Part shown: positions 1 to 64,000 of the stretch, piece by piece | How positions within the stretch are numbered: position 1 is the first letter of the stretch | How the letters are laid out: each line of letters starts with the position of its first letter | Translations under genes and position numbers: made by a program | Assembly (NCBI GenBank): GCA_026184295.1 | Contig: JAHCJK010000009.1 | Coordinates: 1-64,000 of the forward strand | DNA from: Planctomycetota bacterium | GTDB taxonomy: Bacteria > Planctomycetota > SZUA-567 > H5-PLA8 | Reading direction: 5' to 3' | DNA length: 64,000 nucleotides | Notes under the pieces: generated by a model | Database searches by the model: none | Told to the model about the DNA's origin: nothing | Seen by the model: the letters and a program-made list of their open reading frames with translations, nothing else

Positions 1-386
1 GCCTGGGACTCGTAGCGTTCGGCGATCTCGGGCATGGCGTAGGCGCGGGCGAGCACCGCGAGGCTGAAGGAGCCTTCGGCGTCGTTTTCGCGCACGGCGC
101 CGCGGAAGATTTCGAAGCTTTCCTCTTCTTCGAACGAGCGCCAGGCGAGTTCCAGGCGGTTGCCCTGCACTTCCAGGGCCACTTTGCCTTCGGCCGCGCC
201 GAGCACCACCGCGTCCACCGTGCCGCCGGCCATGCGCAGGCGCACGCGCGGGCGCAGGCCGGCCTTGGCCAGGCCCGCGACGCGTTCGCGCAGGAGCATG
301 GCGTGCGCCACGAGGTCCTCGTCGGCGCGCGCCCATCCCGCGGCGGCCAGCACGGCGATGCCCACCCACAGCCCGGTTGCGCGCAT
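1..386 (-). CDS. Hypothetical exported protein, N-terminal part
   Basis: Reading on the minus strand from the ATG at 384-386, the frame stays open to the window edge (128 codons seen), so the gene is cut off. The first 20 or so residues are a clear signal peptide: a basic start (MRATG), a hydrophobic core (LWVGIAVLAAAG) and an Ala-rich cleavage region (WARA|DED). The mature part is helical and charged, with no motif I recognise. It is divergent from the hydrolase gene that starts at 579. The function is unknown; export is the only supported inference. Confidence 0.6.
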   Translation of the reverse strand, partial: MRATGLWVGIAVLAAAGWARADEDLVAHAMLLRERVAGLAKAGLRPRVRLRMAGGTVDAVVLGAAEGKVALEVQGNRLELAWRSFEEEESFEIFRGAVRENDAEGSFSLAVLARAYAMPEIAERYESQ

Positions 387-578
387 GCGCGGCCCTGCCC
401 GCCTGTTCACGCCCGTACGCCCGCCCCTGCCTCCTTGGCGTACACCGTACCTCCTCTTAGTGCACTAGTACACTTGAAAGTTTCTCGAATTCTGGTCCTG
501 CCCCGCCCCTGAAGGAGCGCTAGACTCCCGGCGGACCTGGGAATCCAACGGCTTCGCACGAAAAAGAGGAGCGCCCTT

Positions 579-2690
579 ATGCCCCGCGGTTCGAGCTTTC
601 AGGCTTCGGCCACGCCGACCCTGACCAACCACCACTACCCGCACGCGGTGATCGACGACTACGTCGCGCGCATCCGCGCCATGCGCCGCGAACGCCGCGC
701 GCGCCTGGCGGCCGTGCGCACCCGCGCGCAGGCCCTGCGCTACCAGGAACGCGTCCAGGAGGCGATCGGCCGCGCCTTCAGCCCCCGCCCGCCGCGCACG
801 CCGCTGAACCCGCGCGTCACCGGCGTGATCGAACGCGACTGGGGCCGCATCGAAAAAATTCTCTTCGAGAGCCGCCCGGGGGTGCTCGTCAGCGCCAACC
901 TGTACGTGCCTCAAGGCTGCGACGGGCGCCGGCCGCTGCCCGGCGTGGTGGGCGTCTGCGGGCACGCAGACACCGGCAAGGCGGCGGGGCCGTACCAGAG
1001 CTATCCGCGGCGGCTGGCCGAAGCGGGCTTCGTGACGCTGATCATCGATCCGTACAACCAGGGCGAACGCGACCAGTACACGCTCCTGCCCAAGGAGCTG
1101 CGCAAGAACCTGAGCTGCCAGCACTGCTGCGACGCGCACAACATGATGGGCAAGCAGCTCGAACTCGTGGGCGAATTCTTCGGCATGTGGCGCGCCTGGG
1201 ACGGCATGCGCGCGCTCGATTACCTGCTTTCGCGCGCCGAGGTGGACCCGCGCCACCTGGGCGTCACCGGCAATTCGGGCGGCGGCACGATGACCTCCTG
1301 GCTGTGGGGCGCGGACGAACGCTTCACCATGGCCGCGCCGAGCTGCTTCGTCACCACCTTCGCGAGCAACCTGGAGAACGAACTGCCCGCCGACAACGAG
1401 CAGTATCCGCCCGGCGTGCTGGGCGCGGGGCTGGAGATGGCCGACTTCTACATCGCGCGCGCGCCCAAGCCGTCGATCCTGCTGGGCCAGCACCTCGACT
1501 TCTTCGACCGCCGGGGGCTCCGCGAGGCCCACGCGGAACTCGCGCGCTTCTACAGCCTCTTCGGCGCGCCGGCCTCGAAGCACGAACTCTTCTTCGGGCC
1601 GCAGGGCCACGGGTATTCGTGGCACAACCAGCAGGCGATGGTCGCGTTCTTCGCGCGGCAGGCGGGCAAGGGCCGCGCCAGGCAGCTTTCCGACGAGCAG
1701 ATCGAGAAGCACGCGCCGCAGGCCCTGTGGTGCACGCCGCAGGGGAACACCGTGCGCGCGGGCGCGAAGCCGATCTTCGAATGCACGGCCGAGATCGCGC
1801 GGGCGCAGGCCGCGAAGCGCGGCGGACGCCCGGTGGCGGGCGCGAAGCTGCTCGCGGCGGTGCGCGAAATCCTGAACCTCGACGCGCGCGCGGGCTCGCC
1901 CGCGGGCGCCAAGGCCCCGCCCCACTACCGCGCTGTCGGGCCCGTGCACTACGGGGCCCCGCGCGTGGCGCGCTTCGCGGTCGAGACCGAGTACCCCAGC
2001 GGCCCGGACGACCCGGCCGCGCGCATCCGCGCCTTCCTGATGCAGGCGACGGGCAAGCCCGGCTTCACGCTCGACCCGGCCGCGCGCGTGACCCTGTACC
2101 TGCCGCACGTCAGCGCCGAAGCGGAACTCAACCAGCCCAAGCTGGCCGGCGCGTACATCCAGAAGGACGGCCGCGGGCCCGAGACCTTCTTCGCGCTCGA
2201 CCCGCGCGGCCTGGGCGCCTCGATGTTCACCGACGCGAACAATCCGTTCTTCATGCCGTACGGCTTCGACTACATGTTCCACGGGCACGGGCTGCTCTTC
2301 GGCGAGAGTTTTCTCGGCCGGCGCGTCTTCGACGTGCTGCGCACGCTGGACCTGCTCGTGTCCCACGGCGTCCGGGAAGTGGATCTGGTGGGCGTGGGCC
2401 AGGGCGCGCACCTGGCCGCGTACGCCGCGCTGCTCGCGCCGAAGACGGTGCGCAGCGCGCGGCTGGTGCACGCGCCGGTCTCGTACCTTTCGTGGGCGAC
2501 GGCGCCGGTGGTGGCGTGGCCGGCGGCGAATTTTCCGCGCGGGGTGCTGGCGAAGTACGACCTGCCCGACGTCTACCGCGCGCTCGGCCGCAAGCTGACG
2601 CTCGCCGAACCCTGGAACGAACGCATGGAACCGCTCAAGCGCGCGGCCGCCGCGCAGGCGCGCCGTTCGGCCGCCGCCGCGGGGGCGTAG
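579..2690 (+). CDS. Two-domain alpha/beta hydrolase (acetyl xylan esterase / dienelactone hydrolase type)
   Basis: This 703-residue protein is likely an esterase or deacylase. The first domain (about 75-380) has a nucleophile elbow GNSGGG with Ser233, an acid candidate in GQHLDFFD and a His in GPQGHGYSW, which is a full Ser-Asp-His set. The layout matches the acetyl xylan esterase and dienelactone hydrolase group. The second half (about 450-690) repeats a hydrolase-like fold, but the elbow reads GVGQGA, so the Ser is missing and the domain is probably inactive. No signal peptide is seen. The start has AGAGGAG eight bases upstream. The gene is followed within 4 bp by a convergent channel gene. 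The substrate cannot be read from the sequence. Confidence 0.75.
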   Translation: MPRGSSFQASATPTLTNHHYPHAVIDDYVARIRAMRRERRARLAAVRTRAQALRYQERVQEAIGRAFSPRPPRTPLNPRVTGVIERDWGRIEKILFESRPGVLVSANLYVPQGCDGRRPLPGVVGVCGHADTGKAAGPYQSYPRRLAEAGFVTLIIDPYNQGERDQYTLLPKELRKNLSCQHCCDAHNMMGKQLELVGEFFGMWRAWDGMRALDYLLSRAEVDPRHLGVTGNSGGGTMTSWLWGADERFTMAAPSCFVTTFASNLENELPADNEQYPPGVLGAGLEMADFYIARAPKPSILLGQHLDFFDRRGLREAHAELARFYSLFGAPASKHELFFGPQGHGYSWHNQQAMVAFFARQAGKGRARQLSDEQIEKHAPQALWCTPQGNTVRAGAKPIFECTAEIARAQAAKRGGRPVAGAKLLAAVREILNLDARAGSPAGAKAPPHYRAVGPVHYGAPRVARFAVETEYPSGPDDPAARIRAFLMQATGKPGFTLDPAARVTLYLPHVSAEAELNQPKLAGAYIQKDGRGPETFFALDPRGLGASMFTDANNPFFMPYGFDYMFHGHGLLFGESFLGRRVFDVLRTLDLLVSHGVREVDLVGVGQGAHLAAYAALLAPKTVRSARLVHAPVSYLSWATAPVVAWPAANFPRGVLAKYDLPDVYRALGRKLTLAEPWNERMEPLKRAAAAQARRSAAAAGA

Positions 2691-2693
2691 CCG

Positions 2694-4136
2694 TCAGGAG
2701 AGCGCGGGCGGCTTGCGCGCGATGAGGACCAGTTCGTCGCCGGGTTCCAGCGCCAGGGCGGATTCCGGATTGACGATGGTCTCGCAGCGGAGGTCTTCCT
2801 TGCGGCGCCCGTCGGTCTTGCGTTCGAGCGCGACGAGCATGGCGTTGTGTTCGTCCTTCAGGCGCCGCGAGGCCTCGCCGCACGAGCGCCCCGCCCAGTT
2901 GTCGGGCAGCGGGACCTTGTAGAGGTTGTTTCCGACGTTGACGTCGAGCAGTTCGGTGATGACGCCGATGAGCCCGCGGTTGCGCACCGAGGTGGCGATC
3001 AGCGAGCCGCTCACTTCGTCGTCGATGACCACGTTTTCCACGCCCGCGGACTGAAGCTGGACGTTGTTGCGCCGGTCGAGCAGTTGCGCGCAGGTGAAGA
3101 CCTTCGGGTTCAGCTTCTCGATGGTGAGCGCCGCGAGCACCGTGCGGGCGTCGCGGTCCTGGTCGCTGCGCGGCTTGCACTTGTCGGCGAGCAGGATCGC
3201 GTGGCTGGCATGGCGGATGCCGGCGCGTTCGAGAACGTCCATGTTGGTGTAGTCGCCCTTGTGGAAGAAGACGCGGGTGCGGTCCACCTTGCCGAGTTCC
3301 TGCTCGGGCAGTTCCTCGAATTCCGCGATGACGACGACCTCCTGCCCGCGCCCGCCGCGGTCGGTCTGGAGTTCCTGCAGGATCAGGTGGGCGGCGCGGT
3401 TCCAGCCGCACATGACGATGTGGCCGCGCAATTCGTCCAGTTCCACGTCGGTCACCTCCAACCCGGATTTCAGCCGCTGGATCATCACGGCGCTCATGAC
3501 GCCGGTAAAGACCGCGACGGTCGCCAGCCCGCCCATCACCACGAAGGCCATGATCACCTTGCCGATCTCGGTCTTCGGTTCGCCCAACGTCGGCTGCAGC
3601 GAGACGAGCGTGAAGAAACTCCACCATAGCGCGTCGCCGAGCGACTTGAAATTGCCGTTCGGCAGGTCGCGTTCGAAGCTGTGGATCGCGATGCCGCCGA
3701 CCAGGATGACGATGCCGATCGTGAGAAAGATCATCAACTGCATGCCGAAGCCCGCGGCCAGCGTCGGCGACGAAGCCATCAGCCGCCGGTGGATCAGGAT
3801 GCCGACGCGGTGCAGCCGGATCAGCCGCACGATCCGCAGGAAACGCAGCGGGCGCATCAGCGGCAGCACGGCGACGATGTCCACCCAGTAGTTGCGGAAG
3901 AAGCGGTTCTTGCGCGGCGCGGTGTAAAAGCGCAGGAGCAGTTCGAACGCGAAGAGCCCCGTGATCACGTCGCCCGCGACGTGCAGGTACGTCGTGGCGC
4001 GGCCCGACGGATCGATGCCGATCTCGGCCACCAGCAGCGCGACCGAGACGCAGATCAGCCCGATGATGAGCAGATCGGTGCGCGGGTGGCGCATGATCCG
4101 GTCGATGCGTTCTTTCAGGTCCATGGAGGCGGCCAT
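2694..4136 (-). CDS. Voltage-gated-type ion channel with TrkA-N (RCK) domain
   Basis: The protein has a six-helix ion-channel part followed by a soluble nucleotide-binding tail, like ligand-gated potassium channels of the VIC superfamily. Transmembrane segments run from about residue 20 to 220 of the reading starting at 4136. A segment with Arg every third residue (LRFLRIVRLIRLHR) resembles an S4 voltage sensor. The tail starts at HIVMCGWNRAAH, a Rossmann-type beta-loop like that of RCK/TrkA-N domains, followed by a TrkA-C-like end. Where the selectivity filter TVGYG is expected, the sequence reads FTLVSLQPTLGEP, so ion selectivity is uncertain. Starts at 4178 or 4124 are also possible; none has a clear ribosome binding site. 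Confidence 0.8.
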   Translation of the reverse strand: MAASMDLKERIDRIMRHPRTDLLIIGLICVSVALLVAEIGIDPSGRATTYLHVAGDVITGLFAFELLLRFYTAPRKNRFFRNYWVDIVAVLPLMRPLRFLRIVRLIRLHRVGILIHRRLMASSPTLAAGFGMQLMIFLTIGIVILVGGIAIHSFERDLPNGNFKSLGDALWWSFFTLVSLQPTLGEPKTEIGKVIMAFVVMGGLATVAVFTGVMSAVMIQRLKSGLEVTDVELDELRGHIVMCGWNRAAHLILQELQTDRGGRGQEVVVIAEFEELPEQELGKVDRTRVFFHKGDYTNMDVLERAGIRHASHAILLADKCKPRSDQDRDARTVLAALTIEKLNPKVFTCAQLLDRRNNVQLQSAGVENVVIDDEVSGSLIATSVRNRGLIGVITELLDVNVGNNLYKVPLPDNWAGRSCGEASRRLKDEHNAMLVALERKTDGRRKEDLRCETIVNPESALALEPGDELVLIARKPPALS

Positions 4137-4254
4137 TCTCGCGCGGCGCGCCGCGCTGTCCAGCGACGCCGCCCGCACTGGCGGGGCGCGCGCCCTGACG
4201 TACGATCCACGCGTTCCTTACCGAAAACCCACGTCCCGCCTCTAGGATGCGCCC

Positions 4255-6156
4255 ATGCGCCCGCTCGCCCTCGATCTTCACGCCGCCCCCGAGGAACTCC
4301 GCGCCGGCCTGGCCGAACTCTCGGCCGAACGCCCCGCGCGTTTCAAGTCCGGCAAGAACTCGGTGCCCGTGCGCTTCGAAAAGATCGAGGCCGCGGGCGG
4401 TCGCTGCGCGGCCACCGGCGACGGTCAGGCGGTCGCCGTCCGGTACGCGCGGCGCACCGACGCCTTCCGCGCGCTCGGGCGGCTGCTGGGCATGGACGAT
4501 CCCGCCGCGGCGGCTTTCGACGAGACCGCGCGCTTCGACCTGCTCGGCGCGATGGTGGACGTCAGCCGCAACGGCGTCGCGCGCCCCGAGACCGTCCGGC
4601 TGCTGCTGCGCCGCTTCGCGCTGATGGGCCTCGACACGCTGATGCTCTACAGCGAGGACACGTACGAGGTGCCGGGCGAACCGTTCTTCGGATACCTGCG
4701 CGGGCGCTACACGCAGGAAGAACTGCGCGCGCTCGACGCGTACGCCGCGGACCTGGGCATCGAGATGTTCCCGTGCATCCAGACGCTCGGGCACCTGGAA
4801 CAGATTCTGCAGTGGCCCGCCTACATGCATCTCAAGGACGCCGGCGGCGTGCTGATCGCCGAGGAACCCGCGACCTACGCGCTGCTCGAAAAGATGATCC
4901 GCGCAGCCAGCGCGCCGTTCCGCAGCAAGCGCATCCACATCGGCATGGACGAGGCGCACTGGATCGGGACAGGCGCCTACAGGCAGAAATTCGGCGAGAA
5001 GGATCCCTTCGCGATCCTGAACGGGCACCTGAACCGCGTCCGCGAGATCTGCCACGGCCTGGGGCTGCGGCCGATGATCTGGAGCGACATGTATTTCCGG
5101 CTCGGGTCGAAGATCCACGACTATTACGACAAGGAATGGGAGATCTCGCCCGAGACCGTCGCGAACATTCCCAAAGACGTGCAGCTCGTCTACTGGGATT
5201 ACTACCATCTCGAGCAGCCGTTCTACGAGGAATGGATCGAGCGCCACCGCCGGCTGGGCAGCGAGCCCGTGATGGCCGGCGGGGTCTGGACCTGGAACCG
5301 CCTTTGGGCCGCGCTGCCCTTCAGCTTCGCCACCACCGAAGCCTGCCTGCGCGCGTGCAAGGCCAAGGGCCTGCGCGAGGCCTTCGCGACGATGTGGGGC
5401 GACGACGGCATGGAGTGCGACCTGCTCTCCGCGCTGCCGGGCGTGCAGTATTTCGCCGAACACGGCTACGCGGACGCCGTGGACCCCGCGCTCCTGCGCG
5501 CGAACTTTCGCGGCAGTTGCGGAGGCGACTTCGACGCATGGGTACGCGCGAGCGATCTCGACAGCGTCGCGGGCATCGCGCATCCCGAGCGCAACAGCAA
5601 CAACCTGAGCAAGCTGCTGCTCTGGGAGGACCCGTTCTACAGCCCGCTCGACCCGCACACCCGCGCCCTGCCGCTGAACGAGCACTACGCGAAGCTCGCG
5701 GAAGACCTGGCACGGGCCGCGAAGGCCAGGGACGGCGGCCCGTTCGCCGCGCGGTTGCATTACCCCGCGCAAGCCGCGCAGGTTCTGGCGCTCAAGGCCG
5801 GGCTGCGCGAGCGCATGCACGCGGCGGTCGCGGGGCAGGACCGCGCCCTGGCCGGCGCGCTGGCCAAGGAAGCCGCCGCGCTGCGCCGCGAGGTCGAGAA
5901 GCTCTGGAAGATCCACCGCGCGATGTGGCTCGCGACGTACAAGCCGTTCGGTTGGGAAGTGATCGAAGCGCGCTACGGCGGCCTGCGCGCGCGCCTGGAA
6001 ACGCTTGCCGAACGCCTGAAGGATTTCGCGGCGGGCAAGCTGCCCACGATCGAGGAACTCGCGGAGCCGCTCCTGCCGGTCTTCCCCTTCCCCGACCCGG
6101 CGCAGATTCCCAACATCAACCACGACCGGCTCAAGACGCCGAGCTGGATCAAGTAG
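4255..6156 (+). CDS. Glycoside hydrolase family 20-like beta-N-acetylhexosaminidase
   Basis: The 633-residue protein is likely an exo-acting N-acetylhexosaminidase. After a small N-terminal domain (1-90) comes a TIM-barrel region with GH20-like motifs: the LMLYSEDTYE strand near 130, PCIQTLGH near 174, and the paired acidic residues in HIGMDEAHW (Asp232, Glu233), which in GH20 are the substrate-assisted catalytic pair. Later motifs include MIWSDMYFR and GGVWTWNR. There is no signal peptide, so it is likely cytoplasmic. The next gene, 73 bp on, is murQ, which suggests joint use in muropeptide or chitobiose-type amino-sugar recycling. The family call is good; the exact substrate is inferred from context. 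Confidence 0.75.
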   Translation: MRPLALDLHAAPEELRAGLAELSAERPARFKSGKNSVPVRFEKIEAAGGRCAATGDGQAVAVRYARRTDAFRALGRLLGMDDPAAAAFDETARFDLLGAMVDVSRNGVARPETVRLLLRRFALMGLDTLMLYSEDTYEVPGEPFFGYLRGRYTQEELRALDAYAADLGIEMFPCIQTLGHLEQILQWPAYMHLKDAGGVLIAEEPATYALLEKMIRAASAPFRSKRIHIGMDEAHWIGTGAYRQKFGEKDPFAILNGHLNRVREICHGLGLRPMIWSDMYFRLGSKIHDYYDKEWEISPETVANIPKDVQLVYWDYYHLEQPFYEEWIERHRRLGSEPVMAGGVWTWNRLWAALPFSFATTEACLRACKAKGLREAFATMWGDDGMECDLLSALPGVQYFAEHGYADAVDPALLRANFRGSCGGDFDAWVRASDLDSVAGIAHPERNSNNLSKLLLWEDPFYSPLDPHTRALPLNEHYAKLAEDLARAAKARDGGPFAARLHYPAQAAQVLALKAGLRERMHAAVAGQDRALAGALAKEAAALRREVEKLWKIHRAMWLATYKPFGWEVIEARYGGLRARLETLAERLKDFAAGKLPTIEELAEPLLPVFPFPDPAQIPNINHDRLKTPSWIK

Positions 6157-6229
6157 CCGGGAAGGCAGGCGACGGCGCGCGAAAACCGCGTATAACCGTC
6201 GCGATTCTTCCGGAGCCGGCGAACCGACG

Positions 6230-7087
6230 ATGACCGACCTGCGCGCCCTCGCGACCGAAGCCTCCAATCCCCGCAGCCGGCGGCTCGACCGGGTGAGCAC
6301 CCGGCGGCTGCTTGAGATCATCAACGCCGAAGACCGGACGGTCCCGCTTGCGGTGCGCGCCGCGATTCCCAAACTGACGAAGGTCGTGGAAGAGACCGCG
6401 AAGCGCCTGAAGCGCGGCGGGCGGCTCTTTTACATCGGCGCGGGCACCAGCGGCCGGCTGGGCTGCGTGGACGCGAGCGAGATGCCGCCGACGTACGGAA
6501 CGCCGCCGGAACTCGTCCAGGGCATCATGGCCGGCGGCTTCGAAGCACTTTTAAAGAGCAAGGAAGGCGCGGAAGACGACGGCGCCGCGGGCGTGCGGGA
6601 CATCCGCGCGCGCAAGGCCGGCAGGCGCGACGTGGTCGTGGGCCTTTCGGCCAGCGGGCGCGCGCGTTACGTCCGCGAGGCGCTGAAGGAAGCGCGCAAG
6701 CGCGGCGCGTACACCGCGTGCATCACCTGCAATCCGAATTCGGAGCTGATCGCCTGCGCGGACGTGGCGCTGGTCGCCGCGACCGGGCCCGAGGTCGTGA
6801 CCGGTTCGACGCGCATGAAGGCCGGGACGGCGCAGAAGCTGCTCCTGAACATGCTCTCGACCGCCACGATGGTCCGGCTCGGGCGCGTGAAGGGCAACCG
6901 CATGGTTGACCTGCAGCTCAAGTGCGAGAAACTGGTCGAACGCGCGACCAACCTGGTGATGGACGAGACCGGCTGCGACGCCGCGGCGGCCGCCCGGGCG
7001 CTGCAAGCCAGCGGCGGGCAGGTGCGCGCGGCCGTCGCGTCTATCCGGAAGTCCGGAGCGGCGTTACGCGCGCGGCGAAGGCCCTAA
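6230..7087 (+). CDS. murQ: N-acetylmuramic acid 6-phosphate etherase
   Basis: MurQ cleaves the D-lactyl ether of MurNAc 6-phosphate to give GlcNAc 6-phosphate, a step in recycling of cell wall sugar in the cytoplasm. The 285-residue protein has the SIS-domain signature GRLFYIGAGTSGRLGCVDASE near residue 64 (phosphosugar binding), the second conserved stretch VVVGLSASGRARYV, and the family block TGSTRMKAGTAQKLLLNMLST. Its length matches the family (about 300). The upstream GH20-like gene probably supplies the sugars. The start is the only ATG in frame near the family N terminus, but its ribosome binding site is weak. Confidence 0.92.
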   Translation: MTDLRALATEASNPRSRRLDRVSTRRLLEIINAEDRTVPLAVRAAIPKLTKVVEETAKRLKRGGRLFYIGAGTSGRLGCVDASEMPPTYGTPPELVQGIMAGGFEALLKSKEGAEDDGAAGVRDIRARKAGRRDVVVGLSASGRARYVREALKEARKRGAYTACITCNPNSELIACADVALVAATGPEVVTGSTRMKAGTAQKLLLNMLSTATMVRLGRVKGNRMVDLQLKCEKLVERATNLVMDETGCDAAAAARALQASGGQVRAAVASIRKSGAALRARRRP

Positions 7088-7164
7088 AATAGGCGAAGGA
7101 TGCGCGCCTTCGCGCTCCTCTATATAGGGAACCAGGGACCCCCACACCCACCGGAGAACGCCCC

Positions 7165-8103
7165 ATGGCCCGTCCCGTCACGCTCGGCCTGCTCAACGTC
7201 AGCCTCGAGATCACGTCGCTCGCCCAGCGCCGCAAGGACGTCCTGCGCATGATCGCCGACGCCGGCCGCGCGGGCTGCCAGATCGTGGTGGTGCCCGAAT
7301 TCGGCGACCACCACCGCACCCGGGAATCGCTGAAGGCCCACGGCAAGGGCATCGCGGCCGTGCGGAAGACATGCAGCGTCTCGTGGAAGCATCCGTTCCT
7401 CAAGCAGTGCGCGGCGCTGGCGAAGAAATACAAGATGGTCGTGATCCCCGACGTCTTTCTTTTCGAGGACGGACGCTACTACAACAGCTGCGAAGTGATC
7501 GGCCCCGACGGCAAAAAGATCGGGCACTACCGCAAGACGCATCTCGCGCCCGGCGAATGCGACTACTTCGAGCCCGGCGACCGCATCGAACCGATCGAGA
7601 CGCCGTTCGGCAAGCTGGGCCTGCTGATCTGTTACGACATCAATTTTCCCGAACTGACGCGCTGCCACGAAATCCAGGGCGCCGACCTGCTCCTGTGGAC
7701 TACGATGCGCCAGGCCGAGATCGAAGAAGGGCAGTTCCGCGCGATCCTGCCTGCCCGCGCCATCGAGCACAGCCTGCCGCTGGGCGTCGCGACCTACGTC
7801 ACCGACGCGCAGTTGGTCGGACGCAAGCCCATGACGAGCGCCTGCTGGAACGCGCTGGGCCAGCCCGTCGCCGGCGGCTGGCTGCAGCCGGGCGTGGTGA
7901 CGGCCAAGGTGGACCTGGACGACCGCGCCCTGACGCGGCGGCGCTGGGGCAATCCCGACTGGGTGGACGGCGCGAAGTACCTGCGCCGCTACCGCCGTCC
8001 CGATCTGTACGGCCCGCTCGTGGAAGGCCTCTCGGCCGAGGCGCGCGACCCCGAACTCGAACCGAAGGTCCGCGATCTCGCGGACTACCATCCGACGCTG
8101 TAG
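7165..8103 (+). CDS. Carbon-nitrogen hydrolase (nitrilase superfamily amidase)
   Basis: The 312-residue protein has the full Glu-Lys-Cys triad of the nitrilase superfamily: Glu45 in VVVPEF, Lys124 in YRKTHLAPGE and Cys156 in LLICYDINFPE. The family hydrolyses amides, carbamoyl groups or nitriles in the cytoplasm. The layout resembles N-carbamoylputrescine or omega-amidase-like members, but the substrate cannot be fixed. GGAG lies nine bases before the ATG, supporting the start. It stands alone between murQ and a glycosyltransferase pair, so context does not help. Confidence 0.85.
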   Translation: MARPVTLGLLNVSLEITSLAQRRKDVLRMIADAGRAGCQIVVVPEFGDHHRTRESLKAHGKGIAAVRKTCSVSWKHPFLKQCAALAKKYKMVVIPDVFLFEDGRYYNSCEVIGPDGKKIGHYRKTHLAPGECDYFEPGDRIEPIETPFGKLGLLICYDINFPELTRCHEIQGADLLLWTTMRQAEIEEGQFRAILPARAIEHSLPLGVATYVTDAQLVGRKPMTSACWNALGQPVAGGWLQPGVVTAKVDLDDRALTRRRWGNPDWVDGAKYLRRYRRPDLYGPLVEGLSAEARDPELEPKVRDLADYHPTL

Positions 8104-8155
8104 CCGGTCGCGCCGTCTTGCAGGAAGTCGGGCTTACGGATACGTTTCGCGGCCT

Positions 8156-9328
8156 ATGAAGGTCGCTCTCATGACCAGCGTCGCCGGCAACGGCGGGTCG
8201 GCGCACACCGCCTTTCAGACCGCTAGGCTTCTGGCCAAGGCCGGGCACACGGCCACCCTTTTCGCGCCCGGCAACTATTGGGCCGAACGCGGAGCCCGCG
8301 AAGGCGTCGCCGTCAACTCGTCTCTCACGCTCCGGCGCGGCTTCCATCCCGCCAGCTTTTTCCGCGACTTCGCGCGGCTGCGGCGCTTCCTGGCCGGCGG
8401 CGGCGCGGACGTGCTGATCGTTCAAAAGAGCCCCGAGCAGTGGCTGGCGCATTACGTGCTAACCTCGTTGCGCAAACACGTCGCGCTGGTGCGCGCGCGG
8501 GGCGTGGTCTTTCCGATCAAGCCGAGCGGCTTCAACCGGCGCCTGCACAACCGCATGGACCTGGTGGTCTGCTCGGCCCAAGTGATTGCCGAACAGTACA
8601 AGAACCTGCCCGGGTTCCGCATGGAGCACGTCAAGGTGCTGCTGGAAGGCGTGGACACGGCGCGCTTCTCGCCGGCGACGCCCGAGCAGCGCAAGGCCGC
8701 GCGCGCGGCCTTCCAGCTCGACCCGCACGCGCTGATCATCGGCACCGCGGGGCGGCCTTCGCCGGTCAAGGGCCACGACCTGCTCGTCGAAGCCTTCGCC
8801 AAGGCCTGCGGGCGCGCGAGCGTGCGGGCGCACGACGCCCACCGCCGCCCGGCCAACGTGCGGCTGTGCATCTTCAGCGACGAATCGCGCCGCGGGCCCG
8901 GTTCGTACCCGACCCTGCGCGACCTGGCCGAACGCGACGGCATCGCCGCGCACGTGGACTTCCGCCCCGGCTACATCGAAGACATGCGCTCGGTCTACCA
9001 CGCGCTGGACGCCTACATTCTGCCGTCGCGCGGATCGGAAGGCAGCAGCCGCGCAGGCCTGGAAGCCAGCAGCAGCGGCCTGCCGCTCATCGCCAGCCGC
9101 GTCGGCGTGCTCCCGGACCTGGTGGACGACGGCGTCACCGGACGGCTGGTCCCGCCGGACAACCTCGACGCGCTGACCGCGGAACTGGAAGGCCTGATTG
9201 AAGCGTGGCCTGCCGGGCAGAAGCTGGGCGCGGCCGCGCGCGCGCGCATCCTCGACCGCTTCAAGGAAGAGGACTACGTCGCGCGGCTGGTGAGCCACCT
9301 CCAGGCGGCGATCGAGGGCAAACCCTGA
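8156..9328 (+). CDS. GT4-family glycosyltransferase
   Basis: A 390-residue GT-B glycosyltransferase of family 4 type. The N-terminal half has the loop SVAGNGGSAHTAF, a common acceptor-side glycine loop. The C-terminal half has EGVDTARFSP, then GRPSPVKGHDLL (donor phosphate region) and the E-x7-E-like segment SRGSEGSSRAGLEASSSGLPLIAS. It probably transfers a sugar from a nucleotide donor onto a cell-envelope polysaccharide or lipid. The next glycosyltransferase starts 2 bp after its stop, so the two are almost certainly co-transcribed and may act in sequence on the same glycan. Confidence 0.85.
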   Translation: MKVALMTSVAGNGGSAHTAFQTARLLAKAGHTATLFAPGNYWAERGAREGVAVNSSLTLRRGFHPASFFRDFARLRRFLAGGGADVLIVQKSPEQWLAHYVLTSLRKHVALVRARGVVFPIKPSGFNRRLHNRMDLVVCSAQVIAEQYKNLPGFRMEHVKVLLEGVDTARFSPATPEQRKAARAAFQLDPHALIIGTAGRPSPVKGHDLLVEAFAKACGRASVRAHDAHRRPANVRLCIFSDESRRGPGSYPTLRDLAERDGIAAHVDFRPGYIEDMRSVYHALDAYILPSRGSEGSSRAGLEASSSGLPLIASRVGVLPDLVDDGVTGRLVPPDNLDALTAELEGLIEAWPAGQKLGAAARARILDRFKEEDYVARLVSHLQAAIEGKP

Positions 9329-9330
9329 CG

Positions 9331-10455
9331 ATGCGCCTCTTCTTCGTCAACATGCACAAGCTCTGGGGCGGCCAGTCCACGGTCGTCGTGCTGCTGGCGG
9401 GGGAACTCGCGCGCCGCGGCCACGAAGTGATCGTCGCGGGGCTTCCGGACTCCGAACTGATCAAGCGCGCCGCCGCCGCGGGCCTGCGCACCTTCGGCGA
9501 CCTGGAACTTCGCCGAGGCCTGCGCCCGGCCTCGTTCCTGCGCGACCAGCGCCGCCTGCGCAAGCTCTGGCGGGCGTTCAAGCCCGACGGCATCCTGACG
9601 AACGGCTCGCAGGACACCTGGGCCTGCGCGATCGCGCGGCGGCGCTTCTGCCGCGGCGCGTTTCTGGTCCGCTGGCGGCACAACAGCTTTCAGATCGCGC
9701 CGCACCGCTTCAACCGCTGGCTCTACCGCAAGCTGATCGACCACGTGGTGGTCAGTTCGTCCGAGATCGCGCCGATCCTGACGGACTCGGGCCTCGTCGG
9801 CCCTGAGCGCATCACGGTCTTTCCGCCGACGACGAAGCTGGAACGCTTCCTCGAAGCCAAGCCCGGCGGGGGCCTGCGCAAAGAGCTGAACGTCGCGCCC
9901 GGCGGCTTCCTGGCGCTCAGCGTCGGGCGGCTCGCCCCTGAAAAAGGCCACGACACGCTCGTGCGCGCGTGGCGCACGGTCGCGGACGAACTCCCCGCGG
10001 CCAAGCTGGCCATCGCGGGCCTGGGCGGGCAGTACGAACCGCTGCGCGCGCTGGTCGCGCAGCTCGGCCTGGGCGAGCACGTGCATCTCATCAAGTTCCG
10101 CGACGACATCCCGGCGCTCTACGCGGAAGCCGACCTGGCGGTGCTCGCGCCGGTGGCGGGCGAATCCTTCGGCATCGCGCTGCTGGAAGCCTACGCCGCG
10201 GGCCGCGCGTGCGTCGCGACCGACGTCGGCGGCGTGAAGGATCTGGTCGTGAACGGCGAGACCGGCTGGCTGGTGAAGGCGGGCGACAGCGCCGCGATCG
10301 CGCGCGCGGTGCTCGAGGCGCTGCGCGACTCCGCCGCGCGCGCGCGCATGGCCCAGGCCGGCAAGGCGCGCGTGCTCGCGCAGTTCACGCCCGAACGCCT
10401 CGGCGACACCGCCGAGACGCTCTTCACGCGACTGGCCGCGAAGCGCGCCACCTGA
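9331..10455 (+). CDS. GT4-family glycosyltransferase
   Basis: A 374-residue GT-B fold transferase starting at the ATG at 9331, only 2 bp after the preceding glycosyltransferase. It shows the N-terminal acceptor loop LWGGQSTVV, the donor-site motif GRLAPEKGHDTLVRA and the C-terminal EX7E-type motif GESFGIALLEAYAAGRACVATDVGG. The pair shares the segment L(T)LRRGxxPASFxRD in the N-terminal half, which suggests they arose by duplication. An in-frame extension upstream to 9205 overlaps the previous gene and is not needed. The sugar and acceptor are unknown. Confidence 0.87.
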   Translation: MRLFFVNMHKLWGGQSTVVVLLAGELARRGHEVIVAGLPDSELIKRAAAAGLRTFGDLELRRGLRPASFLRDQRRLRKLWRAFKPDGILTNGSQDTWACAIARRRFCRGAFLVRWRHNSFQIAPHRFNRWLYRKLIDHVVVSSSEIAPILTDSGLVGPERITVFPPTTKLERFLEAKPGGGLRKELNVAPGGFLALSVGRLAPEKGHDTLVRAWRTVADELPAAKLAIAGLGGQYEPLRALVAQLGLGEHVHLIKFRDDIPALYAEADLAVLAPVAGESFGIALLEAYAAGRACVATDVGGVKDLVVNGETGWLVKAGDSAAIARAVLEALRDSAARARMAQAGKARVLAQFTPERLGDTAETLFTRLAAKRAT

Positions 10456-10588
10456 CGGCGCGGTTCCGCAAAAGTTCGAATCCCGTCCCTTGCCTTTCGG
10501 CGCACGTGTAGATAAGATTCATATAAGTTGAGGCGCGGGAGCCGCCGCTTGTCTACTTTGCTTTTCGGATGAGGTGAAAGGGAACGCC

Positions 10589-11668
10589 ATGGCCAAGACG
10601 TGGAAGATCGCGGGCATCAATTTCGACCACATGCATATGGGCGACCTGCTGCGCATGACGCGCGAGCACCCCGGCGCGGAGATCGTCGGCGTCAGCGACG
10701 AGACGCCCGCGCGCATGCAGGGCACCGTGGACAAGCTCGGCATCGCCCAGGACCGCGTCTTCAGCGATTACCGCCAATGCCTCGAGACGACCCGGCCCGA
10801 CGTCGTGATCCTCTGCCCCGCCACCGCCAAGCACGGAGAATGGACCGAGAAGGTCGCGCCTTTCGGCACGCACATCATCATGGAAAAACCGTTCGCGGCG
10901 ACGCTGGGCGAATGCGACCGCATGATCGCGGCCCTGAAGAAGACCGGCAAGACCCTGGCGATCAACTGGCCGCTGCGCTGGTATCCGCCGCACGTGACCA
11001 GCAAGCGCCTGATCGACGAAGGCGTGATCGGCGACGTGATCGAAGTTCACTACTACGACGGCAACCGCGGCCCGATGCGCCACGTCGCGGACAAGGTCGA
11101 GATCGACGAAGCCACCGCGGCGAAGGAAAAGTCGAAGAGCTGGTTCTACAAAAAGGCCGAAGGCGGCGGCTCGCTCCTGGATTACCTCGGCTACGGCACG
11201 ACGCTGGGCACGTGGTACCACGGCGGCAAAGCGCCGATCGAAGTGACGAGCGTCGTGGACGAACCGCTGGGGCTCGAAGTGGACGAGCACAGCGTCACGG
11301 TCGCGCGCTACGCCAAGGGCTTGAGCAAGTTCGAGACGCGCTGGGGCACCTTCAGCGACCCGTGGACGCTCCAGCCGCAGCCGAAGTGCGGCTTCGTGAT
11401 CGTCGGGACGCAGGGAACAATCAGCAGCTACGACTACGAAAAAAAGATTCTCATCCAGACCAAGGCCAAGCCCGAAGGCTACGAACAGCCCGTGGACGAC
11501 CTGAAGGCGCCCTTCGCGAACCCGATCCAGTACGTGCTGAACTGCCTTGAAACCGGCACGCCCGTCGAAGGCCCGCTCGACCCGGCGCTCTGCCGCATCG
11601 GCCAGCAGATCGTGGACAGCGCGGTGCTGAGTGCGAAGGAAAAGCGCACGGTCAAGTTGCTGCCCTGA
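10589..11668 (+). CDS. Gfo/Idh/MocA-family oxidoreductase
   Basis: An NAD(P)-dependent sugar dehydrogenase-like protein. The N-terminal Rossmann part runs through about residue 120 and includes the family motif EKPFAATLGECDRMI, whose EKP Lys is the usual catalytic or cofactor-contact residue. The C-terminal alpha/beta domain follows (GGGSLLDYLGYG near 190). The start at 10589 has GAGGTGAAAGG just upstream; a GTG at 10574 in the same frame would add five residues. It stands alone after the glycosyltransferases, with a repeat-rich spacer behind it. The substrate is unknown, but the family often handles sugars and inositols. Confidence 0.85.
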   Translation: MAKTWKIAGINFDHMHMGDLLRMTREHPGAEIVGVSDETPARMQGTVDKLGIAQDRVFSDYRQCLETTRPDVVILCPATAKHGEWTEKVAPFGTHIIMEKPFAATLGECDRMIAALKKTGKTLAINWPLRWYPPHVTSKRLIDEGVIGDVIEVHYYDGNRGPMRHVADKVEIDEATAAKEKSKSWFYKKAEGGGSLLDYLGYGTTLGTWYHGGKAPIEVTSVVDEPLGLEVDEHSVTVARYAKGLSKFETRWGTFSDPWTLQPQPKCGFVIVGTQGTISSYDYEKKILIQTKAKPEGYEQPVDDLKAPFANPIQYVLNCLETGTPVEGPLDPALCRIGQQIVDSAVLSAKEKRTVKLLP

Positions 11669-11680
11669 ACGAACTCCGCT

Positions 11681-11758
11681 CCACGAATCTTCACGAATGA
11701 GCACGAATCGACGACGGCGCGCATCGTCGATTCGTGTCCATTCGTGCGAATTCGTGGA
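11681..11758. repeat. Imperfect inverted repeat built of CACGAAT units
   Basis: The spacer between the convergent oxidoreductase and pirin genes consists of CACGAAT-type units spaced about ten bases apart, then a GC-rich centre, then the same units in reverse. The innermost arms (CGAATCGACGA and TCGTCGATTCG) pair perfectly. It could fold as a long hairpin and end transcription from both sides. A related copy lies at 12643-12719. Confidence 0.75.
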
Positions 11759-11763
11759 CGATA

Positions 11764-12471
11764 TTACGCGAGATCGAAGAGCAAAACGTCGGCGTCGCCG
11801 GTGGCGGTCAGGTTCAGGGCCTTCTCATCGCTGATCGCGGCGGCGTCGCCGGCCTTCAGCTTCGCGCCGTTGGCCTCCACGCTGCCCTTCAGCACTTGCA
11901 GCCACGCGTGCCGGCCGGGGGCGAGTTCGTGCGCGGCGCGCGCGCCTTTTTCGAACGAACCCAGGTAGACCCGCGCGTCCTGCTGGATCGCCAGCGCGCC
12001 TTCGCGCAGCATCGCGTCCCGGGGCGCGGCGACGAGCTGCAGGCGGTTGCGCCGGCCTTCCGGATCGAACGCCTTCTGCTCGTACGACGGCTCCAGGCCT
12101 TTGCGTTCGGGCTTGATCCAGATCTGGTACAGGTGCACGGGCTCCGTCGCCGACGGGTTGAACTCGCTGTGCAGAATCCCCGTCCCGGCGCTCATGCGCT
12201 GCAGTTCGCCCGGCCGGAGCACCTCGCCGTTGCCCATGCTGTCCTTGTGTTCCAGCGAGCCGCTCAGCACCAGCGTGACGATCTCCATGTCGTGGTGCGG
12301 ATGCATCCCGAAGCCTTCGCCCGGCTGCACGCGGTCCTCGTTGATCACGCGCAGCGCCTGAAAGCCCATGTGTTCGGGGTCGCGGTATTCGCCGAAGGAG
12401 AACGAGTGGTACGTGTCCAGCCAACCGTGGTTAAAGTGCCCGCGGTCTTCCGATTTTCGAATGCGCAACAT
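11764..12471 (-). CDS. Pirin family protein
   Basis: A bicupin of the pirin family. The ATG at 12471 is chosen because AGGAGGTGG lies just upstream on the minus strand; this gives 235 residues, the usual length. The N-terminal metal-binding cupin has the motif GMHPHHDMEIVTLVLSG and the later HSEFN, giving the His and Glu ligands typical of iron-binding pirins (some act as quercetin dioxygenases). The second cupin (about 130-235) is shorter and lacks such ligands. Nothing in the context points to one substrate. Confidence 0.88.
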   Translation of the reverse strand: MLRIRKSEDRGHFNHGWLDTYHSFSFGEYRDPEHMGFQALRVINEDRVQPGEGFGMHPHHDMEIVTLVLSGSLEHKDSMGNGEVLRPGELQRMSAGTGILHSEFNPSATEPVHLYQIWIKPERKGLEPSYEQKAFDPEGRRNRLQLVAAPRDAMLREGALAIQQDARVYLGSFEKGARAAHELAPGRHAWLQVLKGSVEANGAKLKAGDAAAISDEKALNLTATGDADVLLFDLA

Positions 12472-12642
12472 CTGCCACCTCCTCTTTTCTGCCGGGACCC
12501 TCGCGGCCGCGGCTCGAAGATTAGATGTGCGACATCGGGCGCGAAATTTCACGGAACCCCAAGCCCCGCCAATGGTTCCGAGGACCCTCTCTTTTTGCTA
12601 AATTGCGGAAGTCAAATCTTCGAACGTCCAAGAACAACAAAA

Positions 12643-12719
12643 CGGTCCACGAATACGCACGAATGAACACGAATCAGGCAAGCCGCCCCTTCGTGTTCCT
12701 TCGTGCCCTTCGTGGACCG
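12643..12719. repeat. Inverted repeat of CACGAA units, second copy
   Basis: Left arm CGGTCCACGAATACGCACGA and onward; right arm is the near reverse complement (CCTTCGTGCCCTTCGTGGACCG). Units of ten bases with CACGAA recur on both arms. It belongs to the same family as 11681-11758 and sits upstream of pirin. Confidence 0.7.
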
Positions 12720-12724
12720 TTCTT

Positions 12725-12850
12725 CAGTTCTGTCGTTCGCTGTTCTGCTGTTCTGCCGTTCTGCTGTTCGCTGTTCTGCTGTTCTGCTGTTCGCTGTTCG
12801 CTGTTCTGCCGTTCCCTGACCTCTGATCTCTGTCCCCTGTCCCCTGCCGT
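12725..12850. repeat. Low-complexity tandem repeats (GTTCTGCTGTTCGCT and CTGTCCCCTG units)
   Basis: About 90 bases made of permutations of GTTCTG, CTGTTC, GCTGTTCGCT and GCCGTTC run straight into a second unit set, CCTGACCTCTGATCTCTGTC then CCCTGTCCCCTG. They stop at the end of the DUF2961 gene. A similar CTGTCCCCTG block lies at 39930-39970, also just downstream of a minus-strand stop codon. Confidence 0.7.
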
Positions 12851-13938
12851 TAAATCACTTCCAGCCCATCGCGGTTCGGCAGCTTGGGGAACGGCGCGTG
12901 CGGTTCGGTCTGGTACCAGAAGACGGTGGAACTGATGTCGTCCTGGAGCGGCAGGTAGCGGCCGCCGCTGCGCCAGCCGAGCGCCTGGATCGTCACCTTC
13001 AGGTCCTTCTCGAAGCGGATCGGATCCATGATGTGGAAGCGGTAGAGCCCGAAGCGCTGGTTGCAGGCGTACATGTCGTCCTGCTTGAGCACCTGGCAGA
13101 GACCCGCGTAAGGCGTGGAGAAGGTACAGTACTGCCGCTGCCCGGGGGCGCCCTTGGGGTATTCGAAATTGTAGCTGCCGAGAAAGTAGTCTTCCGTGCC
13201 CGTGCCGCAGACGGTTGGCCATTGGTCGCCGTCCATAAAGAACTTGATCTCGCCTTCGCCCCACCAGCCGTTGTTGTTCACCTGCCAGGCCATGTAGGTG
13301 CCGACGTACTGGCCCCAGCCCTTCACGCCGTCGAGCAGCACGTGGTCGGTCTTGTAGGGCAGCGGATTGGAACGGCGGTACTGCGCGTGGAAGTACGCCG
13401 CGTCGTCGGGGACGTCGGTGAGCGTGTAGTTGACCTGGTAGAAGAGCGTCGCCTGCTCGTCGGCGATGTTTTCGACCGTGATGCGCGCCGACTTGCGGAA
13501 CGGCATCTCCCAGAAGCAGTTGAAGGCGCTACCCGGGTTCACGTTGATGGGCAGCGCGTTGACCTGCGCGTACTTGCCCCAGCCCATGCAGAAGAAGTCG
13601 CCGATCGGGCATTCGACCGAGGGCGTCTTTTCGCCGTCCCAGTAGAAGCGGATGATCCAGTAGCGCCAGTTGCCGGTCGGCGTCATCCAGATCTGCTGGA
13701 TCGCGCCGGGGCCTTTGATCTCCGCGACCGTGAACGTCTTGCGCGGCTGGACGCGCACGCAGGGAGATACCTTCCAGCCTCGGCCGAGGTCGCGGGCGCA
13801 CTTTTCGCCCGTGCCTTTGGTGGCCATGCCGCCCTTCCCTTTTTCGCCCTTAAAATTCTCGGCGCTGATCGAGCGCGTCTTCGCCTTGCTCAGCCGCGAG
13901 AGGTTGCCCAGATGCAGCCCGAGACCGTTGAACGCCAT
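12850..13938 (-). CDS. DUF2961 / glycoside hydrolase family 172-like protein
   Basis: A 362-residue protein of the DUF2961 family, some members of which act on fructan or arabinan-type sugars (GH172). It has the family's conserved blocks: GPGAIQQIWMTP near 78, FYWDGEKTPSVECPIGDFF near 98-116 and CGTGTEDYFLGSYNF near 244 with the acidic pair Glu249-Asp250. No signal peptide is visible from the ATG at 13938, which is unusual for enzymes that degrade external polymers; GH172 proteins can be cytoplasmic. A terminated Gfo/Idh oxidoreductase gene lies upstream in the same direction. Confidence 0.8.
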   Translation of the reverse strand: MAFNGLGLHLGNLSRLSKAKTRSISAENFKGEKGKGGMATKGTGEKCARDLGRGWKVSPCVRVQPRKTFTVAEIKGPGAIQQIWMTPTGNWRYWIIRFYWDGEKTPSVECPIGDFFCMGWGKYAQVNALPINVNPGSAFNCFWEMPFRKSARITVENIADEQATLFYQVNYTLTDVPDDAAYFHAQYRRSNPLPYKTDHVLLDGVKGWGQYVGTYMAWQVNNNGWWGEGEIKFFMDGDQWPTVCGTGTEDYFLGSYNFEYPKGAPGQRQYCTFSTPYAGLCQVLKQDDMYACNQRFGLYRFHIMDPIRFEKDLKVTIQALGWRSGGRYLPLQDDISSTVFWYQTEPHAPFPKLPNRDGLEVI

Positions 13939-14047
13939 GGCGCGTAAGCCTCCGTAAAGGGTACGTGGGATGAAGTTGTCCGGAACCGATACCCTCAATA
14001 TACAATGCTCACTCGTTTGTGCAATGCTTATTTGAGGTGCAATACAA

Positions 14048-14073
14048 AAGGGCGGCGCTTTCGCGCCGCCCTT
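14048..14073 (-). terminator. Rho-independent terminator of the minus-strand oxidoreductase gene
   Basis: Perfect 11-bp stem AAGGGCGGCGC / GCGCCGCCCTT with a four-base loop, followed on the minus strand by TTTTGTATTG. It lies 30 bp beyond the stop codon at 14103. Confidence 0.85.
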
Positions 14074-14102
14074 AAACCCGCTGTATGTTGAACCGAAACG
14101 AG

Positions 14103-15122
14103 TTAGCTCACTTCGACCTTCACCGGCTTGCCGTCCTGCTGATGGCTGCGCCACGCGGCCTCGGTGATCTCGATTACGCGCAGGCCGATCTCCGGCGGAC
14201 AGCCGTTCTCGCACGTGCCCAGGATCGCGCCGACGAAGTTCTTGTCGGGGTCCATCCAGTCGGGGCTGCTGGTCAGTTCCATCACCGGCTGGCGGAAGCC
14301 CACCTGGTAGGTGATTTTGCCGTTGCGGTTGTAGACCGCGCCTTCGGTGCCGTAGATGGTGAAGTCTTCCCACCAGCTCGGCGCGTTGCCGATGACGCTG
14401 ACCGTGCCGAGCGCGCCGTTGGTGAACTTCACGTTCACCGCGCTGTTGATGTCCACTTCCGTGCCGAAGAACTCCTGGCGGCAGCTCACTTCGGCGGCCT
14501 GGAGCCCCGTCGTCCACATCAGCATGTCCATCAGGTGCGAGCCCGAGTCGTTCAACTGGCCGCCGCCCGAGAGCGACATGGTCTGGCGCCAGGTGCCCTT
14601 GGTGGCCTTGAGCCATTCCTGCGCCTGGAAGGCCGCGACGTACTCGATCTTGCCCAGCTTGCCGCTCTGGACGAGGTCCCGCAGGAAGCGGTATCCGCCC
14701 TGGTAGTGGCGCTGGTAGCTGACGGCGACGACGAGCTTGCTCTTCTTGGCGCGCGCGCAGATGTCGCGGGCGTGAGCGCTGGTGCAGGTCATCGGCTTCT
14801 CGGTCAGGACGTGGAGGCCCTTTTCGAGCGAGGCGCAGATCTGTTCGTAGTGGACCGTGTGCGGCGAACCGATCTCGATCGCGTCGAGCGGCACTTCCTT
14901 GAGCATCTCTTCCCAGTTGCCGAACTCCGGAACGTCCTTCAGGTGCGGCTGCTTGGCCTTGAGGTTCGCGATCGACTGGGGGCTCGTGTCGGCCAGCGCG
15001 ACGATCTCGGCCTGCGTGCCCTTCAGCCGGTCCACGTGCCAGTTCATGATGCCGCCGCTGCCGATGAAGGCGATGCGGACTTTTTTCTTTTCCGAGCCGT
15101 TGCCCTTCTCTTTCTTCGCCAT
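14103..15122 (-). CDS. Gfo/Idh/MocA-family oxidoreductase
   Basis: A 339-residue NAD(P)-dependent oxidoreductase. The start at 15122 follows AGGAGG on the minus strand. A short Lys-rich leader (MAKKEKGNGSEKKK) precedes the Rossmann motif IAFIGSGGIMNWH (GxGxxx type). The family motif EKPMTCTSAHARDI sits near 105, and SYQRHYQGGYRFL plus GGGQLNDSGSHLMDMLMW mark the substrate domain. It resembles the oxidoreductase at 10589 in family only; the two are not close copies. A terminator follows directly. The substrate is unknown. Confidence 0.87.
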   Translation of the reverse strand: MAKKEKGNGSEKKKVRIAFIGSGGIMNWHVDRLKGTQAEIVALADTSPQSIANLKAKQPHLKDVPEFGNWEEMLKEVPLDAIEIGSPHTVHYEQICASLEKGLHVLTEKPMTCTSAHARDICARAKKSKLVVAVSYQRHYQGGYRFLRDLVQSGKLGKIEYVAAFQAQEWLKATKGTWRQTMSLSGGGQLNDSGSHLMDMLMWTTGLQAAEVSCRQEFFGTEVDINSAVNVKFTNGALGTVSVIGNAPSWWEDFTIYGTEGAVYNRNGKITYQVGFRQPVMELTSSPDWMDPDKNFVGAILGTCENGCPPEIGLRVIEITEAAWRSHQQDGKPVKVEVS

Positions 15123-15619
15123 CGTGATTCCAACGCCTCCTGGGGTTCTCAGGCCGGACACGCAGCGGGAAGGCCGACGCAGCCTCCCCTGTCCGGGGCC
15201 TGTTCCTTCTCCGCTGCGGGCGAAGGCCGGGCGCGCAACGCGCTGGCGCGGGCCCTCTCCATTGGCTTCCAAACCACCGAAACCAAGGAGAAACCCCGGT
15301 CTTCCCCCGCATTTTTCAGGTTAAGGAAGCGCGCGAGGCTTCCATTCGCTGGTGCATTTACCAGCCTATCGGTGCCGCTCAAGTTTATTCTGCGCGTAGG
15401 ACCGCTCATGTAGGGCTTCTTATTCAACTAACCCAAGGAAGGGTCTCGGTATGGATAAATGGCAGGTTTTTTGAAAATCGGGCCGGCAAGTGCTCCCGGG
15501 GGTAATCCTTTATAGGAGATGCGTTCGACGTATGAGACGCTTTCGAGTCCATGGCACTGGGCAGCCGCGAAATTTCGTAGAGCGAACCGATTTCAATACC
15601 TTGGGACCAAGGCTCTGTT
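15123..15619. other. Intergenic stretch without a gene
   Basis: About 500 bases between the oxidoreductase start and the first transposon-linked repeat. No reading frame here has coding character. It must hold the minus-strand promoter for the oxidoreductase, but I cannot point to one. Confidence 0.4.
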
Positions 15620-15717
15620 ACGCCCTTATAGGGCTGGCCACCTGGATGCCTCTGGTCCAGGGGCTTCGCTTCGCTACACCCCTGGCTACATTCGTTCGCG
15701 CTTTCAGCGCAACGAAC
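15620..15717 (+). repeat. Palindromic repeat, copy 1 (left orientation)
   Basis: About 98 bases with the core CCAGGGGCTTCGCTTCGCT then ACCCCTGGCTACATT and the end TTCGCGCTTTCAGCGC. CCAGGGG and CCCCTGG form a hairpin around the GCTTCGCTTCG loop. It matches 16367-16464 closely in the same orientation. Confidence 0.75.
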
Positions 15718-15811
15718 AGGCCGTGATGGCCGTAGTTGGAATCACGCAAGATGATGGATTGCCCGAACGTGGATGGTTGCATTCGGGCAGAGGCACGCTC
15801 AAGATCCGCAT

Positions 15812-15909
15812 GGCGCTGAAAGCGCCCCATAATGTAGCCAGGGGTGAAGCGAAGCGGAGCCCCTGGTGTGAACGCCGCCCAGGGAGGAGCCCCGAAAGGG
15901 GCGAAATAG
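15812..15909 (-). repeat. Palindromic repeat, copy 2 (inverted)
   Basis: Inverted counterpart of copy 1: GGCGCTGAAAGCGCC, then AATGTAGCCAGGGGT, GAAGCGAAGCGGAGC and a tail with GAGCCCCGAAAGGGGC. It ends four bases before the transposase start codon, so it may also control translation of that gene. Confidence 0.75.
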
Positions 15910-15912
15910 AAG

Positions 15913-16362
15913 ATGCCTCAATCGCTCGCGACGCTGCGCATTCACGTAATCTTTTCCACCAAGCGGCGCATGAACCTGATCCCTCCGGCCGTGGAATCCG
16001 AACGGTATGCCTACATGGCAACGGTATTGAAGGCATTGGATTCTCCGGCCATCGCCATCGGCGGCGTTTCCGACCACGTCCACATCTTGGTTTCACTCTC
16101 GAAGAACCAGGCCCTATCCAAGGTCATTGAAGAGGTGAAGACCAGTTCCTCCAAATGGATCAAGCGGAAGCCTGGAATGGAACAATTCTATTGGCAGACC
16201 GGCTACGCGGCGTTTTCGATCGGACGGTCGAACGAGCCTGCGCTGATCCGGTACATACACCATCAGAAGCAGCACCATCGCAAGACCGATTTCAAAGACG
16301 AATTGCGCGCCTTCCTCAAGAAATATGAGGTTTCGTTTCGCGAAGAATACCTTTGGGACTAA
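15913..16362 (+). CDS. Y1 (IS200/IS605-type, REP-associated) transposase
   Basis: A 149-residue single-strand transposase of the TnpA/RAYT family. The HUH pair is in SDHVHILVSL, the first strand is LRIHVIFSTKRR, and the candidate nucleophile Tyr lies in the helix WQTGYAAFSIGRS. Length and motifs are complete, so the protein may be active. Such enzymes cut and join single-stranded DNA at hairpins; the repeats on both sides are its probable substrates. No TnpB-like gene is nearby. Confidence 0.9.
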   Translation: MPQSLATLRIHVIFSTKRRMNLIPPAVESERYAYMATVLKALDSPAIAIGGVSDHVHILVSLSKNQALSKVIEEVKTSSSKWIKRKPGMEQFYWQTGYAAFSIGRSNEPALIRYIHHQKQHHRKTDFKDELRAFLKKYEVSFREEYLWD

Positions 16363-16366
16363 CGCT

Positions 16367-16464
16367 CTATTTCGCCCTTGCAGGGCTGCCCACCTGGATG
16401 CCTCTTGTCCAGGGGCTTCGCTTCGCTCCACCCCTGGCTACATTGGTTCGCGCTTTCAGCGCAA
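16367..16464 (+). repeat. Palindromic repeat, copy 3 (left orientation)
   Basis: Starts two bases after the transposase stop with CTATTTCGCCCTTGCAGGGC and carries the CCAGGGGCTTCGCTTCGCT core and the TTCGCGCTTTCAGCGC end. It is nearly identical to copy 1 over about 85 bases. Confidence 0.75.
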
Positions 16465-16585
16465 CGAAGGGCCAGTCCACATGGCAGGCCATCGTTGAAA
16501 TCACGCTTGGGATGATTGCCGAATGAGTTTGGTGCGTTCGGACAGGCGGAGTGATTCGGACAGGTGGCGCGCTTGCGCTCCGCAC

Positions 16586-16680
16586 GGCGCTGAATGCGCC
16601 CCATAATGTAACCAGGGGTAAAGCGAAGCGGAGCCCTGGCGTGTGAAGGCTGTCCCAGGGAGGCGCCCTGGAAGGCGAAC
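16586..16680 (-). repeat. Palindromic repeat, copy 4 (inverted)
   Basis: Inverted copy with GGCGCTGAATGCGCC, AATGTAACCAGGGGT and the AAGCGAAGCGGAGC core. It ends exactly where the stop codon of the minus-strand membrane protein begins, so it may double as that operon's terminator. Confidence 0.7.
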
Positions 16681-18461
16681 TACTTGTTGTTCTGCAATTC
16701 CTTCTGCAGTTCTTCGATGATCAGGCGGACCTTTTTCTTCAGGTCCTCCTGCTGGTCCTTCATGCCCTTCAGGGCCTCGAAGAGGCGCGCGATCTCGGCC
16801 TGCAACTCCATCGCCTTCTCTTCCTTGGTGATGACCGTGAACTTCAGGTCGCCGCTGCGCGCGTACTGGGGCTCGTTGGACTCGGGCTGCGGCGCATCCG
16901 GCGTCTCCTCGCCGTGCGGACGGCGGATCTTCACCGGCTGGCGGTTCTTGTTGTCGCAGTCGTCGTCGGCTTCGAGCCAGAAGGTGATCTGGTCGCCGGG
17001 CTTGACGCCCAGGGCTTCCAGGTCCCAGGCGAACTTCGCGTCCAGCAGGTTGCGGCGGTCCGAATCCGCCGGCGGCTTGGGCAGTTCGAAGCGCTTGGTC
17101 TCGCCCGCCGTCTCGCTCTGCCCTTCGCGGAGCACGCGGAAGACCAGCCACAGGGCGCGCACGCCATAGTCGTCGCGCGCGTCGAAGACCACGATGGGCT
17201 TGGCCACGGGCGTCACGGTCGCGTCCTTGCCGGGGCGCTTGATGCGCACGACCGGCATCTGGTCGGGCTTGGCTTCGACGGGGTATTCGACGGGCGGCAT
17301 GCTGTTGGTCAGGCCGTCGTGGTCGAGCAGTTCGACGTGGAAGCTGTTGCTCTTGTCGATCGGGAACGGATCCTTGAGCTTCCAGACCAAGCCCTTGTCG
17401 TCCACCTGGACGAAGGCCAGTTCGCGGCTGTCGAGGCGCACGATCTTGGCCTTGGCGAGCGGCTTGGTGCTGGTGATCTGGATGTTCGCGGACGAGCCCA
17501 TGAGGGCGCTCAGCCCGCCGAACTTGTCGGGCGGCGGGGCCTGGATGTGCGCGTACGACGGCAGCGTGTAGGCGATCTCGCCGTCGGAGACTTCGGGGCG
17601 CGCGAGCACCTGGATGTGCACGGGATGGCTGCGGCCGTCGCCGACCGACGCGACCACGCTCATGTCTTCCAGCGCCTTGGAGAGCGTGCCGGCGAAGACC
17701 GCGCCGCCTTCGGGGTTCAGGTCGATGGGAATCTGCGTGCCGTCCTTGTCGGACGTGAAGAGCAGCGTGCCGGGGCTGTCGGGGATCACGCCGTCCACCG
17801 TCACGCGCACGCGCACTTCGTCGCCGCGCGCGACGAACTTCACTTCCTTGCCGTCCTTCCCGTGCACCTTCACGTCGGCGACGCGGGTCTTGGTCGGGTA
17901 CTGCGCGCTCGGATCGACGATGCGCATCGCCGCGGCTTCGAAGTAATCCGGGAAGCGGATCAGGCAGACGACCTTGATCACCAGGATCACGGCCGCCGCG
18001 ACGCCGAAGCGCACCAGCGCCTCGCGGTTGATCACGCGCAGGAAGTCCAGCGGCGCGGCCATGCGCAGGGTGTCGGTTTCCAGGGCCGCGATCAATTCCG
18101 GGGAGCCGACGTACTCGCCCTTCCTGCTCGCGCGGGAAAGCTGCATGCTGGAGATCAGGCGCCCGTTCAGCCCCGGGTTGCGGGCCTCGACGCGCAGGAC
18201 GATCTCGTCGTCGTCGTGAATCTTGCGCAGTTCCAGCATCACGTGTTTGTAGAAGGTGTAGCCGACGCCGCCGATCAGCCCCAGCAGGGCCGCCAGGCGC
18301 ACCAGGTACGGGAGTTCGAAGAGCCAGTCGAGGAGGAAATACGCCAGCACCGCGCCGATCAGCACGAGGAACGTGCGCGAAAGGCCCGTCAGCAGGATGG
18401 TGGTGCGTTCCTTGCCGCGCACCGCATCGACCCTGCGTTGCATGTCTGCCAGCGTTGACAT
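16680..18461 (-). CDS. DUF4175-like membrane protein, last gene of the MoxR operon
   Basis: A 593-residue protein with two membrane segments near residues 25-70 and one near 150-170, a long beta-rich periplasmic-type region, and a C-terminal coiled coil of about 60 residues rich in Glu, Lys and Leu (EKAMELQAEIARLFEALKG). This order is typical of large membrane proteins that end MoxR/DUF58/VWA operons in planctomycetes. It starts 30 bp after the preceding VWA gene and is the last of the five. Its role is probably structural or regulatory within the complex; no enzyme motif is seen. Confidence 0.6.
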   Translation of the reverse strand: MSTLADMQRRVDAVRGKERTTILLTGLSRTFLVLIGAVLAYFLLDWLFELPYLVRLAALLGLIGGVGYTFYKHVMLELRKIHDDDEIVLRVEARNPGLNGRLISSMQLSRASRKGEYVGSPELIAALETDTLRMAAPLDFLRVINREALVRFGVAAAVILVIKVVCLIRFPDYFEAAAMRIVDPSAQYPTKTRVADVKVHGKDGKEVKFVARGDEVRVRVTVDGVIPDSPGTLLFTSDKDGTQIPIDLNPEGGAVFAGTLSKALEDMSVVASVGDGRSHPVHIQVLARPEVSDGEIAYTLPSYAHIQAPPPDKFGGLSALMGSSANIQITSTKPLAKAKIVRLDSRELAFVQVDDKGLVWKLKDPFPIDKSNSFHVELLDHDGLTNSMPPVEYPVEAKPDQMPVVRIKRPGKDATVTPVAKPIVVFDARDDYGVRALWLVFRVLREGQSETAGETKRFELPKPPADSDRRNLLDAKFAWDLEALGVKPGDQITFWLEADDDCDNKNRQPVKIRRPHGEETPDAPQPESNEPQYARSGDLKFTVITKEEKAMELQAEIARLFEALKGMKDQQEDLKKKVRLIIEELQKELQNNK

Positions 18462-18490
18462 CCCGTTCCTTCTCCCGGCCTGCCGTTACC

Positions 18491-20974
18491 TTAGCACAAA
18501 TCGCTGCGCTTGCGGATGAACCATTCGGCGCCCATGAAGAGCGTGAAGAGGATCACGAAGAGCGGCGCGTCCCAGAGCGGGTCTTCGATGCGCACTTCCA
18601 GCTTGCGCTGCGATTCCTTCAGGTCCTTGATCAGTTCGCCGGCCTGGTTGGAAAGCAGGCAGCGGGCCTGGTTCTCCGACGGGCCGCGCACGCTGGCCTT
18701 GGCGATGTTGTCGAGGAGTTCCTTCTTCATGTCCGGCTGGTCCATCTCGATCTGCGGGATGCGGACGTTGATGTCCTTGTACGCGCCTTCCTCGGTCTCG
18801 TCCTTCAAGGCGATGCGGAAGGAGCCCTGCTCCTTGGCGATAAAGTCGCCGCGGTAGATGCCCTTCTGATTGGGCTCGGGGGTCAGGTCGAAGGGCAGCG
18901 TATTGGCGTCGTTGGCGAGGTCCGTGGCCAGCGCGGCGAAGTGGTCCTGCGTCGAGGGGTCGTAGGTGTCCTTGTTCAGGATGCGCGCGGTCACCTTGAC
19001 CTTGTCGCCGACGGCGTACTCTTCGGCGTCCGTGTTGATCTCGATGCGCGGGCTTCCGCCCAGGCAGTGCGCCAGGCCCAGGTACTGCACCGCGTGGCCG
19101 TAGAAGCGTTCGAGCGCCTCGGGGCCCATTTCGGCGGGGTAGCGCATGCGCCAGAACTGGTCGATGGCGCTGTAGAGCACGCGCCCGCGCCCGTTCTGCG
19201 CCGTGACGAGGATCGGCGGCGGGCCGCCGCGCTGCGCGGCCTCGGCTTCGCCCCCGTGGATCAGCAGGACGGACGCGTTGAGCTTGGCGCGGTTGGCTTT
19301 GTGGTACCAGAAGAGTTCCGGCATCATCTCCCAGCGGCCGGCGTTGTCTTCGTCGGTGCCGCCGACGCCGGCGTCGAGCCGCGTGAGGCTGTGGGTCTTG
19401 CCTTCGGGGGTCAGGACGAGCCGGAAGCCTTCGGTCAGCGGGCTGTTCTTCTCGTCCTCGGCGGTGGTCTCGGGCGCGCGGTCGAACTCGACGGGAATCA
19501 GGCTGTCGATCTTCGAGTCCTTGTACGAATCGGGCATGTTGTTCTTGCCGGCGATGAACCAGATGCCGCCGCCTTCCTGCACGACGAAGCGGCGGATGTT
19601 CTCGAGCTGCGCTTCGGTCCAGGACGAGTCGTTGGGCATGTTCCCGAAGACGATCACGTCGTACTTGAAGAGTTCTTCCTTCTCGGGGAATTCCTTGATG
19701 AACGGCGAGCCCGGCGTGGCCAGTTCGTTCAGGTCGGGCACCTTGAGGAAGAGCTTGCACTCCACGCGCTTGTCGCGCAGCAGCGCCGTCGAGAGGTAGC
19801 GGTATTCCCAGCGCGGCGACGATTCCAGCACCAGCACCTTCACCTTCTTGTCGATCACCTCGACCGTGCGTTCCTTGATGTTGTTGCTCGGCTCGGTGTC
19901 GCCCGCGGGCGCGGGCACTTCGATGGTGATGGGGAACTTGCCGGCCTTCTTGGGCTTGATGCGCACGACCTCGGTCTGCTCCCCGCCCTTCTTCAGGGTC
20001 ACGGGCTGCCGCGCGAGTTCCTCGCCGCCCATGGTGATGACCAGTTGCACCTGCTCGTCGGGAAAGCCGTGGTGCTTCAGGCGAACCGTCACGGGCGCGG
20101 GGTCGTCGAGGAAGATCTTGCTGTCCATGAAGACCGAACTGACCGCGACGTCGCGCGCTTCCGGCACGCCGATGCCGACGGGGAAGACGCGCACGGGCAT
20201 GTCGGACGCGACGAGCGTGGGCTCTTCGCCCTTGTTGAACCCGCCGTCGGTGACCAGCACCACGCCGGCCAGCGGCTGGCCCTTGTACTTGTTGGTCGTG
20301 GCGCGCAGCGCCCCGCCGATCTCGGTCGCGACGCCTTCGGCCTGGATGCCCTCGAGGATGCTCGCGTCGAGCTTCTCGACGCCGCCGCTCACGTTGGCCA
20401 TCTCGCCCGCGCGCGAGAACGTCCACAGGTCCACGTCGTATTCGCGCTTGAGCTTGTTCAGCAGGTCCATCTCGGGGTGCTTGAACATCGCGCGGACCAT
20501 GTCCATGCGGTTGGCCTGGGCGACCTGGTCTTCGGCGCTGGCGGGAATCTTGCGCGCGTCGGTCTCGTTCAGCGGCAGCAGGTTGAGCGTCTGGGCGGCC
20601 ACGACCTTGTCGGCGTCGGTGGCGTACTTGTCCACGCGCGTCATCGACTTGGACGTATCCACCAGGATCACGACCTTGCTCTTGGCCACGCCGCTCTTTT
20701 CGACCTGCAAGACCGGCTGCGCCAGGATGATCAATAGGATGAAGATGCCGCCCGCGCGCAGCGCCGACATGATGATCTTGCGCTTGCGCGTGCAGTAGTC
20801 GGGTTCGCGCTTGTAGAACCACCAGACGATGCCGACCGAGACCGCCGCCGCGACCAGGAAGAGCAGCACCTGGAACGGCGTCTTGAGGTTCGCCCAGTGG
20901 ATCGACCACTTGTCGATCTGCCCGCCTTCCAGGCGGTCGATGCCGAGCAGTTTGGCCAGGATCGTATTGAACAT
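18491..20974 (-). CDS. VWA-domain membrane protein (second of two)
   Basis: An 827-residue membrane protein. Two N-terminal membrane helices (LLFLVAAAVSVGIVWWF, GGIFILLIILAQPVL) lead into a VWA domain with a MIDAS metal site DTSKSMT. A glutamine amidotransferase-like region without a catalytic Cys that I can identify follows (VLESSPRWEYRYLST, then EGGGIWFIAGKNNMPDS), and one C-terminal helix ends the protein. It begins 3 bp after the BatA-like gene ends. MIDAS proteins of this kind bind partners through Mg2+ and are acted on by the MoxR ATPase. Confidence 0.75.
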   Translation of the reverse strand: MFNTILAKLLGIDRLEGGQIDKWSIHWANLKTPFQVLLFLVAAAVSVGIVWWFYKREPDYCTRKRKIIMSALRAGGIFILLIILAQPVLQVEKSGVAKSKVVILVDTSKSMTRVDKYATDADKVVAAQTLNLLPLNETDARKIPASAEDQVAQANRMDMVRAMFKHPEMDLLNKLKREYDVDLWTFSRAGEMANVSGGVEKLDASILEGIQAEGVATEIGGALRATTNKYKGQPLAGVVLVTDGGFNKGEEPTLVASDMPVRVFPVGIGVPEARDVAVSSVFMDSKIFLDDPAPVTVRLKHHGFPDEQVQLVITMGGEELARQPVTLKKGGEQTEVVRIKPKKAGKFPITIEVPAPAGDTEPSNNIKERTVEVIDKKVKVLVLESSPRWEYRYLSTALLRDKRVECKLFLKVPDLNELATPGSPFIKEFPEKEELFKYDVIVFGNMPNDSSWTEAQLENIRRFVVQEGGGIWFIAGKNNMPDSYKDSKIDSLIPVEFDRAPETTAEDEKNSPLTEGFRLVLTPEGKTHSLTRLDAGVGGTDEDNAGRWEMMPELFWYHKANRAKLNASVLLIHGGEAEAAQRGGPPPILVTAQNGRGRVLYSAIDQFWRMRYPAEMGPEALERFYGHAVQYLGLAHCLGGSPRIEINTDAEEYAVGDKVKVTARILNKDTYDPSTQDHFAALATDLANDANTLPFDLTPEPNQKGIYRGDFIAKEQGSFRIALKDETEEGAYKDINVRIPQIEMDQPDMKKELLDNIAKASVRGPSENQARCLLSNQAGELIKDLKESQRKLEVRIEDPLWDAPLFVILFTLFMGAEWFIRKRSDLC

Positions 20975-20977
20975 GGC

Positions 20978-23197
20978 TCAGTCCCTCGGCGCCCAGAGGT
21001 GCGAAAGGACCGACTCCAGCACCAGCATCGCGAAGACCAGGAACATGAACCACGGCCAGATCTCGGTGCCCTGCTTCTCGCTGACGAGCTTGTTGCCCAG
21101 TTCGTCGCTCTTGGCCACGTAGGTGAACTCGAAGCCCGGCCAGTTCTGCTTGATCGTCTCGGGCGAGACCGCCGTCAGGTCCGACTCCAGTTCGGCGTTG
21201 GAATTGAGGCTGTACGCGAGCGGCTTGAAGCCGGCGCGGTCGATGACCACTTCGTAAAAGCCCGCGCGGTCGGTCTCGATGAAATCGAAGCGCGCCCGGC
21301 CGTCCTGCGTCAGTTCGGGGCTGGTCTCGCGCTTGCCCACCGGCGGCGGCGCGGTGATGCGGATGGTCGCCTTCTGGTCGGCCAGGCTCACGTAGCCCTG
21401 GATTTCGGCGCCCACCGGCAGGTTCTTGGGCGGGCGGTTGCCCAGCGTCAGGCGGCCCGCCGAACGCAGCATGATGATGGGGAAGACCGCGCGCGTCGGC
21501 AGGTTGCTCCACGCCGTCGTGGGCGGGAACGCGCACAGGATCACGCAGCCGCTGCCGACCTTGCGTTCGACGATGGCGGGCTTGCCGTCGTCGAAGCTGG
21601 CGACCACCTGCACGTCGTCGCCGGGCAGCGGCTTGAGGTTGAAGGACTTGAAGACCTTGATCTCGGGCAGCAGCACCTGCGCGTCGGGGTCGGCGAAGTC
21701 GGCCATGATGGGGTGCGCGATCTTGTTGATGTCGCCGGCGAAGGCGTGCGCAGGCGGGAGCTTTTCCTCCCCGACCTTGGGCGCCTCGCCCCAGGTGTCG
21801 CCGATCTCGGCCGGCAGCAGCTTGAGCCCCTGTTCGCCGAACTGCGCGTTGAAGCGCGCGGGGTCGGTCTGGTCGCCGAGGAAGATCATCAGGCCCATCC
21901 CGCTGCGCACCTGGCGTTCGATCTGCTGGGCGACGACGGGCTGGAGCTTCTCGATGTTGGCCAGCACCACGGCCTGGTACGAGGAGAGGTTCTTCTCCGC
22001 GATGCGGTAGTGCGGCACCGCGTCGGTGGCGACGAGCGCGGTCTTGTCGGTCGATTCGGGGTCGGTGGGCGAGAGCGCGTAGCGCAGGTAGCCCGTCTCG
22101 CTCGCGCGCGGGTCCTCGGGCTTGATGTCCTTGCCGTCCACGAGCAGGAAATGGGTCTCGTCCACCACTTCCACCGTGTAGAAGCGGCGGTTGTCGCTGG
22201 CCAGGCGGTCGGCGCCGATGCGCACTTCCACGCGGTGGTCGCCGCCGCCGGGGAATTGCGTCTCGAGCTGCACCGTCGAGACCGCGCCGGCTTCGAGGTT
22301 CACGGCCGTGCGTTCGACGGGGCGTTCGTCGGCCGCGCCGCTCGAATCGACGTACAGGTCCACGTTGAGCCCGCTCACCTCGGCCTGCCCGAAGTTCTTG
22401 ATCTTGACGCTGAACTTCACCGTCGAGCCCGCGGTGACGATGGTGTCGCTGGGCTGGAGGTCCAGGATGGCGCAGTTTTCGCCGCCGGCGTCGCCCGCAT
22501 CGACGAGGAAGACGATGGCCTCCTCGCTGAGCTTCTTCAGTTTCTCGCCGAAGCTGTTGCTGACGTTCTTGGGGTCCCAGGCGCGGGCCTGGCGGTCGGT
22601 GACGATGTAGAGTTCCTTCGCGGCCGCGGCGTAATTCTGCGTCTTGAAGATCTTCTCGACTTCGTTGAGCGCGCGTTCGAGGTTGGTGGCGCCGTCGGAG
22701 AGGTAGGCGGACTTTTCGAGTTCCTGCTCGATCCAGGCCAGGTTCTGCGAGGGGTCGCCCATGGGGGAGCGCGCCGAGTCGTTGAAGGTGAGCAGCGCGC
22801 ACCAGGCGCCCTTGTCGAGGCGCTCGATGATCGTCTTCACCTGGCGGCGCGCGCTCTCGAAGCGCGTCTCGCGCCCGTTGTTGTAGCCCATCGAGAAGGA
22901 GTTATCGAGCAGGATCACCGCGCCGGTGTTCGCGCGCCCGCCGAGCAGGCTCACCTTGCCCGCGATCGTGGGCCGCGCCAGCGCCAGCGCCAGAAAGACC
23001 ACGGCCGCGGTGCGGATGAGCATCAGGATGATGTCGCGGAGCTGCAGGCGGCGGCTGTTCTGCTTCATCGCCTGGAGCAGGAATTCCATCGCCGCCCACT
23101 GGATCGGGCGGAAGCGGCGCTTGTTGAGCAGGTGGATGATGATGGGGACGCTGCCCAGCGCCGTGAATCCCAGGAGCAATGCGTTGAGGAAGGCCAC
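20978..23197 (-). CDS. BatA-like aerotolerance-type VWA membrane protein
   Basis: A 739-residue protein. The N terminus is a BatA N-terminal domain with two membrane helices (FLNALLLGFTALGSVPIII and a helix near 57-76). A VWA domain follows with the MIDAS motif LLDNSFSMG. The middle is beta-rich with Ig-like and amidotransferase-like parts, and a C-terminal helix (WFMFLVFAMLVLESVL) anchors it. It lies 6 bp from the DUF58 gene upstream. In characterised operons such proteins work with MoxR and DUF58 in envelope stress or protein maturation; the exact client here is unknown. Confidence 0.8.
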   Translation of the reverse strand: MAFLNALLLGFTALGSVPIIIHLLNKRRFRPIQWAAMEFLLQAMKQNSRRLQLRDIILMLIRTAAVVFLALALARPTIAGKVSLLGGRANTGAVILLDNSFSMGYNNGRETRFESARRQVKTIIERLDKGAWCALLTFNDSARSPMGDPSQNLAWIEQELEKSAYLSDGATNLERALNEVEKIFKTQNYAAAAKELYIVTDRQARAWDPKNVSNSFGEKLKKLSEEAIVFLVDAGDAGGENCAILDLQPSDTIVTAGSTVKFSVKIKNFGQAEVSGLNVDLYVDSSGAADERPVERTAVNLEAGAVSTVQLETQFPGGGDHRVEVRIGADRLASDNRRFYTVEVVDETHFLLVDGKDIKPEDPRASETGYLRYALSPTDPESTDKTALVATDAVPHYRIAEKNLSSYQAVVLANIEKLQPVVAQQIERQVRSGMGLMIFLGDQTDPARFNAQFGEQGLKLLPAEIGDTWGEAPKVGEEKLPPAHAFAGDINKIAHPIMADFADPDAQVLLPEIKVFKSFNLKPLPGDDVQVVASFDDGKPAIVERKVGSGCVILCAFPPTTAWSNLPTRAVFPIIMLRSAGRLTLGNRPPKNLPVGAEIQGYVSLADQKATIRITAPPPVGKRETSPELTQDGRARFDFIETDRAGFYEVVIDRAGFKPLAYSLNSNAELESDLTAVSPETIKQNWPGFEFTYVAKSDELGNKLVSEKQGTEIWPWFMFLVFAMLVLESVLSHLWAPRD

Positions 23198-23203
23198 CGT
23201 GCG

Positions 23204-24139
23204 CTATCTCCTCACGCGCCGGAGCGCGCGGCTTTGCAGGAAGCTGGTCAGGGCGATCTCCAGCGGCTGCGCGGTGTTGATCAGCACGTAATCGACGTTG
23301 TTGCGGTCGCACGCGGTCTTCACGGCCATCACGTGCTTCTGCAGCGCCGCCAGATAACTCTTGCGCAGCATGCGCGGCTGGCAGAGCAGGTCCTCGTAGC
23401 CTTCCAGGCCCTCGAACTTGATCAGCCCGTCGAAGGGGAAGTCGAGTTCGTACGGGTCCATGATGTGGAAGACGAGGACTTCGTGCCGCGCGAAGCGCAG
23501 GTGGCTCAAGCCCTCCATGATCTTTTCGGGCTTGTCGAGCAGGTCGCTGATCAGAATCACGATGCCGCGCCGTTTGATGCGCTCGGCGAATTCGTGCATG
23601 ATCGCGCCGGTGTCGGTCTTCTTGAGCGGCTTGGTGGCCTCGAGTTCGTGGCAGATGCGGTGGATGTGCGCGTACGACTGCTTGTGCTCGATGTAGGTCG
23701 CCAGGCCCTCGTTGAAGATCCCCACGCCCACCGCGTCGGTCTGGTGGACGATCAGGTAACTCAGCGCGGCGGTGAGGAAGTTGGCGTAGTCGAGCTTGGG
23801 GGCCGCGGCCTTTTGCGAGCCGTACAGCATCGATTCGCTGGCGTCGTGGAGGATGTGCGCGACGAAGTTGGTCTCGACCTCGTACTGCTTGACGAAGTAG
23901 CGCCCGGCCTTGGCGTACAGCTTCCAGTCCAGGTGGCGCGGGTCGTCGCCCATGCTGTATTCGCGGTGCTGCGCGAATTCGACCGAGAAGCCGTGGTACG
24001 GCGAGCGGTGCGAGCCGGCCATGAAGCCTTCGACGATCTGCCGCGCGCCGAGTTCCAGCTTGTCCACGCGGTTGAGCACGCGCGGGTCGAGATAGCGCGA
24101 GAGCGCCGTCTTGGCTTGGGCGGCCGGGGCCGTGGACAT
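23204..24139 (-). CDS. DUF58 domain protein
   Basis: A 311-residue protein with the DUF58 signature (YSMGDDPRHLDWKLYAK near 77) and a degenerate VWA-like fold (ESMLYGS and the later VILISDLLDKPEKI). DUF58 proteins are the usual third partner next to a MoxR AAA+ ATPase. It has no membrane segment, so it is cytoplasmic. It comes after the MoxR gene, separated by a 132-bp repeat-bearing spacer, and is followed 6 bp later by the BatA-like gene. Confidence 0.88.
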   Translation of the reverse strand: MSTAPAAQAKTALSRYLDPRVLNRVDKLELGARQIVEGFMAGSHRSPYHGFSVEFAQHREYSMGDDPRHLDWKLYAKAGRYFVKQYEVETNFVAHILHDASESMLYGSQKAAAPKLDYANFLTAALSYLIVHQTDAVGVGIFNEGLATYIEHKQSYAHIHRICHELEATKPLKKTDTGAIMHEFAERIKRRGIVILISDLLDKPEKIMEGLSHLRFARHEVLVFHIMDPYELDFPFDGLIKFEGLEGYEDLLCQPRMLRKSYLAALQKHVMAVKTACDRNNVDYVLINTAQPLEIALTSFLQSRALRRVRR

Positions 24140-24162
24140 CCGTAAGACTCCTATCCTTCCCG

Positions 24163-24262
24163 CACCACAGAGAACACAAACGCCGCGGAGATACGGCCTG
24201 CCAACCTTCCCTTACCCCTGCCTGAAGGGCCGTTCTCTGTGTGCTCTGTGAACTCCGTGGTG
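24163..24262. repeat. Inverted repeat of CACAGAG-type units
   Basis: Left arm CACCACAGAGAACACAAACG and onward; right arm read in reverse complement is CACCACGGAGTTCACAGAGC and onward. Both arms are built from ten-base units with CACAGAG or CACGGAG. It lies inside the operon, between MoxR and DUF58, so it could be transcribed and processed. Confidence 0.65.
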
Positions 24263-24271
24263 AAAACGACG

Positions 24272-25468
<1,197 letters not shown>

Positions 25469-25833
25469 GGAAATCCTCCGGCAAACACCGCTTTAGTTTC
25501 ACTCGGACCGCTGCGCGCGCCTACCTTATTAGGCAAACGCTGCGTGCTTGTACAGCGAATCGGGCGCTCATTCTCCACGACGGCTTCCAACACGCAATGG
25601 AACACGGCAGGCCTTCTTAAAAAAGGCCTATCTCCTTGTCCAATTGCGACTTGGGTGGAAATTTATTACCAAGCCATGCATTCCCTTGTATATACTCCGC
25701 ACCTCCTGAAGCTGCTCAGAAATTCTGCCGCCCTGTCGGGATTCAATGCAGTTCCACGCGCCTTTGCTAATGAAGCCTACCCACACCAACCGCTGGAGCA
25801 GGTTGAAAGTTTCAAGTTAGTAAAGATAGGCCG
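25469..25833. other. Intergenic region with a short hairpin; promoter side of the MoxR operon
   Basis: No convincing gene. The hairpin AGGCCTT / AAGGCCT at 25609-25629 surrounds an A-rich loop and may end transcription arriving from the right. The stretch is poorer in GC than its neighbours (for example around 25650-25700). The minus-strand promoter for the five-gene operon should lie close to 25469-25560. Confidence 0.4.
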
Positions 25834-26574
25834 TCAGATTCTGGTCAGGTTGCTCAGTTCATCCGCGTGCAGCGCCCGCCGGTAGACCGCCAGGCCGCCG
25901 AGCACGCCCGCGAACCAGTTGCCCATCTCGCCGCTGCGGTCCACCGCGCCGACGGTAAAGTCGCTTCCATCCGCGCCGCCGTCGAAAAGTCCGCCCGGAT
26001 ACGCGTACGGATTCCAGCGCTCGCGCGGCTCGAAGACGCCGTTGAGGTACGAGCGCGCGCTCGCGGCGTCGTACGTGAACGCCACGCATTGCCAGAGATC
26101 GTAGGGCACCGGCGTGGCGTTGATCGACAGATCTTCGCAATACTTGCAGCCCGGCGTCGGACCGCCGACGTTCGAGACGTGCCCGCAGACCTGGTTGCGG
26201 TTGCCGTGCAGGCCGATGTTGAGGAAGAGCCCGTACTGGCGCTTCGCCCGCGTCTCGTTCCACTGCCCGGCGATGAACTCGCAGTGGACGTTCGCGCATG
26301 TTGCACGCTTGATCCACGCAACGACGCTCACCTGCGCCTTGGGCCCGCGCAGGTTCAGCCCGGGGCAGGCCGCGCGCGGCAGGTTGAACCACTGCCCTTC
26401 CTTCAGTTCCGCCGCAAACGGCCCGAAGAGGCCTTCCCCCGCCCGCGCGATGGGCCCGTTCATCTCGGCGAGTTCGTACGGTTCCGGGCCTTCGGCGACG
26501 CGCGGCTTCCCGGCGGGCTCCTGGAAATTCCAGAAGCAGACCAGGCCGGGGACTTCGAGCGGGTGCGCGGGCAT
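25834..26574 (-). CDS. LamG-like (concanavalin A-like lectin) domain protein
   Basis: A 246-residue protein that is mostly one LamG/concanavalin-type beta-sandwich: LVCFWNFQEPAG at the start, VSVVAWIKRATCANVHCEFIAG in the middle, WQCVAFTYDAASARSYLNG and the closing GGLAVYRRALHADEL, all standard blocks of LamG-like domains. There is no signal peptide and no fused enzyme. It probably binds carbohydrate. It lies 45 bp after a hydrolase gene on the same strand, so the two may be co-expressed. Confidence 0.75.
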   Translation of the reverse strand: MPAHPLEVPGLVCFWNFQEPAGKPRVAEGPEPYELAEMNGPIARAGEGLFGPFAAELKEGQWFNLPRAACPGLNLRGPKAQVSVVAWIKRATCANVHCEFIAGQWNETRAKRQYGLFLNIGLHGNRNQVCGHVSNVGGPTPGCKYCEDLSINATPVPYDLWQCVAFTYDAASARSYLNGVFEPRERWNPYAYPGGLFDGGADGSDFTVGAVDRSGEMGNWFAGVLGGLAVYRRALHADELSNLTRI

Positions 26575-26619
26575 GCGCGTACTGTAGGTGAGCCCGCGCG
26601 TCTGTCCAGTCTCAGGGCG

Positions 26620-27549
26620 TCACAGCCACGTGTCGATAAAGGCCATGATCTCCGCGCGCATCTCGGCGGTCTCGAAGTGCCCGGTGTCGCGGCGGAACAT
26701 CTTCCAGGCGTCCGGAGCGCCGGCGGAACGGTAGATCTTCTTCAATTCGCGGTCGATCTTGTCCAGGCCTTTCGGCGGGGTCAGCTTGTCGTAATTGCCG
26801 TTGAGCGACAGGTGCGCGCGCGGGGCGATCAGTTCGTTGACGCCGACGGTGTCGAAGTGCTTGAGCAGGCGCGGGACGTAGTAGTAGATGCCGTGCCCGT
26901 CGAGGCCGCGGGTGGCGATCAGTTCGTGGTAGTCGGTCATGCAGCAGAGGTCGATGCAGACCTTCATGCGCAGGTCCAGCGCGGCGGTCCACCAAGCCAT
27001 CGTCGAACCCATCGAGAGGCCCAGGGTTCCGACGCGGGCGGCATCGACGTCCTTGCGCGCGCAGAGCCAGTCGGTGGCGCGCAGGTTGTCGTAGACCATC
27101 AGGCCCCACATCACCTGGCCCTTCCAGAGCATCTCCTTGAAGACTTCGCTTTCGGCGCGGCTGAAGCGTTCGCCGAAGTTCCACTGGTCGATGCTCATGC
27201 TGGCGATGCCGCGGCGGGCCAGTTCCTCGGCCCAGGGCGTGCGCTGGCCGAAGGCGTCGCGCGGTTCGATGAGTTCGCGCTTGCCGTTCTTGTGTTCTCC
27301 GCCGTGGTAATGGTTGTAAAGGATCGCGGGAAAGGGCGCGGGGTTGCCGCGCGGCCGGGCAAAGAGCGCCGGGACCGGATCGAGTCCGTTCAGGTCCAGG
27401 ATCCAGCGTTCGAGCACGTAGCTTTCGCGGTCTTCCTCGGCGAACTTCCGGCCCGTGATCGGGCGGTTACGGGCGGGAAGGTCGCCCAACAGGCTATAAA
27501 GGAGCTTTCGGCGGGCAGACAGGTGCGACAACGAGCCGGAGGCGGCCAT
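26620..27549 (-). CDS. Alpha/beta hydrolase (dienelactone hydrolase-like)
   Basis: A 309-residue single-domain hydrolase with nucleophile elbow GLSMGS, the acid candidate Asp in [10 protein letters not shown] and His in RDTGHFE, so the catalytic set is complete. An N-terminal block of about 70 residues resembles that of acetyl xylan esterase-like proteins. No signal peptide is seen. It shares family, but not close sequence, with the first domain of the hydrolase at 579. The substrate is unknown. Confidence 0.78.
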
Positions 27550-27874
27550 GGGTGGAATCCTTATAATAGGGAGAAGGAGCTTCGAGACTGCTTACCGAAT
27601 GTGCTTCATTCTCGCAAGTCTTGTCCCGATAGAATCTAGTATCGAATTCTATGGTTTAGGTGGCCGCTAGGGTTTCGTTTGGTGATCGGACCCGAAGGGT
27701 CCAGCAAGTCTGCCAAGGGCGGAATTTTACTGGATTGTAGAGGAAAACTCGGCCATGATAGACAGGGTTGGGATGCTACCATGCGATAAGCAGTCAGGGG
27801 ATGCTGCACGTAGTGTGCTTGTCGCCGGAGGTCCGTGCCCAGTGAACGCCTGGGGAAGGAGTTCTCGCTTCAAC
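27550..27874. other. Intergenic region upstream of the exported protein
   Basis: A 325-base spacer between divergent genes. It is poorer in GC than the flanks and contains TATAAT near 27562, but no well-spaced -35 box is evident. GGACCCGAAGGGTCC near 27690 is a short palindrome that could be an operator. No gene is seen. Confidence 0.35.
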
Positions 27875-30310
27875 ATGAACACCAACCATCGCAGCATCCA
27901 AAAGGTGTTGGGCGTCGGGTTTGCGCTCGCGCTGGCGATCGTCAGCCTGGCCGCGCCCGCGCGTGCCGAAGAAGGCGCCGAAACGCCTCCCGAAGCCCCC
28001 AAGCCGCTCAAGAAGCTCTCGCCCGACCAGTTGATCTCCGACCAGTGCGTCTTCTACATCCACACGCCCAACTTCGCGAAGGCGAAGAAGGCGTTCATGC
28101 GCAGCGCGTTTTACGGGCTGCTGAGCGAAGACGAGGTTCAGAAGGAACTGAAGGACACGATCAAGAAGCTGAAGGAGAGCTACATCAAGGGCGACGGCGC
28201 GCGCACGGACTTCGAGATGGGCCGCCGTTCGGCCGAGATGGACCTGCTCAACATCCTGCTGGACAAGTACGTCGAAGAACAGGTCGCGCTGGCGATCGAA
28301 GTGCCGCTTGCCGCCAACAAGGAAGCGCCCCCGCCCGATCCCCGCTGGCTGGTGGTCATCTCGCTGCCCTCGGGCGACGACGCCGAGAACAAGCGCTTCG
28401 CGCTCAGCGACCAGATGGAACGCTTCCTCTCCACGATGGACATCGCGCGCTTCAAAGACAACCAGGTGAAGGTGGGCGACTACACGGTGCAGGAACTGCG
28501 CTGCGCCGACCTGAGCCTGGACGAGTCCTGGTGCTTCGTCGAGAACCTCTTCCTGTACGGCCAGGGCAAGGGCGTGGTGGCCGACGCGGTGCGCAACTAC
28601 GCCGAGAACCACGGCAAAGGCACGCTCTCGCAGAACGACGGCTACCACGCCGCGATCTCGCGCTCGGGCGAAGGCGCCCAGGTGTACCTGCAGGTCGATG
28701 TCAGCTCGCACCTGAAGAAGGAACTCGAGAAGCAGCCGTTCCTCGACCAGTTCCTGAAGAACATCGAACAGAACCGCCCGCAGATGGCCCTGGGCGTGAA
28801 CGTCGGCGAAGGCGAGAACGCGCCGATCAAGGAAAAGGTGCTCCTGCGCGTGCCCCGGGGCGCGCCGCCGCCGCCGTGCAAGTCCTTCACCGCGTCGCTC
28901 TGCTCGTCCGACGTCGTCTTCTACCACGCGCGCCAGGGCGCCCTGAACGACTTCTTCAAGCCGGCGATCCAGATGGTCCAGCAGAACGGGCCGGACGGCC
29001 AGCCGGGGCCCTTCGCCGGGTTCCTGCCGGAGTTCATGCGCGCGCTGGGGGTGGCCAACGAAGACGAGGTCTTCAAGGCGCTCGATCCGTTCCAGGGCGA
29101 GGTCTCGTTCTTCGTCAACTACCTGCCGGGCGAATCGATCGAGAAGAATTTCCAGGACGTCTTCCAGATGGTCTTCGCCTGCGAGATCAAGCGCACCGAC
29201 ATCGCCGCCGCCACCGACACGCTGGAACGGCTCAAGCGCGGCACGCGCCTGGAGTACAAGAAGCTCAGCTACCAGGGCGAAGAGATCTGGTACCAGTTCG
29301 GCGCCAAGCCCGACGAGGCGCAGCGCGGAGGCCGCACCGTCCCGCTGCTGACCCCGGTCCTGCCGTTCGGGACGCAGGGCGAGACGCGCCCGGAAGGTTC
29401 GCCCTTCTTCGTCTCCTACGCGCTGGTCAAGCTGGTGCCGTCGGCCGCGGGCGAACAGGAACGCCAGTTCGTGCTCTTCAGCGACAACCTGCAGGCGGTC
29501 CAGAAGGCCGTGCAGCAGGTGAAGATGGCCAAGCAGTCGCTGCAGGAACGCAAGGAGTTCAAGGATCTGATGGCCGGCTTCAGCGACAACCGCTACGCCG
29601 TCACCTTCGTGGACCTGCCCCGCCTTTCGGACACCTTCTTCCACGTCATCTTCCCGGCCATGGCCAAGCGCGGCGTGATCGGCCGCCAGTTCTTCAACAA
29701 GCTGCCGTCGGACAACACGGTGCGCTCGCACCTTTCGCCCATGGCCTGGGCCTCCTCGGCGCCGAACGAGGGCGACCTGATCGAGTTCGTCTCGCCCACC
29801 GGCAACCTGCCGCTGCTGGGCTTGGTAAGCGCCATCGCGTGGCCCGCGATCAACGCCGAACGCCAGATGCAGATCTCCGCGCAGATCGACGACAACTTCA
29901 AGCGCATCGGCCTCGCGATCAACCTCTTCGCCGCCGACTTCGACCGCTATCCCCAGCAGCTCTCGGACCTGGTCCCGAACTACATCAGCTTCACCGACTT
30001 CCGCCGCATCTTCAATTCGCCCTTCAATCCCAACCAGGTGCTGCGCAAGGAAGACGTGGACGATCCCGCCAAGACCAACCTTCACTACGTCCCCGGCCAC
30101 AGCCTGCAGGACATGTCCCGCGACGTGATCCTGTACGAGGAACAGCCGACCTTCGCGCGCTTTACCGACCTGGGCGTCAAGACGCTCCACCATGTCCTGC
30201 AGATCGACGGCAAGGTCCGCTTCAAGTCCACCATCAGCCTCCAGCGCCTGCTCAAGGGCCAGGTCGAACTGCCCATGGGCCTGGACGAGGAAGCCTCGAA
30301 GAGCAAGTAG
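27875..30310 (+). CDS. Large exported protein of unknown function with pseudopilin-like C terminus
   Basis: An 811-residue protein. The ATG at 27875 is chosen because it begins a signal peptide (MNTNHRSIQKVLGVGFALAL ending in APARA-EEG) and has GGGGAAGGAG upstream. The mature protein has long helical and beta stretches with no enzyme motif. The last 150 residues (ERQMQISAQIDDNFKRIGLA, then FAADFDRYPQQLSDLVPNY) resemble the body of planctomycete pseudopilin-like proteins, which handle a short peptide after an N-terminal helix. It is a plausible cell-surface or periplasmic protein. A strong terminator follows. Confidence 0.65.
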   Translation: MNTNHRSIQKVLGVGFALALAIVSLAAPARAEEGAETPPEAPKPLKKLSPDQLISDQCVFYIHTPNFAKAKKAFMRSAFYGLLSEDEVQKELKDTIKKLKESYIKGDGARTDFEMGRRSAEMDLLNILLDKYVEEQVALAIEVPLAANKEAPPPDPRWLVVISLPSGDDAENKRFALSDQMERFLSTMDIARFKDNQVKVGDYTVQELRCADLSLDESWCFVENLFLYGQGKGVVADAVRNYAENHGKGTLSQNDGYHAAISRSGEGAQVYLQVDVSSHLKKELEKQPFLDQFLKNIEQNRPQMALGVNVGEGENAPIKEKVLLRVPRGAPPPPCKSFTASLCSSDVVFYHARQGALNDFFKPAIQMVQQNGPDGQPGPFAGFLPEFMRALGVANEDEVFKALDPFQGEVSFFVNYLPGESIEKNFQDVFQMVFACEIKRTDIAAATDTLERLKRGTRLEYKKLSYQGEEIWYQFGAKPDEAQRGGRTVPLLTPVLPFGTQGETRPEGSPFFVSYALVKLVPSAAGEQERQFVLFSDNLQAVQKAVQQVKMAKQSLQERKEFKDLMAGFSDNRYAVTFVDLPRLSDTFFHVIFPAMAKRGVIGRQFFNKLPSDNTVRSHLSPMAWASSAPNEGDLIEFVSPTGNLPLLGLVSAIAWPAINAERQMQISAQIDDNFKRIGLAINLFAADFDRYPQQLSDLVPNYISFTDFRRIFNSPFNPNQVLRKEDVDDPAKTNLHYVPGHSLQDMSRDVILYEEQPTFARFTDLGVKTLHHVLQIDGKVRFKSTISLQRLLKGQVELPMGLDEEASKSK

Positions 30311-30335
30311 CCTTTCGCCTCCCTGACACGCCCCT

Positions 30336-30365
30336 AAAGCCCGGCCTAAAAGCCGGGCTTTTTTG
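30336..30365 (+). terminator. Rho-independent terminator
   Basis: Stem AAAGCCCGGC / GCCGGGCTTT with a short loop, followed by a T tract (TTTTTTG). It lies 26 bp beyond the stop of the 811-residue exported protein. Confidence 0.92.
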
Positions 30366-30462
30366 TCAATGGCCGCGGCCGATTGGACGATTCCCCTCTC
30401 GGCGGGCACCCCCACGTTTCGCTCCGCCGCCCCGATTCGAACGTTTCCAAAGGAGTACGCAT

Positions 30463-30930
30463 ATGGCTTCCGTCGCGACCGAACAGGCCGTCAAGGCCGC
30501 CCCCGAAACCGAAATCCTCCTGCCCGAAAAGGCGCACGCGCCGCTTCCCGCCGCCGAAGGCAGAGCCCTGGGCCGCACCGCCTTCCGCGCCGCGGAACGC
30601 ACCGCGGAATTCTTCGACCACATGCGCGCGCACTACCGCGAAGCCCGCCGCACCGCCGTCGAGATCGTCGCCGACATCCGCATCCTGCTGGCCGACGGCA
30701 GCGTGTTCGACTCGGGCGTGGCCATGATCCGCAACGTCTCGCCCTCCGGCGCGCTGCTGGGCCGCGTGAAGCTGTGCAAGAACGCGTACCCGGTGCAGCC
30801 GTTCCAGGTCGAAATCGTGATGCGCGGCGGCGACTACGAGGGTATCGTGATCCACGCCAAGCCGGTGCGTTTCGAAAGCGAGACGGGCGGCCTGGGCGTC
30901 CGCTTCGAGGACATCATCGTCACGGCCTGA
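30463..30930 (+). CDS. PilZ domain protein (first of a tandem pair)
   Basis: A 155-residue protein. AAAGGAG is eight bases before the ATG. The first 55 residues are helical (FRAAERTAEFFDHMRAHYRE); then comes a PilZ domain with RRTAVEI and the conserved NVSPSGALLGRVKL, where PilZ proteins contact cyclic di-GMP. The Arg-rich RxxxR element is partly present (REARR). It probably responds to cyclic di-GMP in the cytoplasm. The next PilZ gene starts 7 bp downstream and is clearly a paralogue. Confidence 0.8.
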   Translation: MASVATEQAVKAAPETEILLPEKAHAPLPAAEGRALGRTAFRAAERTAEFFDHMRAHYREARRTAVEIVADIRILLADGSVFDSGVAMIRNVSPSGALLGRVKLCKNAYPVQPFQVEIVMRGGDYEGIVIHAKPVRFESETGGLGVRFEDIIVTA

Positions 30931-30937
30931 GCACCCC

Positions 30938-31414
30938 ATGCACAAAGGCAATCCCGACGAACTCCGCCCGTCCCAGCGCATGGCGCGCATCTCCGCGCGC
31001 ACCGGCAAGCCCGTGGACGCGCAGACGCCCGAGGTCGCGAAGAAGTCGGACGTCTTCAAGGCCGCCGAACGCGCCGCGGAGTTCTTCGATCACCTGCGGG
31101 TGCATTACCGCGAGACCCGGCGCACCGACGTCGAGATTCCCGCGCAGCTCAAGGTGATCCTGAAGGACGGCACCGTCTACGACGCCGGCACCGCCACGGT
31201 GCTGAACATCTCGCCGTCCGGCGCGCTGCTCGGCCGCGTGAAACTCGCCAAGGGCGGCTACCCGACCGCGCCCTTCAAGCTGGAACTGCTCCTGGACAAC
31301 GCCGACTACCAGGGCATCGGCATCGAGGCGCGCCCGGTGCGCTTCGAGTTCGAAAAGGGCGGAATCGGCGTGAAGTTCGACGAAATCTTCGTCTCGACGC
31401 AAGACGAAGGATAG
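30938..31414 (+). CDS. PilZ domain protein (second of a tandem pair)
   Basis: A 158-residue paralogue of the previous protein. The helical block (FKAAERAAEFFDHLRVHYRE) and the PilZ motif LNISPSGALLGRVKL are almost the same in both. The N-terminal 30 residues differ and are basic. The pair looks like a local duplication that kept both copies under one promoter. Hetero-oligomers are possible but not shown by the sequence. Confidence 0.8.
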   Translation: MHKGNPDELRPSQRMARISARTGKPVDAQTPEVAKKSDVFKAAERAAEFFDHLRVHYRETRRTDVEIPAQLKVILKDGTVYDAGTATVLNISPSGALLGRVKLAKGGYPTAPFKLELLLDNADYQGIGIEARPVRFEFEKGGIGVKFDEIFVSTQDEG

Positions 31415-31558
31415 GGAAGGACTGGTTGACTGGTTCGCTGGTTGACTGGTTCGCTAGTTGACTGGTTGCCCGCCGTCTCCCGAACCAGAGAACCAATCAA
31501 CAAGCCAACCAGCTAACCAGCCAACCAGCTAACCAGTCAACTAGCCAACCAGTCAACC

Positions 31559-31559
<1 letters not shown>
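31413..31559. repeat. Inverted repeat of CCAACCAG / CTGGTTGACTGGTT units
   Basis: The left half is a run of CTGGTTGACTGGTTCGCTGG-like units; the right half is the reverse (CCAACCAGCTAACCAGCCAA and onward, ending CCAGTCAACC). The two halves pair over about 50 bases with small mismatches. It lies between the convergent PilZ and kinase genes and reaches both coding ends. Confidence 0.75.
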
Positions 31560-35971
<4,412 letters not shown>

Positions 35972-36024
35972 GAATGATACCCGTATCCCGCGGGCGCCTC
36001 AACCCTTGCTTCGCGAGAAGTCGG

Positions 36025-38088
36025 CTACCGGACGGTGAACTGCTGCGAGCCGCTGGCCCCCCCGGAGATATAAACGCTGATCTCATAGCGCCCCCGCGGC
36101 CAGCCGCTGCCCGGCTGCGCAAACGAGAACGTGGAAACCACCGGGCCGTCCTGGGTGATCTGCTGCGTCACCGGGCCCATCTTCAGGCTCCCGCCGGACT
36201 GGCTCAGCGAGGCCGTGATGCGCGAGCCCGGGTTGGCGTTCAATACGCGAACGTTGACGAAGATCGTCCCGTCGCGCGGAGAGAAGGTGGTCTTGCTCTG
36301 GCGCAGGATGCCCTTGGGATCGACGTCCTGCCCGGTCACCACGGCGGTGATGCGCGTGGCGCCGCCCTTGGGTTCCGGATCGGGCGTCTGGACGGCCTCC
36401 GGCGGCGGCGCGACCGGCCCGTTGATCTTGATGCTCAGGACTTTGTTGACCCCGCCGACTTCCTCCACCGTGTACTCCAGTTCGGACGTCGAACCGTCCG
36501 TGGAGGTGATCGTGCCCTTCACCGTCGTCATCCCGTTCTTGTAGGTGTGTTCCTTCAGCGCCACGCTCTGGAAGAGCGTGAAGCCTTTGTAACTCTTGGC
36601 GAATTTCTCGAAATCGGCCCGCGACGTGGCCCGGCGGAAGCCCTCGGAGGTCATCTCGTAGGCCGCGTCGATGTCCCCGCGCGCCATGGCCTCGAGCTGC
36701 GCCTTGACCGCGGCGTCGGCGTCGTTGTTGATCTTCAGGCCCAGCCAGAGCAACCCGCCGACGGCCGCGACGCCCAGCAGCACCGTCAGGCCCACGCAGC
36801 CGATGGCCAGCTTGGCGAAGGCGGAAATCCCCGAACTCGCCGGCCGCGGCGGCAGGGCGCCCATCCCGCTTTGCGGCACGGCCGCGTACGGCGCGGAGGA
36901 CGAGACCGGCTGCGCCGCGCCCGAGGCGTACGGCTGCGGGGGCGCGGAGGCCACGCCGCCGTACACGCCCGTCCCCGCCCCGCCGGAAGCGAACGCGCCG
37001 GGCATGGTCCCGAAGCGCCCGCGGCAGGCCATCAGCGCGTTGAGCAGTTCGTTGCCGTTGGCGTAGCGCTGGGTGGATTCCTTGGCCAGGCAGCGGTCGA
37101 GCAGCGCGGCGGTCTCGGGCGAGATGTCCGCGCGCACCGAGCGGATGGGCGCGTGCGGCTTCTGCACGGTGTCCATCATGATCTTCATCGCCGAGGTGCC
37201 GGTAAAGGGCGCGTGGCCGGCGAGCATGGCGTACAGCGTCGCGCCCATGCCGTACACGTCGGCGGGGGGCGCGGCGGAGCGGGCGTCGGTGGCCTGTTCG
37301 GGCGCGAGGTACCCCGGCGTGCCCATGCTCGAATGCGCCAGGGTCAGCCCGGTGTCTTCGCCGCCTTCGCCGCGCGCCAGGCCCAGGTCGGCCAGCTTCG
37401 CTTCGACGAAGGACGGGTGCCCGTCGTGGCCCTTGGGCAGCAGGATGTTGTCGGGCTTGATGTCGCGGTGCACGATGCCGCGGGCGTGGGCTTCGCCCAG
37501 TCCGCGCGCGGCGGCGATGCAGATGTCCAGCGCGACCGCTTCTTCGGCGCCGGTGCGCCCGGCCTTTTTCAGGCTGTCGATGTACCCGCGCACCGAGCCG
37601 CCTTCGACGAACTCCATGACGATGAAGAAGAGCCCGCCGTCCTGGTCCACGTCCAGCACGCCCACGAGGTGCGGCGAATGAACCTTTGCGGCGATGCGCG
37701 CTTCGCGGAAGAAGCGCTGGACGAGTTCGGGGTTCTGCGCGGCAAGCTGCGAAGGCAGCACCTTGACGGCGACTTCGCGGTCCAGCCGCGGATGGTACCC
37801 GTAGTAGACCGCGCCCATGCCGCCCTGGCCCAGCTTGTACAGCAGCGGGATGCCGTCCAGCGCCGGGACGCGCCGCCCGAGCACGCTCACGCGCGGCGCG
37901 GCGGCCAGCAGGGGATCGGTGGTCAGGTCCTGAATCTGGAAGGCGGGCTTGAAGCCCGGGGCGAGCATGATCTGCCCGCTGGAACTCTGCCCGACATGGA
38001 ACGAGCCCGGCGGAGGCGGCGGCGAACCCGGCGGACGGACGGTGTCGTTGAGCTGCGGGTCGGAGCCCGGCGTGTTGGAATCGCTCAT
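36025..38088 (-). CDS. Transmembrane Ser/Thr protein kinase
   Basis: A 687-residue kinase. The Pro-rich N terminus is followed by a kinase domain (about 78-345) with GQGGMG (87-92), Lys109, HRDIKPDN (207-214) and DLG in ADLGLARG. One membrane helix (about 419-450) leads to a small external domain resembling DUF4864 or NTF2-like folds (DIDAAYEMTSEGFRRATS), and the last 130 residues are beta-rich. It is on the same strand as, and upstream of, the larger kinase. The kinase domains are close relatives, the external parts are not, so each may see a different signal. Confidence 0.9.
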   Translation of the reverse strand: MSDSNTPGSDPQLNDTVRPPGSPPPPPGSFHVGQSSSGQIMLAPGFKPAFQIQDLTTDPLLAAAPRVSVLGRRVPALDGIPLLYKLGQGGMGAVYYGYHPRLDREVAVKVLPSQLAAQNPELVQRFFREARIAAKVHSPHLVGVLDVDQDGGLFFIVMEFVEGGSVRGYIDSLKKAGRTGAEEAVALDICIAAARGLGEAHARGIVHRDIKPDNILLPKGHDGHPSFVEAKLADLGLARGEGGEDTGLTLAHSSMGTPGYLAPEQATDARSAAPPADVYGMGATLYAMLAGHAPFTGTSAMKIMMDTVQKPHAPIRSVRADISPETAALLDRCLAKESTQRYANGNELLNALMACRGRFGTMPGAFASGGAGTGVYGGVASAPPQPYASGAAQPVSSSAPYAAVPQSGMGALPPRPASSGISAFAKLAIGCVGLTVLLGVAAVGGLLWLGLKINNDADAAVKAQLEAMARGDIDAAYEMTSEGFRRATSRADFEKFAKSYKGFTLFQSVALKEHTYKNGMTTVKGTITSTDGSTSELEYTVEEVGGVNKVLSIKINGPVAPPPEAVQTPDPEPKGGATRITAVVTGQDVDPKGILRQSKTTFSPRDGTIFVNVRVLNANPGSRITASLSQSGGSLKMGPVTQQITQDGPVVSTFSFAQPGSGWPRGRYEISVYISGGASGSQQFTVR

Positions 38089-38306
38089 GCAACCCTATCC
38101 TGCCGTGCGTGGTCCGTCCCCAAGGTTCCATTATGCCCGAAGTTGTTTTATTACAACGACCGTTCATGCGCTTCCATCGCCTGCGCCCCCAGCTATACTG
38201 CGCGGGCTAAACGAAACCCTTATTCGCGCAGGCCGCCTCGGGCTTCGAAAGTGGTCCGCGCCGCCGCCGCGTCCGCCCGGCCGCTTTCGCCCGGCAAGGA
38301 GCACCC

Positions 38307-39845
38307 ATGGCCCTCTTCCTCGGCATCGACATCGGCACGTCCGGTTCCCGCGCGCTGCTTATCGACGAAAAGGGGGCGGTGCGCGGCAGCGCCTCCGGCA
38401 GCCACACCTGCCAAGCGCCGAAGCCGCTCTGGTCGGAGCAGGACCCCGCCGAATGGTGGGCCGCGGTCCGTTCGGCCGTGCCCGCCGCGGTCAAGGCCGC
38501 CGGGGCGAAGCCCGAAGAGATCAAAGGCGTGGGCCTGAGCGGCCAGATGCACGGCCTGACGCTGCTCGACAAGGCAAACAAGGTCCTGCGCCCCGCGATC
38601 CTCTGGAACGACCAGCGCACCGCGGCGGAATGCGACGAGATCACCCGGCGCGCCGGCGGACGCAAGGCGCTCCTGAAGCTGGTCGGCAACCCCGCCCTGA
38701 CGGGTTTTACCGCGCCCAAAATCCTGTGGGTGCGCAACCACGAACCGAAGCTTTACGCCAAGGCCGCCAAGGCGCTCCTGCCGAAGGACTACATCCGTTT
38801 GCTGCTCACCGGCGAATACGCGACCGAGGTCAGCGACGCCTCGGGCACGCTGCTTCTGGATGTCGTGAACCGCCGCTGGTCCACGAAGCTGCTCGAGAAA
38901 TTGAAGATCGACGCGTCCCTGCTGCCCGCCGTCTTCGAATCCACCGTCGTCAGCGGGCAAGTAACTCCGGCCGCGAGCGAAGCCCTGCAGGGCGCGCTGC
39001 TGCCCGGCACGCCCGTCGTGGGCGGCGGCGGCGACTGCGCGGCCGCGGGCGTCGGCTCCGGCATCGTCAAGCGCGGCGTGGCGGTCGTCAGCCTCGGGAC
39101 CTCGGGCGTCGTCTTCCTGCACGCCGACGAAGTGAAGACCGATCCACAGGGCCGCGCGCATACCTTCTGCCACGCGGTGCCCGGCAAGTGGCACATGATG
39201 GGCGTGAGCCTCTCCTCCGGCGGTTCGTTCCAGTGGTTCAAGAACGCGCTCGGCGCCGAAGAAGTGGCCGAAGCCAAGGCCGGCGGCGGCGACCCGTACG
39301 ACCTGCTGGTGAAGAAGGCCGCGGCCGTGCCCGCCGGCAGCGGCGGCGTCCAGTTCCTCCCCTACCTGACCGGCGAACGCACCCCGCACGCCGACCCGTA
39401 CGCGACGGGCACGTTCGTGGGGCTGACGCCGAGTTCCACCAAGGGCCACCTGGCGCGCGCGGTGATCGAAGGCGTCTGCTACAGCCTGCGCGACAGCATC
39501 GAGATCTTCCGTTCGCTCAAGCTGCCCGTGAAGGAAATCCGCGTCACCGGCGGCGGCGCGAAGAATCCCTTCTGGCGCCAGACCATCGCGGACGTCTTCG
39601 GCCAGGGCACCTGCGGCCTGGTGGCCGCCGAAGGCCCCGCCTACGGCGTCGCGCTGCTCGCCGCCGTCGGCACCGGAAGTTTCAAGAGCGTCGAGGAAGC
39701 GTGCGGAGCGACCGTGCAGACCTGCGATCCTGCGAAGCCGAACAAGAAGAACCAGAAGGTGTACGACGCGTACTACCCGCGCTGGCAGGGGCTGTACCAG
39801 GCGCTGAAGAACGAGTTTGAAGGGCTGGCCAAGGTGGAAGGCTAG
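38307..39845 (+). CDS. xylB: Xylulokinase (FGGY family)
   Basis: A 512-residue sugar kinase that likely phosphorylates D-xylulose to xylulose 5-phosphate in the cytoplasm. It has the N-terminal phosphate-binding motif GIDIGTSGSRALLID, the xylulokinase-type GLSGQMHGLTLLD near 77, ILWNDQRT, and the C-terminal FGGY signature region VTGGGAKNPFWRQTIADVFG. Asp residues at the standard positions are present (DIGTS and the GGGDCAAAGVGSG block). No isomerase or transporter is adjacent. The FGGY family also includes other sugar kinases, but the motifs favour xylulokinase. Confidence 0.9.
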   Translation: MALFLGIDIGTSGSRALLIDEKGAVRGSASGSHTCQAPKPLWSEQDPAEWWAAVRSAVPAAVKAAGAKPEEIKGVGLSGQMHGLTLLDKANKVLRPAILWNDQRTAAECDEITRRAGGRKALLKLVGNPALTGFTAPKILWVRNHEPKLYAKAAKALLPKDYIRLLLTGEYATEVSDASGTLLLDVVNRRWSTKLLEKLKIDASLLPAVFESTVVSGQVTPAASEALQGALLPGTPVVGGGGDCAAAGVGSGIVKRGVAVVSLGTSGVVFLHADEVKTDPQGRAHTFCHAVPGKWHMMGVSLSSGGSFQWFKNALGAEEVAEAKAGGGDPYDLLVKKAAAVPAGSGGVQFLPYLTGERTPHADPYATGTFVGLTPSSTKGHLARAVIEGVCYSLRDSIEIFRSLKLPVKEIRVTGGGAKNPFWRQTIADVFGQGTCGLVAAEGPAYGVALLAAVGTGSFKSVEEACGATVQTCDPAKPNKKNQKVYDAYYPRWQGLYQALKNEFEGLAKVEG

Positions 39846-39970
39846 ACGGCGATTTTGGATTTTCGATTTCGGATTGGCGATTAACTAGGCGGCGACCGCT
39901 GGAGGTTTCCCCAAACCGCGAAGCGGCCGCCGTTCCCTGACCCCTGTCCCCTGAATCCTGTCCCCTGCTG
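39846..39970. repeat. Repeat-rich spacer (GGATTTTCGATTTCGGATT and CTGTCCCCTG units)
   Basis: The first half is a run of GGATTTTCGATTTCGGATTG units and the second half repeats CCTGACCCCTGTCCCCTGAA and CCTGTCCCCTG. The second half is the same family as the end of the block at 12725-12850, again directly beyond a minus-strand stop codon. Confidence 0.6.
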
Positions 39971-40669
39971 TTACAGCTTCATCGCGCTCTGCACGACCAA
40001 ATCTTCGAAATCGAAATCGGTGCCGGCGGCGTAGGAGATCACCTTCACCTGGCCGTCGATGTCGAAGGCGAGGTACGTCTTCTCGGGCGTCTTGAGCATG
40101 ATCTCGAGGGCGGTGGCCTTGTTGCCGACCTCGGCGAGCACCTTCTTCACGCCGCCGTAGTCGTCGGTGTTGATGACGGCGCTCTTGATGCTGCCGAGCT
40201 TCACTTCCATGTCCTTGATCCAGAGCTTGCGGACGTCGGCGACGAGGCCGTGCTTCTCGCATTCTTCCAGCACGTTCGCCAGGTCCACGGTGGGCGGGTC
40301 GATCTTGTAGTAGTCGGCGTAGTTGACGGTCTGTTCGGCCTTGCTGCCGCTGACCTGCAGCGCCAGCGCGTCGAAGAGCCCGGCGATCTCCTTGATCTCG
40401 GTCTTGCTGCCGCCGCAGAGCAGTTTGCCCTTCATGATGCGGAAGCTGGTCATGCGCACGGTGTTGACCTCGTTTTCGGCCAGGTCCCACATGCCGAGGT
40501 CGAAGTTCTTGACCTTGATCACCTTCAGGTAGCTGAGCCAGTACCATTCGCCGCGCTTGCGCAGTTGCCCCGGCACGACCTTGCGGTCGTCGGTGACGTA
40601 CTGCTCCAGCCCGTCGCGCATCTCGTTGGAAAGGTACAGATTCCGCGCAATGACCCCGAACTTGGACAT
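39971..40669 (-). CDS. Hypothetical protein
   Basis: A 232-residue soluble protein without a signal peptide or membrane segment. It alternates short strands and helices; the N-terminal half has WYWLSYLKVIKVKNFDLG and the C-terminal half has KTYLAFDIDGQVKVISYAAG. Codon use and strong GC at third positions support a real gene. It stands alone between xylulokinase and queD. I do not recognise a family. Confidence 0.6.
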   Translation of the reverse strand: MSKFGVIARNLYLSNEMRDGLEQYVTDDRKVVPGQLRKRGEWYWLSYLKVIKVKNFDLGMWDLAENEVNTVRMTSFRIMKGKLLCGGSKTEIKEIAGLFDALALQVSGSKAEQTVNYADYYKIDPPTVDLANVLEECEKHGLVADVRKLWIKDMEVKLGSIKSAVINTDDYGGVKKVLAEVGNKATALEIMLKTPEKTYLAFDIDGQVKVISYAAGTDFDFEDLVVQSAMKL

Positions 40670-40809
40670 GCCGAGCGTTCTCCGTTTAAGGTGAAGGCAG
40701 GCATGGTAGGACGCGCGCGCGGGAGGTCAAATCCCTACCGCACCTCGCGAAGTGCCCGCGCCCACGCGCGTGCTCTGGAATCCAAAGACCCTGCCGCTAT
40801 CGTGTTGGC

Positions 40810-41172
40810 ATGCGCGCGAAACTGGTCAAGACCTTCTCGTTCGAAGCGGCCCACAAGCTCCCCCATGCGCCCGAAGGCAACAAGTGCCGCCGGCTGCACG
40901 GGCACAGTTTCATCATCGACGTGGCCGTCGAAGGCGAGGTCGATCCCGTCACCGGCTGGGTGATGGACTTCGCCGATCTGAAGAAGGCCGCCGCGCCCAT
41001 CGTGGACAGCCTCGACCACCAGTACCTCAACGAGATCGCCGGCCTCGAGAACCCGACGTCCGAAGTCCTGGCGGCGTGGCTGTGGGCGCGCCTCAAGCCC
41101 GCCCTGCCGCTGCTGGAAAGCGTGGTCGTCCGCGAGACATGCACCTCGCGTTGCGAATACCGCGGCGCCTGA
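40810..41172 (+). CDS. queD: 6-carboxytetrahydropterin synthase (QueD/PTPS family)
   Basis: A 120-residue protein that converts dihydroneopterin triphosphate to 6-carboxytetrahydropterin for queuosine synthesis. It has the zinc-binding His set: [11 protein letters not shown] (one His), then RLHGHSF (two). The catalytic Cys is in [10 protein letters not shown], and the later SLDHQYLNE and the C-terminal [12 protein letters not shown] (with the Glu of the family) are conserved. Length matches QueD. It is the last chromosomal gene before tRNA-Gly. Confidence 0.92.
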
Positions 41173-41256
41173 CGAAGCCGTCCGCGCGCACCAAAGTTTG
41201 GCCCAGGTTCGCTTGACAAGAGAGTTCCGTAGCGTAAGTTTTGTTGCGCTGTTTAA

Positions 41257-41331
41257 GCGGGTGTAGCTCAGTGGTAGAGCGCGACCTTGCCAAGGTCGAA
41301 GTCGAGGGTTCGAACCCCTTCACCCGCTCCA
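41257..41331 (+). tRNA. tRNA-Gly (anticodon GCC)
   Basis: Acceptor arms GCGGGTG / CACCCGC pair in full; D-arm GCTC..GAGC; anticodon arm CGACC-TTGCCAA-GGTCG with GCC in the loop; T-arm GAGGGTTCGAACCCC-type with TTCGAA. Discriminator T and an encoded CCA (41329-41331) complete it. It is the likely attachment site of the element that follows. Confidence 0.97.
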
Positions 41332-41365
41332 TTTACAACTCAAATCAAAATTAGAAGATACAAGA

Positions 41366-41398
41366 ACGCGAGGACGGCCGATGAAGCCGTCCTCGCGT
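41366..41398 (-). terminator. Hairpin terminator after the integrase gene
   Basis: Perfect 13-bp stem ACGCGAGGACGGC / GCCGTCCTCGCGT with a seven-base loop, between the tRNA and the integrase stop. It has TTT on the plus side and TTCTTG on the minus side, so it may work both ways. Confidence 0.75.
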
Positions 41399-41402
41399 CG
41401 TT

Positions 41403-42770
41403 TCAGGCGTTTTTGGCCACATCTGACCCCACATCTCGCGGCTTTTCCGCTTCAACTGCAGTGGATTTGACGCGCCTACGAGCTAGATCGCGAGTGCCGC
41501 ACAGCACCTCCCACACAGCATGTGAGGACTCGTGGGGATCGACCAGATCCAAGTAGTGGCGCTCTTCCACGTCACGTCCGGCATGCCCGACTTGTACCCG
41601 CACGGAATCCGGACTCACCAGCCGACGCGCCCACGATATGTGAGTGATACGCAGACAGTACATATCCCGACCGATCAACCAGCGCTCCAAGCCCTGCTGC
41701 AACTTGCCGGCGATTCGGACAGTTGCGCGAGTCTGCGCCTCACGGGCTTCGATCTTCCTCTTGTCCTTCGGCGGGGTCCCGTCGAAGCCCCGCTTGCGAC
41801 CGGTGTAAAGCAAATGGCCAACTTCGATGGGTGATGTCCTTTCTGCATCAGCCTCGTCTTTTGGCCAATTCATCCTGACGAACGCAAGCACCATGCAGCG
41901 CTTGAAATCCGGGCCAAGATTTTCCCGAAACGGCTTGGAACCCCGATAGGAAGCGAAAAGGGGTTCTCCAGCGTCAGGATTTCCACGTTTGAGGAGGTAT
42001 GCCCTTAGGTCTTTGAAGAATGGGGCAGGAAGCGTAGATACCCCATTCCGTTTCTTACCGGTGCCAGGAGCAAGCTGAATCCGATCAGTCAATAGGTCCC
42101 CAACCTTGGCATCCAGGACAGCACCTGGCCGATTGCCAGTTAGCAAGATTGCTCGATAGATAATCTCAGACGGTAAGGGGCGGCTGAAAAACTCGTCGAG
42201 TTCAGCCGCTGCCGCCAGCACTTCACGGGCTTCCTCGGGCAGGAAAGCGCGGCGCCGCTTGCTGTATCCCTTCCACGGCAGGCGTTTCCATGCGCTCAAA
42301 GGATCGTATGGAATAAGCCCTGTCGAGGCCAGGAACCGCGTCAACTGCTTCAGTGGCGCCTGGAGGGAGAATACAGCGTAATGGTCGGAGATTGTGCCAT
42401 CCTGAACCAGCTTCATGCACTTGGCCGTCAGCACGCCGACATGCGCCAAGTCCGCACCCACCTGGATCTGCAGGTAGTTTAACCTGAGGAGGCGCTCCAG
42501 ATCGCTCTTTCGGCTATCCGAGGATATTGGAGCTTCCTTGAGGAATTTGGCGATCAATTCCTCGTATCCCATTTCCCAACCCAATTCCTGTGGTAGACCG
42601 ATTCGAACAGCCTCTCTCCTGTCTTGCCACTTTTTCAGCGCACGATCCGCCTCACGCTTCTCGCCGATCCAAATGCGCTTCCTGACGCGATGGCCGGTGA
42701 GAGGATCGGACACTCTGAATTCCCATCCGGATCGCCCATCTTTCTTGGAAGTAACGCGTTTTCCGCTCAT
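41403..42770 (-). CDS. Tyrosine site-specific integrase
   Basis: A 455-residue tyrosine recombinase that probably integrates and excises the element at tRNA-Gly. The catalytic part shows Arg in LLTGNRPGAVLDAKVGD, the RxxH-like box CLRITHISWARRL, the GH of VQVGHAGRD and the nucleophile Tyr in ERHYLDL. The N-terminal half (about 1-170) is a basic arm-binding and core-binding region. The RxxH box lacks the usual leading His, a mild deviation. The start follows the stop of the HTH gene by 4 bp, so the two are co-transcribed, as is common for int and xis. Confidence 0.9.
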   Translation of the reverse strand: MSGKRVTSKKDGRSGWEFRVSDPLTGHRVRKRIWIGEKREADRALKKWQDRREAVRIGLPQELGWEMGYEELIAKFLKEAPISSDSRKSDLERLLRLNYLQIQVGADLAHVGVLTAKCMKLVQDGTISDHYAVFSLQAPLKQLTRFLASTGLIPYDPLSAWKRLPWKGYSKRRRAFLPEEAREVLAAAAELDEFFSRPLPSEIIYRAILLTGNRPGAVLDAKVGDLLTDRIQLAPGTGKKRNGVSTLPAPFFKDLRAYLLKRGNPDAGEPLFASYRGSKPFRENLGPDFKRCMVLAFVRMNWPKDEADAERTSPIEVGHLLYTGRKRGFDGTPPKDKRKIEAREAQTRATVRIAGKLQQGLERWLIGRDMYCLRITHISWARRLVSPDSVRVQVGHAGRDVEERHYLDLVDPHESSHAVWEVLCGTRDLARRRVKSTAVEAEKPRDVGSDVAKNA

Positions 42771-42774
42771 TGGT

Positions 42775-43026
42775 TTACTCCATAATGCTCGGCCTCCTGG
42801 TTTCGTTGCGCTTCAAATACGCGTGGATCTCGGCCACGCGGACACGATGAATACGACCGATCCGGACCGCGGCCAGGTTGCCGCGCCAGATCTCACGCCG
42901 CACCGTGTTGACATGAACGCCGAGCAAGTCGGCGGCTTCTTGAAGACTCACGGCCAAAGCACTGGGCTTAGCCGGGTTCGAGCAAGGCGAATTCGCCTTG
43001 GCAGGTACTACGGGTTCCGTTTCCAC
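42775..43026 (-). CDS. HTH (excisionase/MerR-type) DNA-binding protein
   Basis: A short protein with one helix-turn-helix: SLQEAADLLGVHVNTVRREI then GNLAAVRIGRIHRVRVAEIHAYL, the typical layout of excisionase-type HTH proteins. The GTG at 43026 gives 83 residues and has AGGGGAT before it; a longer ATG start at 43116 is possible. It lies directly upstream of the integrase and probably controls excision or integrase expression. Confidence 0.75.
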   Translation of the reverse strand: METEPVVPAKANSPCSNPAKPSALAVSLQEAADLLGVHVNTVRREIWRGNLAAVRIGRIHRVRVAEIHAYLKRNETRRPSIME

Positions 43027-43397
43027 GGTTCCATCCCCTGACAGATGAGGACGACCGCAGGGGCGAAAGACAAGATGAGCCAGGCAGGCCAGACGAAATC
43101 CCTGGAGCGCCAGCATCAGTTCGGTGCAAGCGGCTACTACTTGGATTGGAGTCGGGGATAGCGACCGGCCGAGGCTGACGCGCTCGTTCTCGCGAATTAC
43201 CTGCGGCTAGATTCCTCGATGGTAAGTCGAGCGATGCGCTCGTGTGGCGCCTGGTCGCACAAGTCTTCTTACTACCCAACTGGCGAGAGTCAAGAGCCCA
43301 GGCAGGTTCCGGGGCAAATGCACCTGCGGTGAAATCAGTCCACATTGAGATTTTGTAACCATGTCCATGATCGCGGTCGTGTGTGCGCCATTCGCGA
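43027..43397. other. Region without a clear gene, promoter side of the HTH-integrase pair
   Basis: Several frames stay open here but none shows coding character, and their ends do not fit with the neighbours. It probably carries the minus-strand promoter for the HTH and integrase genes. The reading from 43078 (MSQAGQTKSLERQHQFG...) is too short and uncertain to call. Confidence 0.35.
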
Positions 43398-43931
43398 TCA
43401 CCACAGCCGGCCCTTTCTGGGCCTGCCAGGACCACGCGGCTGCATGCCGTCTATCCCGGATAGAAAACCAAGTGCATGCAAGGAACTCTTGCCAGCCGCC
43501 GCATCAAACTGCTTCATGGCATTGCGCCGGAACATCCGCCCGCCGGGCAATATCTTTCGAACTATCTGGCGCTCTACCCTACGCGCCCTGGCCTCCAGCC
43601 GCGCCTTCCGAGCCTCCTCAGACTTCGCTTTGAGTTCAGCGGCGCGCCTAGCCCGTCGCTCGGCCCTCCACTTGTTCACCAGGAGCCGGGCATAGGGTCC
43701 CACGTCCCAGTGGCCCATCGGCACGGCACGGTGGACCCATTTGCCGGTCCCAGGGTCCTGCTCCCGATACCGTAGATAGAACGCCTGACGGCGACCATGG
43801 CCGTGGCGGACCAGGACCGTCCCCTGCACTTCCAGGATGGGCCGAAGAGCCTGGAGCCGCTCCAGGTAGCGCGCAGGGATGTATGTATAGAGTTCTGCTT
43901 CTGAAAACTCGTCGATGGCCGGGTCCGACAT
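43398..43931 (-). CDS. Hypothetical protein with Arg-rich helix
   Basis: A 177-residue protein. The first 100 residues have a beta-rich part (VLVRHGHGRRQAFYLRYREQ), followed by a long basic helix (WRAERRARRAAELKAKSEEA and onward), typical of nucleic-acid binding or scaffolding. It starts 2 bp after the stop of the gene upstream (43934), so they form an operon. I do not recognise a family. Confidence 0.6.
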   Translation of the reverse strand: MSDPAIDEFSEAELYTYIPARYLERLQALRPILEVQGTVLVRHGHGRRQAFYLRYREQDPGTGKWVHRAVPMGHWDVGPYARLLVNKWRAERRARRAAELKAKSEEARKARLEARARRVERQIVRKILPGGRMFRRNAMKQFDAAAGKSSLHALGFLSGIDGMQPRGPGRPRKGRLW

Positions 43932-43933
43932 GG

Positions 43934-44461
43934 CTATTCACCGCCGGTGGCCGGGGGGGCTTCACCTTCGGCTTGGTAGTCCGTCATCCGCAGCACCGCC
44001 CTGCCGCCTCCACTCTGACCGCCTCGACGCGCATTTCCCTTGCGCTGGACCTTCCCAAGGTTCTGTGCCAGGTACACGATGCGCTCCTCGATCCGCCCGA
44101 CACGTTCGATCTCTTCGATAGCTTCCTTATGCAGCGGACTTACGGTGGGACCGGCTTTGGCATCGGCGCGTTTCAACTCGTACAATGCCCGCGTCTGGGC
44201 GCGCAACAAGAGGGCCCCATCGAACGCGAGCATGCTTTGGATCAAGGCGTCGGCAAGATGCGTGGTGCCGGCCTGCGCGCATGCCGCAACGCATTGCCGG
44301 ATGATCGCCTGTTGCTCCTGAGGTTCGTAGGCCAGCGCTCCGCGTCCGGCCAGGATGTGCGGAATACGGCTGAGGTCTCCAGCCAGTGCACCATTCAGGA
44401 GGTTATCGGCGATGGTCTCGTTATCGTCCGTTGCAGATTGCGATTGACCTGCCTTTCCCAT
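43934..44461 (-). CDS. Hypothetical helical protein
   Basis: The ATG at 44461 is chosen because GGGAGG lies seven bases upstream; this gives 175 residues. The protein is helical (HILAGRGALAYEPQEQQAII, then ALYELKRADAKAGP) with a Gly-rich end. It may be a regulator or a small terminase-like protein, but no motif confirms this. First gene of a two-gene operon with the basic protein at 43398. Confidence 0.6.
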   Translation of the reverse strand: MGKAGQSQSATDDNETIADNLLNGALAGDLSRIPHILAGRGALAYEPQEQQAIIRQCVAACAQAGTTHLADALIQSMLAFDGALLLRAQTRALYELKRADAKAGPTVSPLHKEAIEEIERVGRIEERIVYLAQNLGKVQRKGNARRGGQSGGGRAVLRMTDYQAEGEAPPATGGE

Positions 44462-44493
44462 TTCTGAACCTCCCAATCAGGGGCCCTTCGATG

Positions 44494-44507
44494 GGTATAA
44501 TCATACC
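44494..44507. promoter_or_regulatory. Palindrome with TATAAT between divergent genes, candidate operator
   Basis: GGTAT-AATC-ATACC is a perfect palindrome that contains TATAAT on the plus strand and TATGAT on the minus strand. It lies between the divergent genes at 44461 and 44623. No good -35 box is evident on either strand. Confidence 0.3.
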
Positions 44508-44622
44508 TAGTCCGGCCGCAGAAAAATAGTCCTATAGAATGGCTGTTTCAGTACTTCACGGACAGTGGATTGTTGTGAACTGGTCCTTATTTAGGATTTC
44601 GGGAAGTCTCGGAGGATGAACA

Positions 44623-45090
44623 TTGAATCAATTCGCCGAACTTTGGACCTATCAAGCACCAGGTTTCTTACTCACTGAAGGCCGGATTGACCATCGAAGG
44701 TCGCCGTATGCAGAATACCCTCGAACGTACCTTCCGAGCATCAACGAGCTTGCATCACAGTTAGGCACGGATCAGGTAGTTTGGTGCCATGGCTGTGCAG
44801 CTCACGTTTGGCATAAGACATCGATTCCAGCAATCAAATACTCCCTGCGAGTCCCTTTGAGCCAAATCTTTGCAGTGCTGGATAAGTGGGCATGGGAAAC
44901 GATCTTGGAGCAGGACACGGTTCCTCCGAACATCAAGGATCGCTACATTCAGCCGTGGAAGGTGCTTTTTAGAGTTACGGACTACTGGCATGACCCTGAT
45001 TCCACTGTGCTGCTTCGTCATCCTCTACTTTCAACATGGATCATCAAGCAAGCGCCTTGGGTTGCTCAGGATGAGACCGAACTTCAATAG
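44623..45090 (+). CDS. Hypothetical protein
   Basis: A 155-residue soluble protein. The start is a TTG at 44623, preceded at the right distance by GGAGG (44611-44615); the ATG at 44616 would end after 20 codons. It has Trp-rich segments (VVWCHGCAAHVWHKT, DKWAWETILEQ) and a CHGC pair, but no known motif. A perfect terminator follows its stop, and its stop codon is part of the stem. Confidence 0.6.
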   Translation: MNQFAELWTYQAPGFLLTEGRIDHRRSPYAEYPRTYLPSINELASQLGTDQVVWCHGCAAHVWHKTSIPAIKYSLRVPLSQIFAVLDKWAWETILEQDTVPPNIKDRYIQPWKVLFRVTDYWHDPDSTVLLRHPLLSTWIIKQAPWVAQDETELQ

Positions 45091-45120
45091 GGCCGCGCCG
45101 TTGCACACGGCGCGGCCCTA
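45088..45120. terminator. Bidirectional terminator hairpin
   Basis: Perfect 13-bp stem TAGGGCCGCGCCG / CGGCGCGGCCCTA with loop TTGCACA, between the converging genes ending at 45090 and 45124. There is no long T tract, but its position serves both. Confidence 0.8.
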
Positions 45121-45123
45121 TAC

Positions 45124-45879
45124 TCAGTTGACAAGCGTCAGAAGCACCGCGTTCAACGCTTTGAAACCGTCCACCTGCCTTGCCGGCGACTGCCGCTTCA
45201 TGATCTCGGTCACCGACTGGTACAGCGTCCAGGCATTGCGCTCCCTGAATTCCGGGTGGCGCGGGTTCTCGAACTCCTCAACAACCGGCACGATATCGGA
45301 GGACGAGAACGCGCCGGCCCTGGCCAGTTCCACCGCCAGATGGTGCGACCGTGCCTTGGTAAGGCTCTTGCCGCACAGCCGCTCGTAGGTGGCGTGGAAC
45401 GCGGTCGTGCTCTCGATGAAAACATCCAGCGCCCGGTCCACTTCGACTTCCAGTTCCAGGCCGGAAGTATGTTTCCTGCTGATGACGTACTCGGCCGAGA
45501 GCACGCCGTTCGCGCAGACCAGCACTCTCGCGCCGGACAAGATCGAGAGCGCGAAGCTCTTGTCGTGGGAATTGCGGAAGCCGGCCGATGGTGTGCAGCC
45601 CGTTGGGAAACGCAGGCCCTTGATCGGCTCGAAATCCAGTGAACCGAACATGCGGGCGCCCTTGAGCGTGATCTGCATGCCCGGCTGCGGGTACAGCGCG
45701 CCGTCCAGGATGGCGTAGCGCTCGTTGGTGACGCGCAGGCCCTTGGCCTCGGCGCGCTGCAGCAGCGTCTCGACGACTTCCAGGTGCGGCACCGGGCGCC
45801 AGGTGTCGGTCGGTTCTGGCGTGCGAATCGCGCCCAGTTCGCGGCGATGGATCTCCTGGGCTTTTGAAAGCATGAGCAT
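45124..45879 (-). CDS. DUF932-type phage/plasmid protein
   Basis: A 251-residue protein resembling the DUF932 family found on plasmids and phages: the block SAGFRNSHDKSFALSILSGARVLVCANGV and the later VISRKHTSG match the family's central part. AAGGAGG lies seven bases before the ATG at 45879. The family's role is unknown, but it is common in mobile elements near replication and nuclease genes, as here. Confidence 0.7.
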   Translation of the reverse strand: MLMLSKAQEIHRRELGAIRTPEPTDTWRPVPHLEVVETLLQRAEAKGLRVTNERYAILDGALYPQPGMQITLKGARMFGSLDFEPIKGLRFPTGCTPSAGFRNSHDKSFALSILSGARVLVCANGVLSAEYVISRKHTSGLELEVEVDRALDVFIESTTAFHATYERLCGKSLTKARSHHLAVELARAGAFSSSDIVPVVEEFENPRHPEFRERNAWTLYQSVTEIMKRQSPARQVDGFKALNAVLLTLVN

Positions 45880-45964
45880 CTTGAATCCTCCTTGATGTGG
45901 GGTACTTGAACTGAATGAAATGTAGGGACAGATGGGCTACAGCCCAAATTCGAGGGAACAGCCG

Positions 45965-46765
45965 ATGCAACGTGAACACCTGAGGAACTTGACGGGGATA
46001 ACCACCGGGTACAACACGATCAATCGCGAGGAACGAAACCTTGCGGCGTTGCTATACGCAGCACTATTGAAATCCGGTAATCTGGCCGCCTTTCTATTAG
46101 AAGCCGAAAGCAGCCTTCCGGTCGTGGATGGCGAGATCGGCGTGTACTACGAATATGCGTTCCTGCGCGACCTGTGGAGCCGAAAGCTCCATGACAACGA
46201 AGGTAAACGAAATGCCGTCCTTCGCCTGCTACGCCCGTCGAATACCGCGACGCTGGAGCGTTGCTCGGTTGGCGAATTCAATGAACACTTCGGTGCCGTA
46301 CCGAAACCCTCTGAAGGCTATATCCAAAGCCCTGGAACCTGGAGCATCGGCCGGTTCACAGGAAAGGTGCCGGACAAAGAGGAGCTTCGACGGACCTGCA
46401 TATTCAAGTGGTCCTTCAATGCCAAACCAGACATCGTGATCCATACCTCACACGAAACAGCATTGGTGATCGAAGCCAAGTTGGAGTCCGGCGAAGGCTC
46501 TTATCCGAATTCCGCCAGTGAGATCGCTCTTTTCAAGGATCGTGGTCTGGAATTGGTCCGGCAGACTGAAGTGCAGAAATACCTAATGGAAGAACTGCTT
46601 GGTCTCCGTTGCGAATACCTGTTCCTCACTCAGGACGGTGAAACGGCACCAGACGGCTACAAGCCGATGTCCTGGACCAGGGCTTTTGGCGCAGTGGATA
46701 CTTCGGACACCTTACCGTTCGTGTCCGAATGGCTCAGACGTGTGAGTGGTCCAGGTGATAGCTAA
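45965..46765 (+). CDS. Putative PD-(D/E)XK nuclease-like protein
   Basis: A 266-residue protein whose centre has the pattern of a PD-(D/E)XK fold: KPDIVIHTSHETALVIEAKL, with Asp, then Glu-x-Lys (EAK) at the correct spacing. An N-terminal helical block and a C-terminal part follow. The ATG at 45965 has GAGGGAA a few bases before. Its stop codon overlaps that of the convergent WGR-ligase gene by two bases. It could be a restriction-like or repair nuclease; the fold is inferred from a short motif only. Confidence 0.5.
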   Translation: MQREHLRNLTGITTGYNTINREERNLAALLYAALLKSGNLAAFLLEAESSLPVVDGEIGVYYEYAFLRDLWSRKLHDNEGKRNAVLRLLRPSNTATLERCSVGEFNEHFGAVPKPSEGYIQSPGTWSIGRFTGKVPDKEELRRTCIFKWSFNAKPDIVIHTSHETALVIEAKLESGEGSYPNSASEIALFKDRGLELVRQTEVQKYLMEELLGLRCEYLFLTQDGETAPDGYKPMSWTRAFGAVDTSDTLPFVSEWLRRVSGPGDS

Positions 46766-47853
46766 CCCTCTTCCTCTGCATCTTCCTTACGAAACTTCAA
46801 CTGCGAGAGCTTGCATTCTGCCGTAAGGATATCGGTCCTGCGGCCAAGGTACACTGGTTGGTAAAGTGAGCCGCCATTGTACGCGTATAGGTAACGCACT
46901 TCTAACACTTGACCCTGCTGGGGGATTGCAGCATTCGGCGGGATCGTGACGTTGCCGACGGATACGAGCTTGAGCCCGTCCAGCACTTCCAGACCGACAC
47001 TGCGCTTCCCATTGCGGCTCGGCGCGACAATGCAGGAAGCCGTCGCGTAAAACTTCAGCTTCACCTGAGGCCCACCGCTGGCCGGCCGCCCCGGAGTGTA
47101 CGGTGCGTTGCGATTCTTCAGGACGACGCCCTCGGCCTTCCGTTCACATAGGAACCGAAGCAGATCGCGTTTGTCCCCAGTCTCCGCCGCCGTGGGCAGG
47201 ACCTCGATGGCTCCCCTGCGCCCGCCTACCAGTTCAAGCAGGATGCGCCAACGGTCCCGGTAGGCCAGCTTTTCCAGGGGCGAGTTGCCTCGCCGCAGAC
47301 AGTCAAAGGCATGTAGCCGGTCGCCTACGGCTTCGCCGTCGATCACGCAGTCCGAACGCAGCGCCTGTGCGGCCTGGACAATGGACTCCGGCAGGCCAAC
47401 CGTCAGCCCGCGCCGGTTAATTCCTGTGACCTCATCGCCGACTTTCCGGACTAGGGTGCGGCGCCCGTCCATCTTCTCCTGGAGCCAGTAAGCGTCGTCC
47501 CGGAGGTAGCGCTCGGCCTCTTCTTCGGTAATCGGGTTCAAGAGTTGGGGCCGCAGTCCCGAATCCTGCTCGGCCTTCTCGGTGCCCGAGCACGGCGTTC
47601 CGTCCGGCCCTTCGCTGTATCCTTTGGCAGTCTTCGACCGGATCAACGCGTCGTAGATCTTCTTGGCCTGCTCGAAGGACACCGGCGTGTTCGTTTTCGT
47701 GCCGGTCTGGAGCGTGCTGCCGCGCCGTCCGAAGGCGAAGTTCACGACGAACCCGCCTTCGCGTTCCTCGATGGCCAAATGGTAAACCTTGTCGCTGTTC
47801 CCCTCTTTGAAATAGAGGGTGGTGCTTTCTCTCGGCATGGATGTTCCTTTCAT
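46762..47853 (-). CDS. WGR-domain ATP-dependent DNA ligase
   Basis: A 363-residue fusion. Residues 10-80 form a WGR domain (LYFKEGNSDKVYHLAIEE, then FAFGRRGSTLQTGT), a DNA-end-sensing fold known from PARPs and some bacterial proteins. The rest is an ATP-dependent ligase: nucleotidyl Lys127 in LQEKMDGRRT (KxDGxR), motif III VIDGEAVG, motif IV AEGVVLKN and motif V VKLKFY, ending in an OB-fold-like region. It joins DNA nicks, perhaps in the element's replication or repair. Starts at 47853 and 47838 both have good ribosome binding sites (AGGGAG and AAAGGA). Confidence 0.88.
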   Translation of the reverse strand: MKGTSMPRESTTLYFKEGNSDKVYHLAIEEREGGFVVNFAFGRRGSTLQTGTKTNTPVSFEQAKKIYDALIRSKTAKGYSEGPDGTPCSGTEKAEQDSGLRPQLLNPITEEEAERYLRDDAYWLQEKMDGRRTLVRKVGDEVTGINRRGLTVGLPESIVQAAQALRSDCVIDGEAVGDRLHAFDCLRRGNSPLEKLAYRDRWRILLELVGGRRGAIEVLPTAAETGDKRDLLRFLCERKAEGVVLKNRNAPYTPGRPASGGPQVKLKFYATASCIVAPSRNGKRSVGLEVLDGLKLVSVGNVTIPPNAAIPQQGQVLEVRYLYAYNGGSLYQPVYLGRRTDILTAECKLSQLKFRKEDAEEEG

Positions 47854-48030
47854 GTGAACTCCCTTAGGGAATGTGGATGCGGAAAGCTGAAGTGTGCGCG
47901 GATAAATGAGAATCCGCTCGCCGCAGAGCATCTTCACCGGCCCGGAACCGGTGTAGCCCTGCGCTCCCGTACCGGTGGTACGAGTTGTGATGCCTTCAGG
48001 CTTGCGAGCAGATCTCAAGATCTGGAAGGA

Positions 48031-48258
48031 TTACGCGACGACGGCTGCGCGCCTGCGGCTCTGGCGTTTGGCGCGCCGAACTTCGGCGGCGAGCATGTCG
48101 ATGATGTTCTCCAATGCCTCGTCGATTAGCGCACCGTCCTCGTCCACGGCGCCCAGGCTGCGTTCCTGCGCGTCGATCTCGGCAACCAGCTTCTTGATTT
48201 CGGAAAACAGTTCGTCCCGGCGACGGGGTGAAATGAGCCTGACGTTTTCTGCGGTCAT
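48031..48258 (-). CDS. Small hypothetical protein
   Basis: A 75-residue protein starting at 48258, which has AAGGAG nine bases upstream. It is helical with acidic and basic ends (ELFSEIKKLVAEIDAQERSL, then RRAKRQSRRRAAVVA). The first of several small minus-strand genes whose order suggests one operon. Function unknown. Confidence 0.5.
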   Translation of the reverse strand: MTAENVRLISPRRRDELFSEIKKLVAEIDAQERSLGAVDEDGALIDEALENIIDMLAAEVRRAKRQSRRRAAVVA

Positions 48259-48348
48259 GGGCAGGGTCTCCTTGGCGGACAAACAAGAAACCCCGACGGA
48301 CCACCCGCCGGGGCACGAAACGATCCGGCGAGTGGTTCGGTGAATTGG

Positions 48349-48687
48349 TCAGCCGAGCAAGTCGAGGTCGATCAAGTCGGCGTCCCAACCGGGCTGCTCG
48401 GAGCGAATCTTCGCGAGCACGGCCTCGGCGTCGTTGCGTTCCTGGTACGCTTCGTAGAAGCGACCGGCGATGGTGTCGTCGGGCCGGTCGGCCACGACGA
48501 GGTAGATTGTGACAGGCTCGTCCCGGTTGAGACGCTCGCACAGGGCGTCGATCTCGGCATCGGACAGGCTCCTGTGCTTACCCAAGTCCGTCTCGATGTC
48601 CGAATAGTCCCGCGTGCTGGGTCCGCCGCGCATGGCCTGCCAGAAGCGCAGGGCGGCCAGCACGGCGGCGAGTTCGCGTTCATTCAT
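48349..48687 (-). CDS. Small hypothetical protein
   Basis: A 112-residue acidic helical protein (ELAAVLAALRFWQAMRGG, then DAEIDALCERLNRDEPVTIY). Its ATG overlaps the stop region of the gene at 48680 by eight bases and its ribosome binding site (GGAG) lies inside that gene, which points to translational coupling. No family recognised. Confidence 0.55.
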   Translation of the reverse strand: MNERELAAVLAALRFWQAMRGGPSTRDYSDIETDLGKHRSLSDAEIDALCERLNRDEPVTIYLVVADRPDDTIAGRFYEAYQERNDAEAVLAKIRSEQPGWDADLIDLDLLG

Positions 48688-48895
48688 GTTCGATCTCCTC
48701 TCCGTCGATCTCGAAGAGGCGGGGCGAGCAATCGTCCGTGCTGAACTCGGTCAGTCTGGCACGCGCTCCGAGGATGTGCGAAAGGGCAACCGAGTCGCCG
48801 GAGAGATTGTTCACGACCCTTTCCGCGATCCGCCTGTTCCTTGCGTTAACTCGCACAACGGCCGCGAGCTTTACGTCGAAAGCGTATTCGTGCAT
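48680..48895 (-). CDS. Small hypothetical protein
   Basis: A 71-residue protein. The ATG at 48895 has AAAGGA six bases upstream. It reads MHEYAFDVKLAAVVRVNARN and continues with a short acidic end (EIDGEEIEHE). Overlaps the next gene by eight bases, so they are probably coupled. Function unknown. Confidence 0.5.
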   Translation of the reverse strand: MHEYAFDVKLAAVVRVNARNRRIAERVVNNLSGDSVALSHILGARARLTEFSTDDCSPRLFEIDGEEIEHE

Positions 48896-49013
48896 GGTCA
48901 ATCCTTTCGTTCGTTACAGAACGGCTTATGAAGCCGCCGGGCAACTCCGTCACGCCGCCGGTGGCCTCGATCGCTTCGCAGAACTCGGCCAGGATCTCGG
49001 TTGTTGTTCGCAT
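48846..49013 (-). CDS. Possible small protein (MRTTTEILAEFCEAIEATGG)
   Basis: A 55-residue reading from the ATG at 49013, with GAAGGG before it. The first 30 residues look like a real helical protein (TEILAEFCEAIEATGGVTEL), but the end overlaps the gene at 48680 by about 50 bases, so either the gene is truncated in this element or the frame is not all used. Confidence 0.35.
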   Translation of the reverse strand: MRTTTEILAEFCEAIEATGGVTELPGGFISRSVTNERIDHARIRFRRKARGRCAS

Positions 49014-49062
49014 GTGTTGCCCTTCGCAAACGGTGCCCTTGCGGACGGTGGGCCTTTCAGTC

Positions 49063-49359
49063 CTAGACCCTCCGCTCGGCACTGTCTTTCAGGACGCAGT
49101 CGATCCAGTCGGGGTCGCCATTGTACTGCGCTGCCCACTGGTCGTGGGCGTTGTGGTAGAGTTCGAGGGCGGACGCCTCGTTCAGCGCCAGGACGTGTGC
49201 CCACCCGCACCACGGTTCGGTGTCGGCAGGTTCCTCTTTCCGCACCTCCAGGCGGCCACCGATCTCGACGACGACAAAGAACCGCGCCAAGCCCTTCGCC
49301 TGCAACTCGCGCACGGCCTTGTCGGTATGGAACGGCAGCCCGGTGTACGCCTCGCTCAT
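49063..49359 (-). CDS. Small hypothetical protein
   Basis: A 98-residue protein with GGAGGAG before its ATG. It has a small alpha/beta pattern (ARFFVVVEIGGRLEVRKEEP; HVLALNEASALELYHNAH). No known motif. Same strand and close spacing as its neighbours. Confidence 0.55.
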   Translation of the reverse strand: MSEAYTGLPFHTDKAVRELQAKGLARFFVVVEIGGRLEVRKEEPADTEPWCGWAHVLALNEASALELYHNAHDQWAAQYNGDPDWIDCVLKDSAERRV

Positions 49360-49384
49360 TGGTGATCTCCTCCGTTTTGCCTCC

Positions 49385-49762
49385 CTACATGTTGCGGGCC
49401 GCCCAGTAGACCAGGAGGGCGGCCATGCCTGCCGCGCCGAGCAGGCACATTCCTGCCAGCACGGCGCGCCAGATGACCTTCCGGCTGATCCGGTCGCAGA
49501 CCGACTCGGTGCGGTTCAAAAGCTGTTCGCGCTGCGCGGCCAGCCTTTGGTCAACCTCTTCGACTACGCGGCGCGCCCGGACTTCGCCGTCTTCGAGCAG
49601 TTCGTGCCCGTGTTGGGCCGCACGGTCCACGACTTCCTGCGCCCGAGCCGCTGCCCGTTCCAACGTGGGGTCGGCTACATCCCGGATGCCTTCCCCGGTT
49701 ACATGCCGCGCTTCCGGGAGCACGGTCCTGGCTGCCGTCCAGAGATTGCGCCACACGCTCAT
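49385..49762 (-). CDS. Small membrane protein with coiled coil
   Basis: A 125-residue protein: a long helical, charged stretch (about 20-90) and one C-terminal membrane helix (VLAGMCLLGAAGMAALLVYW). This is a tail-anchored layout. Its ATG lies 3 bases after the stop of the nuclease gene, so the two are co-translated. Its job could be to hold a partner at the membrane; no motif shows which. Confidence 0.55.
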   Translation of the reverse strand: MSVWRNLWTAARTVLPEARHVTGEGIRDVADPTLERAAARAQEVVDRAAQHGHELLEDGEVRARRVVEEVDQRLAAQREQLLNRTESVCDRISRKVIWRAVLAGMCLLGAAGMAALLVYWAARNM

Positions 49763-49765
49763 GGG

Positions 49766-50608
49766 TCACCGTCCTTGGCACGCGGTGCGGAACGGGCAAG
49801 CCGTACACCACCAGCCGTCCCGGGCCGGAAACACTCCGGCCCGGATGCCTTTCCAGACCTCGCCGACCTGCTCACGGAGCCGCAGCACGTCGGCTTGGGT
49901 CGCCTGCGGTTCCAGGACATGGACCACCGGCGTCTTGGCCTTCGTGACCACCACGAACCGGGGCCTGATCCGTTTCGCACCGACCTCGCGCAGGAGTGGC
50001 ATCAGCGCGTGGGCGTAGACGACCAGTTGCGGTAGCGCCTCGGCCACCTTCTGCTCGTTCCAGCGAGATTTGCTGGTCTTGATCTCGCTGACGATCAAGT
50101 CCGCGCCGTCCAGTTCCAGCAAGTCGAGCCGCGCCTCGACCGGAGGCGTGTCTGGCAGGAGCCGGAATCGATCTTCGTGTTCCAGGGCCAGGATGCGCCG
50201 ATGCGGCGCAGCCCGGACTTCCGCTTCGAGATGCTGCGTGAACGCGGACAGCATCCGCTCGGCCAGGCCATGCAGGCTGGCGGCATCGTCGCCCTTGGCG
50301 AACACGATCTCGGCCGCTTCCGCCGATTCTTCCTGCCAGGCACGGTCGTACTCGGCCAGCAGTTCGGCCAAGGCCGGGAACGGCCGACCTTCCAGGCGCG
50401 CCTGGAGCGCCACTTCGGCGGCACGGTGGAACGCGCCACCGAAAAGGAGCGCGGCGGACTTGCGCTCTTCCGGCGTGTCGGTCAAGTAGCGGTAGTTGAA
50501 CTTCTTAGGGCATTGCAGATACGTCGTGACGCCCGACCACGAAAGGTGGTCGAGCAAGCCTGCCTCCGTCTCAACAGACGGAGGCGCGGCTGCCGCATGG
50601 TTCGGCAT
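49766..50608 (-). CDS. Cas4/RecB-family nuclease with Fe-S cysteines (PD-(D/E)XK)
   Basis: A 280-residue nuclease like Cas4 and the AddB C-terminal domain. In order: Cys in YLQCPKKFNYRY, His in GAFHRAAEVA, Asp in VEARLDLLEL, the Glu-x-Lys pair in VSEIKTSKSRW, and the Cys triplet in WWCTACPFRTACQG. The four Cys match the Fe-S cluster of this group and the D-ExK set the nuclease site. AAGGAG precedes the ATG. No cas gene or CRISPR array is in the window, so it more likely serves the element's DNA processing or exonuclease function. Confidence 0.87.
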   Translation of the reverse strand: MPNHAAAAPPSVETEAGLLDHLSWSGVTTYLQCPKKFNYRYLTDTPEERKSAALLFGGAFHRAAEVALQARLEGRPFPALAELLAEYDRAWQEESAEAAEIVFAKGDDAASLHGLAERMLSAFTQHLEAEVRAAPHRRILALEHEDRFRLLPDTPPVEARLDLLELDGADLIVSEIKTSKSRWNEQKVAEALPQLVVYAHALMPLLREVGAKRIRPRFVVVTKAKTPVVHVLEPQATQADVLRLREQVGEVWKGIRAGVFPARDGWWCTACPFRTACQGR

Positions 50609-50677
50609 TGGTTTCTCCTTTAGTTATCAGGAAGCATGATTGAATCGGCAAGAAGTCAGGTTGGTCGGACGGATGCT

Positions 50678-51196
50678 TCAGGCGCTGCGGGATTTCAGAT
50701 CGTCGATCAGGCGTGACGCGTCCATCACGTTCAGTTCACTGAGTTCGGCAACGTTGAAATCGGCCAGCACGTCGGTCAACTCGATGCCCTGCTCTTTACA
50801 GATCGCGTAGATGGCGCGTTGCTGCGCCTGGGTCGCGCCGACAGGCCGGCGCCCGTTACCTTGGCCGTTGCCATTGCGGCGATACTGGGCTCTGGGCTGC
50901 GAGGTGCGACCGGTCCGGGGCGCCTGCTGGGTCTTGGGTTGGCCGTTGCCACCTGGCGCGGCGGCGTTGCCTTCTTCAGGCGCGGCCTGCTGACCGTTGG
51001 CTGCGGTCGCCGCGTTGATCTGCTCGTCGATGCTCCGATTGAGCATGTCGTAAAGTTCGCGGATGCGGGCCTGGATCGCCTCGGGCTTGTCGGCGTCACT
51101 GACCTCGATTTCGAGAGCGGCACCGTACTGCTGCGACGAGAACTGGACGCCGGGCATCGGCACCTTACGGGAAAGGTTGGCTGACAAACGAATCAT
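50678..51196 (-). CDS. Hypothetical protein with Gln/Gly/Arg-rich linker
   Basis: A 172-residue protein. The N-terminal 60 residues are an ordered domain (VQFSSQQYGAALEIEVSDAD, then helices), the middle is low-complexity (Gly, Gln, Pro, Arg) and the end is a helical domain (AQQRAIYAICKEQGIELTDV). The layout recalls single-strand DNA handling partners, but I do not recognise a family. AAAAGGAG precedes the ATG. Upstream of the nuclease gene on the same strand. Confidence 0.55.
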   Translation of the reverse strand: MIRLSANLSRKVPMPGVQFSSQQYGAALEIEVSDADKPEAIQARIRELYDMLNRSIDEQINAATAANGQQAAPEEGNAAAPGGNGQPKTQQAPRTGRTSQPRAQYRRNGNGQGNGRRPVGATQAQQRAIYAICKEQGIELTDVLADFNVAELSELNVMDASRLIDDLKSRSA

Positions 51197-51372
51197 GGGA
51201 TTCTCCTTTTAATGTGTGCAGTCAGCGGCGCACGCCACTGAATAGAATTAATTGGTGCGAGCATTGTGCTTTCATTAAATGTTAACATCTTTGCCCCTGG
51301 GATTTAGATCGGTGGAACTCATAGCATTTTGGGCTAGGCTGCATTTCCCCGGTGGCCGGAGCAATGCCCAGA
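51197..51372. other. Divergent intergenic region
   Basis: AT-rich 176-base gap between the divergent genes at 51196 and 51373; both promoters should be here. No box pair is clear enough to name. Confidence 0.3.
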
Positions 51373-51753
51373 ATGAGCAAGAAGCCCAAGAAGAAACTCC
51401 TGGATGATATCCTCGGTACTGATCCTTCTCCGCCTCCACATTCGCTTGATGCGGAAACGATGGCCTTTCGTTCCAAGGTAATTCATTCATACTTAAAAAA
51501 TCACTTGGATCGGTACAGACGTGGTGACCGCCTGATGACCGTCAAGCAGCTCTGTGAGGTGTTTGCGGACAAGCCGTGGTGCCCCAAAGAACCGGATGCA
51601 TTGACCATTGCACTAAGTCGTGCTCATCAGAAGCCGGCCATCAAAGGCAGCCGAGGCCGCAGCAGGCCAAGTTATTTTTGGAAGTTCGAAGTCATGAAAG
51701 CGCTGAAGAGGAATGCAAAGCGTAAGAAATCAAGGAAGTGTCAAGAGCGATAA
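51373..51753 (+). CDS. Small basic hypothetical protein
   Basis: A 126-residue protein, Lys/Arg-rich at both ends (MSKKPKKKLL; KRNAKRKKSRKC), with a helical middle (DRLMTVKQLCEVFADKPW). It probably binds nucleic acid. It is the first plus-strand gene before the RT region; an ATG at 51364 gives a slightly longer form. No family recognised. Confidence 0.5.
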   Translation: MSKKPKKKLLDDILGTDPSPPPHSLDAETMAFRSKVIHSYLKNHLDRYRRGDRLMTVKQLCEVFADKPWCPKEPDALTIALSRAHQKPAIKGSRGRSRPSYFWKFEVMKALKRNAKRKKSRKCQER

Positions 51754-51831
51754 AATCGACATTTCCCTATGTGTAATCCTGCCACTTAAATCGACAGATT
51801 CAGGTTCCCCTATTTTCCTACTGTAAAATTT

Positions 51832-51930
51832 GCGCAGGTGGTCCGGGATTCCGAAAACAATTTCCGGCGGTCTGCGCATCGTCTCGCTCTTCCCGGCCAC
51901 CACCAGAAGGGGCAGCGGGCGCAGACCGCC
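51832..51930 (+). promoter_or_regulatory. Leader with two competing stems ahead of the HTH gene
   Basis: GGCGGTCTGCGC (51866-51877) pairs perfectly with GCGCAGACCGCC (51919-51930). The same segment can instead pair, through CCGG and CTGCGC, with GCGCAGGTGGTCCGG upstream (51832-51846). The two stems exclude each other, the mark of an attenuator or of a structured RNA. It lies 21 bases before the HTH start and heads the plus-strand genes that lead into the RT operon. Confidence 0.45.
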
Positions 51931-51951
51931 CATTCGTTCAGAGGTGCTTGC

Positions 51952-52161
51952 ATGGCGAGGATTCGACGCTCTGTCCACGCCGAATTGCTGCGCTCGTACG
52001 GCCTGCCCGTGAGCATCACGGCAGCATCGCGTGCCAGTGGAATTCCCTATTCGACCTTGATCACTCGAATTGCGAGAGGCAAGAACCTCACCGCACCGGT
52101 CCGCAAATATGGGCGGCATGATTTGATCATTCCAAACATGCCCAAGTTCAAATTGGAGTAG
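51952..52161 (+). CDS. Small HTH-type DNA-binding protein
   Basis: A 69-residue protein. GAGGTG lies before the ATG at 51952. It contains a helix-turn-helix-like segment (VSITAASRASGIPYSTLITRIARGK), with a basic C terminus. It is 57 bp upstream of the gene at 52219 on the same strand and may regulate the RT operon or belong to it. Confidence 0.55.
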   Translation: MARIRRSVHAELLRSYGLPVSITAASRASGIPYSTLITRIARGKNLTAPVRKYGRHDLIIPNMPKFKLE

Positions 52162-52218
52162 GTCAGAAGCATGACTCTTAGCATTTGCATGAACGGATGA
52201 CCAGAGGGAGAGAGAACC

Positions 52219-52902
52219 ATGATGACCTCGCGCAATTCACACATGAGAGAAGCCGTGTCGGTGTCGCGTGCCTGGAAGGTCGGCGGCTTGGCCAAGAAGG
52301 AGCAGGAGAAGGCTGGGTGGGGCAACGGTGTCCTGCTGCAGCTCGCGGCGCGGAGGTTCGAGGGGCTCGGCAGCGCCGCCATCCTGCTCCAGATGGTCCG
52401 CCTGAATGACCGGTGGCCGCTTGAGAAGGCCCAGGAAGCGGACCGGGTCGGCGTCAAACTCCGCGACCTGCCGAACCTGCTGGCGTTCGACGCCAGTCCG
52501 GCCGAACGCCGCGAGATGGGGACGAATCCCGCGATCCGCCAACGTGTGGAGAAACGGCTCCGGCTCCAGCAGCAGGTCTTCGCGGAGATCGAGGCCGGTG
52601 AACTGAAGGGCAACCAGGTCCGGGAGAGGGTTGCGGCCATCCGGAAGCAGCACCCGGACCTGTGGCCGGCCGGCTCGCAGAAGCTGCTCGCCCTGCGGGA
52701 CCACCGCGCAACCCGAGAGCGGACCGTGGCGTACCTCGACGCGTTGAAGTCCTCCAAGGCGCTGCTGCTGCGGGATGCGGGCAAGATCAGTCCTGAGTTG
52801 CAACACTCCATGCACGAGCAGGTGCGCGCCATCGAGGGCCTGCTGGGGTCCTTTGTGGCTCAGGTCGCGCTGCTGGACCGGCAGTCCGACCGGAACGACT
52901 AG
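52219..52902 (+). CDS. RT-operon protein 1, helical, unknown function
   Basis: A 227-residue protein, first of three tightly spaced plus-strand genes. The N-terminal 70 residues contain RAWKVGGLAKKEQEKAGW and a small helical domain; the rest is long amphipathic helices with many Arg, Glu and Leu (RLRLQQQVFAEIEAGELKG, then SKALLLRDAGKISPELQHSM). Polypeptides of this kind often bind RNA or assemble with an enzyme. GAGGGAGAGAG precedes the ATG. It is 27 bp from the RT gene. I do not recognise a family. Confidence 0.65.
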   Translation: MMTSRNSHMREAVSVSRAWKVGGLAKKEQEKAGWGNGVLLQLAARRFEGLGSAAILLQMVRLNDRWPLEKAQEADRVGVKLRDLPNLLAFDASPAERREMGTNPAIRQRVEKRLRLQQQVFAEIEAGELKGNQVRERVAAIRKQHPDLWPAGSQKLLALRDHRATRERTVAYLDALKSSKALLLRDAGKISPELQHSMHEQVRAIEGLLGSFVAQVALLDRQSDRND

Positions 52903-52929
52903 ACCGATCGTCTTCTTGGAGTCGTTTAG

Positions 52930-54516
52930 ATGCCTGAATTGCCCATGACCATCGCCGACACCTGCGCTCTGCTGCGGCGCGAGATGATCGACCGGATCGT
53001 CGGCAGCCTGCAGATCATTGGGGGTACCGATATCAGATGCACGGCTACCGATCTCAGCGAGCAGACGCAGCAGCGCGTCCTGGAACTCGGTTTCGGGGCG
53101 TTCGCGACGGAGCTGGTCAAGCGGCTGTTCCGGCCCAGCTGGCGGCTGGAGCCTTACGGCTTGGTCGCGGTCCCGAAGAGCAAGGGCGGCCACCGGTTCC
53201 TGACGCCGCCCGTTGACATAGACCGTCTCTGGCAGTGGGCGCTCTACGACATCCACTATCCCAGGATCAAGCCTTACCTGAGTCCATGCAGTTATGGGTT
53301 CGTGCGTGGCCGCTCCAATCAAGGAGCCGTTCGGGCGCTTGAAGATGCGATCCGAGCCAGACCGGACGGCGTGCTCATGCTTGCCGACGTTGCGCGGTGC
53401 TTCGCCAGCCTGCCCGTGGCCGGCCTGCTGAAGTGCTTATGGCCGGTCGTCAACGATCCTATGGCGATGTTCTTGATCGAGGCCGCGTTCCGGACCAGGC
53501 CGAGCCATGCCAGGATCAATCAGGTGCGGCGCGAGTTTCTCCGGGCTGGCACTGCAACGTTGGCCGACCTGAGGTACCTGAAGGCCCTGAAGCAGACGCG
53601 GCTCGGCATACCGGAAGGCTCCGCGCTCTCGGCCATCGCGTGCGTGCTTTATCTGCGGCCCTTGGTGGACTCGCTAGTCGCAGCGCTGCCGGGTGCCACC
53701 GTGATCCACTACGGCGATAACCTCGCTCTTTGGCTCAGGCCCGGCCAGGAGCGCATCGCCGAATCCGTACTGAAGTCCAAGTCGAAATCGTTGGGATTCG
53801 AGACCGAGACCGAGTCCGTGGTCGTGCCGCCATGCCATGACACCGCCGAGTTCCTGGGGATCGTGTTCGAATGGTCGAACTCGGAGATCCGGCTGAGTGC
53901 GCCGGACCGAGCCGTGGTTCGTATAGCCGACACCGTAAGGCGAATGCCCGAAGCTGTGGAGAAGGAAACCTTAGGACCGAAGTCGAACCGTAGGCAGCCG
54001 AAACCGATCCGGAACGTGCTCGACGGGATCGTCAGATTCGTATGGCCCGTGCTCAGCTACTACAGAGACACCGATATAGGACCGCTTCGCCAAGCGCTGT
54101 GGGACGCCATGGCCGGTTGGGTGGAATCGGACCGATATGCGGCACTGGGTAGGGTAGCTAGAGGTTGGATCGAGAGTCAAGGCCGATGGGACCGTTATGT
54201 CGATAGGAACGCGCTCGAAACCGATGTTCGAGAGTGGGAGGGCCGAATACCGGTAGAGCTGGGTGAGCCGTGGTCGATAGGGACAGTCGAGAAACGTGGT
54301 CGAGGCGAGGACATGATCGTGGAAATGCTGACTGGGCATTACGGGCAAGAAGGGGCCCGGCCAGCGCAGGGGTGGAGAGCCCATAGCTACCTCTGGGATG
54401 GTAGGTGCAATGAAGGGGGTGGCAGTTGCGCGCTGCTGAGGCAGGCGCCTGGCTCGCGTCCGCTCGCCGCGCCTGCCTCCAGCGCAACCGGGGGAAGGGC
54501 CAGTGGTTCAGTGTAG
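52930..54516 (+). CDS. Reverse transcriptase of an uncharacterised group, with YGDN instead of YxDD
   Basis: A 528-residue RT. Motifs in order: LVAVPKSKGGHRFLTPPVDI (79-98), SYGFVRGRSNQGAVRAL (121-137), the first catalytic Asp153 in LMLADVARCFASL, GIPEGSALSAIACVLYLRPLVD (226-247), YGDNLALW (261-268), LGFETETE and AEFLGIVFEW. Asp263 is kept but the second Asp of YxDD is Asn264. The C-terminal part (about 330-528) is an unknown domain, not a group II intron maturase or HNH domain. The TAG stop is in a hairpin loop. Some RNA viruses use GDN in an active polymerase, so activity is possible. It is not a typical retron or DGR type. Confidence 0.88.
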   Translation: MPELPMTIADTCALLRREMIDRIVGSLQIIGGTDIRCTATDLSEQTQQRVLELGFGAFATELVKRLFRPSWRLEPYGLVAVPKSKGGHRFLTPPVDIDRLWQWALYDIHYPRIKPYLSPCSYGFVRGRSNQGAVRALEDAIRARPDGVLMLADVARCFASLPVAGLLKCLWPVVNDPMAMFLIEAAFRTRPSHARINQVRREFLRAGTATLADLRYLKALKQTRLGIPEGSALSAIACVLYLRPLVDSLVAALPGATVIHYGDNLALWLRPGQERIAESVLKSKSKSLGFETETESVVVPPCHDTAEFLGIVFEWSNSEIRLSAPDRAVVRIADTVRRMPEAVEKETLGPKSNRRQPKPIRNVLDGIVRFVWPVLSYYRDTDIGPLRQALWDAMAGWVESDRYAALGRVARGWIESQGRWDRYVDRNALETDVREWEGRIPVELGEPWSIGTVEKRGRGEDMIVEMLTGHYGQEGARPAQGWRAHSYLWDGRCNEGGGSCALLRQAPGSRPLAAPASSATGGRASGSV

Positions 54517-54533
54517 AACCCTGGCCCTTCCCC
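54425..54533 (+). ncRNA. Two adjacent long hairpins over the RT gene 3' end, candidate structured RNA
   Basis: Hairpin A (54425-54488): inner perfect 11-bp stem GAGGCAGGCGC / GCGCCTGCCTC, extended outward by GTTGCG / CGCAAC and CGCTG / CAGCG. Hairpin B (54491-54533): perfect 13-bp stem GGGGAAGGGCCAG / CTGGCCCTTCCCC, then after one unpaired T a 5-bp stem GGTTC / GAACC with loop AGTGTA that starts the TAG stop. There is no T tract after B, so it is not a standard terminator. A conserved RNA overlapping the RT end is the best explanation; function unproven. Confidence 0.55.
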
Positions 54534-54563
54534 ATCGTTTCCTATGACCCCTTGAGGTGTTTG

Positions 54564-56099
54564 ATGAACCTGATCCGACTGATCCATACCCAAGTCCAGG
54601 ACCGCCGACTGCCGAACGCGCTGATTCAGGGCCGCGACTGGCGCTCGCTTGTCATTGGCAATGACCTGAACCGCGTCCGCCACTTGGCGATTATCCTGAA
54701 TGCCCGTGACGCCAACCAGCAGGACTGGCATTCGTACAGCCTGCGCGAATCGGCCATGCAGAAGGATTCCAGAACTGTCATGGGCCGCGACGACTACCGC
54801 GCCATCCTTTCCTTGAAGCGCCAACAGATGTCCTGGAACTTGAAGCGGGTCGGCGCGTCGGCGGACTGGCTGCCTAAATCGGATCAACTGATGCGGCAGC
54901 GCCTGGCCTTCGGCCACGAGGCTCATGACTACAGTTCCTCCATGGGGTGGCTGTATCGGAAGACCGACCAGGACCTGGAAGAATCGGACATCCGGTTTCT
55001 GGATGATCCGGCGTCGATGCGCAACCCGAGGAGCCTGCCGCTCCTCAGCCCGGATATCGGGCAGTACCAGTTGGTAGCGGTAGTCTCCTCCGGCATGTCC
55101 CGGGGGGAGGCGACATGGCTGGCCGCTTACCTGCACCACGATGACATCCTGGCGCAGCGGGAAGTGACCGTTGTTGTGGAAGACAGGGCCGCGTGGCGGG
55201 ATTTCTGGAACCAGCACGGGAAAGGTTTGAGGATCAGCGAAGAGGACCTGTCCACGTACCCGGATGAGTGGCCGAGGGCCAACGGACGGGTCCGGCTCGG
55301 CCATGTCTCCTGGCCTACCGGCACCTGGGTCGAGCAGATGAAGCGGCTCCGCAATCTGCTGGTCCAGATCCTCCGCGACGGCGGCAAGGCGTCGGACATT
55401 CGGGTCGTGACCGATTCGGTTGGCTACGCTTTCTATATCCGCACCGAATTGTTCGCGATGGGCCTCCCGATCCAATGCTCCGAGAGCGAGTTGCTGCCGG
55501 CCAATCCGGTTGCGCTCGACCTGATGTCGCTGATCACCCTGGTCCGGCACCGGGAACACCTGCAGGCGCTTTGCCGCTTGGCGCTCCATATCCCTGGCGA
55601 ATCCAGGCTGGATTTGTTGCGCGACTTCTTCCGCTCCGATCTGTCGGAAGATGATTTCCGTCCGTTTCTGACGGATCGGCGCGCTGTTGTCTCCCTGGAA
55701 GCCTGGCGCGAACTGGCACAGCACGCCGACTCGCACCCGGTCCAACTGCTGCATCGAGCTGGGGAATGCTACGAGAAATGGGCCGGACCGAATGCGGCAC
55801 TGCGAAGCGAGGAGATCCAAGAGGCTTTGGCCCAATGGTCCGAGCAGTTCGATTCGGCCGACGACATGATCCAGGCATTCTGGAGACTCCGCGCCATCAT
55901 CAGTCCGTGGTCCGGTTACCGGCCCGATTCCGGCATCCGGGTCAGCGGCACCGTCCCGACCGACTGCCGCGACATCGTGGTCCTGATGTCGGCGTTCGCG
56001 CCTGAACTCCATCCGGCCCAGTTCAAGGAGATCGGGCCGGACGTGTATCACGCGTATATTCAGGAGCGAAACGAATCAACCCATCAGGAGGTCGATTAA
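54564..56099 (+). CDS. RT-operon protein 3, possible degenerate UvrD-like protein
   Basis: A 511-residue protein. The ATG at 54564 follows GAGGT with good spacing; a longer frame from 54426 would run through the hairpins and is rejected. It has a Q-like and weak nucleotide-loop-like segment (IGQYQLVAVVSSGMSRGEAT), then IRVVTDSVGYAFYIRTELFAMGLPIQ, which recalls the second RecA-like half of UvrD helicases, and DIVVLMSAFAPELHPAQF near the end. The Walker A Lys is absent, so it is at best inactive as an ATPase. It may hold nucleic acid for the RT. The resemblance is weak. Confidence 0.6.
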   Translation: MNLIRLIHTQVQDRRLPNALIQGRDWRSLVIGNDLNRVRHLAIILNARDANQQDWHSYSLRESAMQKDSRTVMGRDDYRAILSLKRQQMSWNLKRVGASADWLPKSDQLMRQRLAFGHEAHDYSSSMGWLYRKTDQDLEESDIRFLDDPASMRNPRSLPLLSPDIGQYQLVAVVSSGMSRGEATWLAAYLHHDDILAQREVTVVVEDRAAWRDFWNQHGKGLRISEEDLSTYPDEWPRANGRVRLGHVSWPTGTWVEQMKRLRNLLVQILRDGGKASDIRVVTDSVGYAFYIRTELFAMGLPIQCSESELLPANPVALDLMSLITLVRHREHLQALCRLALHIPGESRLDLLRDFFRSDLSEDDFRPFLTDRRAVVSLEAWRELAQHADSHPVQLLHRAGECYEKWAGPNAALRSEEIQEALAQWSEQFDSADDMIQAFWRLRAIISPWSGYRPDSGIRVSGTVPTDCRDIVVLMSAFAPELHPAQFKEIGPDVYHAYIQERNESTHQEVD

Positions 56100-56360
56100 C
56101 CATACGCAAATGTAGAAGCCTGAGGCCGCGATCAACACCGCTATGATCGCGGCCTCGTCCGCATAAAGCGGATGTTTGAGTAGGCGCTTTAGCCAGGGCG
56201 GGCCGTGCTGGGCCAAGTAAAGTTCGAATCGATCAGGCTCTGATTCCGGCTTCTGCAGCTCCCGCAAGAGCCACCTGAGGATGAAGAAAATGGCAATGAA
56301 GCTCACGACGATTTGAGTCAGGTAAAGGAGAATAACCAAGTAGTTTTGTGGCCATTGCAT
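56076..56360 (-). CDS. Small two-helix membrane protein
   Basis: A 94-residue protein with two membrane segments (LVILLYLTQIVVSFIAIFFI near 8-27 and IIAVLIAASGFYICVWLIDL near 70-89) and a charged middle. Its end overlaps that of the RT-operon gene by 24 bases, in convergence. Function unknown; a toxin-like or anchor role is possible. Confidence 0.6.
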   Translation of the reverse strand: MQWPQNYLVILLYLTQIVVSFIAIFFILRWLLRELQKPESEPDRFELYLAQHGPPWLKRLLKHPLYADEAAIIAVLIAASGFYICVWLIDLLMG

Positions 56361-56378
56361 AGGCTACAACCTCTCATT

Positions 56379-56912
56379 TCATTCCTTCTCGTCTTGTCCA
56401 AAGAAAGATGCGATAAGCACCAAGCCTCCGAGCACGAAAATCATGACAATGCCACGTGTTTCGTTCACAAAAAGCATGTAAGTGACGCCGAACAGGACTA
56501 CGCATCCGAGCTTTTGCAATACGCTCGCATCTCTCTTTCCTTGCTTCGTAGCCCTTGGCGCTGGACCAGGCACAGCTTTTACGTTGCCGCCACTGCATGT
56601 GCTCTTCCCCATCGATGTAATATACGTTTCGCTGCATCCGCAGCGTTCACATACGCCATTTCGAATGAGGTGTTCAGCAATAATGTTCTCAGAAAATTGA
56701 GTGGGCTTGGCTGAAGTGCCGCGTGGAATCGGTGGTGGCGTAGGAAACATACCTTCAACGGACGAAGCGTGTCGCCAGTCCGGCCAGCCCTCCTGCCAAA
56801 CCAAACAGTCCCGCGTAACAATTCCCGCACGCGCCATTTGCTTCAATTCGTCTGTGGTTACCGGACCCTCCTGTTTGTCTTGCTTCGTATAAAACCACTG
56901 ATCACAGCTCAT
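56379..56912 (-). CDS. GYF_2-domain membrane protein (short)
   Basis: A 177-residue protein. The start is the ATG at 56912; a TTG five codons earlier is not needed. The N-terminal 55 residues are a GYF_2 domain: CDQWFYTKQDKQEGPVTTDE and DCLVWQEGWPDWRHAS. A Cys pair (CERCGCSE) follows, then two membrane helices near the C terminus (LGCVVLFGVTYMLFV, GIVMIFVLGGLVLIASFF). GYF_2 is a peptide-binding fold found in many planctomycete and deltaproteobacterial proteins. Its partner is unknown. Confidence 0.75.
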   Translation of the reverse strand: MSCDQWFYTKQDKQEGPVTTDELKQMARAGIVTRDCLVWQEGWPDWRHASSVEGMFPTPPPIPRGTSAKPTQFSENIIAEHLIRNGVCERCGCSETYITSMGKSTCSGGNVKAVPGPAPRATKQGKRDASVLQKLGCVVLFGVTYMLFVNETRGIVMIFVLGGLVLIASFFGQDEKE

Positions 56913-56945
56913 AGAGGCCGTCCTCAATCTGATGTTCCGGCACGC

Positions 56946-58229
56946 TTATTGTGCCGGCTGATAGGCGTTCCGGATCTGCTGCAACTGGTCCAGGAATTCC
57001 GCGTTGCGACGAGCCTCGGCCTCAATCAACTGGCGGAGCCGAGCCTCGTCCGGCGTCTGCGGCGGATACGACCATTGGATCCGACCACCGCTGTAGGCAC
57101 TCCGAATATTGCGCAACTGTTCCGCGAATGCGCGGTTGCGCTGCGCTTCCTGTTGAACCATTTCCTGCAGTTCGGGATTCTGGCTCTGACCATTGAATAT
57201 GTCCTGACGCTCGAACTGAACTGGTTGTCCAGAACCCTTTGGCCCCCTCAGGCTGCTGATCCCAAAGGCGACCGCTAGGCATAGAGAGACGGCACCGCAG
57301 GCAAGTACTCCGATTCTCAACCCAAGCGAAGGTGTTGGTGCGTTATCGTGTCCGATCAGCAAGTTGGTAGCCTTACATTGCGATGCGAGCCAAAACGCCA
57401 TGACCGCGCTGGCAGCCGTGGTGAGGTAGAGAGACACGCCGGAATTTTGGATAGCCAATGGCACCGTGATCATCAAGACGAAGCTGACGCATACCGCCGT
57501 GGCAAGCCCCTCCGCGGGACCGGAACCTTGGCCCCTTTCCTTAAGGATTTCGTTGGTTTTATTGGTCAGGCCCAATACGGCCTTAAAAATGAGCGCTAGA
57601 TTCGCGAGTGGTATCCACGGAGCTGCCGCAGCGAGGGCCGGTTTGGTGGCTTGAGCTTTCCATGGCAGCGCAGCCCATGCCTTGTAAAGGAAGGTTGAAA
57701 CGCGAACCCAGAAGGCCAGTGCGCACACGACCATGATCAACATGAATACCAGAAGCCCGGTCGCGTTGCCGGCAGCCGCCGCTACAGCAGCGAGCATGAT
57801 AGATCCCATCAAAACAAACAGATTGATGATCGCACCATTGACGGAAAGCGGTGGGCGTGTCGGCACCGGGCGTTTTGGTGTCGGTTCTGCTGGCTTAGCC
57901 TCTTGAATCTCCGCGGTTCGAGGGACTGGGGGTGGCACGGCGTGCGGGGCCGACGCCGGCTCGGCTTCGAAGCGTAGAGCCTTCCGCGGGCGTGCCGCAG
58001 TAGGAACCGCAGCTTGGGGCAGCGGTGGCGGCGGAGTCGCGCTAGGTAGTGGCGGGGGACTGGAGAAGATTCCGGGCACTTGACCTGCCGGCGTCCACTC
58101 GGCCATGCCTTCCTTCCAAATAAGTGTGTTCCTTTTGACGGCACCTGTTTTGATCAGATCCTTCAAAGCCACTTCCGTAATGGGTCCAATTTGCTCGGTT
58201 CCATTGCTATAGAACCAATCCGATGTCAT
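56946..58229 (-). CDS. GYF_2-domain multi-pass membrane protein
   Basis: A 427-residue protein: an N-terminal GYF_2 domain (SDWFYSNGTEQIGPITEVAL, LIWKEGMAEWTPAG), a Pro-rich linker, then several membrane helices (GAIINLFVLMGSIMLAAVAAA and others up to about 330) and a soluble C terminus with two repeats of a QL(R/Q)NIRxAYxxG(R/A)-like unit. It lies 33 bp upstream of the shorter GYF_2 gene on the same strand, so the two are paralogous neighbours. GAGGAGG precedes the ATG. Role unknown. Confidence 0.75.
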   Translation of the reverse strand: MTSDWFYSNGTEQIGPITEVALKDLIKTGAVKRNTLIWKEGMAEWTPAGQVPGIFSSPPPLPSATPPPPLPQAAVPTAARPRKALRFEAEPASAPHAVPPPVPRTAEIQEAKPAEPTPKRPVPTRPPLSVNGAIINLFVLMGSIMLAAVAAAAGNATGLLVFMLIMVVCALAFWVRVSTFLYKAWAALPWKAQATKPALAAAAPWIPLANLALIFKAVLGLTNKTNEILKERGQGSGPAEGLATAVCVSFVLMITVPLAIQNSGVSLYLTTAASAVMAFWLASQCKATNLLIGHDNAPTPSLGLRIGVLACGAVSLCLAVAFGISSLRGPKGSGQPVQFERQDIFNGQSQNPELQEMVQQEAQRNRAFAEQLRNIRSAYSGGRIQWSYPPQTPDEARLRQLIEAEARRNAEFLDQLQQIRNAYQPAQ

Positions 58230-58253
58230 GGTCTCACCTCCTCATGATAATGG

Positions 58254-58517
58254 TCAGCGGTGATGCCGACGCCGTTGTGTATTTAGGTGGGGAGTCCTCG
58301 CATGTTCTTGAGTGGTTGATTCATCTGCAGGTCGGCGAATTTGGTTCTGAATGATTTCGAGAACTACTTCATCATCCTTCTGCAGTTGATCGGCCAGGAG
58401 CAGCTTTGCAATCGTGCTCAGCGGCAGACCGGCGTAGTGCGCGCCATGAAGCTCCTCCAGCTTGCGTTGGAGCCGAGGAGAGAGGCGAATATGAATGGTG
58501 CGACCAGGGTCGCCCAT
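58254..58517 (-). CDS. Ribbon-helix-helix-like small protein
   Basis: An 87-residue protein. The first 45 residues have the pattern of a ribbon-helix-helix: a strand RTIHIRLSPRLQ, a helix KLEELHGAHYAGL and a second helix (STIAKLLLADQLQ). It could be an antitoxin or an element regulator. GGAG lies seven bases before the ATG. The basic C terminus may touch DNA. No toxin gene is adjacent. Confidence 0.55.
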   Translation of the reverse strand: MGDPGRTIHIRLSPRLQRKLEELHGAHYAGLPLSTIAKLLLADQLQKDDEVVLEIIQNQIRRPADESTTQEHARTPHLNTQRRRHHR

Positions 58518-58778
58518 GGGGTAGCTCCATCGTGGTTTTGGGAAACATGTTTATCGCGAGATGGGGGATTGCGGCAGAGTGAGTGTTGTGCGTATTGTTC
58601 GGAAATTACATGTGCTATTATCGTGATAAATGTGACTCTTAGTGGCAGGCTTGACGTGGATCGTGATGGTTGATGCTCTTACCCAAGAATTGCTGGAAAG
58701 CGCTGTTCACCTACGACCGACTCTGGATGTGGCGTTGGCCACAATGGTGGTGGTAGCTAGCGGCACTGCATCCAGCAT

Positions 58779-59576
58779 TTACGGAATGGGGTTCGCGGAG
58801 AAATGCTCAATCAGTCTATATGCCCGCCGGCAGTATCCAGGAAACAGAATCAAATTGGCGCGCACTGCGTCCCTGTCTACAACTTTTCCAGTAGGATGCC
58901 CGGCTTCATTGCGGGCTGTCCGGATTAGATCGAAGATACGATCAAGCATTACGTGGAGATCATCTCCCAGATTGGAAGGAAGGCTCTTCACCATAGGCTC
59001 AAGGCGCTTCCAAAATGCGACATACTTGCGCTGAATCATCCAATGTGAGGAAATCTCCCTCTGAAACTGACCTTTCTTGGCCGGATCAGACAGCGCGGTT
59101 CCGAACTCGTCAATTAGCAACAACATGGCTTTCTCCGCCGCGCAGCCCAGCATCACGGCAGCCGCGAGTAGGTGATCAGAGCGAAGGGAGCCGATGGCCT
59201 CCTCTAAGTATCGAACAATGACGGAATCCAGATTTGGGATTTCAAGACGGAGCCTTCCAAGGTATCCACCAGGGTCGTAGGGTTCGTACTCCTTAGCCTC
59301 AATGACTTTCCTTCCAAACTCCGTTACGCGGTAGAAAGGCCAAGCCATGGCCCCAGTCCCGTTTGGCCTGTCACCCGAGACAATAATACGTTCCAGATAG
59401 AATTCGTGGAAGACTTGGCAAACGAGTTCCTGGTCCTCCAAATCCAAAGACAAACCGCGCTCACGGCAAAAGGCGCCAATTTCACCTGCGCCACCCATGA
59501 AGTTAATTTGCCCACGGTTACGCAGCCTCAAGTACTCCAAGAGCGCAGTTCTCAGTCGTCCATATTCCACAGTCAT
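58779..59576 (-). CDS. Winged-helix plus HEPN-like protein with RxxxxH motif
   Basis: A 265-residue protein; the ATG at 59576 follows GGAG. The N-terminal half resembles a small winged-helix domain (RLRTALLEYLRLRNRGQINF, then FYRVTEFGRKVIEAKEY). The C-terminal half is helical with LAAAVMLGCAAEKAMLLLID and TARNEAGHPTGKVVDRD, which contains the R-x4-H pattern of HEPN ribonucleases and of the DUF4145 group. HEPN proteins often serve in defence or abortive infection. The domain calls rest on short motifs. Confidence 0.55.
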   Translation of the reverse strand: MTVEYGRLRTALLEYLRLRNRGQINFMGGAGEIGAFCRERGLSLDLEDQELVCQVFHEFYLERIIVSGDRPNGTGAMAWPFYRVTEFGRKVIEAKEYEPYDPGGYLGRLRLEIPNLDSVIVRYLEEAIGSLRSDHLLAAAVMLGCAAEKAMLLLIDEFGTALSDPAKKGQFQREISSHWMIQRKYVAFWKRLEPMVKSLPSNLGDDLHVMLDRIFDLIRTARNEAGHPTGKVVDRDAVRANLILFPGYCRRAYRLIEHFSANPIP

Positions 59577-60344
59577 TTTGAAGTTCTCCTTCAACAAGCA
59601 CGCTTAGCGATTAGATGCGCATGATACTAATGGTTGATCACTGCCTTCTCTAATACCGGCAAACCTTCGCCGGGTCGCATAGCGCTTACCTAGCCAGCAG
59701 CTTGAGGCCGTCAGCTGCATTGAGGACTGCGCGCCTGCGTTCATTCGTTACGTTGAACGCGAGCTGATTTGGAACTGGGCAAAGCAGGCACGGACGCGCC
59801 CGATACAGCTCAAAGTAGAAATGCGTTGGAAACAACATAGCTCCATTATCGATGCGTGTGGTTTCGGTTCTAAACCAGCAATTAACCCGTGTGCCTGGCG
59901 ACGGGATTCACACGCATCTCCTTATCATGTTATGGGTTATGATCGTTTGAGTCGCGAGTCTTGACATAGTGAATTTTCAGAGATAGGTTGTGGGTTGCAG
60001 GGGCCACGTAGCCCACCAGTGCGTGGGCAGATTGCATGACTGAGGTTGCCGCCGTAAGGCTTGCGCCGAACTTGCAATCATACGTGAATACGGAAATCTG
60101 GGGCAGAGCCAAGGCTCATTCGTCCCATCCGAAAGCCCCAGCCGGGCCATGAAGTTGCAGCCCGAGTTCTCACTTTAGAAAGTGGGGGCTGTTGCCCTCA
60201 CGGTATAGCGTTGCGTCCCAACTGCGCCCGTGCATTCGGCGTTGCGGATGACGCAACACGCTCTGTGGCTTGTGGCCAAGAGAGCGATCTTGAACCCTGG
60301 CGTTCGGGATTGTGTCATTGGCCACCACAAAGGAGGAATGGGCT
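59577..60344. other. Gene-poor region with a candidate plus-strand promoter
   Basis: No reading frame looks convincingly coding. A good promoter candidate is TTGACA (59961-59966), a 17-base spacer and TAGGTT (59984-59989), which would feed the gene at 60345 through a leader of about 350 bases or make a small RNA. A minus-strand reading near 59930-60112 is not convincing. Confidence 0.35.
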
Positions 60345-60932
60345 GTGTCGAAAAACAAACGCAATCAAGAAGAGAAAAATGGTCACGGAAAAATGTACAG
60401 GCTCGGAGAGTTGACGAATGGCAAAGCCCATGCGTTGAAGATGCTGTGCATGGGGACCTTGGCCATTGCCAATGAGGGATTGAAGTGGATGGGATTCAGG
60501 GTCGTGGACATGGTTTGCGGTCATGTTCATGGTTTAAGGAACGGGATGGACTTGAGTCCTCTTCTGTTCGTCCTCGAAATTACGAAAGCGCAGCGCGTGA
60601 TTCTTCACGTTGTAAATTGCAGCGAGAGGAAGATTGCCATTTGTGCCAGCAGTTTGAGCGTGAATACCATTGCCCTCCAATACTTCGATCCTAGGCGCAA
60701 GATTGCAGTCCATGATGTTCAGCTAAATCTATCAGGGCAGTCAGCGGTGTTGAAGAAGTTCAGAAATCTGGAGCAGTTCGATCATCTTGAATTTGAAGCG
60801 ACCCGTTTCTTGAATGCGGGCCACCTACGGGAAGGCGCCATGGTAGTTCGGGTGCAATTTACCATGGATGGCAAGACGGAAAGGGAAGTGGCATCGGTCT
60901 CGTGTCCTAATTTGGAGAGTGTGGCGCCTTAA
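60345..60932 (+). CDS. Hypothetical protein
   Basis: A 195-residue soluble protein. The start is a GTG at 60345 with AGGAGG eight bases upstream (60331-60336). A helical N-terminal part (HALKMLCMGTLAIANEGLKW) leads to a beta-rich part (LLFVLEITKAQRVILHVVNC; MVVRVQFTMDGKTEREVASV). No family recognised. A strong hairpin terminator starts at its stop codon. Confidence 0.55.
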   Translation: MSKNKRNQEEKNGHGKMYRLGELTNGKAHALKMLCMGTLAIANEGLKWMGFRVVDMVCGHVHGLRNGMDLSPLLFVLEITKAQRVILHVVNCSERKIAICASSLSVNTIALQYFDPRRKIAVHDVQLNLSGQSAVLKKFRNLEQFDHLEFEATRFLNAGHLREGAMVVRVQFTMDGKTEREVASVSCPNLESVAP

Positions 60933-60978
60933 GTATTCGGTGGGCCGGGCCAGCTTCATGGCCCGGCCCACATACTTA
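60930..60978 (+). terminator. Long hairpin terminator
   Basis: Perfect 13-bp stem GTGGGCCGGGCCA / TGGCCCGGCCCAC with loop GCTTCA, extended after a three-base bulge by TAAGTAT / ATACTTA. It begins at the stop codon of the preceding gene. There is no T tract. Confidence 0.65.
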
Positions 60979-61350
60979 CCTGGAGCAAAACGGGCTTTTA
61001 CCAATGGGGTTACGAGAATGCTTCGGAATTGCATTGACAAACTTCTAGTTCGTCGGGTAGAGGTTCCTTGTAGTTTTGGTCGTTCTAAACGACCGCCTGC
61101 CGTGCGAGTTGTTCAAGCGCACCGGCAACATGCCGCAGGTAGTTACCAACTCCTGCGTGCTATGACGACGCCGACGGCGCAACGCCGGATTGAGGGCTTT
61201 CCCTCCGTCGTTAACAGAAGTGCTCCCAAACAATTTGTTCGATGTGATGCTCTGTCCCGCGTTTGCACGCGCATAGAGCTACGCTTGCATGGGTTGTCCA
61301 TGCGGTCGATCCCATTCGAAAAGGCCAACTAGGCCAGAAAGGGCATTCCA
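60979..61350. other. Intergenic region without a gene
   Basis: About 370 bases of lower GC with no frame that looks coding. It probably carries the promoter of the gene at 61351, but I could not identify it. Confidence 0.35.
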
Positions 61351-61719
61351 ATGCAGGACATCATCACCCGTTTGCGCGCATCGAAACAGGAAAACGACAT
61401 GAAGAAGCGCGAAGGATCCCGCCAGGACGGGCGCGTGTGGGCGGAACAGGATGCGGAGCACGCTGAGTTGGAGGCGCTTGCCGCAGCATTTTCCGATCCG
61501 GAGAACCGCTTCGAGGACAACGACCACACCGCGTACTCGGCGGGCGAGCGCTTCTTCTTCGCGATCTGCCCCGACCAGGATGGGGATCGCGAGGCCGCGA
61601 ATTGCTTCTGGGAAAGCCAGATCCCCGACGCCCAGCACCTGGCGGACAATGCGGCATGGGTGAACGGCTTCATCGACGGTGCGCTGGAAGTGTGGGAGGA
61701 GGTGAAGGATCTCGTCTAG
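61351..61719 (+). CDS. Small acidic hypothetical protein
   Basis: A 122-residue acidic protein with a helical start (MQDIITRLRASKQENDMKK), a central FFFAICPDQDGDREAANCFW and a helical end (GFIDGALEVWEEVKDL). No known motif. It is followed by 151 bases of leader before the MCM-like helicase gene. Confidence 0.5.
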   Translation: MQDIITRLRASKQENDMKKREGSRQDGRVWAEQDAEHAELEALAAAFSDPENRFEDNDHTAYSAGERFFFAICPDQDGDREAANCFWESQIPDAQHLADNAAWVNGFIDGALEVWEEVKDLV

Positions 61720-61821
61720 CTAGGCAAGGTAGTCGTCTAAATCTGTTCTTTGACAACTGAAGACCTGGCTCTGGTGACAGTCGAAATACTGTCCGATGCG
61801 TCGGGCGTAGTTGTAGTTGAA

Positions 61822-61845
61822 CGGAATCGCTGCGTAGCGATTCCG
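61822..61845 (+). promoter_or_regulatory. Hairpin in the leader of the MCM-like gene
   Basis: Perfect 10-bp stem CGGAATCGCT / AGCGATTCCG with loop GCGT, about 25 bases before the start codon. With no T tract, it may be an operator or an RNA control element rather than a terminator. Confidence 0.45.
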
Positions 61846-61870
61846 CACGATAGCTTATTCATAAGGAGAA

Positions 61871-63790
61871 ATGAGAGCACAAATGCTATCGAAAGCCGAA
61901 GTCCTTGCGCGCCTTCGCGACCTCGCCCACTGGCAGGAAGACGCCAGACGGGAGATGTCGAGGAAAGGCGCTTCCGCAGATGATCTGGCTCGGCACGCAG
62001 ATCTCTGCGAGAGGGTGAGAGCGCGGGCTATGCTGCTGCTCTCGGGTGGCGAGGCGGAAATTGTTTCGACGCGGGTCGAGACCGCTAAGTCCACCGAAAA
62101 CTTGGCGCGGGTTGTTCGGTTCCGTGGGTATTTCAAGACGTACTCCGGAACCAAAATCCGCCCCAGAGACGAACACGAGGGGCGGGATCTGCTGAGCCTC
62201 CTCGACGTGCCCATCGATTCCACGGACGATCCGGCCGAGGCGTATGAGTCGTTCGGAGCGTTCGTGTTTGGTGAGGCCGACTCCGAGCGGCACACTATCG
62301 AGACGATCCCGACCAGCGATCCGGACATGCTGCGACGTTTCCAGCGGTCGGAGGCAACGGTCGTCTATGCGGTGACCGGTATCCCGCTGCCGTCGCTGCT
62401 CGATAATGAGTACCGTCTGTTTTTGCTGGACCTGAAGCGCATCGACACCGCGCTGGACTTGGTGGAGCCGATCCCGGGTGAACTGGAGGACGCCCGGCAA
62501 CTCATCGAGGTGCAGCGCGAACAGTCGGTGCTCCCGGCCCTGGTCAACATGGTGTGCGTAGCGCTGGGCATCATCGATACTGGCGATCCACAGTATCGCG
62601 AGGCGCTAGAGGTCGCCGTCCTGCAGGGCGCCAGCCACGGCAGGATAAACGGCGAGAGCGGACGTATCCATACGCTGCGGATCGGACCGCCGGGCTGCGG
62701 CAAGGGCCTGATCGCACGGGCCTTTCAGTTGTGCCAGCCCATCCATAAGCGCGTCGAGGCGCAGTGCGTGACCGAGGACGGGTTGTACGGAAACTCCGGT
62801 TACAGCGGTGGCAAGCGTGTCGTGCGGGCAGGATTGATTCCTGCCGCGAATCTCGGCGGGTTCTACGTCGAGGATGTTCATCAGGCGAACCATGTGAAAA
62901 ATAATCGCCTGATGATCACGTTTGGAAGCACCATGGAACTTGGGCGGTGTGACGCGGCCAACGCGAGTCGCACCTCTTACGAGGCGCTCGTGGCGTTCAA
63001 CGTTGATGCCAATCGGCGTAGCGATGTCGAGGGGCATCGGCACCGGAACGGAAAGTTGAAGGGGCTGGAGCGGATCTCGGCGGACACGGGTGTTCCCAAA
63101 AACATCCTGACGCGGTTCGACTCCATCATCGAGTTCCATCGCGATTCGAAACAGCAGTTGGAACTCTCCCTCAGGCTGGCTCGACGGCCGGAAACGCAGG
63201 CCGATTCCAAACAGGGTCAGGAACCGGGCAGGTTGGTGCGCGTGGTTCTGGCATACCTGCGCTCGACGGTCCCCAACGTCGAGATCGGGCCGGATGCGGC
63301 GCAGTACCTGGAGGCGCGGTACCGCAGTATCGTCAATGCCCGCGCATCCGTGATGCAGGAACATCCGGACTACGCGGATTTTCTGGCGAGGGGCAGCAAG
63401 TCTTACAAAAAACTCGCCATGGCCCACGCCCGGCTCTGCAATCGGGACTACGTGACCCCGGCCGACATCGATGCGGTATTCGTCCATGTCGCCAGGAAAT
63501 TCGAGACGCTCTTGACCTGGCTGGTCGGGGATCTCGATGACGAACTGGATCAGAACGCGAGGAAGAAGGCGCGGATGCAGCTCATCCGCAGCAGCTTCGC
63601 CGGGGAACGGGTCACCCTTGGGGAGCTACACCGCCTGATCCCTGGTGCCTCCGACAAGAGCATCAAACGCTATATGGAGGAGGTCTGTGGCGGAGCCCGG
63701 AACCCGGACGGTTCCTGGACGGTTCCGGAGTACGAAAACCTGCCGCAATTGCCGGGCATCTGCCCGGATAGCGACGGCAATCCGCAGTAG
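61871..63790 (+). CDS. MCM-like AAA+ replicative helicase
   Basis: A 639-residue protein resembling archaeal and eukaryotic MCM helicases. The AAA+ core has Walker A GPPGCGKG (272-279), a Walker B-like GGFYVEDVHQAN (329-340, with Glu-Asp), an extended block after it (AFNVDANRRSD), and the MCM-like VPKNILTRFDSIIEF (408-422) with Arg415 in the arginine-finger position. The C-terminal part has YVTPADIDAVFVHVAR and a winged-helix-like end (VTLGELHRLIPGASDKSIKR). The N-terminal domain is divergent. It probably unwinds DNA for the element's replication. The start is 61871 or 61883. Confidence 0.7.
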   Translation: MRAQMLSKAEVLARLRDLAHWQEDARREMSRKGASADDLARHADLCERVRARAMLLLSGGEAEIVSTRVETAKSTENLARVVRFRGYFKTYSGTKIRPRDEHEGRDLLSLLDVPIDSTDDPAEAYESFGAFVFGEADSERHTIETIPTSDPDMLRRFQRSEATVVYAVTGIPLPSLLDNEYRLFLLDLKRIDTALDLVEPIPGELEDARQLIEVQREQSVLPALVNMVCVALGIIDTGDPQYREALEVAVLQGASHGRINGESGRIHTLRIGPPGCGKGLIARAFQLCQPIHKRVEAQCVTEDGLYGNSGYSGGKRVVRAGLIPAANLGGFYVEDVHQANHVKNNRLMITFGSTMELGRCDAANASRTSYEALVAFNVDANRRSDVEGHRHRNGKLKGLERISADTGVPKNILTRFDSIIEFHRDSKQQLELSLRLARRPETQADSKQGQEPGRLVRVVLAYLRSTVPNVEIGPDAAQYLEARYRSIVNARASVMQEHPDYADFLARGSKSYKKLAMAHARLCNRDYVTPADIDAVFVHVARKFETLLTWLVGDLDDELDQNARKKARMQLIRSSFAGERVTLGELHRLIPGASDKSIKRYMEEVCGGARNPDGSWTVPEYENLPQLPGICPDSDGNPQ

Positions 63791-63796
63791 AGGAGG

Positions 63797-63948
63797 TGGT
63801 GGACAAGAGGCTGGACAACCATGTGGTCAGCCGGGTGGACACCGGGCTCGACAACAGGTCGGACATGCCGGACTCAGCCGAAGGGCGTGGGGCTGTGTAA
63901 TGGCTGTCCGGTCTGTTGTCCGCCTGGTTGTCCATCCAGATGTCCACC
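63797..63948. repeat. Phased GGACA boxes in two opposed blocks, candidate origin iterons
   Basis: Six 12-base units begin at 63801, 63813, 63825 (GGTCA), 63837, 63849 (CGACA) and 63861. After a gap of 39 bases, four reversed boxes (TGTCC) begin at 63905, 63917, 63929 and 63941, again exactly 12 apart. The outer arms also pair: GTGGTGGACA and CTGGACAACC with GGTTGTCCAT and TGTCCACCAC. It lies directly after the MCM-like gene and before the next gene, as expected of an iteron origin or an operator array. Function is not proven. Confidence 0.55.
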
Positions 63949-63992
63949 ACATCCGATTCGTCCAGCCTACGTTAGAAAAGGAGACCCAAACG

Positions 63993-64000
63993 ATGGTCAA
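63993..64000 (+). CDS. Start of a gene cut by the window edge
   Basis: An ATG at 63993 with AAAAGGAGA nine bases upstream begins a reading that continues past the edge. The same frame is open back to an ATG at 63900, through the reversed GGACA boxes, but the ribosome binding site favours 63993. Only a few bases are visible. Confidence 0.45.

What the first reader, a model, noticed from the sequence alone, without database searches (positions are those of the whole stretch)
54425..54533. Two perfect hairpins over the RT 3' end, with the stop codon in a loop
Stems of 11 bp (extended outward) and 13+5 bp lie side by side, and the RT stop codon begins in the loop of the second. Neither has a T tract. 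Protein-coding DNA rarely contains such long perfect complements by chance, so the sequence is probably kept for an RNA. It could be the RT's template, primer or a regulatory RNA, comparable in role but not in place to the RNAs of retrons and DRTs, which usually lie upstream.
Basis: partly seen in the sequence, partly recalled or inferred. Interest (0 to 1): 0.78.

Follow-up and report, generated by a model that had tools for sequence, protein, structure and literature searches.

The report
Conserved double hairpin ending RT gene
Two RNA hairpins over the end of an unusual bacterial reverse-transcriptase gene keep their shape in a distant relative through matched base changes, so they are probably a working RNA that belongs to this rare four-gene system.

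Summary
The hairpins are real and conserved. HP1 (54430-54485, 22 bp with two fixed 5' bulges) and HP2 (54491-54533, 13+5 bp) fold far better than shuffles (z -8.1). It carries the same four-gene block and the same two hairpins at the same place. HP1 differs at eight bases: six form three exact compensatory pairs, two lie in the apical loop, and none breaks a pair. Codon positions within HP1 show RNA-type rather than protein-type constraint, and RT codons 441-499 just before it show almost no coding constraint. An HP1 covariance model finds only these two RT loci in 392 Planctomycetota genomes. It is therefore not a dispersed repeat, terminator, chance palindrome or known Rfam family. The stop codon in the loop is incidental: in the relative it lies between the hairpins. 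The RT is group II-like, without an intron or maturase match, and has altered motifs (PEG, YGDN). Best reading: a cis-encoded RNA partner of the RT, overlapping its 3' end. That role is inferred. A mRNA-processing or stability element is the main rival. Only two loci are known.

The parts
51952..52161 (+). small conserved HTH-like ORF (69 aa), first gene of the conserved block
   Evidence: homologous ORF in L012 5017-5226; weak HTH_psq hit, E 0.014, below cut-off
52219..52902 (+). conserved 227-aa protein of unknown family, found only beside this RT
   Evidence: 62% identical in L012; 2 of 392 Planctomycetota genomes; weak ParB-HTH hit for the homologue, E 0.02
52930..54516 (+). reverse transcriptase ORF (528 aa); altered catalytic motifs PEG (228-230) and YGDN (261-264); protein-level constraint fades after about codon 440
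   Evidence: Pfam RVT_1 E 3e-7, TIGR04416 group II RT 78 bits, GsI-IIC RT E 4e-11; codon-position rates; motifs
54430..54485 (+). HP1: 22-bp hairpin within the RT CDS, with 2-nt 5' bulges at fixed places, a 2x2 UC/UC internal loop and a GCTCGC-N4-GCTCGC apex
   Evidence: three compensatory pairs, 0 broken; fold z -8.1 for HP1+HP2; covariance model hits only the two RT loci in 392 genomes
54491..54533 (+). HP2: 13+5-bp hairpin with 1-nt 5' bulge, spanning the RT stop codon; in the relative wholly non-coding
   Evidence: arms; same position and shape with different sequence in L012
54514..54516 (+). RT stop codon TAG, begins in the HP2 loop (position not conserved)
   Evidence: relative's stop between HP1 and HP2
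54564..56099 (+). 511-aa protein of unknown family directly downstream, with its own Shine-Dalgarno-like GAGGTG, last gene of the conserved block
   Evidence: 59% identical in L012; 2 of 392 genomes; no Pfam, PADLOC, PHROG, NCBIfam match

Best explanation
The two hairpins are one conserved RNA module of about 105 nt (54429-54533) at the 3' end of the RT message. Shown: the structure is under selection, independently of the protein, and was found only with this RT operon. Inferred: it is the cis-encoded RNA partner of the RT. It would be read through as the dispensable tail of the RT coding sequence (HP1) and the following gap (HP2), cut or trimmed out of the operon transcript as a stable fragment, and bound by the RT, with HP1 (fixed bulges, nearly invariant sequence) as the recognition or template part and HP2 (shape kept, sequence free) as the stabilising end. 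The RNP would act with the companion proteins as an accessory system of an integrated element. Whether the RNA is template, primer or scaffold is not decided.
For: Same two hairpins at the same place in the only relative found. HP1: 3 double compensatory changes, 2 apical-loop changes, 0 broken pairs; random placement of 8 changes keeps all pairs with P 5e-4, and with >=3 double changes P 1.6e-5. HP1 bracket structure identical in both folds; HP2 keeps its shape although its sequence and length changed, including one A-U to U-G change that pairs only on the + (mRNA) strand. The hairpin window has the lowest RNAalifold energy of 224 windows over the operon (-62 against mean -17, sd 10). Codon-position substitutions: RT body about .2/.1/.45, codons 441-499 .57/.47/.62, HP1 .26/.05/.16. 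HP1 and the RT co-occur: 2 genomes with both, 390 with neither. RTs without an intron that act with a cis-encoded ncRNA are established (DRT2/9/10, PMC12632851; DRT3, ncRNA downstream, PMC13174585).
Against: Only two loci, so covariation rests on one pairwise comparison (the shuffle control with two sequences is uninformative: 65 of 500). No evidence of a separate transcript, RT binding or cDNA. The RT's best matches are group II and CRISPR RTs, not the UG RTs known to use such ncRNAs, and YGDN/PEG raise doubt about ordinary catalysis. HP1 lies inside translated sequence, where ribosomes would unfold it.
Confidence: 0.45

Rival explanations
1. Operon-internal mRNA element: the hairpins are a processing or stability site (RNase III-type cleavage, 3'-exonuclease barrier) that sets the ratio of RT to the downstream 511-aa protein; the RT does not use the RNA.
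For: Lies exactly between two genes of one operon in both species; no T tract and no terminator-like site; the downstream gene has its own SD and start about 30 nt after HP2; HP2 keeps shape, not sequence, as a barrier hairpin would.
Against: HP1 keeps its sequence and bulges (48 of 56 nt) beyond what a generic barrier needs; single copy and exclusive to this RT locus.
Confidence: 0.32
2. DNA-level hairpin: a folded single-stranded or cruciform site of the integrated element (recombination, replication or protein-binding site).
For: The operon lies on an apparent integrated element beginning at tRNA-Gly 41257-41331 with an integrase-like ORF; long perfect arms; the folded - strand is about as stable.
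Against: A U-G pair in HP2 of the relative forms only on the + strand and gives a gap in the - strand fold; fixed position inside one operon; no second copy as a site pair would have. attC-like ends would read RYYYAAC...GTTRRRY, here the order is the reverse (sequence; own knowledge).
Confidence: 0.13
3. Remnant of a group II intron (domains V/VI lie 3' of the RT ORF in such introns).
For: RT is group II-like; position 3' of the RT.
Against: No Rfam intron match, strict or permissive, in the RT region of either locus; no maturase domain match.
Confidence: 0.03
4. Chance palindrome or a feature of the protein C-terminus.
For: The window holds other long perfect stems.
Against: Compensatory changes, codon-position rates and conserved position.
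Confidence: 0.02

Closest known systems
Class 2 defence-associated RTs with cis-encoded ncRNA (DRT10/UG17, DRT9, DRT2, DRT3)
   Same: RT operon with a compact, strongly folded, co-conserved RNA and companion proteins; in DRT3 the RNA is also downstream; the HP1 apex has a direct repeat GCTCGC-N4-GCTCGC, formally like the A-B-A' template of DRT10 RNA (PMC12632851)
   Different: RT matches UG17 only weakly (30 bits) and group II/CRISPR RTs better; the RNA overlaps the RT CDS 3' end; YGDN instead of YxDD; no known partner protein; no defence evidence
Group II intron-like RTs without intron RNA (G2L4; Planctomycete G2L5)
   Same: closest sequence family of the RT domain; no intron RNA
TnpB/IS200-605 omegaRNA (own knowledge)
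   Same: a guide/partner RNA that overlaps the 3' end of its protein's ORF
   Different: unrelated protein; no transposon end or guide found here

Membership tests
Class 2 UG/DRT system | RT of a UG class 2 family | tested here: not met
   PADLOC: generic RT 81 bits, RT-Cas1 63 bits, UG17 30 bits, UG4 17, Drt2 12; NCBIfam group II RT 78 bits, Drt2 22 bits against cut-off 390
Class 2 UG/DRT system | conserved structured ncRNA encoded in cis with the RT | tested here: inconclusive
   met as conserved structure and co-occurrence; expression as a separate RNA and RT binding not testable
Class 2 UG/DRT system | RNA-templated cDNA and phage defence | not testable with these tools
   needs RIP-seq, cDNA sequencing, phage assays
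Group II intron | intron RNA domains around the ORF | tested here: not met
   no Rfam intron match
Group II intron | maturase (GIIM) domain and YADD | tested here: not met
   only RVT_1 in Pfam; YGDN
Retron | NAxxH and VTG motifs in the RT, msr-msd RNA upstream | tested here: not met
   both motifs absent; structured module is downstream
Diversity-generating retroelement | TR/VR repeat pair with changes at A | tested here: not met
   no second copy of 53700-54700 in the window, none of 54410-54545 in the genome
Intrinsic terminator | G+C hairpin followed by a T run | tested here: not met
REP-type dispersed palindrome | many copies per genome | tested here: not met
   single copy

The most novel reading that the evidence does not exclude
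A new RT family, group II-like and with a YGDN active site, uses an RNA that overlaps its own coding sequence. The direct repeat GCTCGC-N4-GCTCGC at the HP1 apex, kept in both species while N4 differs (GTCC / TCCC), serves as an A-B-A' template for tandem-repeat DNA, a telomerase/DRT10-like mechanism reached in another RT lineage. Caution: much of the repeat follows from palindromic GC/GC pairing around a UC/UC loop.
Probability: 0.08. Interest if true: 0.88.

Novelty: new variant of a known kind. Interest (0 to 1): 0.6.

Why it matters
The RT-partner RNAs of bacteria described in the papers read here belong to UG-type RTs. Here an orphan, group II-like RT with a deviant active site has a compact RNA element that is selected as RNA although half of it lies inside the RT reading frame. 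If it is the RT's partner, it adds an architecture in which the RNA sits in the gene's own tail, which screens of intergenic regions would miss, and another lineage in which an RT works with a dedicated RNA. RIP-seq on a cloned 4-kb operon would decide it.

Tried and rejected
Frameshift fusion RT-downstream protein: the downstream frame is open through the hairpins in the window, but the frame relation differs in the relative (window frames 1 and 0, relative 1 and 1), so rejected. Stop codon in the loop as a signal: not conserved. DGR template: no repeat. attC site: wrong order of ends. Downstream protein as degenerate UvrD-type helicase: suggested by eye, not supported by profile comparison with UvrD proteins of these genomes (a first attempt used wrong frames for some). 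AlphaFold models of RT and downstream protein: pLDDT about 36, fold search without significant match, not used. More relatives: none in viral contigs, phages, plasmids, or a further 283 genomes (the distant RT hits in plasmids are mostly annotated as group II intron RTs). MAFFT alignment A7 misaligned HP2, so HP2 pairs were compared by structure, not by column.

Full report
Observation. The hairpins are as described. HP1 has perfect arms 54438-54448/54469-54479 and a 6-bp outer stem; HP2 has perfect arms 54491-54503/54521-54533 and a 5-bp inner stem. Folded together they reach -80.4 kcal/mol, z -8.1 against dinucleotide shuffles. Perfect stems of 13 bp with a short loop are expected 0.1 times per 64 kb, but the window has six, so stem length alone would not prove function. 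The element is single copy in the genome and matches no Rfam family.

Relative. The RT (52930-54516) has one relative among the genomes searched: G004, which is JABTUM010000001.1, a Planctomycetota MAG of the same family and another genus. The RT is 64% identical over its length. The same gene order is kept: a 69-aa HTH-like ORF, a 227-aa protein (62%), the RT, the hairpins and a 511-aa protein (59%). Each of the three larger proteins was sought in 392 Planctomycetota genomes and found in the same two only. Surrounding DNA differs, apart from two short shared stretches, and the window's copy appears to lie on an element that starts at tRNA-Gly with an integrase-like ORF (the integrase call is by eye, Pfam gave no match).

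Covariation. In the relative both hairpins stand at the same place. HP1 aligns without gaps over 56 nt with identical predicted structure: 6 bp, 2-nt 5' bulge, 11 bp, 2-nt 5' bulge, 3 bp, 2x2 loop, 2 bp, 4-nt loop. Of eight differences, six are three compensatory pairs (54439/54478 A-T to G-C; 54448/54469 C-G to T-A; 54451/54468 G-C to A-T) and two are in the apical loop; no pair is broken. In a simulation of eight random changes, P of keeping all pairs is 5e-4 and of doing so with three double changes 1.6e-5. The tool's shuffle control cannot judge two sequences (65 of 500), but sliding the partners by 1-3 columns drops pairing from 100% to below 48%. HP2 is more diverged: a core GGGCC/GGCCC and outer G-C pairs are kept, one A-U pair became U-G, one pair was lost on both sides, and the upper stem was replaced by another that still pairs after a 1-nt bulge. 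The hairpin region has the lowest consensus folding energy of 224 windows along the aligned operon.

RNA rather than protein constraint. In the RT body substitutions fall mostly at third codon positions. Codons 441-499 show similar rates at all positions and 29% identity, so protein-level conservation effectively ends near codon 440. In HP1 (codons 501-519) third positions change less than first positions, with six amino-acid changes and two silent ones. The stop codon is in the HP2 loop here but between HP1 and HP2 in the relative, so HP2 need not be translated at all.

Distribution. A covariance model of HP1 hits only the two RT loci in 392 genomes, at E about 1e-15, one copy each. This speaks against a REP-like repeat and ties the element to this operon.

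The RT. Its best matches are group II intron RTs (NCBIfam TIGR04416, 78 bits, below the curated cut-off; GsI-IIC RT in the PDB, E 4e-11) and the RT part of RT-Cas1 proteins. UG17, the RT of DRT10, scores 30 bits. There is no maturase match, and the motifs are PEG for PQG and YGDN for YADD, in both species. The second active-site aspartate is thus an asparagine, which may mean altered or lost polymerase activity. Published surveys note group II-like RTs without introns in Planctomycetes that fit no stable group (G2L5; PMC4244168); I could not compare sequences.

Mechanism. Shown: a two-hairpin element selected as nucleic acid, in cis to this RT and found only with it. Probable: it acts as RNA of the operon strand, because it lies within the apparent transcription unit and the U-G pair in the relative forms only on that strand. 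Inferred: it is the RT's partner RNA. The strong retention of sequence in HP1, bulges included, looks like a protein-binding or template RNA more than a plain stability hairpin, whereas HP2 could be an end-protecting hairpin. An operon-internal processing or stability element, without use by the RT, remains a serious alternative.

Known systems. DRT2, DRT9, DRT10 and DRT3 use cis-encoded ncRNAs; in DRT10 the template has an A-B-A' repeat (PMC12632851), in DRT3 the RNA lies downstream (PMC13174585). The present locus works like these at most; it fails the RT-family test for membership. The GCTCGC-N4-GCTCGC apex resembles an A-B-A' template but may only reflect the symmetric stem.

Limits. Two loci, one pairwise comparison, no expression data. 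Structure predictions of the RT and the 511-aa protein were too poor to use, and an idea that the 511-aa protein is a degenerate UvrD helicase was not supported.

Noticed in passing
window 41257-42770: tRNA-Gly followed by an integrase-like ORF (41403-42770, -, no Pfam match) with a perfect 13-bp stem between them (41366-41398): probable left end of the integrated element that carries the RT operon.
   Followed up: partly
window 63778-63934; L011 14859-15017: 78% identical stretch shared with the relative's flank: tail of a small ORF (...VDTGLDNRSDMPDSAE) followed by GGACA/TGTCC inverted repeats (GTGGTGGACA...TGTCCACCAC).
   Followed up: partly
window 48048-48155; L011 7283-7390: 81% identical stretch (83-aa ORF on - strand 48031-48282) shared upstream of the operon in both genomes and also in G006: another common module of these elements.
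   Followed up: partly
window 46762-48018, 49766-50608 (-): WGR-domain ATP-dependent DNA ligase and a phage-type exonuclease close to the RT operon on the same element.
   Followed up: no
window 45087-45121: Perfect 15-bp stem with 5-nt loop between convergent ORFs, the longest perfect stem in the window; possibly a terminator.
   Followed up: no
window 61871-63790 (+): 639-aa ORF with weak MCM/AAA similarity near the right end of the window.
   Followed up: no

What the first reader, a model, noticed from the sequence alone, without database searches (positions are those of the whole stretch)
63797..63948. Ten GGACA boxes at exact 12-bp phase, in two opposed blocks
Six boxes (two slightly changed) in one direction and four in the other all keep a 12-bp step. 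Such order in a short gap after a replicative helicase gene fits iterons of an origin. The 12-base step is also four codons, so the DNA could instead encode a repetitive short peptide (VDKRLDNHVVSR...), but the boxes continue in reverse in the other block, which fits DNA or RNA better.
Basis: partly seen in the sequence, partly recalled or inferred. Interest (0 to 1): 0.75.

Follow-up and report, generated by a model that had tools for sequence, protein, structure and literature searches.

The report
Origin-like repeats after MCM-like helicase
Directly after a gene for an MCM-type DNA helicase on what looks like a mobile element in a planctomycete bacterium lie two facing rows of a short repeated word, most likely the start point where that helicase loads and begins copying the element.

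Summary
Shuffled DNA never reached it (0 of 5000). The one close relative found (L004/JANXLS010000711.1, same family, 51% protein identity) has the same opposed array (5+6 boxes) at the same place. Among 392 Planctomycetota genomes the opposed pattern occurs only in these two. Boxes are conserved and spacers are not, yet spacers still pair across the arms (clear in the window, marginal in the relative), so the array is also a long hairpin. The helicase ends in a predicted winged helix and lies in a putative integrative element. The same layout with other box words follows VapE-type helicase genes in 5 of 7 phages examined and another planctomycete MCM gene. Published origins of SaPI/PICI islands and plasmid pRN1 also lie just 3' of the initiator gene. 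Best reading: the origin of a self-loading MCM-like initiator, iterons arranged as an inverted repeat. Against it: 6 of 9 MCM-like genes checked lack an array, there is no AT-rich melting region, and binding was not tested.

The parts
61871..63790 (+). MCM-like AAA+ helicase gene, 639 aa; putative self-loading initiator
   Evidence: Pfam MCM E 2.9e-4, below its gathering score; profile of 5 homologues vs PDB sequences best MCM9 E 2.2e-16; AlphaFold model (mean pLDDT 68) vs PDB: top 50 Foldseek rows all MCM, VIA Z 28
63527..63727 (+). part of the gene that encodes the C-terminal winged-helix-like domain (about residues 553-619), candidate box reader
   Evidence: separate model pLDDT 81; Foldseek hits mostly winged helices (Z-alpha, TtgV, YodB, BirA), best E 0.08, prob 0.96, TM about 0.55, so weak
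63801..63867 (+). forward block: six 7-bp boxes (63801, 63813, 63825, 63837, 63849, 63861) in 12-bp steps
63868..63902 (.). 35-bp region between the blocks (hairpin loop region), 66% G+C
63903..63945 (-). reverse block: four boxes (63903, 63915, 63927, 63939) in 12-bp steps
63792..63954 (.). the whole array as an imperfect inverted repeat: 50-nt arms 63792-63841 and 63905-63954, 74% complementary
61351..61719 (+). 122-aa ORF upstream, same strand, no family match at E 0.01; possible partner in the same operon
63993..64000 (+). start of a 209-aa ORF (ends at contig position 64622) after the array; no Pfam or PHROG match
41257..41331 (+). tRNA-Gly, possible integration site at the element's left end
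   Evidence: no second attachment copy found
41403..42770 (-). integrase-like gene beside the tRNA; invariant R...THxxxA...GH...Y pattern in 5 homologues
   Evidence: tyrosine-recombinase reading is mine from a recalled motif: no hit in Pfam (E up to 0.01), PHROGs, NCBIfam or PDB sequences
42775..43116 (-). excisionase-family HTH gene
   Evidence: TIGR01764 E 2.8e-10, HTH_17 E 1.6e-11

Best explanation
The array is the replication origin of an integrative mobile element. The MCM-like protein encoded just upstream is its own initiator: its C-terminal winged helix reads the GGACAAC boxes (inferred), two opposed rows of 4-6 boxes collect helicase subunits in two facing sets, probably two hexamers (inferred from row sizes and from SaPI Rep), and the helicase then opens the DNA and starts forks. 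The inverted-repeat layout also lets the DNA extrude as a hairpin, which may help melting because no AT-rich stretch is present (inferred). Shown here: the array, its conservation after a homologous gene, conservation of boxes but not spacers, excess pairing of the arms, the MCM fold, and recurrence of the layout with other box words after other helicase genes. Not shown: binding, unwinding, replication, excision.
For: Same opposed array right after the 51%-identical gene in another genus; opposed pattern in 2 of 392 Planctomycetota genomes, exactly these two loci, one place each (the pattern was drawn from these two). Over 21 boxes the information sits in the core YGGACAAC (columns -1 to +6, 0.7-2.0 bits) and not in the flanks (0.06-0.36 bits). 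MCM fold with a winged-helix-like end. In IMG/VR the same-box opposed pattern gave 6 and 10 stretches (13 distinct loci), 5 of 13 exactly at the 3' end of a phage helicase gene (L177, L179, L181, L186 VapE-like; L188 PriCT_2/AAA_25); the backwards control word gave 0 (for the 70-100 gap only). In 7 annotated phages picked from 1044 with a VapE relative, a 164-357-nt gap without an annotated gene follows the helicase gene, and 5 of 7 have opposed boxes there, more than anywhere else in the fetched locus; box words differ: GGTAAC, GGGACA, TTGTAT, CGTCCC, CTGCAA. Planctomycete G197 has a DnaG-zinc-ribbon/MCM fusion gene followed by opposed TGTGTATA boxes, 0 of 2000 shuffles at k=8. Precedents read in passages: SaPI Rep reads iterons directly downstream of its gene, SCC Cch2 likewise (PMC7581432); PICI origins lie 3' of rep with two iteron sets (PMC6092414); pRN1 needs a 100-nt stem-loop 3' of its rep gene (PMC4234260).
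Against: 6 of 9 planctomycete MCM-like genes whose 3' side I checked have no such array (G004, G272, G304, G000:C330, G001, G066); 2 of 7 phages lack it (both Bacteroides phages). Only two loci carry this box array after this gene family. Region between blocks is G+C-rich (0.66 and 0.60 against 0.62 in the gene), unlike PICI origins. The helicase's Walker A motif is unusual (GPPGCGKG; GPPGSRKG in the relative), so activity is not assured. No primase found beside it. The element's right end was not found (contig ends at 65472; no attachment copy). The same genome has a dispersed family of opposed octamer hairpins with no helicase link, so opposed repeats alone do not mean origin.
Confidence: 0.66

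Rival explanations
1. An RNA or ssDNA hairpin is the working form: the transcript of the helicase operon ends in a roughly 150-nt stem that protects, processes or regulates the mRNA, and the 12-bp boxes are a by-product of how the stem grew.
For: RNA fold z -6.8 (window) and -7.6 (L004); spacers pair more than shuffled spacers in the window (z -5.0, 0 of 500), less so in L004 (z -2.0, 18 of 500); different spacer sequences pair in each locus.
Against: Boxes are conserved as words and in 12-bp phase while spacers are free, which a pure stem does not need. Minus strand folds almost as well. No Rfam match. No T-run terminator follows.
Confidence: 0.13
2. A centromere (parS/parC-like) or other binding array for a partition or maintenance protein of the element.
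For: Short iterons in direct and inverted order are typical of plasmid centromeres (recalled). In two distant homologues the gene after the MCM-like gene looked ParB-like to my eye (L007, L008).
Against: Those two ORFs have no Pfam match at E up to 1, and those loci lack the array. The ORF after the array in the window has no match. In L004 the neighbouring ORF is convergent.
Confidence: 0.08
3. Operator sites that control the gene downstream of the array.
For: In the window the array ends about 47 bp before the start codon of a 209-aa ORF.
Against: In L004 the next long ORF (L004:2-634) faces the helicase gene, so the array lies between converging genes.
Confidence: 0.05
4. A dispersed intergenic hairpin repeat of the host (REP-like), caught beside the helicase by chance.
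For: The genome has such a family: octamer hairpin at 31420-31558 with 73 matches.
Against: The GGACAAC array is single in the genome and sits at the same place after the homologous gene in another genus.
Confidence: 0.04
5. A repetitive short protein (VDKRLDNHVVSR...) or an extension of the helicase.
For: A 34-aa ORF from GTG 63796 with a ribosome-binding-site-like AGGAGG. Phage initiator-like genes with in-frame MDN/VDN 12-nt repeats exist.
Against: In L004 the reading frame through the boxes has no stop at the matching place and shares only the box-encoded residues; boxes continue in the other direction.
Confidence: 0.02

Closest known systems
SaPI / PICI rep-ori module (phage-inducible chromosomal islands)
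   Same: Integrative element with int, xis, an AAA+ helicase-initiator gene, two iteron sets directly 3' of it, then interference genes (PMC6092414 and PMC7581432, passages read). Here: integrase-like, excisionase, MCM-like gene, opposed boxes, then an HmaA-type defence helicase.
   Different: Helicase is MCM-fold and has no DUF927, D5 or primase domain match; no AT-rich region between the sets; boxes form a long imperfect inverted repeat; no packaging genes looked for; host is a planctomycete.
SCCmec Cch / Cch2 self-loading helicases
   Same: Helicase related in function to MCM; Cch2 binds direct repeats downstream of its gene through its C-terminal domain (PMC7581432).
   Different: Three AAGTG iterons in one direct repeat region for Cch2 against 10-11 boxes in two opposed rows here; no sequence relation found.
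pRN1-type stem-loop origin (Sulfolobus plasmids, phage BIP-1)
   Same: About 100-nt stem-loop just 3' of the replication gene, structure conserved while sequence drifts, replication protein ends in a winged helix (PMC4234260).
   Different: pRN1 lacks iterons and its protein is a PrimPol/SF3 helicase; here the stem is built of phased boxes and the helicase is MCM-like.
Gap after VapE-type helicase genes in tailed phages
   Same: Gap of 164-357 nt 3' of the helicase with opposed boxes in 5 of 7 phages; same GGGACAA word in some.
   Different: Unrelated AAA+ domain (PF05272), spacing not strictly 12 bp, downstream genes VRR-NUC and SNF2 helicase.
Archaeal and eukaryotic MCM helicases; bacterial MGE MCMs
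   Same: Fold; MCM-like helicases in bacterial mobile elements are reported (PMC5862659, passages read).
   Different: Cellular MCM depends on separate loaders (ORC/Cdc6), none seen here; Pfam MCM score of the window protein is below the curated cut-off.

Membership tests
SaPI/PICI-type rep-ori module | origin immediately 3' of the initiator helicase gene | tested here: met
   first box 10 bp after the stop; same in L004
SaPI/PICI-type rep-ori module | two sets of iterons | tested here: met
   6+4 boxes, 5+6 in the relative
SaPI/PICI-type rep-ori module | AT-rich region between the iteron sets | tested here: not met
   66% and 60% G+C between the blocks
SaPI/PICI-type rep-ori module | initiator belongs to the SaPI Rep families (DUF927 or D5/Primase_Cterm) | tested here: not met
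   Pfam scan lists only MCM/AAA-type models
SaPI/PICI-type rep-ori module | C-terminal DNA-binding domain reads the iterons | tested here: inconclusive
   winged-helix-like model, weak hits; binding not testable here
SaPI/PICI-type rep-ori module | excising island with integrase and excisionase | tested here: inconclusive
   excisionase model hit, integrase by motif only, right end not found
pRN1-type stem-loop origin | long stem-loop 3' of the replication gene | tested here: met
pRN1-type stem-loop origin | PrimPol plus SF3 helicase in the replication protein | tested here: not met
   no primase model hit; MCM fold
MCM helicase fold | MCM AAA+ core | tested here: met
   VIA Z 28.6, rmsd 5.2, 368 residues aligned, to human MCM5 (7pfo_5); profile E 2.2e-16; Pfam score below cut-off
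MCM helicase fold | canonical Walker A (GK[ST]) | tested here: not met
   GPPGCGKG in the window, GPPGSRKG in L004, GAPGLGKG in L005; GPPGVGKS in L007 and L008
DnaA-box cluster | boxes match the high-GC DnaA box TTGTCCACA (recalled) | tested here: not met
   1 of 21 boxes exact, 3 of 21 within one mismatch; upstream columns carry 0.14-0.25 bits
plasmid centromere | adjacent adaptor/NTPase partition genes | tested here: inconclusive
   209-aa neighbour has no Pfam or PHROG match; contig ends 65472

The most novel reading that the evidence does not exclude
A loader-free MCM origin: a bacterial mobile element in which one MCM protein does what ORC/Cdc6 and MCM do together. Two opposed rows of about six boxes would each seat one hexamer through its own winged helices, giving two facing MCM rings at a hairpin-forming origin, as two opposed ORC sites do in yeast (abstract of PMC12440816, seen in the listing). 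The same rule, opposed boxes 3' of the helicase gene with the word replaced whenever the helicase changes, would hold across unrelated helicase families.
Probability: 0.27. Interest if true: 0.82.

Novelty: new variant of a known kind. Interest (0 to 1): 0.55.

Why it matters
If true, it gives a compact, single-protein MCM origin in a bacterium, useful for asking how an MCM ring can find and open DNA without separate loaders. It also suggests a simple way to find origins of mobile elements: look just 3' of the helicase gene for opposed short boxes, whatever their word. The phage gaps (5 of 7) and the G197 MCM gene indicate that this may work beyond one family.

Tried and rejected
Peptide reading: rejected, because only box-encoded residues are shared between the two loci. 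DnaA boxes: rejected (an earlier count used a wrong offset in its last list and is not used). Dispersed host repeat: rejected. Rfam: no family at gathering score in the 5.5-kb stretch L002.

I read 11 of 120 closely. Some (L016, L029, L081) are phage initiator-like genes with in-frame MDN/VDN repeats; this was not pursued. The three-box pattern in 392 Planctomycetota genomes hit 29, mostly coding or simple repeats.

Searches that found no relative of the helicase: genome contigs with the single protein, viral contigs three times, plasmids and phages by tblastn. The array itself gave no DNA match in plasmids or phages. Genome contigs with the two-sequence alignment found only the contig already in hand. 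The phrog_10371 search listed 19 matches; I examined the 3' side of L226, L227, L229 and of four larger genes (L242-L245), plus the window's own gene; the other 11 (L230-L240, short matches) were not examined. Attachment-site duplicate: none convincing. Integrase identity: no library or PDB sequence match. VIA-align rows cover residues 52-555 mainly, so the ends of the protein were tested only by the separate C-terminal model.

Literature: searches list no paper on this array or on opposed GGACAAC boxes; only open-licence papers are held, so this is not proof of absence. Papers read in passages only: PMC7581432, PMC4234260, PMC5862659, PMC6092414. Mir-Sanchis 2016, Ubeda 2007 and work on P4 are known to me from recall and from citations in those passages.

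Full report
What is there. The window is bases 1-64000 of a 65,472-bp contig of a planctomycete: the relative that carries the same array is named as a Planctomycetota MAG (JANXLS010000711.1, identical to L004) and belongs to the same family as the window's genome. Ten boxes related to GGACAAC stand in exact 12-bp steps, six forward (63801-63867) and four reversed (63903-63945). No dinucleotide shuffle of the region reached both runs (0 of 5000), and with any 5-mer allowed the best of 300 shuffles reached a summed run of 5 against 10.

The neighbour upstream. The gene 61871-63790 ends 10 bp before the first box. Pfam MCM matches at E 2.9e-4, below its cut-off, but a five-sequence profile finds MCM chains in the PDB (best E 2.2e-16), and the AlphaFold model (mean pLDDT 68) matches MCM structures throughout the top 50 Foldseek rows, with VIA Z up to 28.6. 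Its last part, modelled alone, is a winged-helix-like domain (weak E-values). Its Walker A is GPPGCGKG, unusual at the last position.

Conservation. Of 7 genomes of the family, 3 hold the gene: the window's own, G005 (51% identity) and G004 (28%). G005 (L004) has five forward and six reversed boxes directly after the gene. In 392 Planctomycetota genomes the gene was found in 5 and the opposed pattern in 2, both at these loci. Across 21 boxes of the two loci the core YGGACAAC is conserved and the flanking columns are not. The distant homologues in G004, G272 and G304 have no array.

Hairpin. The array folds far better than shuffles (RNA z -6.8 window; -7.6 L004; DNA z -5.7 L004). That alone follows from opposed boxes. 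So I kept the boxes and shuffled only spacers and loop: the window still folds better than all 500 shuffles (z -5.0), L004 better than most (z -2.0, 18 of 500 as good). In both, forward and reverse boxes pair in order from the loop outward (window F6-R1, F5-R2, F4-R3, F1-R4; L004 F5-R1 to F1-R5), with spacers of different sequence partly paired in each. Two loci cannot prove covariation; an old inverted duplication is an alternative.

Element. A tRNA-Gly lies at 41257-41331; beside it a gene with a tyrosine-recombinase-like pattern (recalled motif, no library hit) and an excisionase-family HTH gene. After the array, past a 209-aa ORF, begins an HmaA-type SNF2 defence helicase that is 95% identical over 220 residues to one beside the 28%-identical MCM-like gene of G004, which suggests exchange of cargo between related elements. 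The right end was not found.

Independent cases of the layout. With the same box word, IMG/VR gave 13 distinct opposed loci in two scans; 5 of 13 lie exactly at the 3' end of a phage helicase gene, four VapE-like and one PriCT_2/AAA_25, one more (L180) lies 1.4 kb after a VapE gene, two (L176, L178) lie near SNF2-type helicase genes without an identified helicase gene before them, and five do not fit. The backwards control word gave none in the scan with the 70-100 gap. Without assuming the word, I took 7 phages out of 1044 with a VapE relative: each has a 164-357-nt gap without an annotated gene after the helicase gene, and 5 of 7 hold opposed boxes there, more copies than in any other stretch of the fetched locus, with five different words. 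In planctomycete G197 a DnaG-zinc-ribbon/MCM fusion gene is followed by opposed TGTGTATA boxes in an A+T-rich stretch. Of 9 planctomycete MCM-like genes checked, 3 have opposed boxes after them and 6 do not. The opposed-repeat hairpin at 31420-31558 shows that this genome also has such structures without any helicase.

Known background. SaPI Rep and SCC Cch2 read iterons directly downstream of their genes with C-terminal domains (PMC7581432). PICI origins always have two iteron sets around an AT-rich region, 3' of rep (PMC6092414). The pRN1 origin is a 100-nt stem-loop 3' of rep, conserved in structure and not in sequence (PMC4234260). MCM-like helicases on bacterial mobile elements are reported (PMC5862659). 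All four were read in passages only.

Conclusion. The array most likely is the origin of a mobile element whose MCM-like helicase is its own initiator (0.66). It works like a SaPI/PICI origin, but is not filed as one: the initiator family and the AT-rich region do not fit. The hairpin is either part of the mechanism or a by-product of two opposed iteron rows; the mini-replicon with compensating spacer changes would decide.

Noticed in passing
window 31420-31558: Opposed tandem octamers (GACTGGTT / AACCAGCC) form a hairpin (z -8.0); BLAST finds 73 matches across the window's own genome: a dispersed intergenic hairpin family.
   Followed up: partly
window 12717-12814: Tandem repeat of GTTCTGCT-type units about 8 bp long, near the end of the reading frame that ends at 12666 on + and before the one at 12850 on -.
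   Followed up: no
window 52930-54516: Reverse transcriptase gene (RVT_1 E 3.3e-7; PADLOC RT and weaker UG17 and Cas1-RT matches) inside the putative element, followed by a 557-aa ORF without Pfam match.
   Followed up: no
L002:4810-5472 (contig 64810-65472): HmaA-type SNF2 helicase, 95% identical over 220 residues to a copy in G004 that lies beside an MCM-like gene only 28% identical to the window's.
   Followed up: partly
L242 (G197:C25:47500-55500), minus strand, gene 2832-5753: DnaG zinc-ribbon/MCM fusion gene followed by opposed TGTGTATA boxes in a 31% G+C stretch: a second MCM origin candidate, with another word.
   Followed up: partly
L029:481-648, L081:8743-8817, L016:7979-8020, L052:8720-8770: Phage genes that look like replication initiators carry GGACAA boxes in 12-bp steps inside the reading frame, coding MDN/VDN/WDN repeats: possible in-gene iterons.
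   Followed up: no
L210-L216, gap after the VapE-type helicase gene: Conserved gap without annotated genes, with opposed boxes whose word differs from phage to phage (5 of 7): likely origins.
   Followed up: partly
window 46762-48018 and 49766-50608: WGR-domain DNA ligase and a PD-(D/E)XK nuclease (exonuclease/Cas4-like) in the putative element.
   Followed up: no
L016, L178/L187: One prophage contig (IMGVR_UViG_3300001598_000117) carries two separate opposed GGGACAA arrays (L178 and L187).
   Followed up: no
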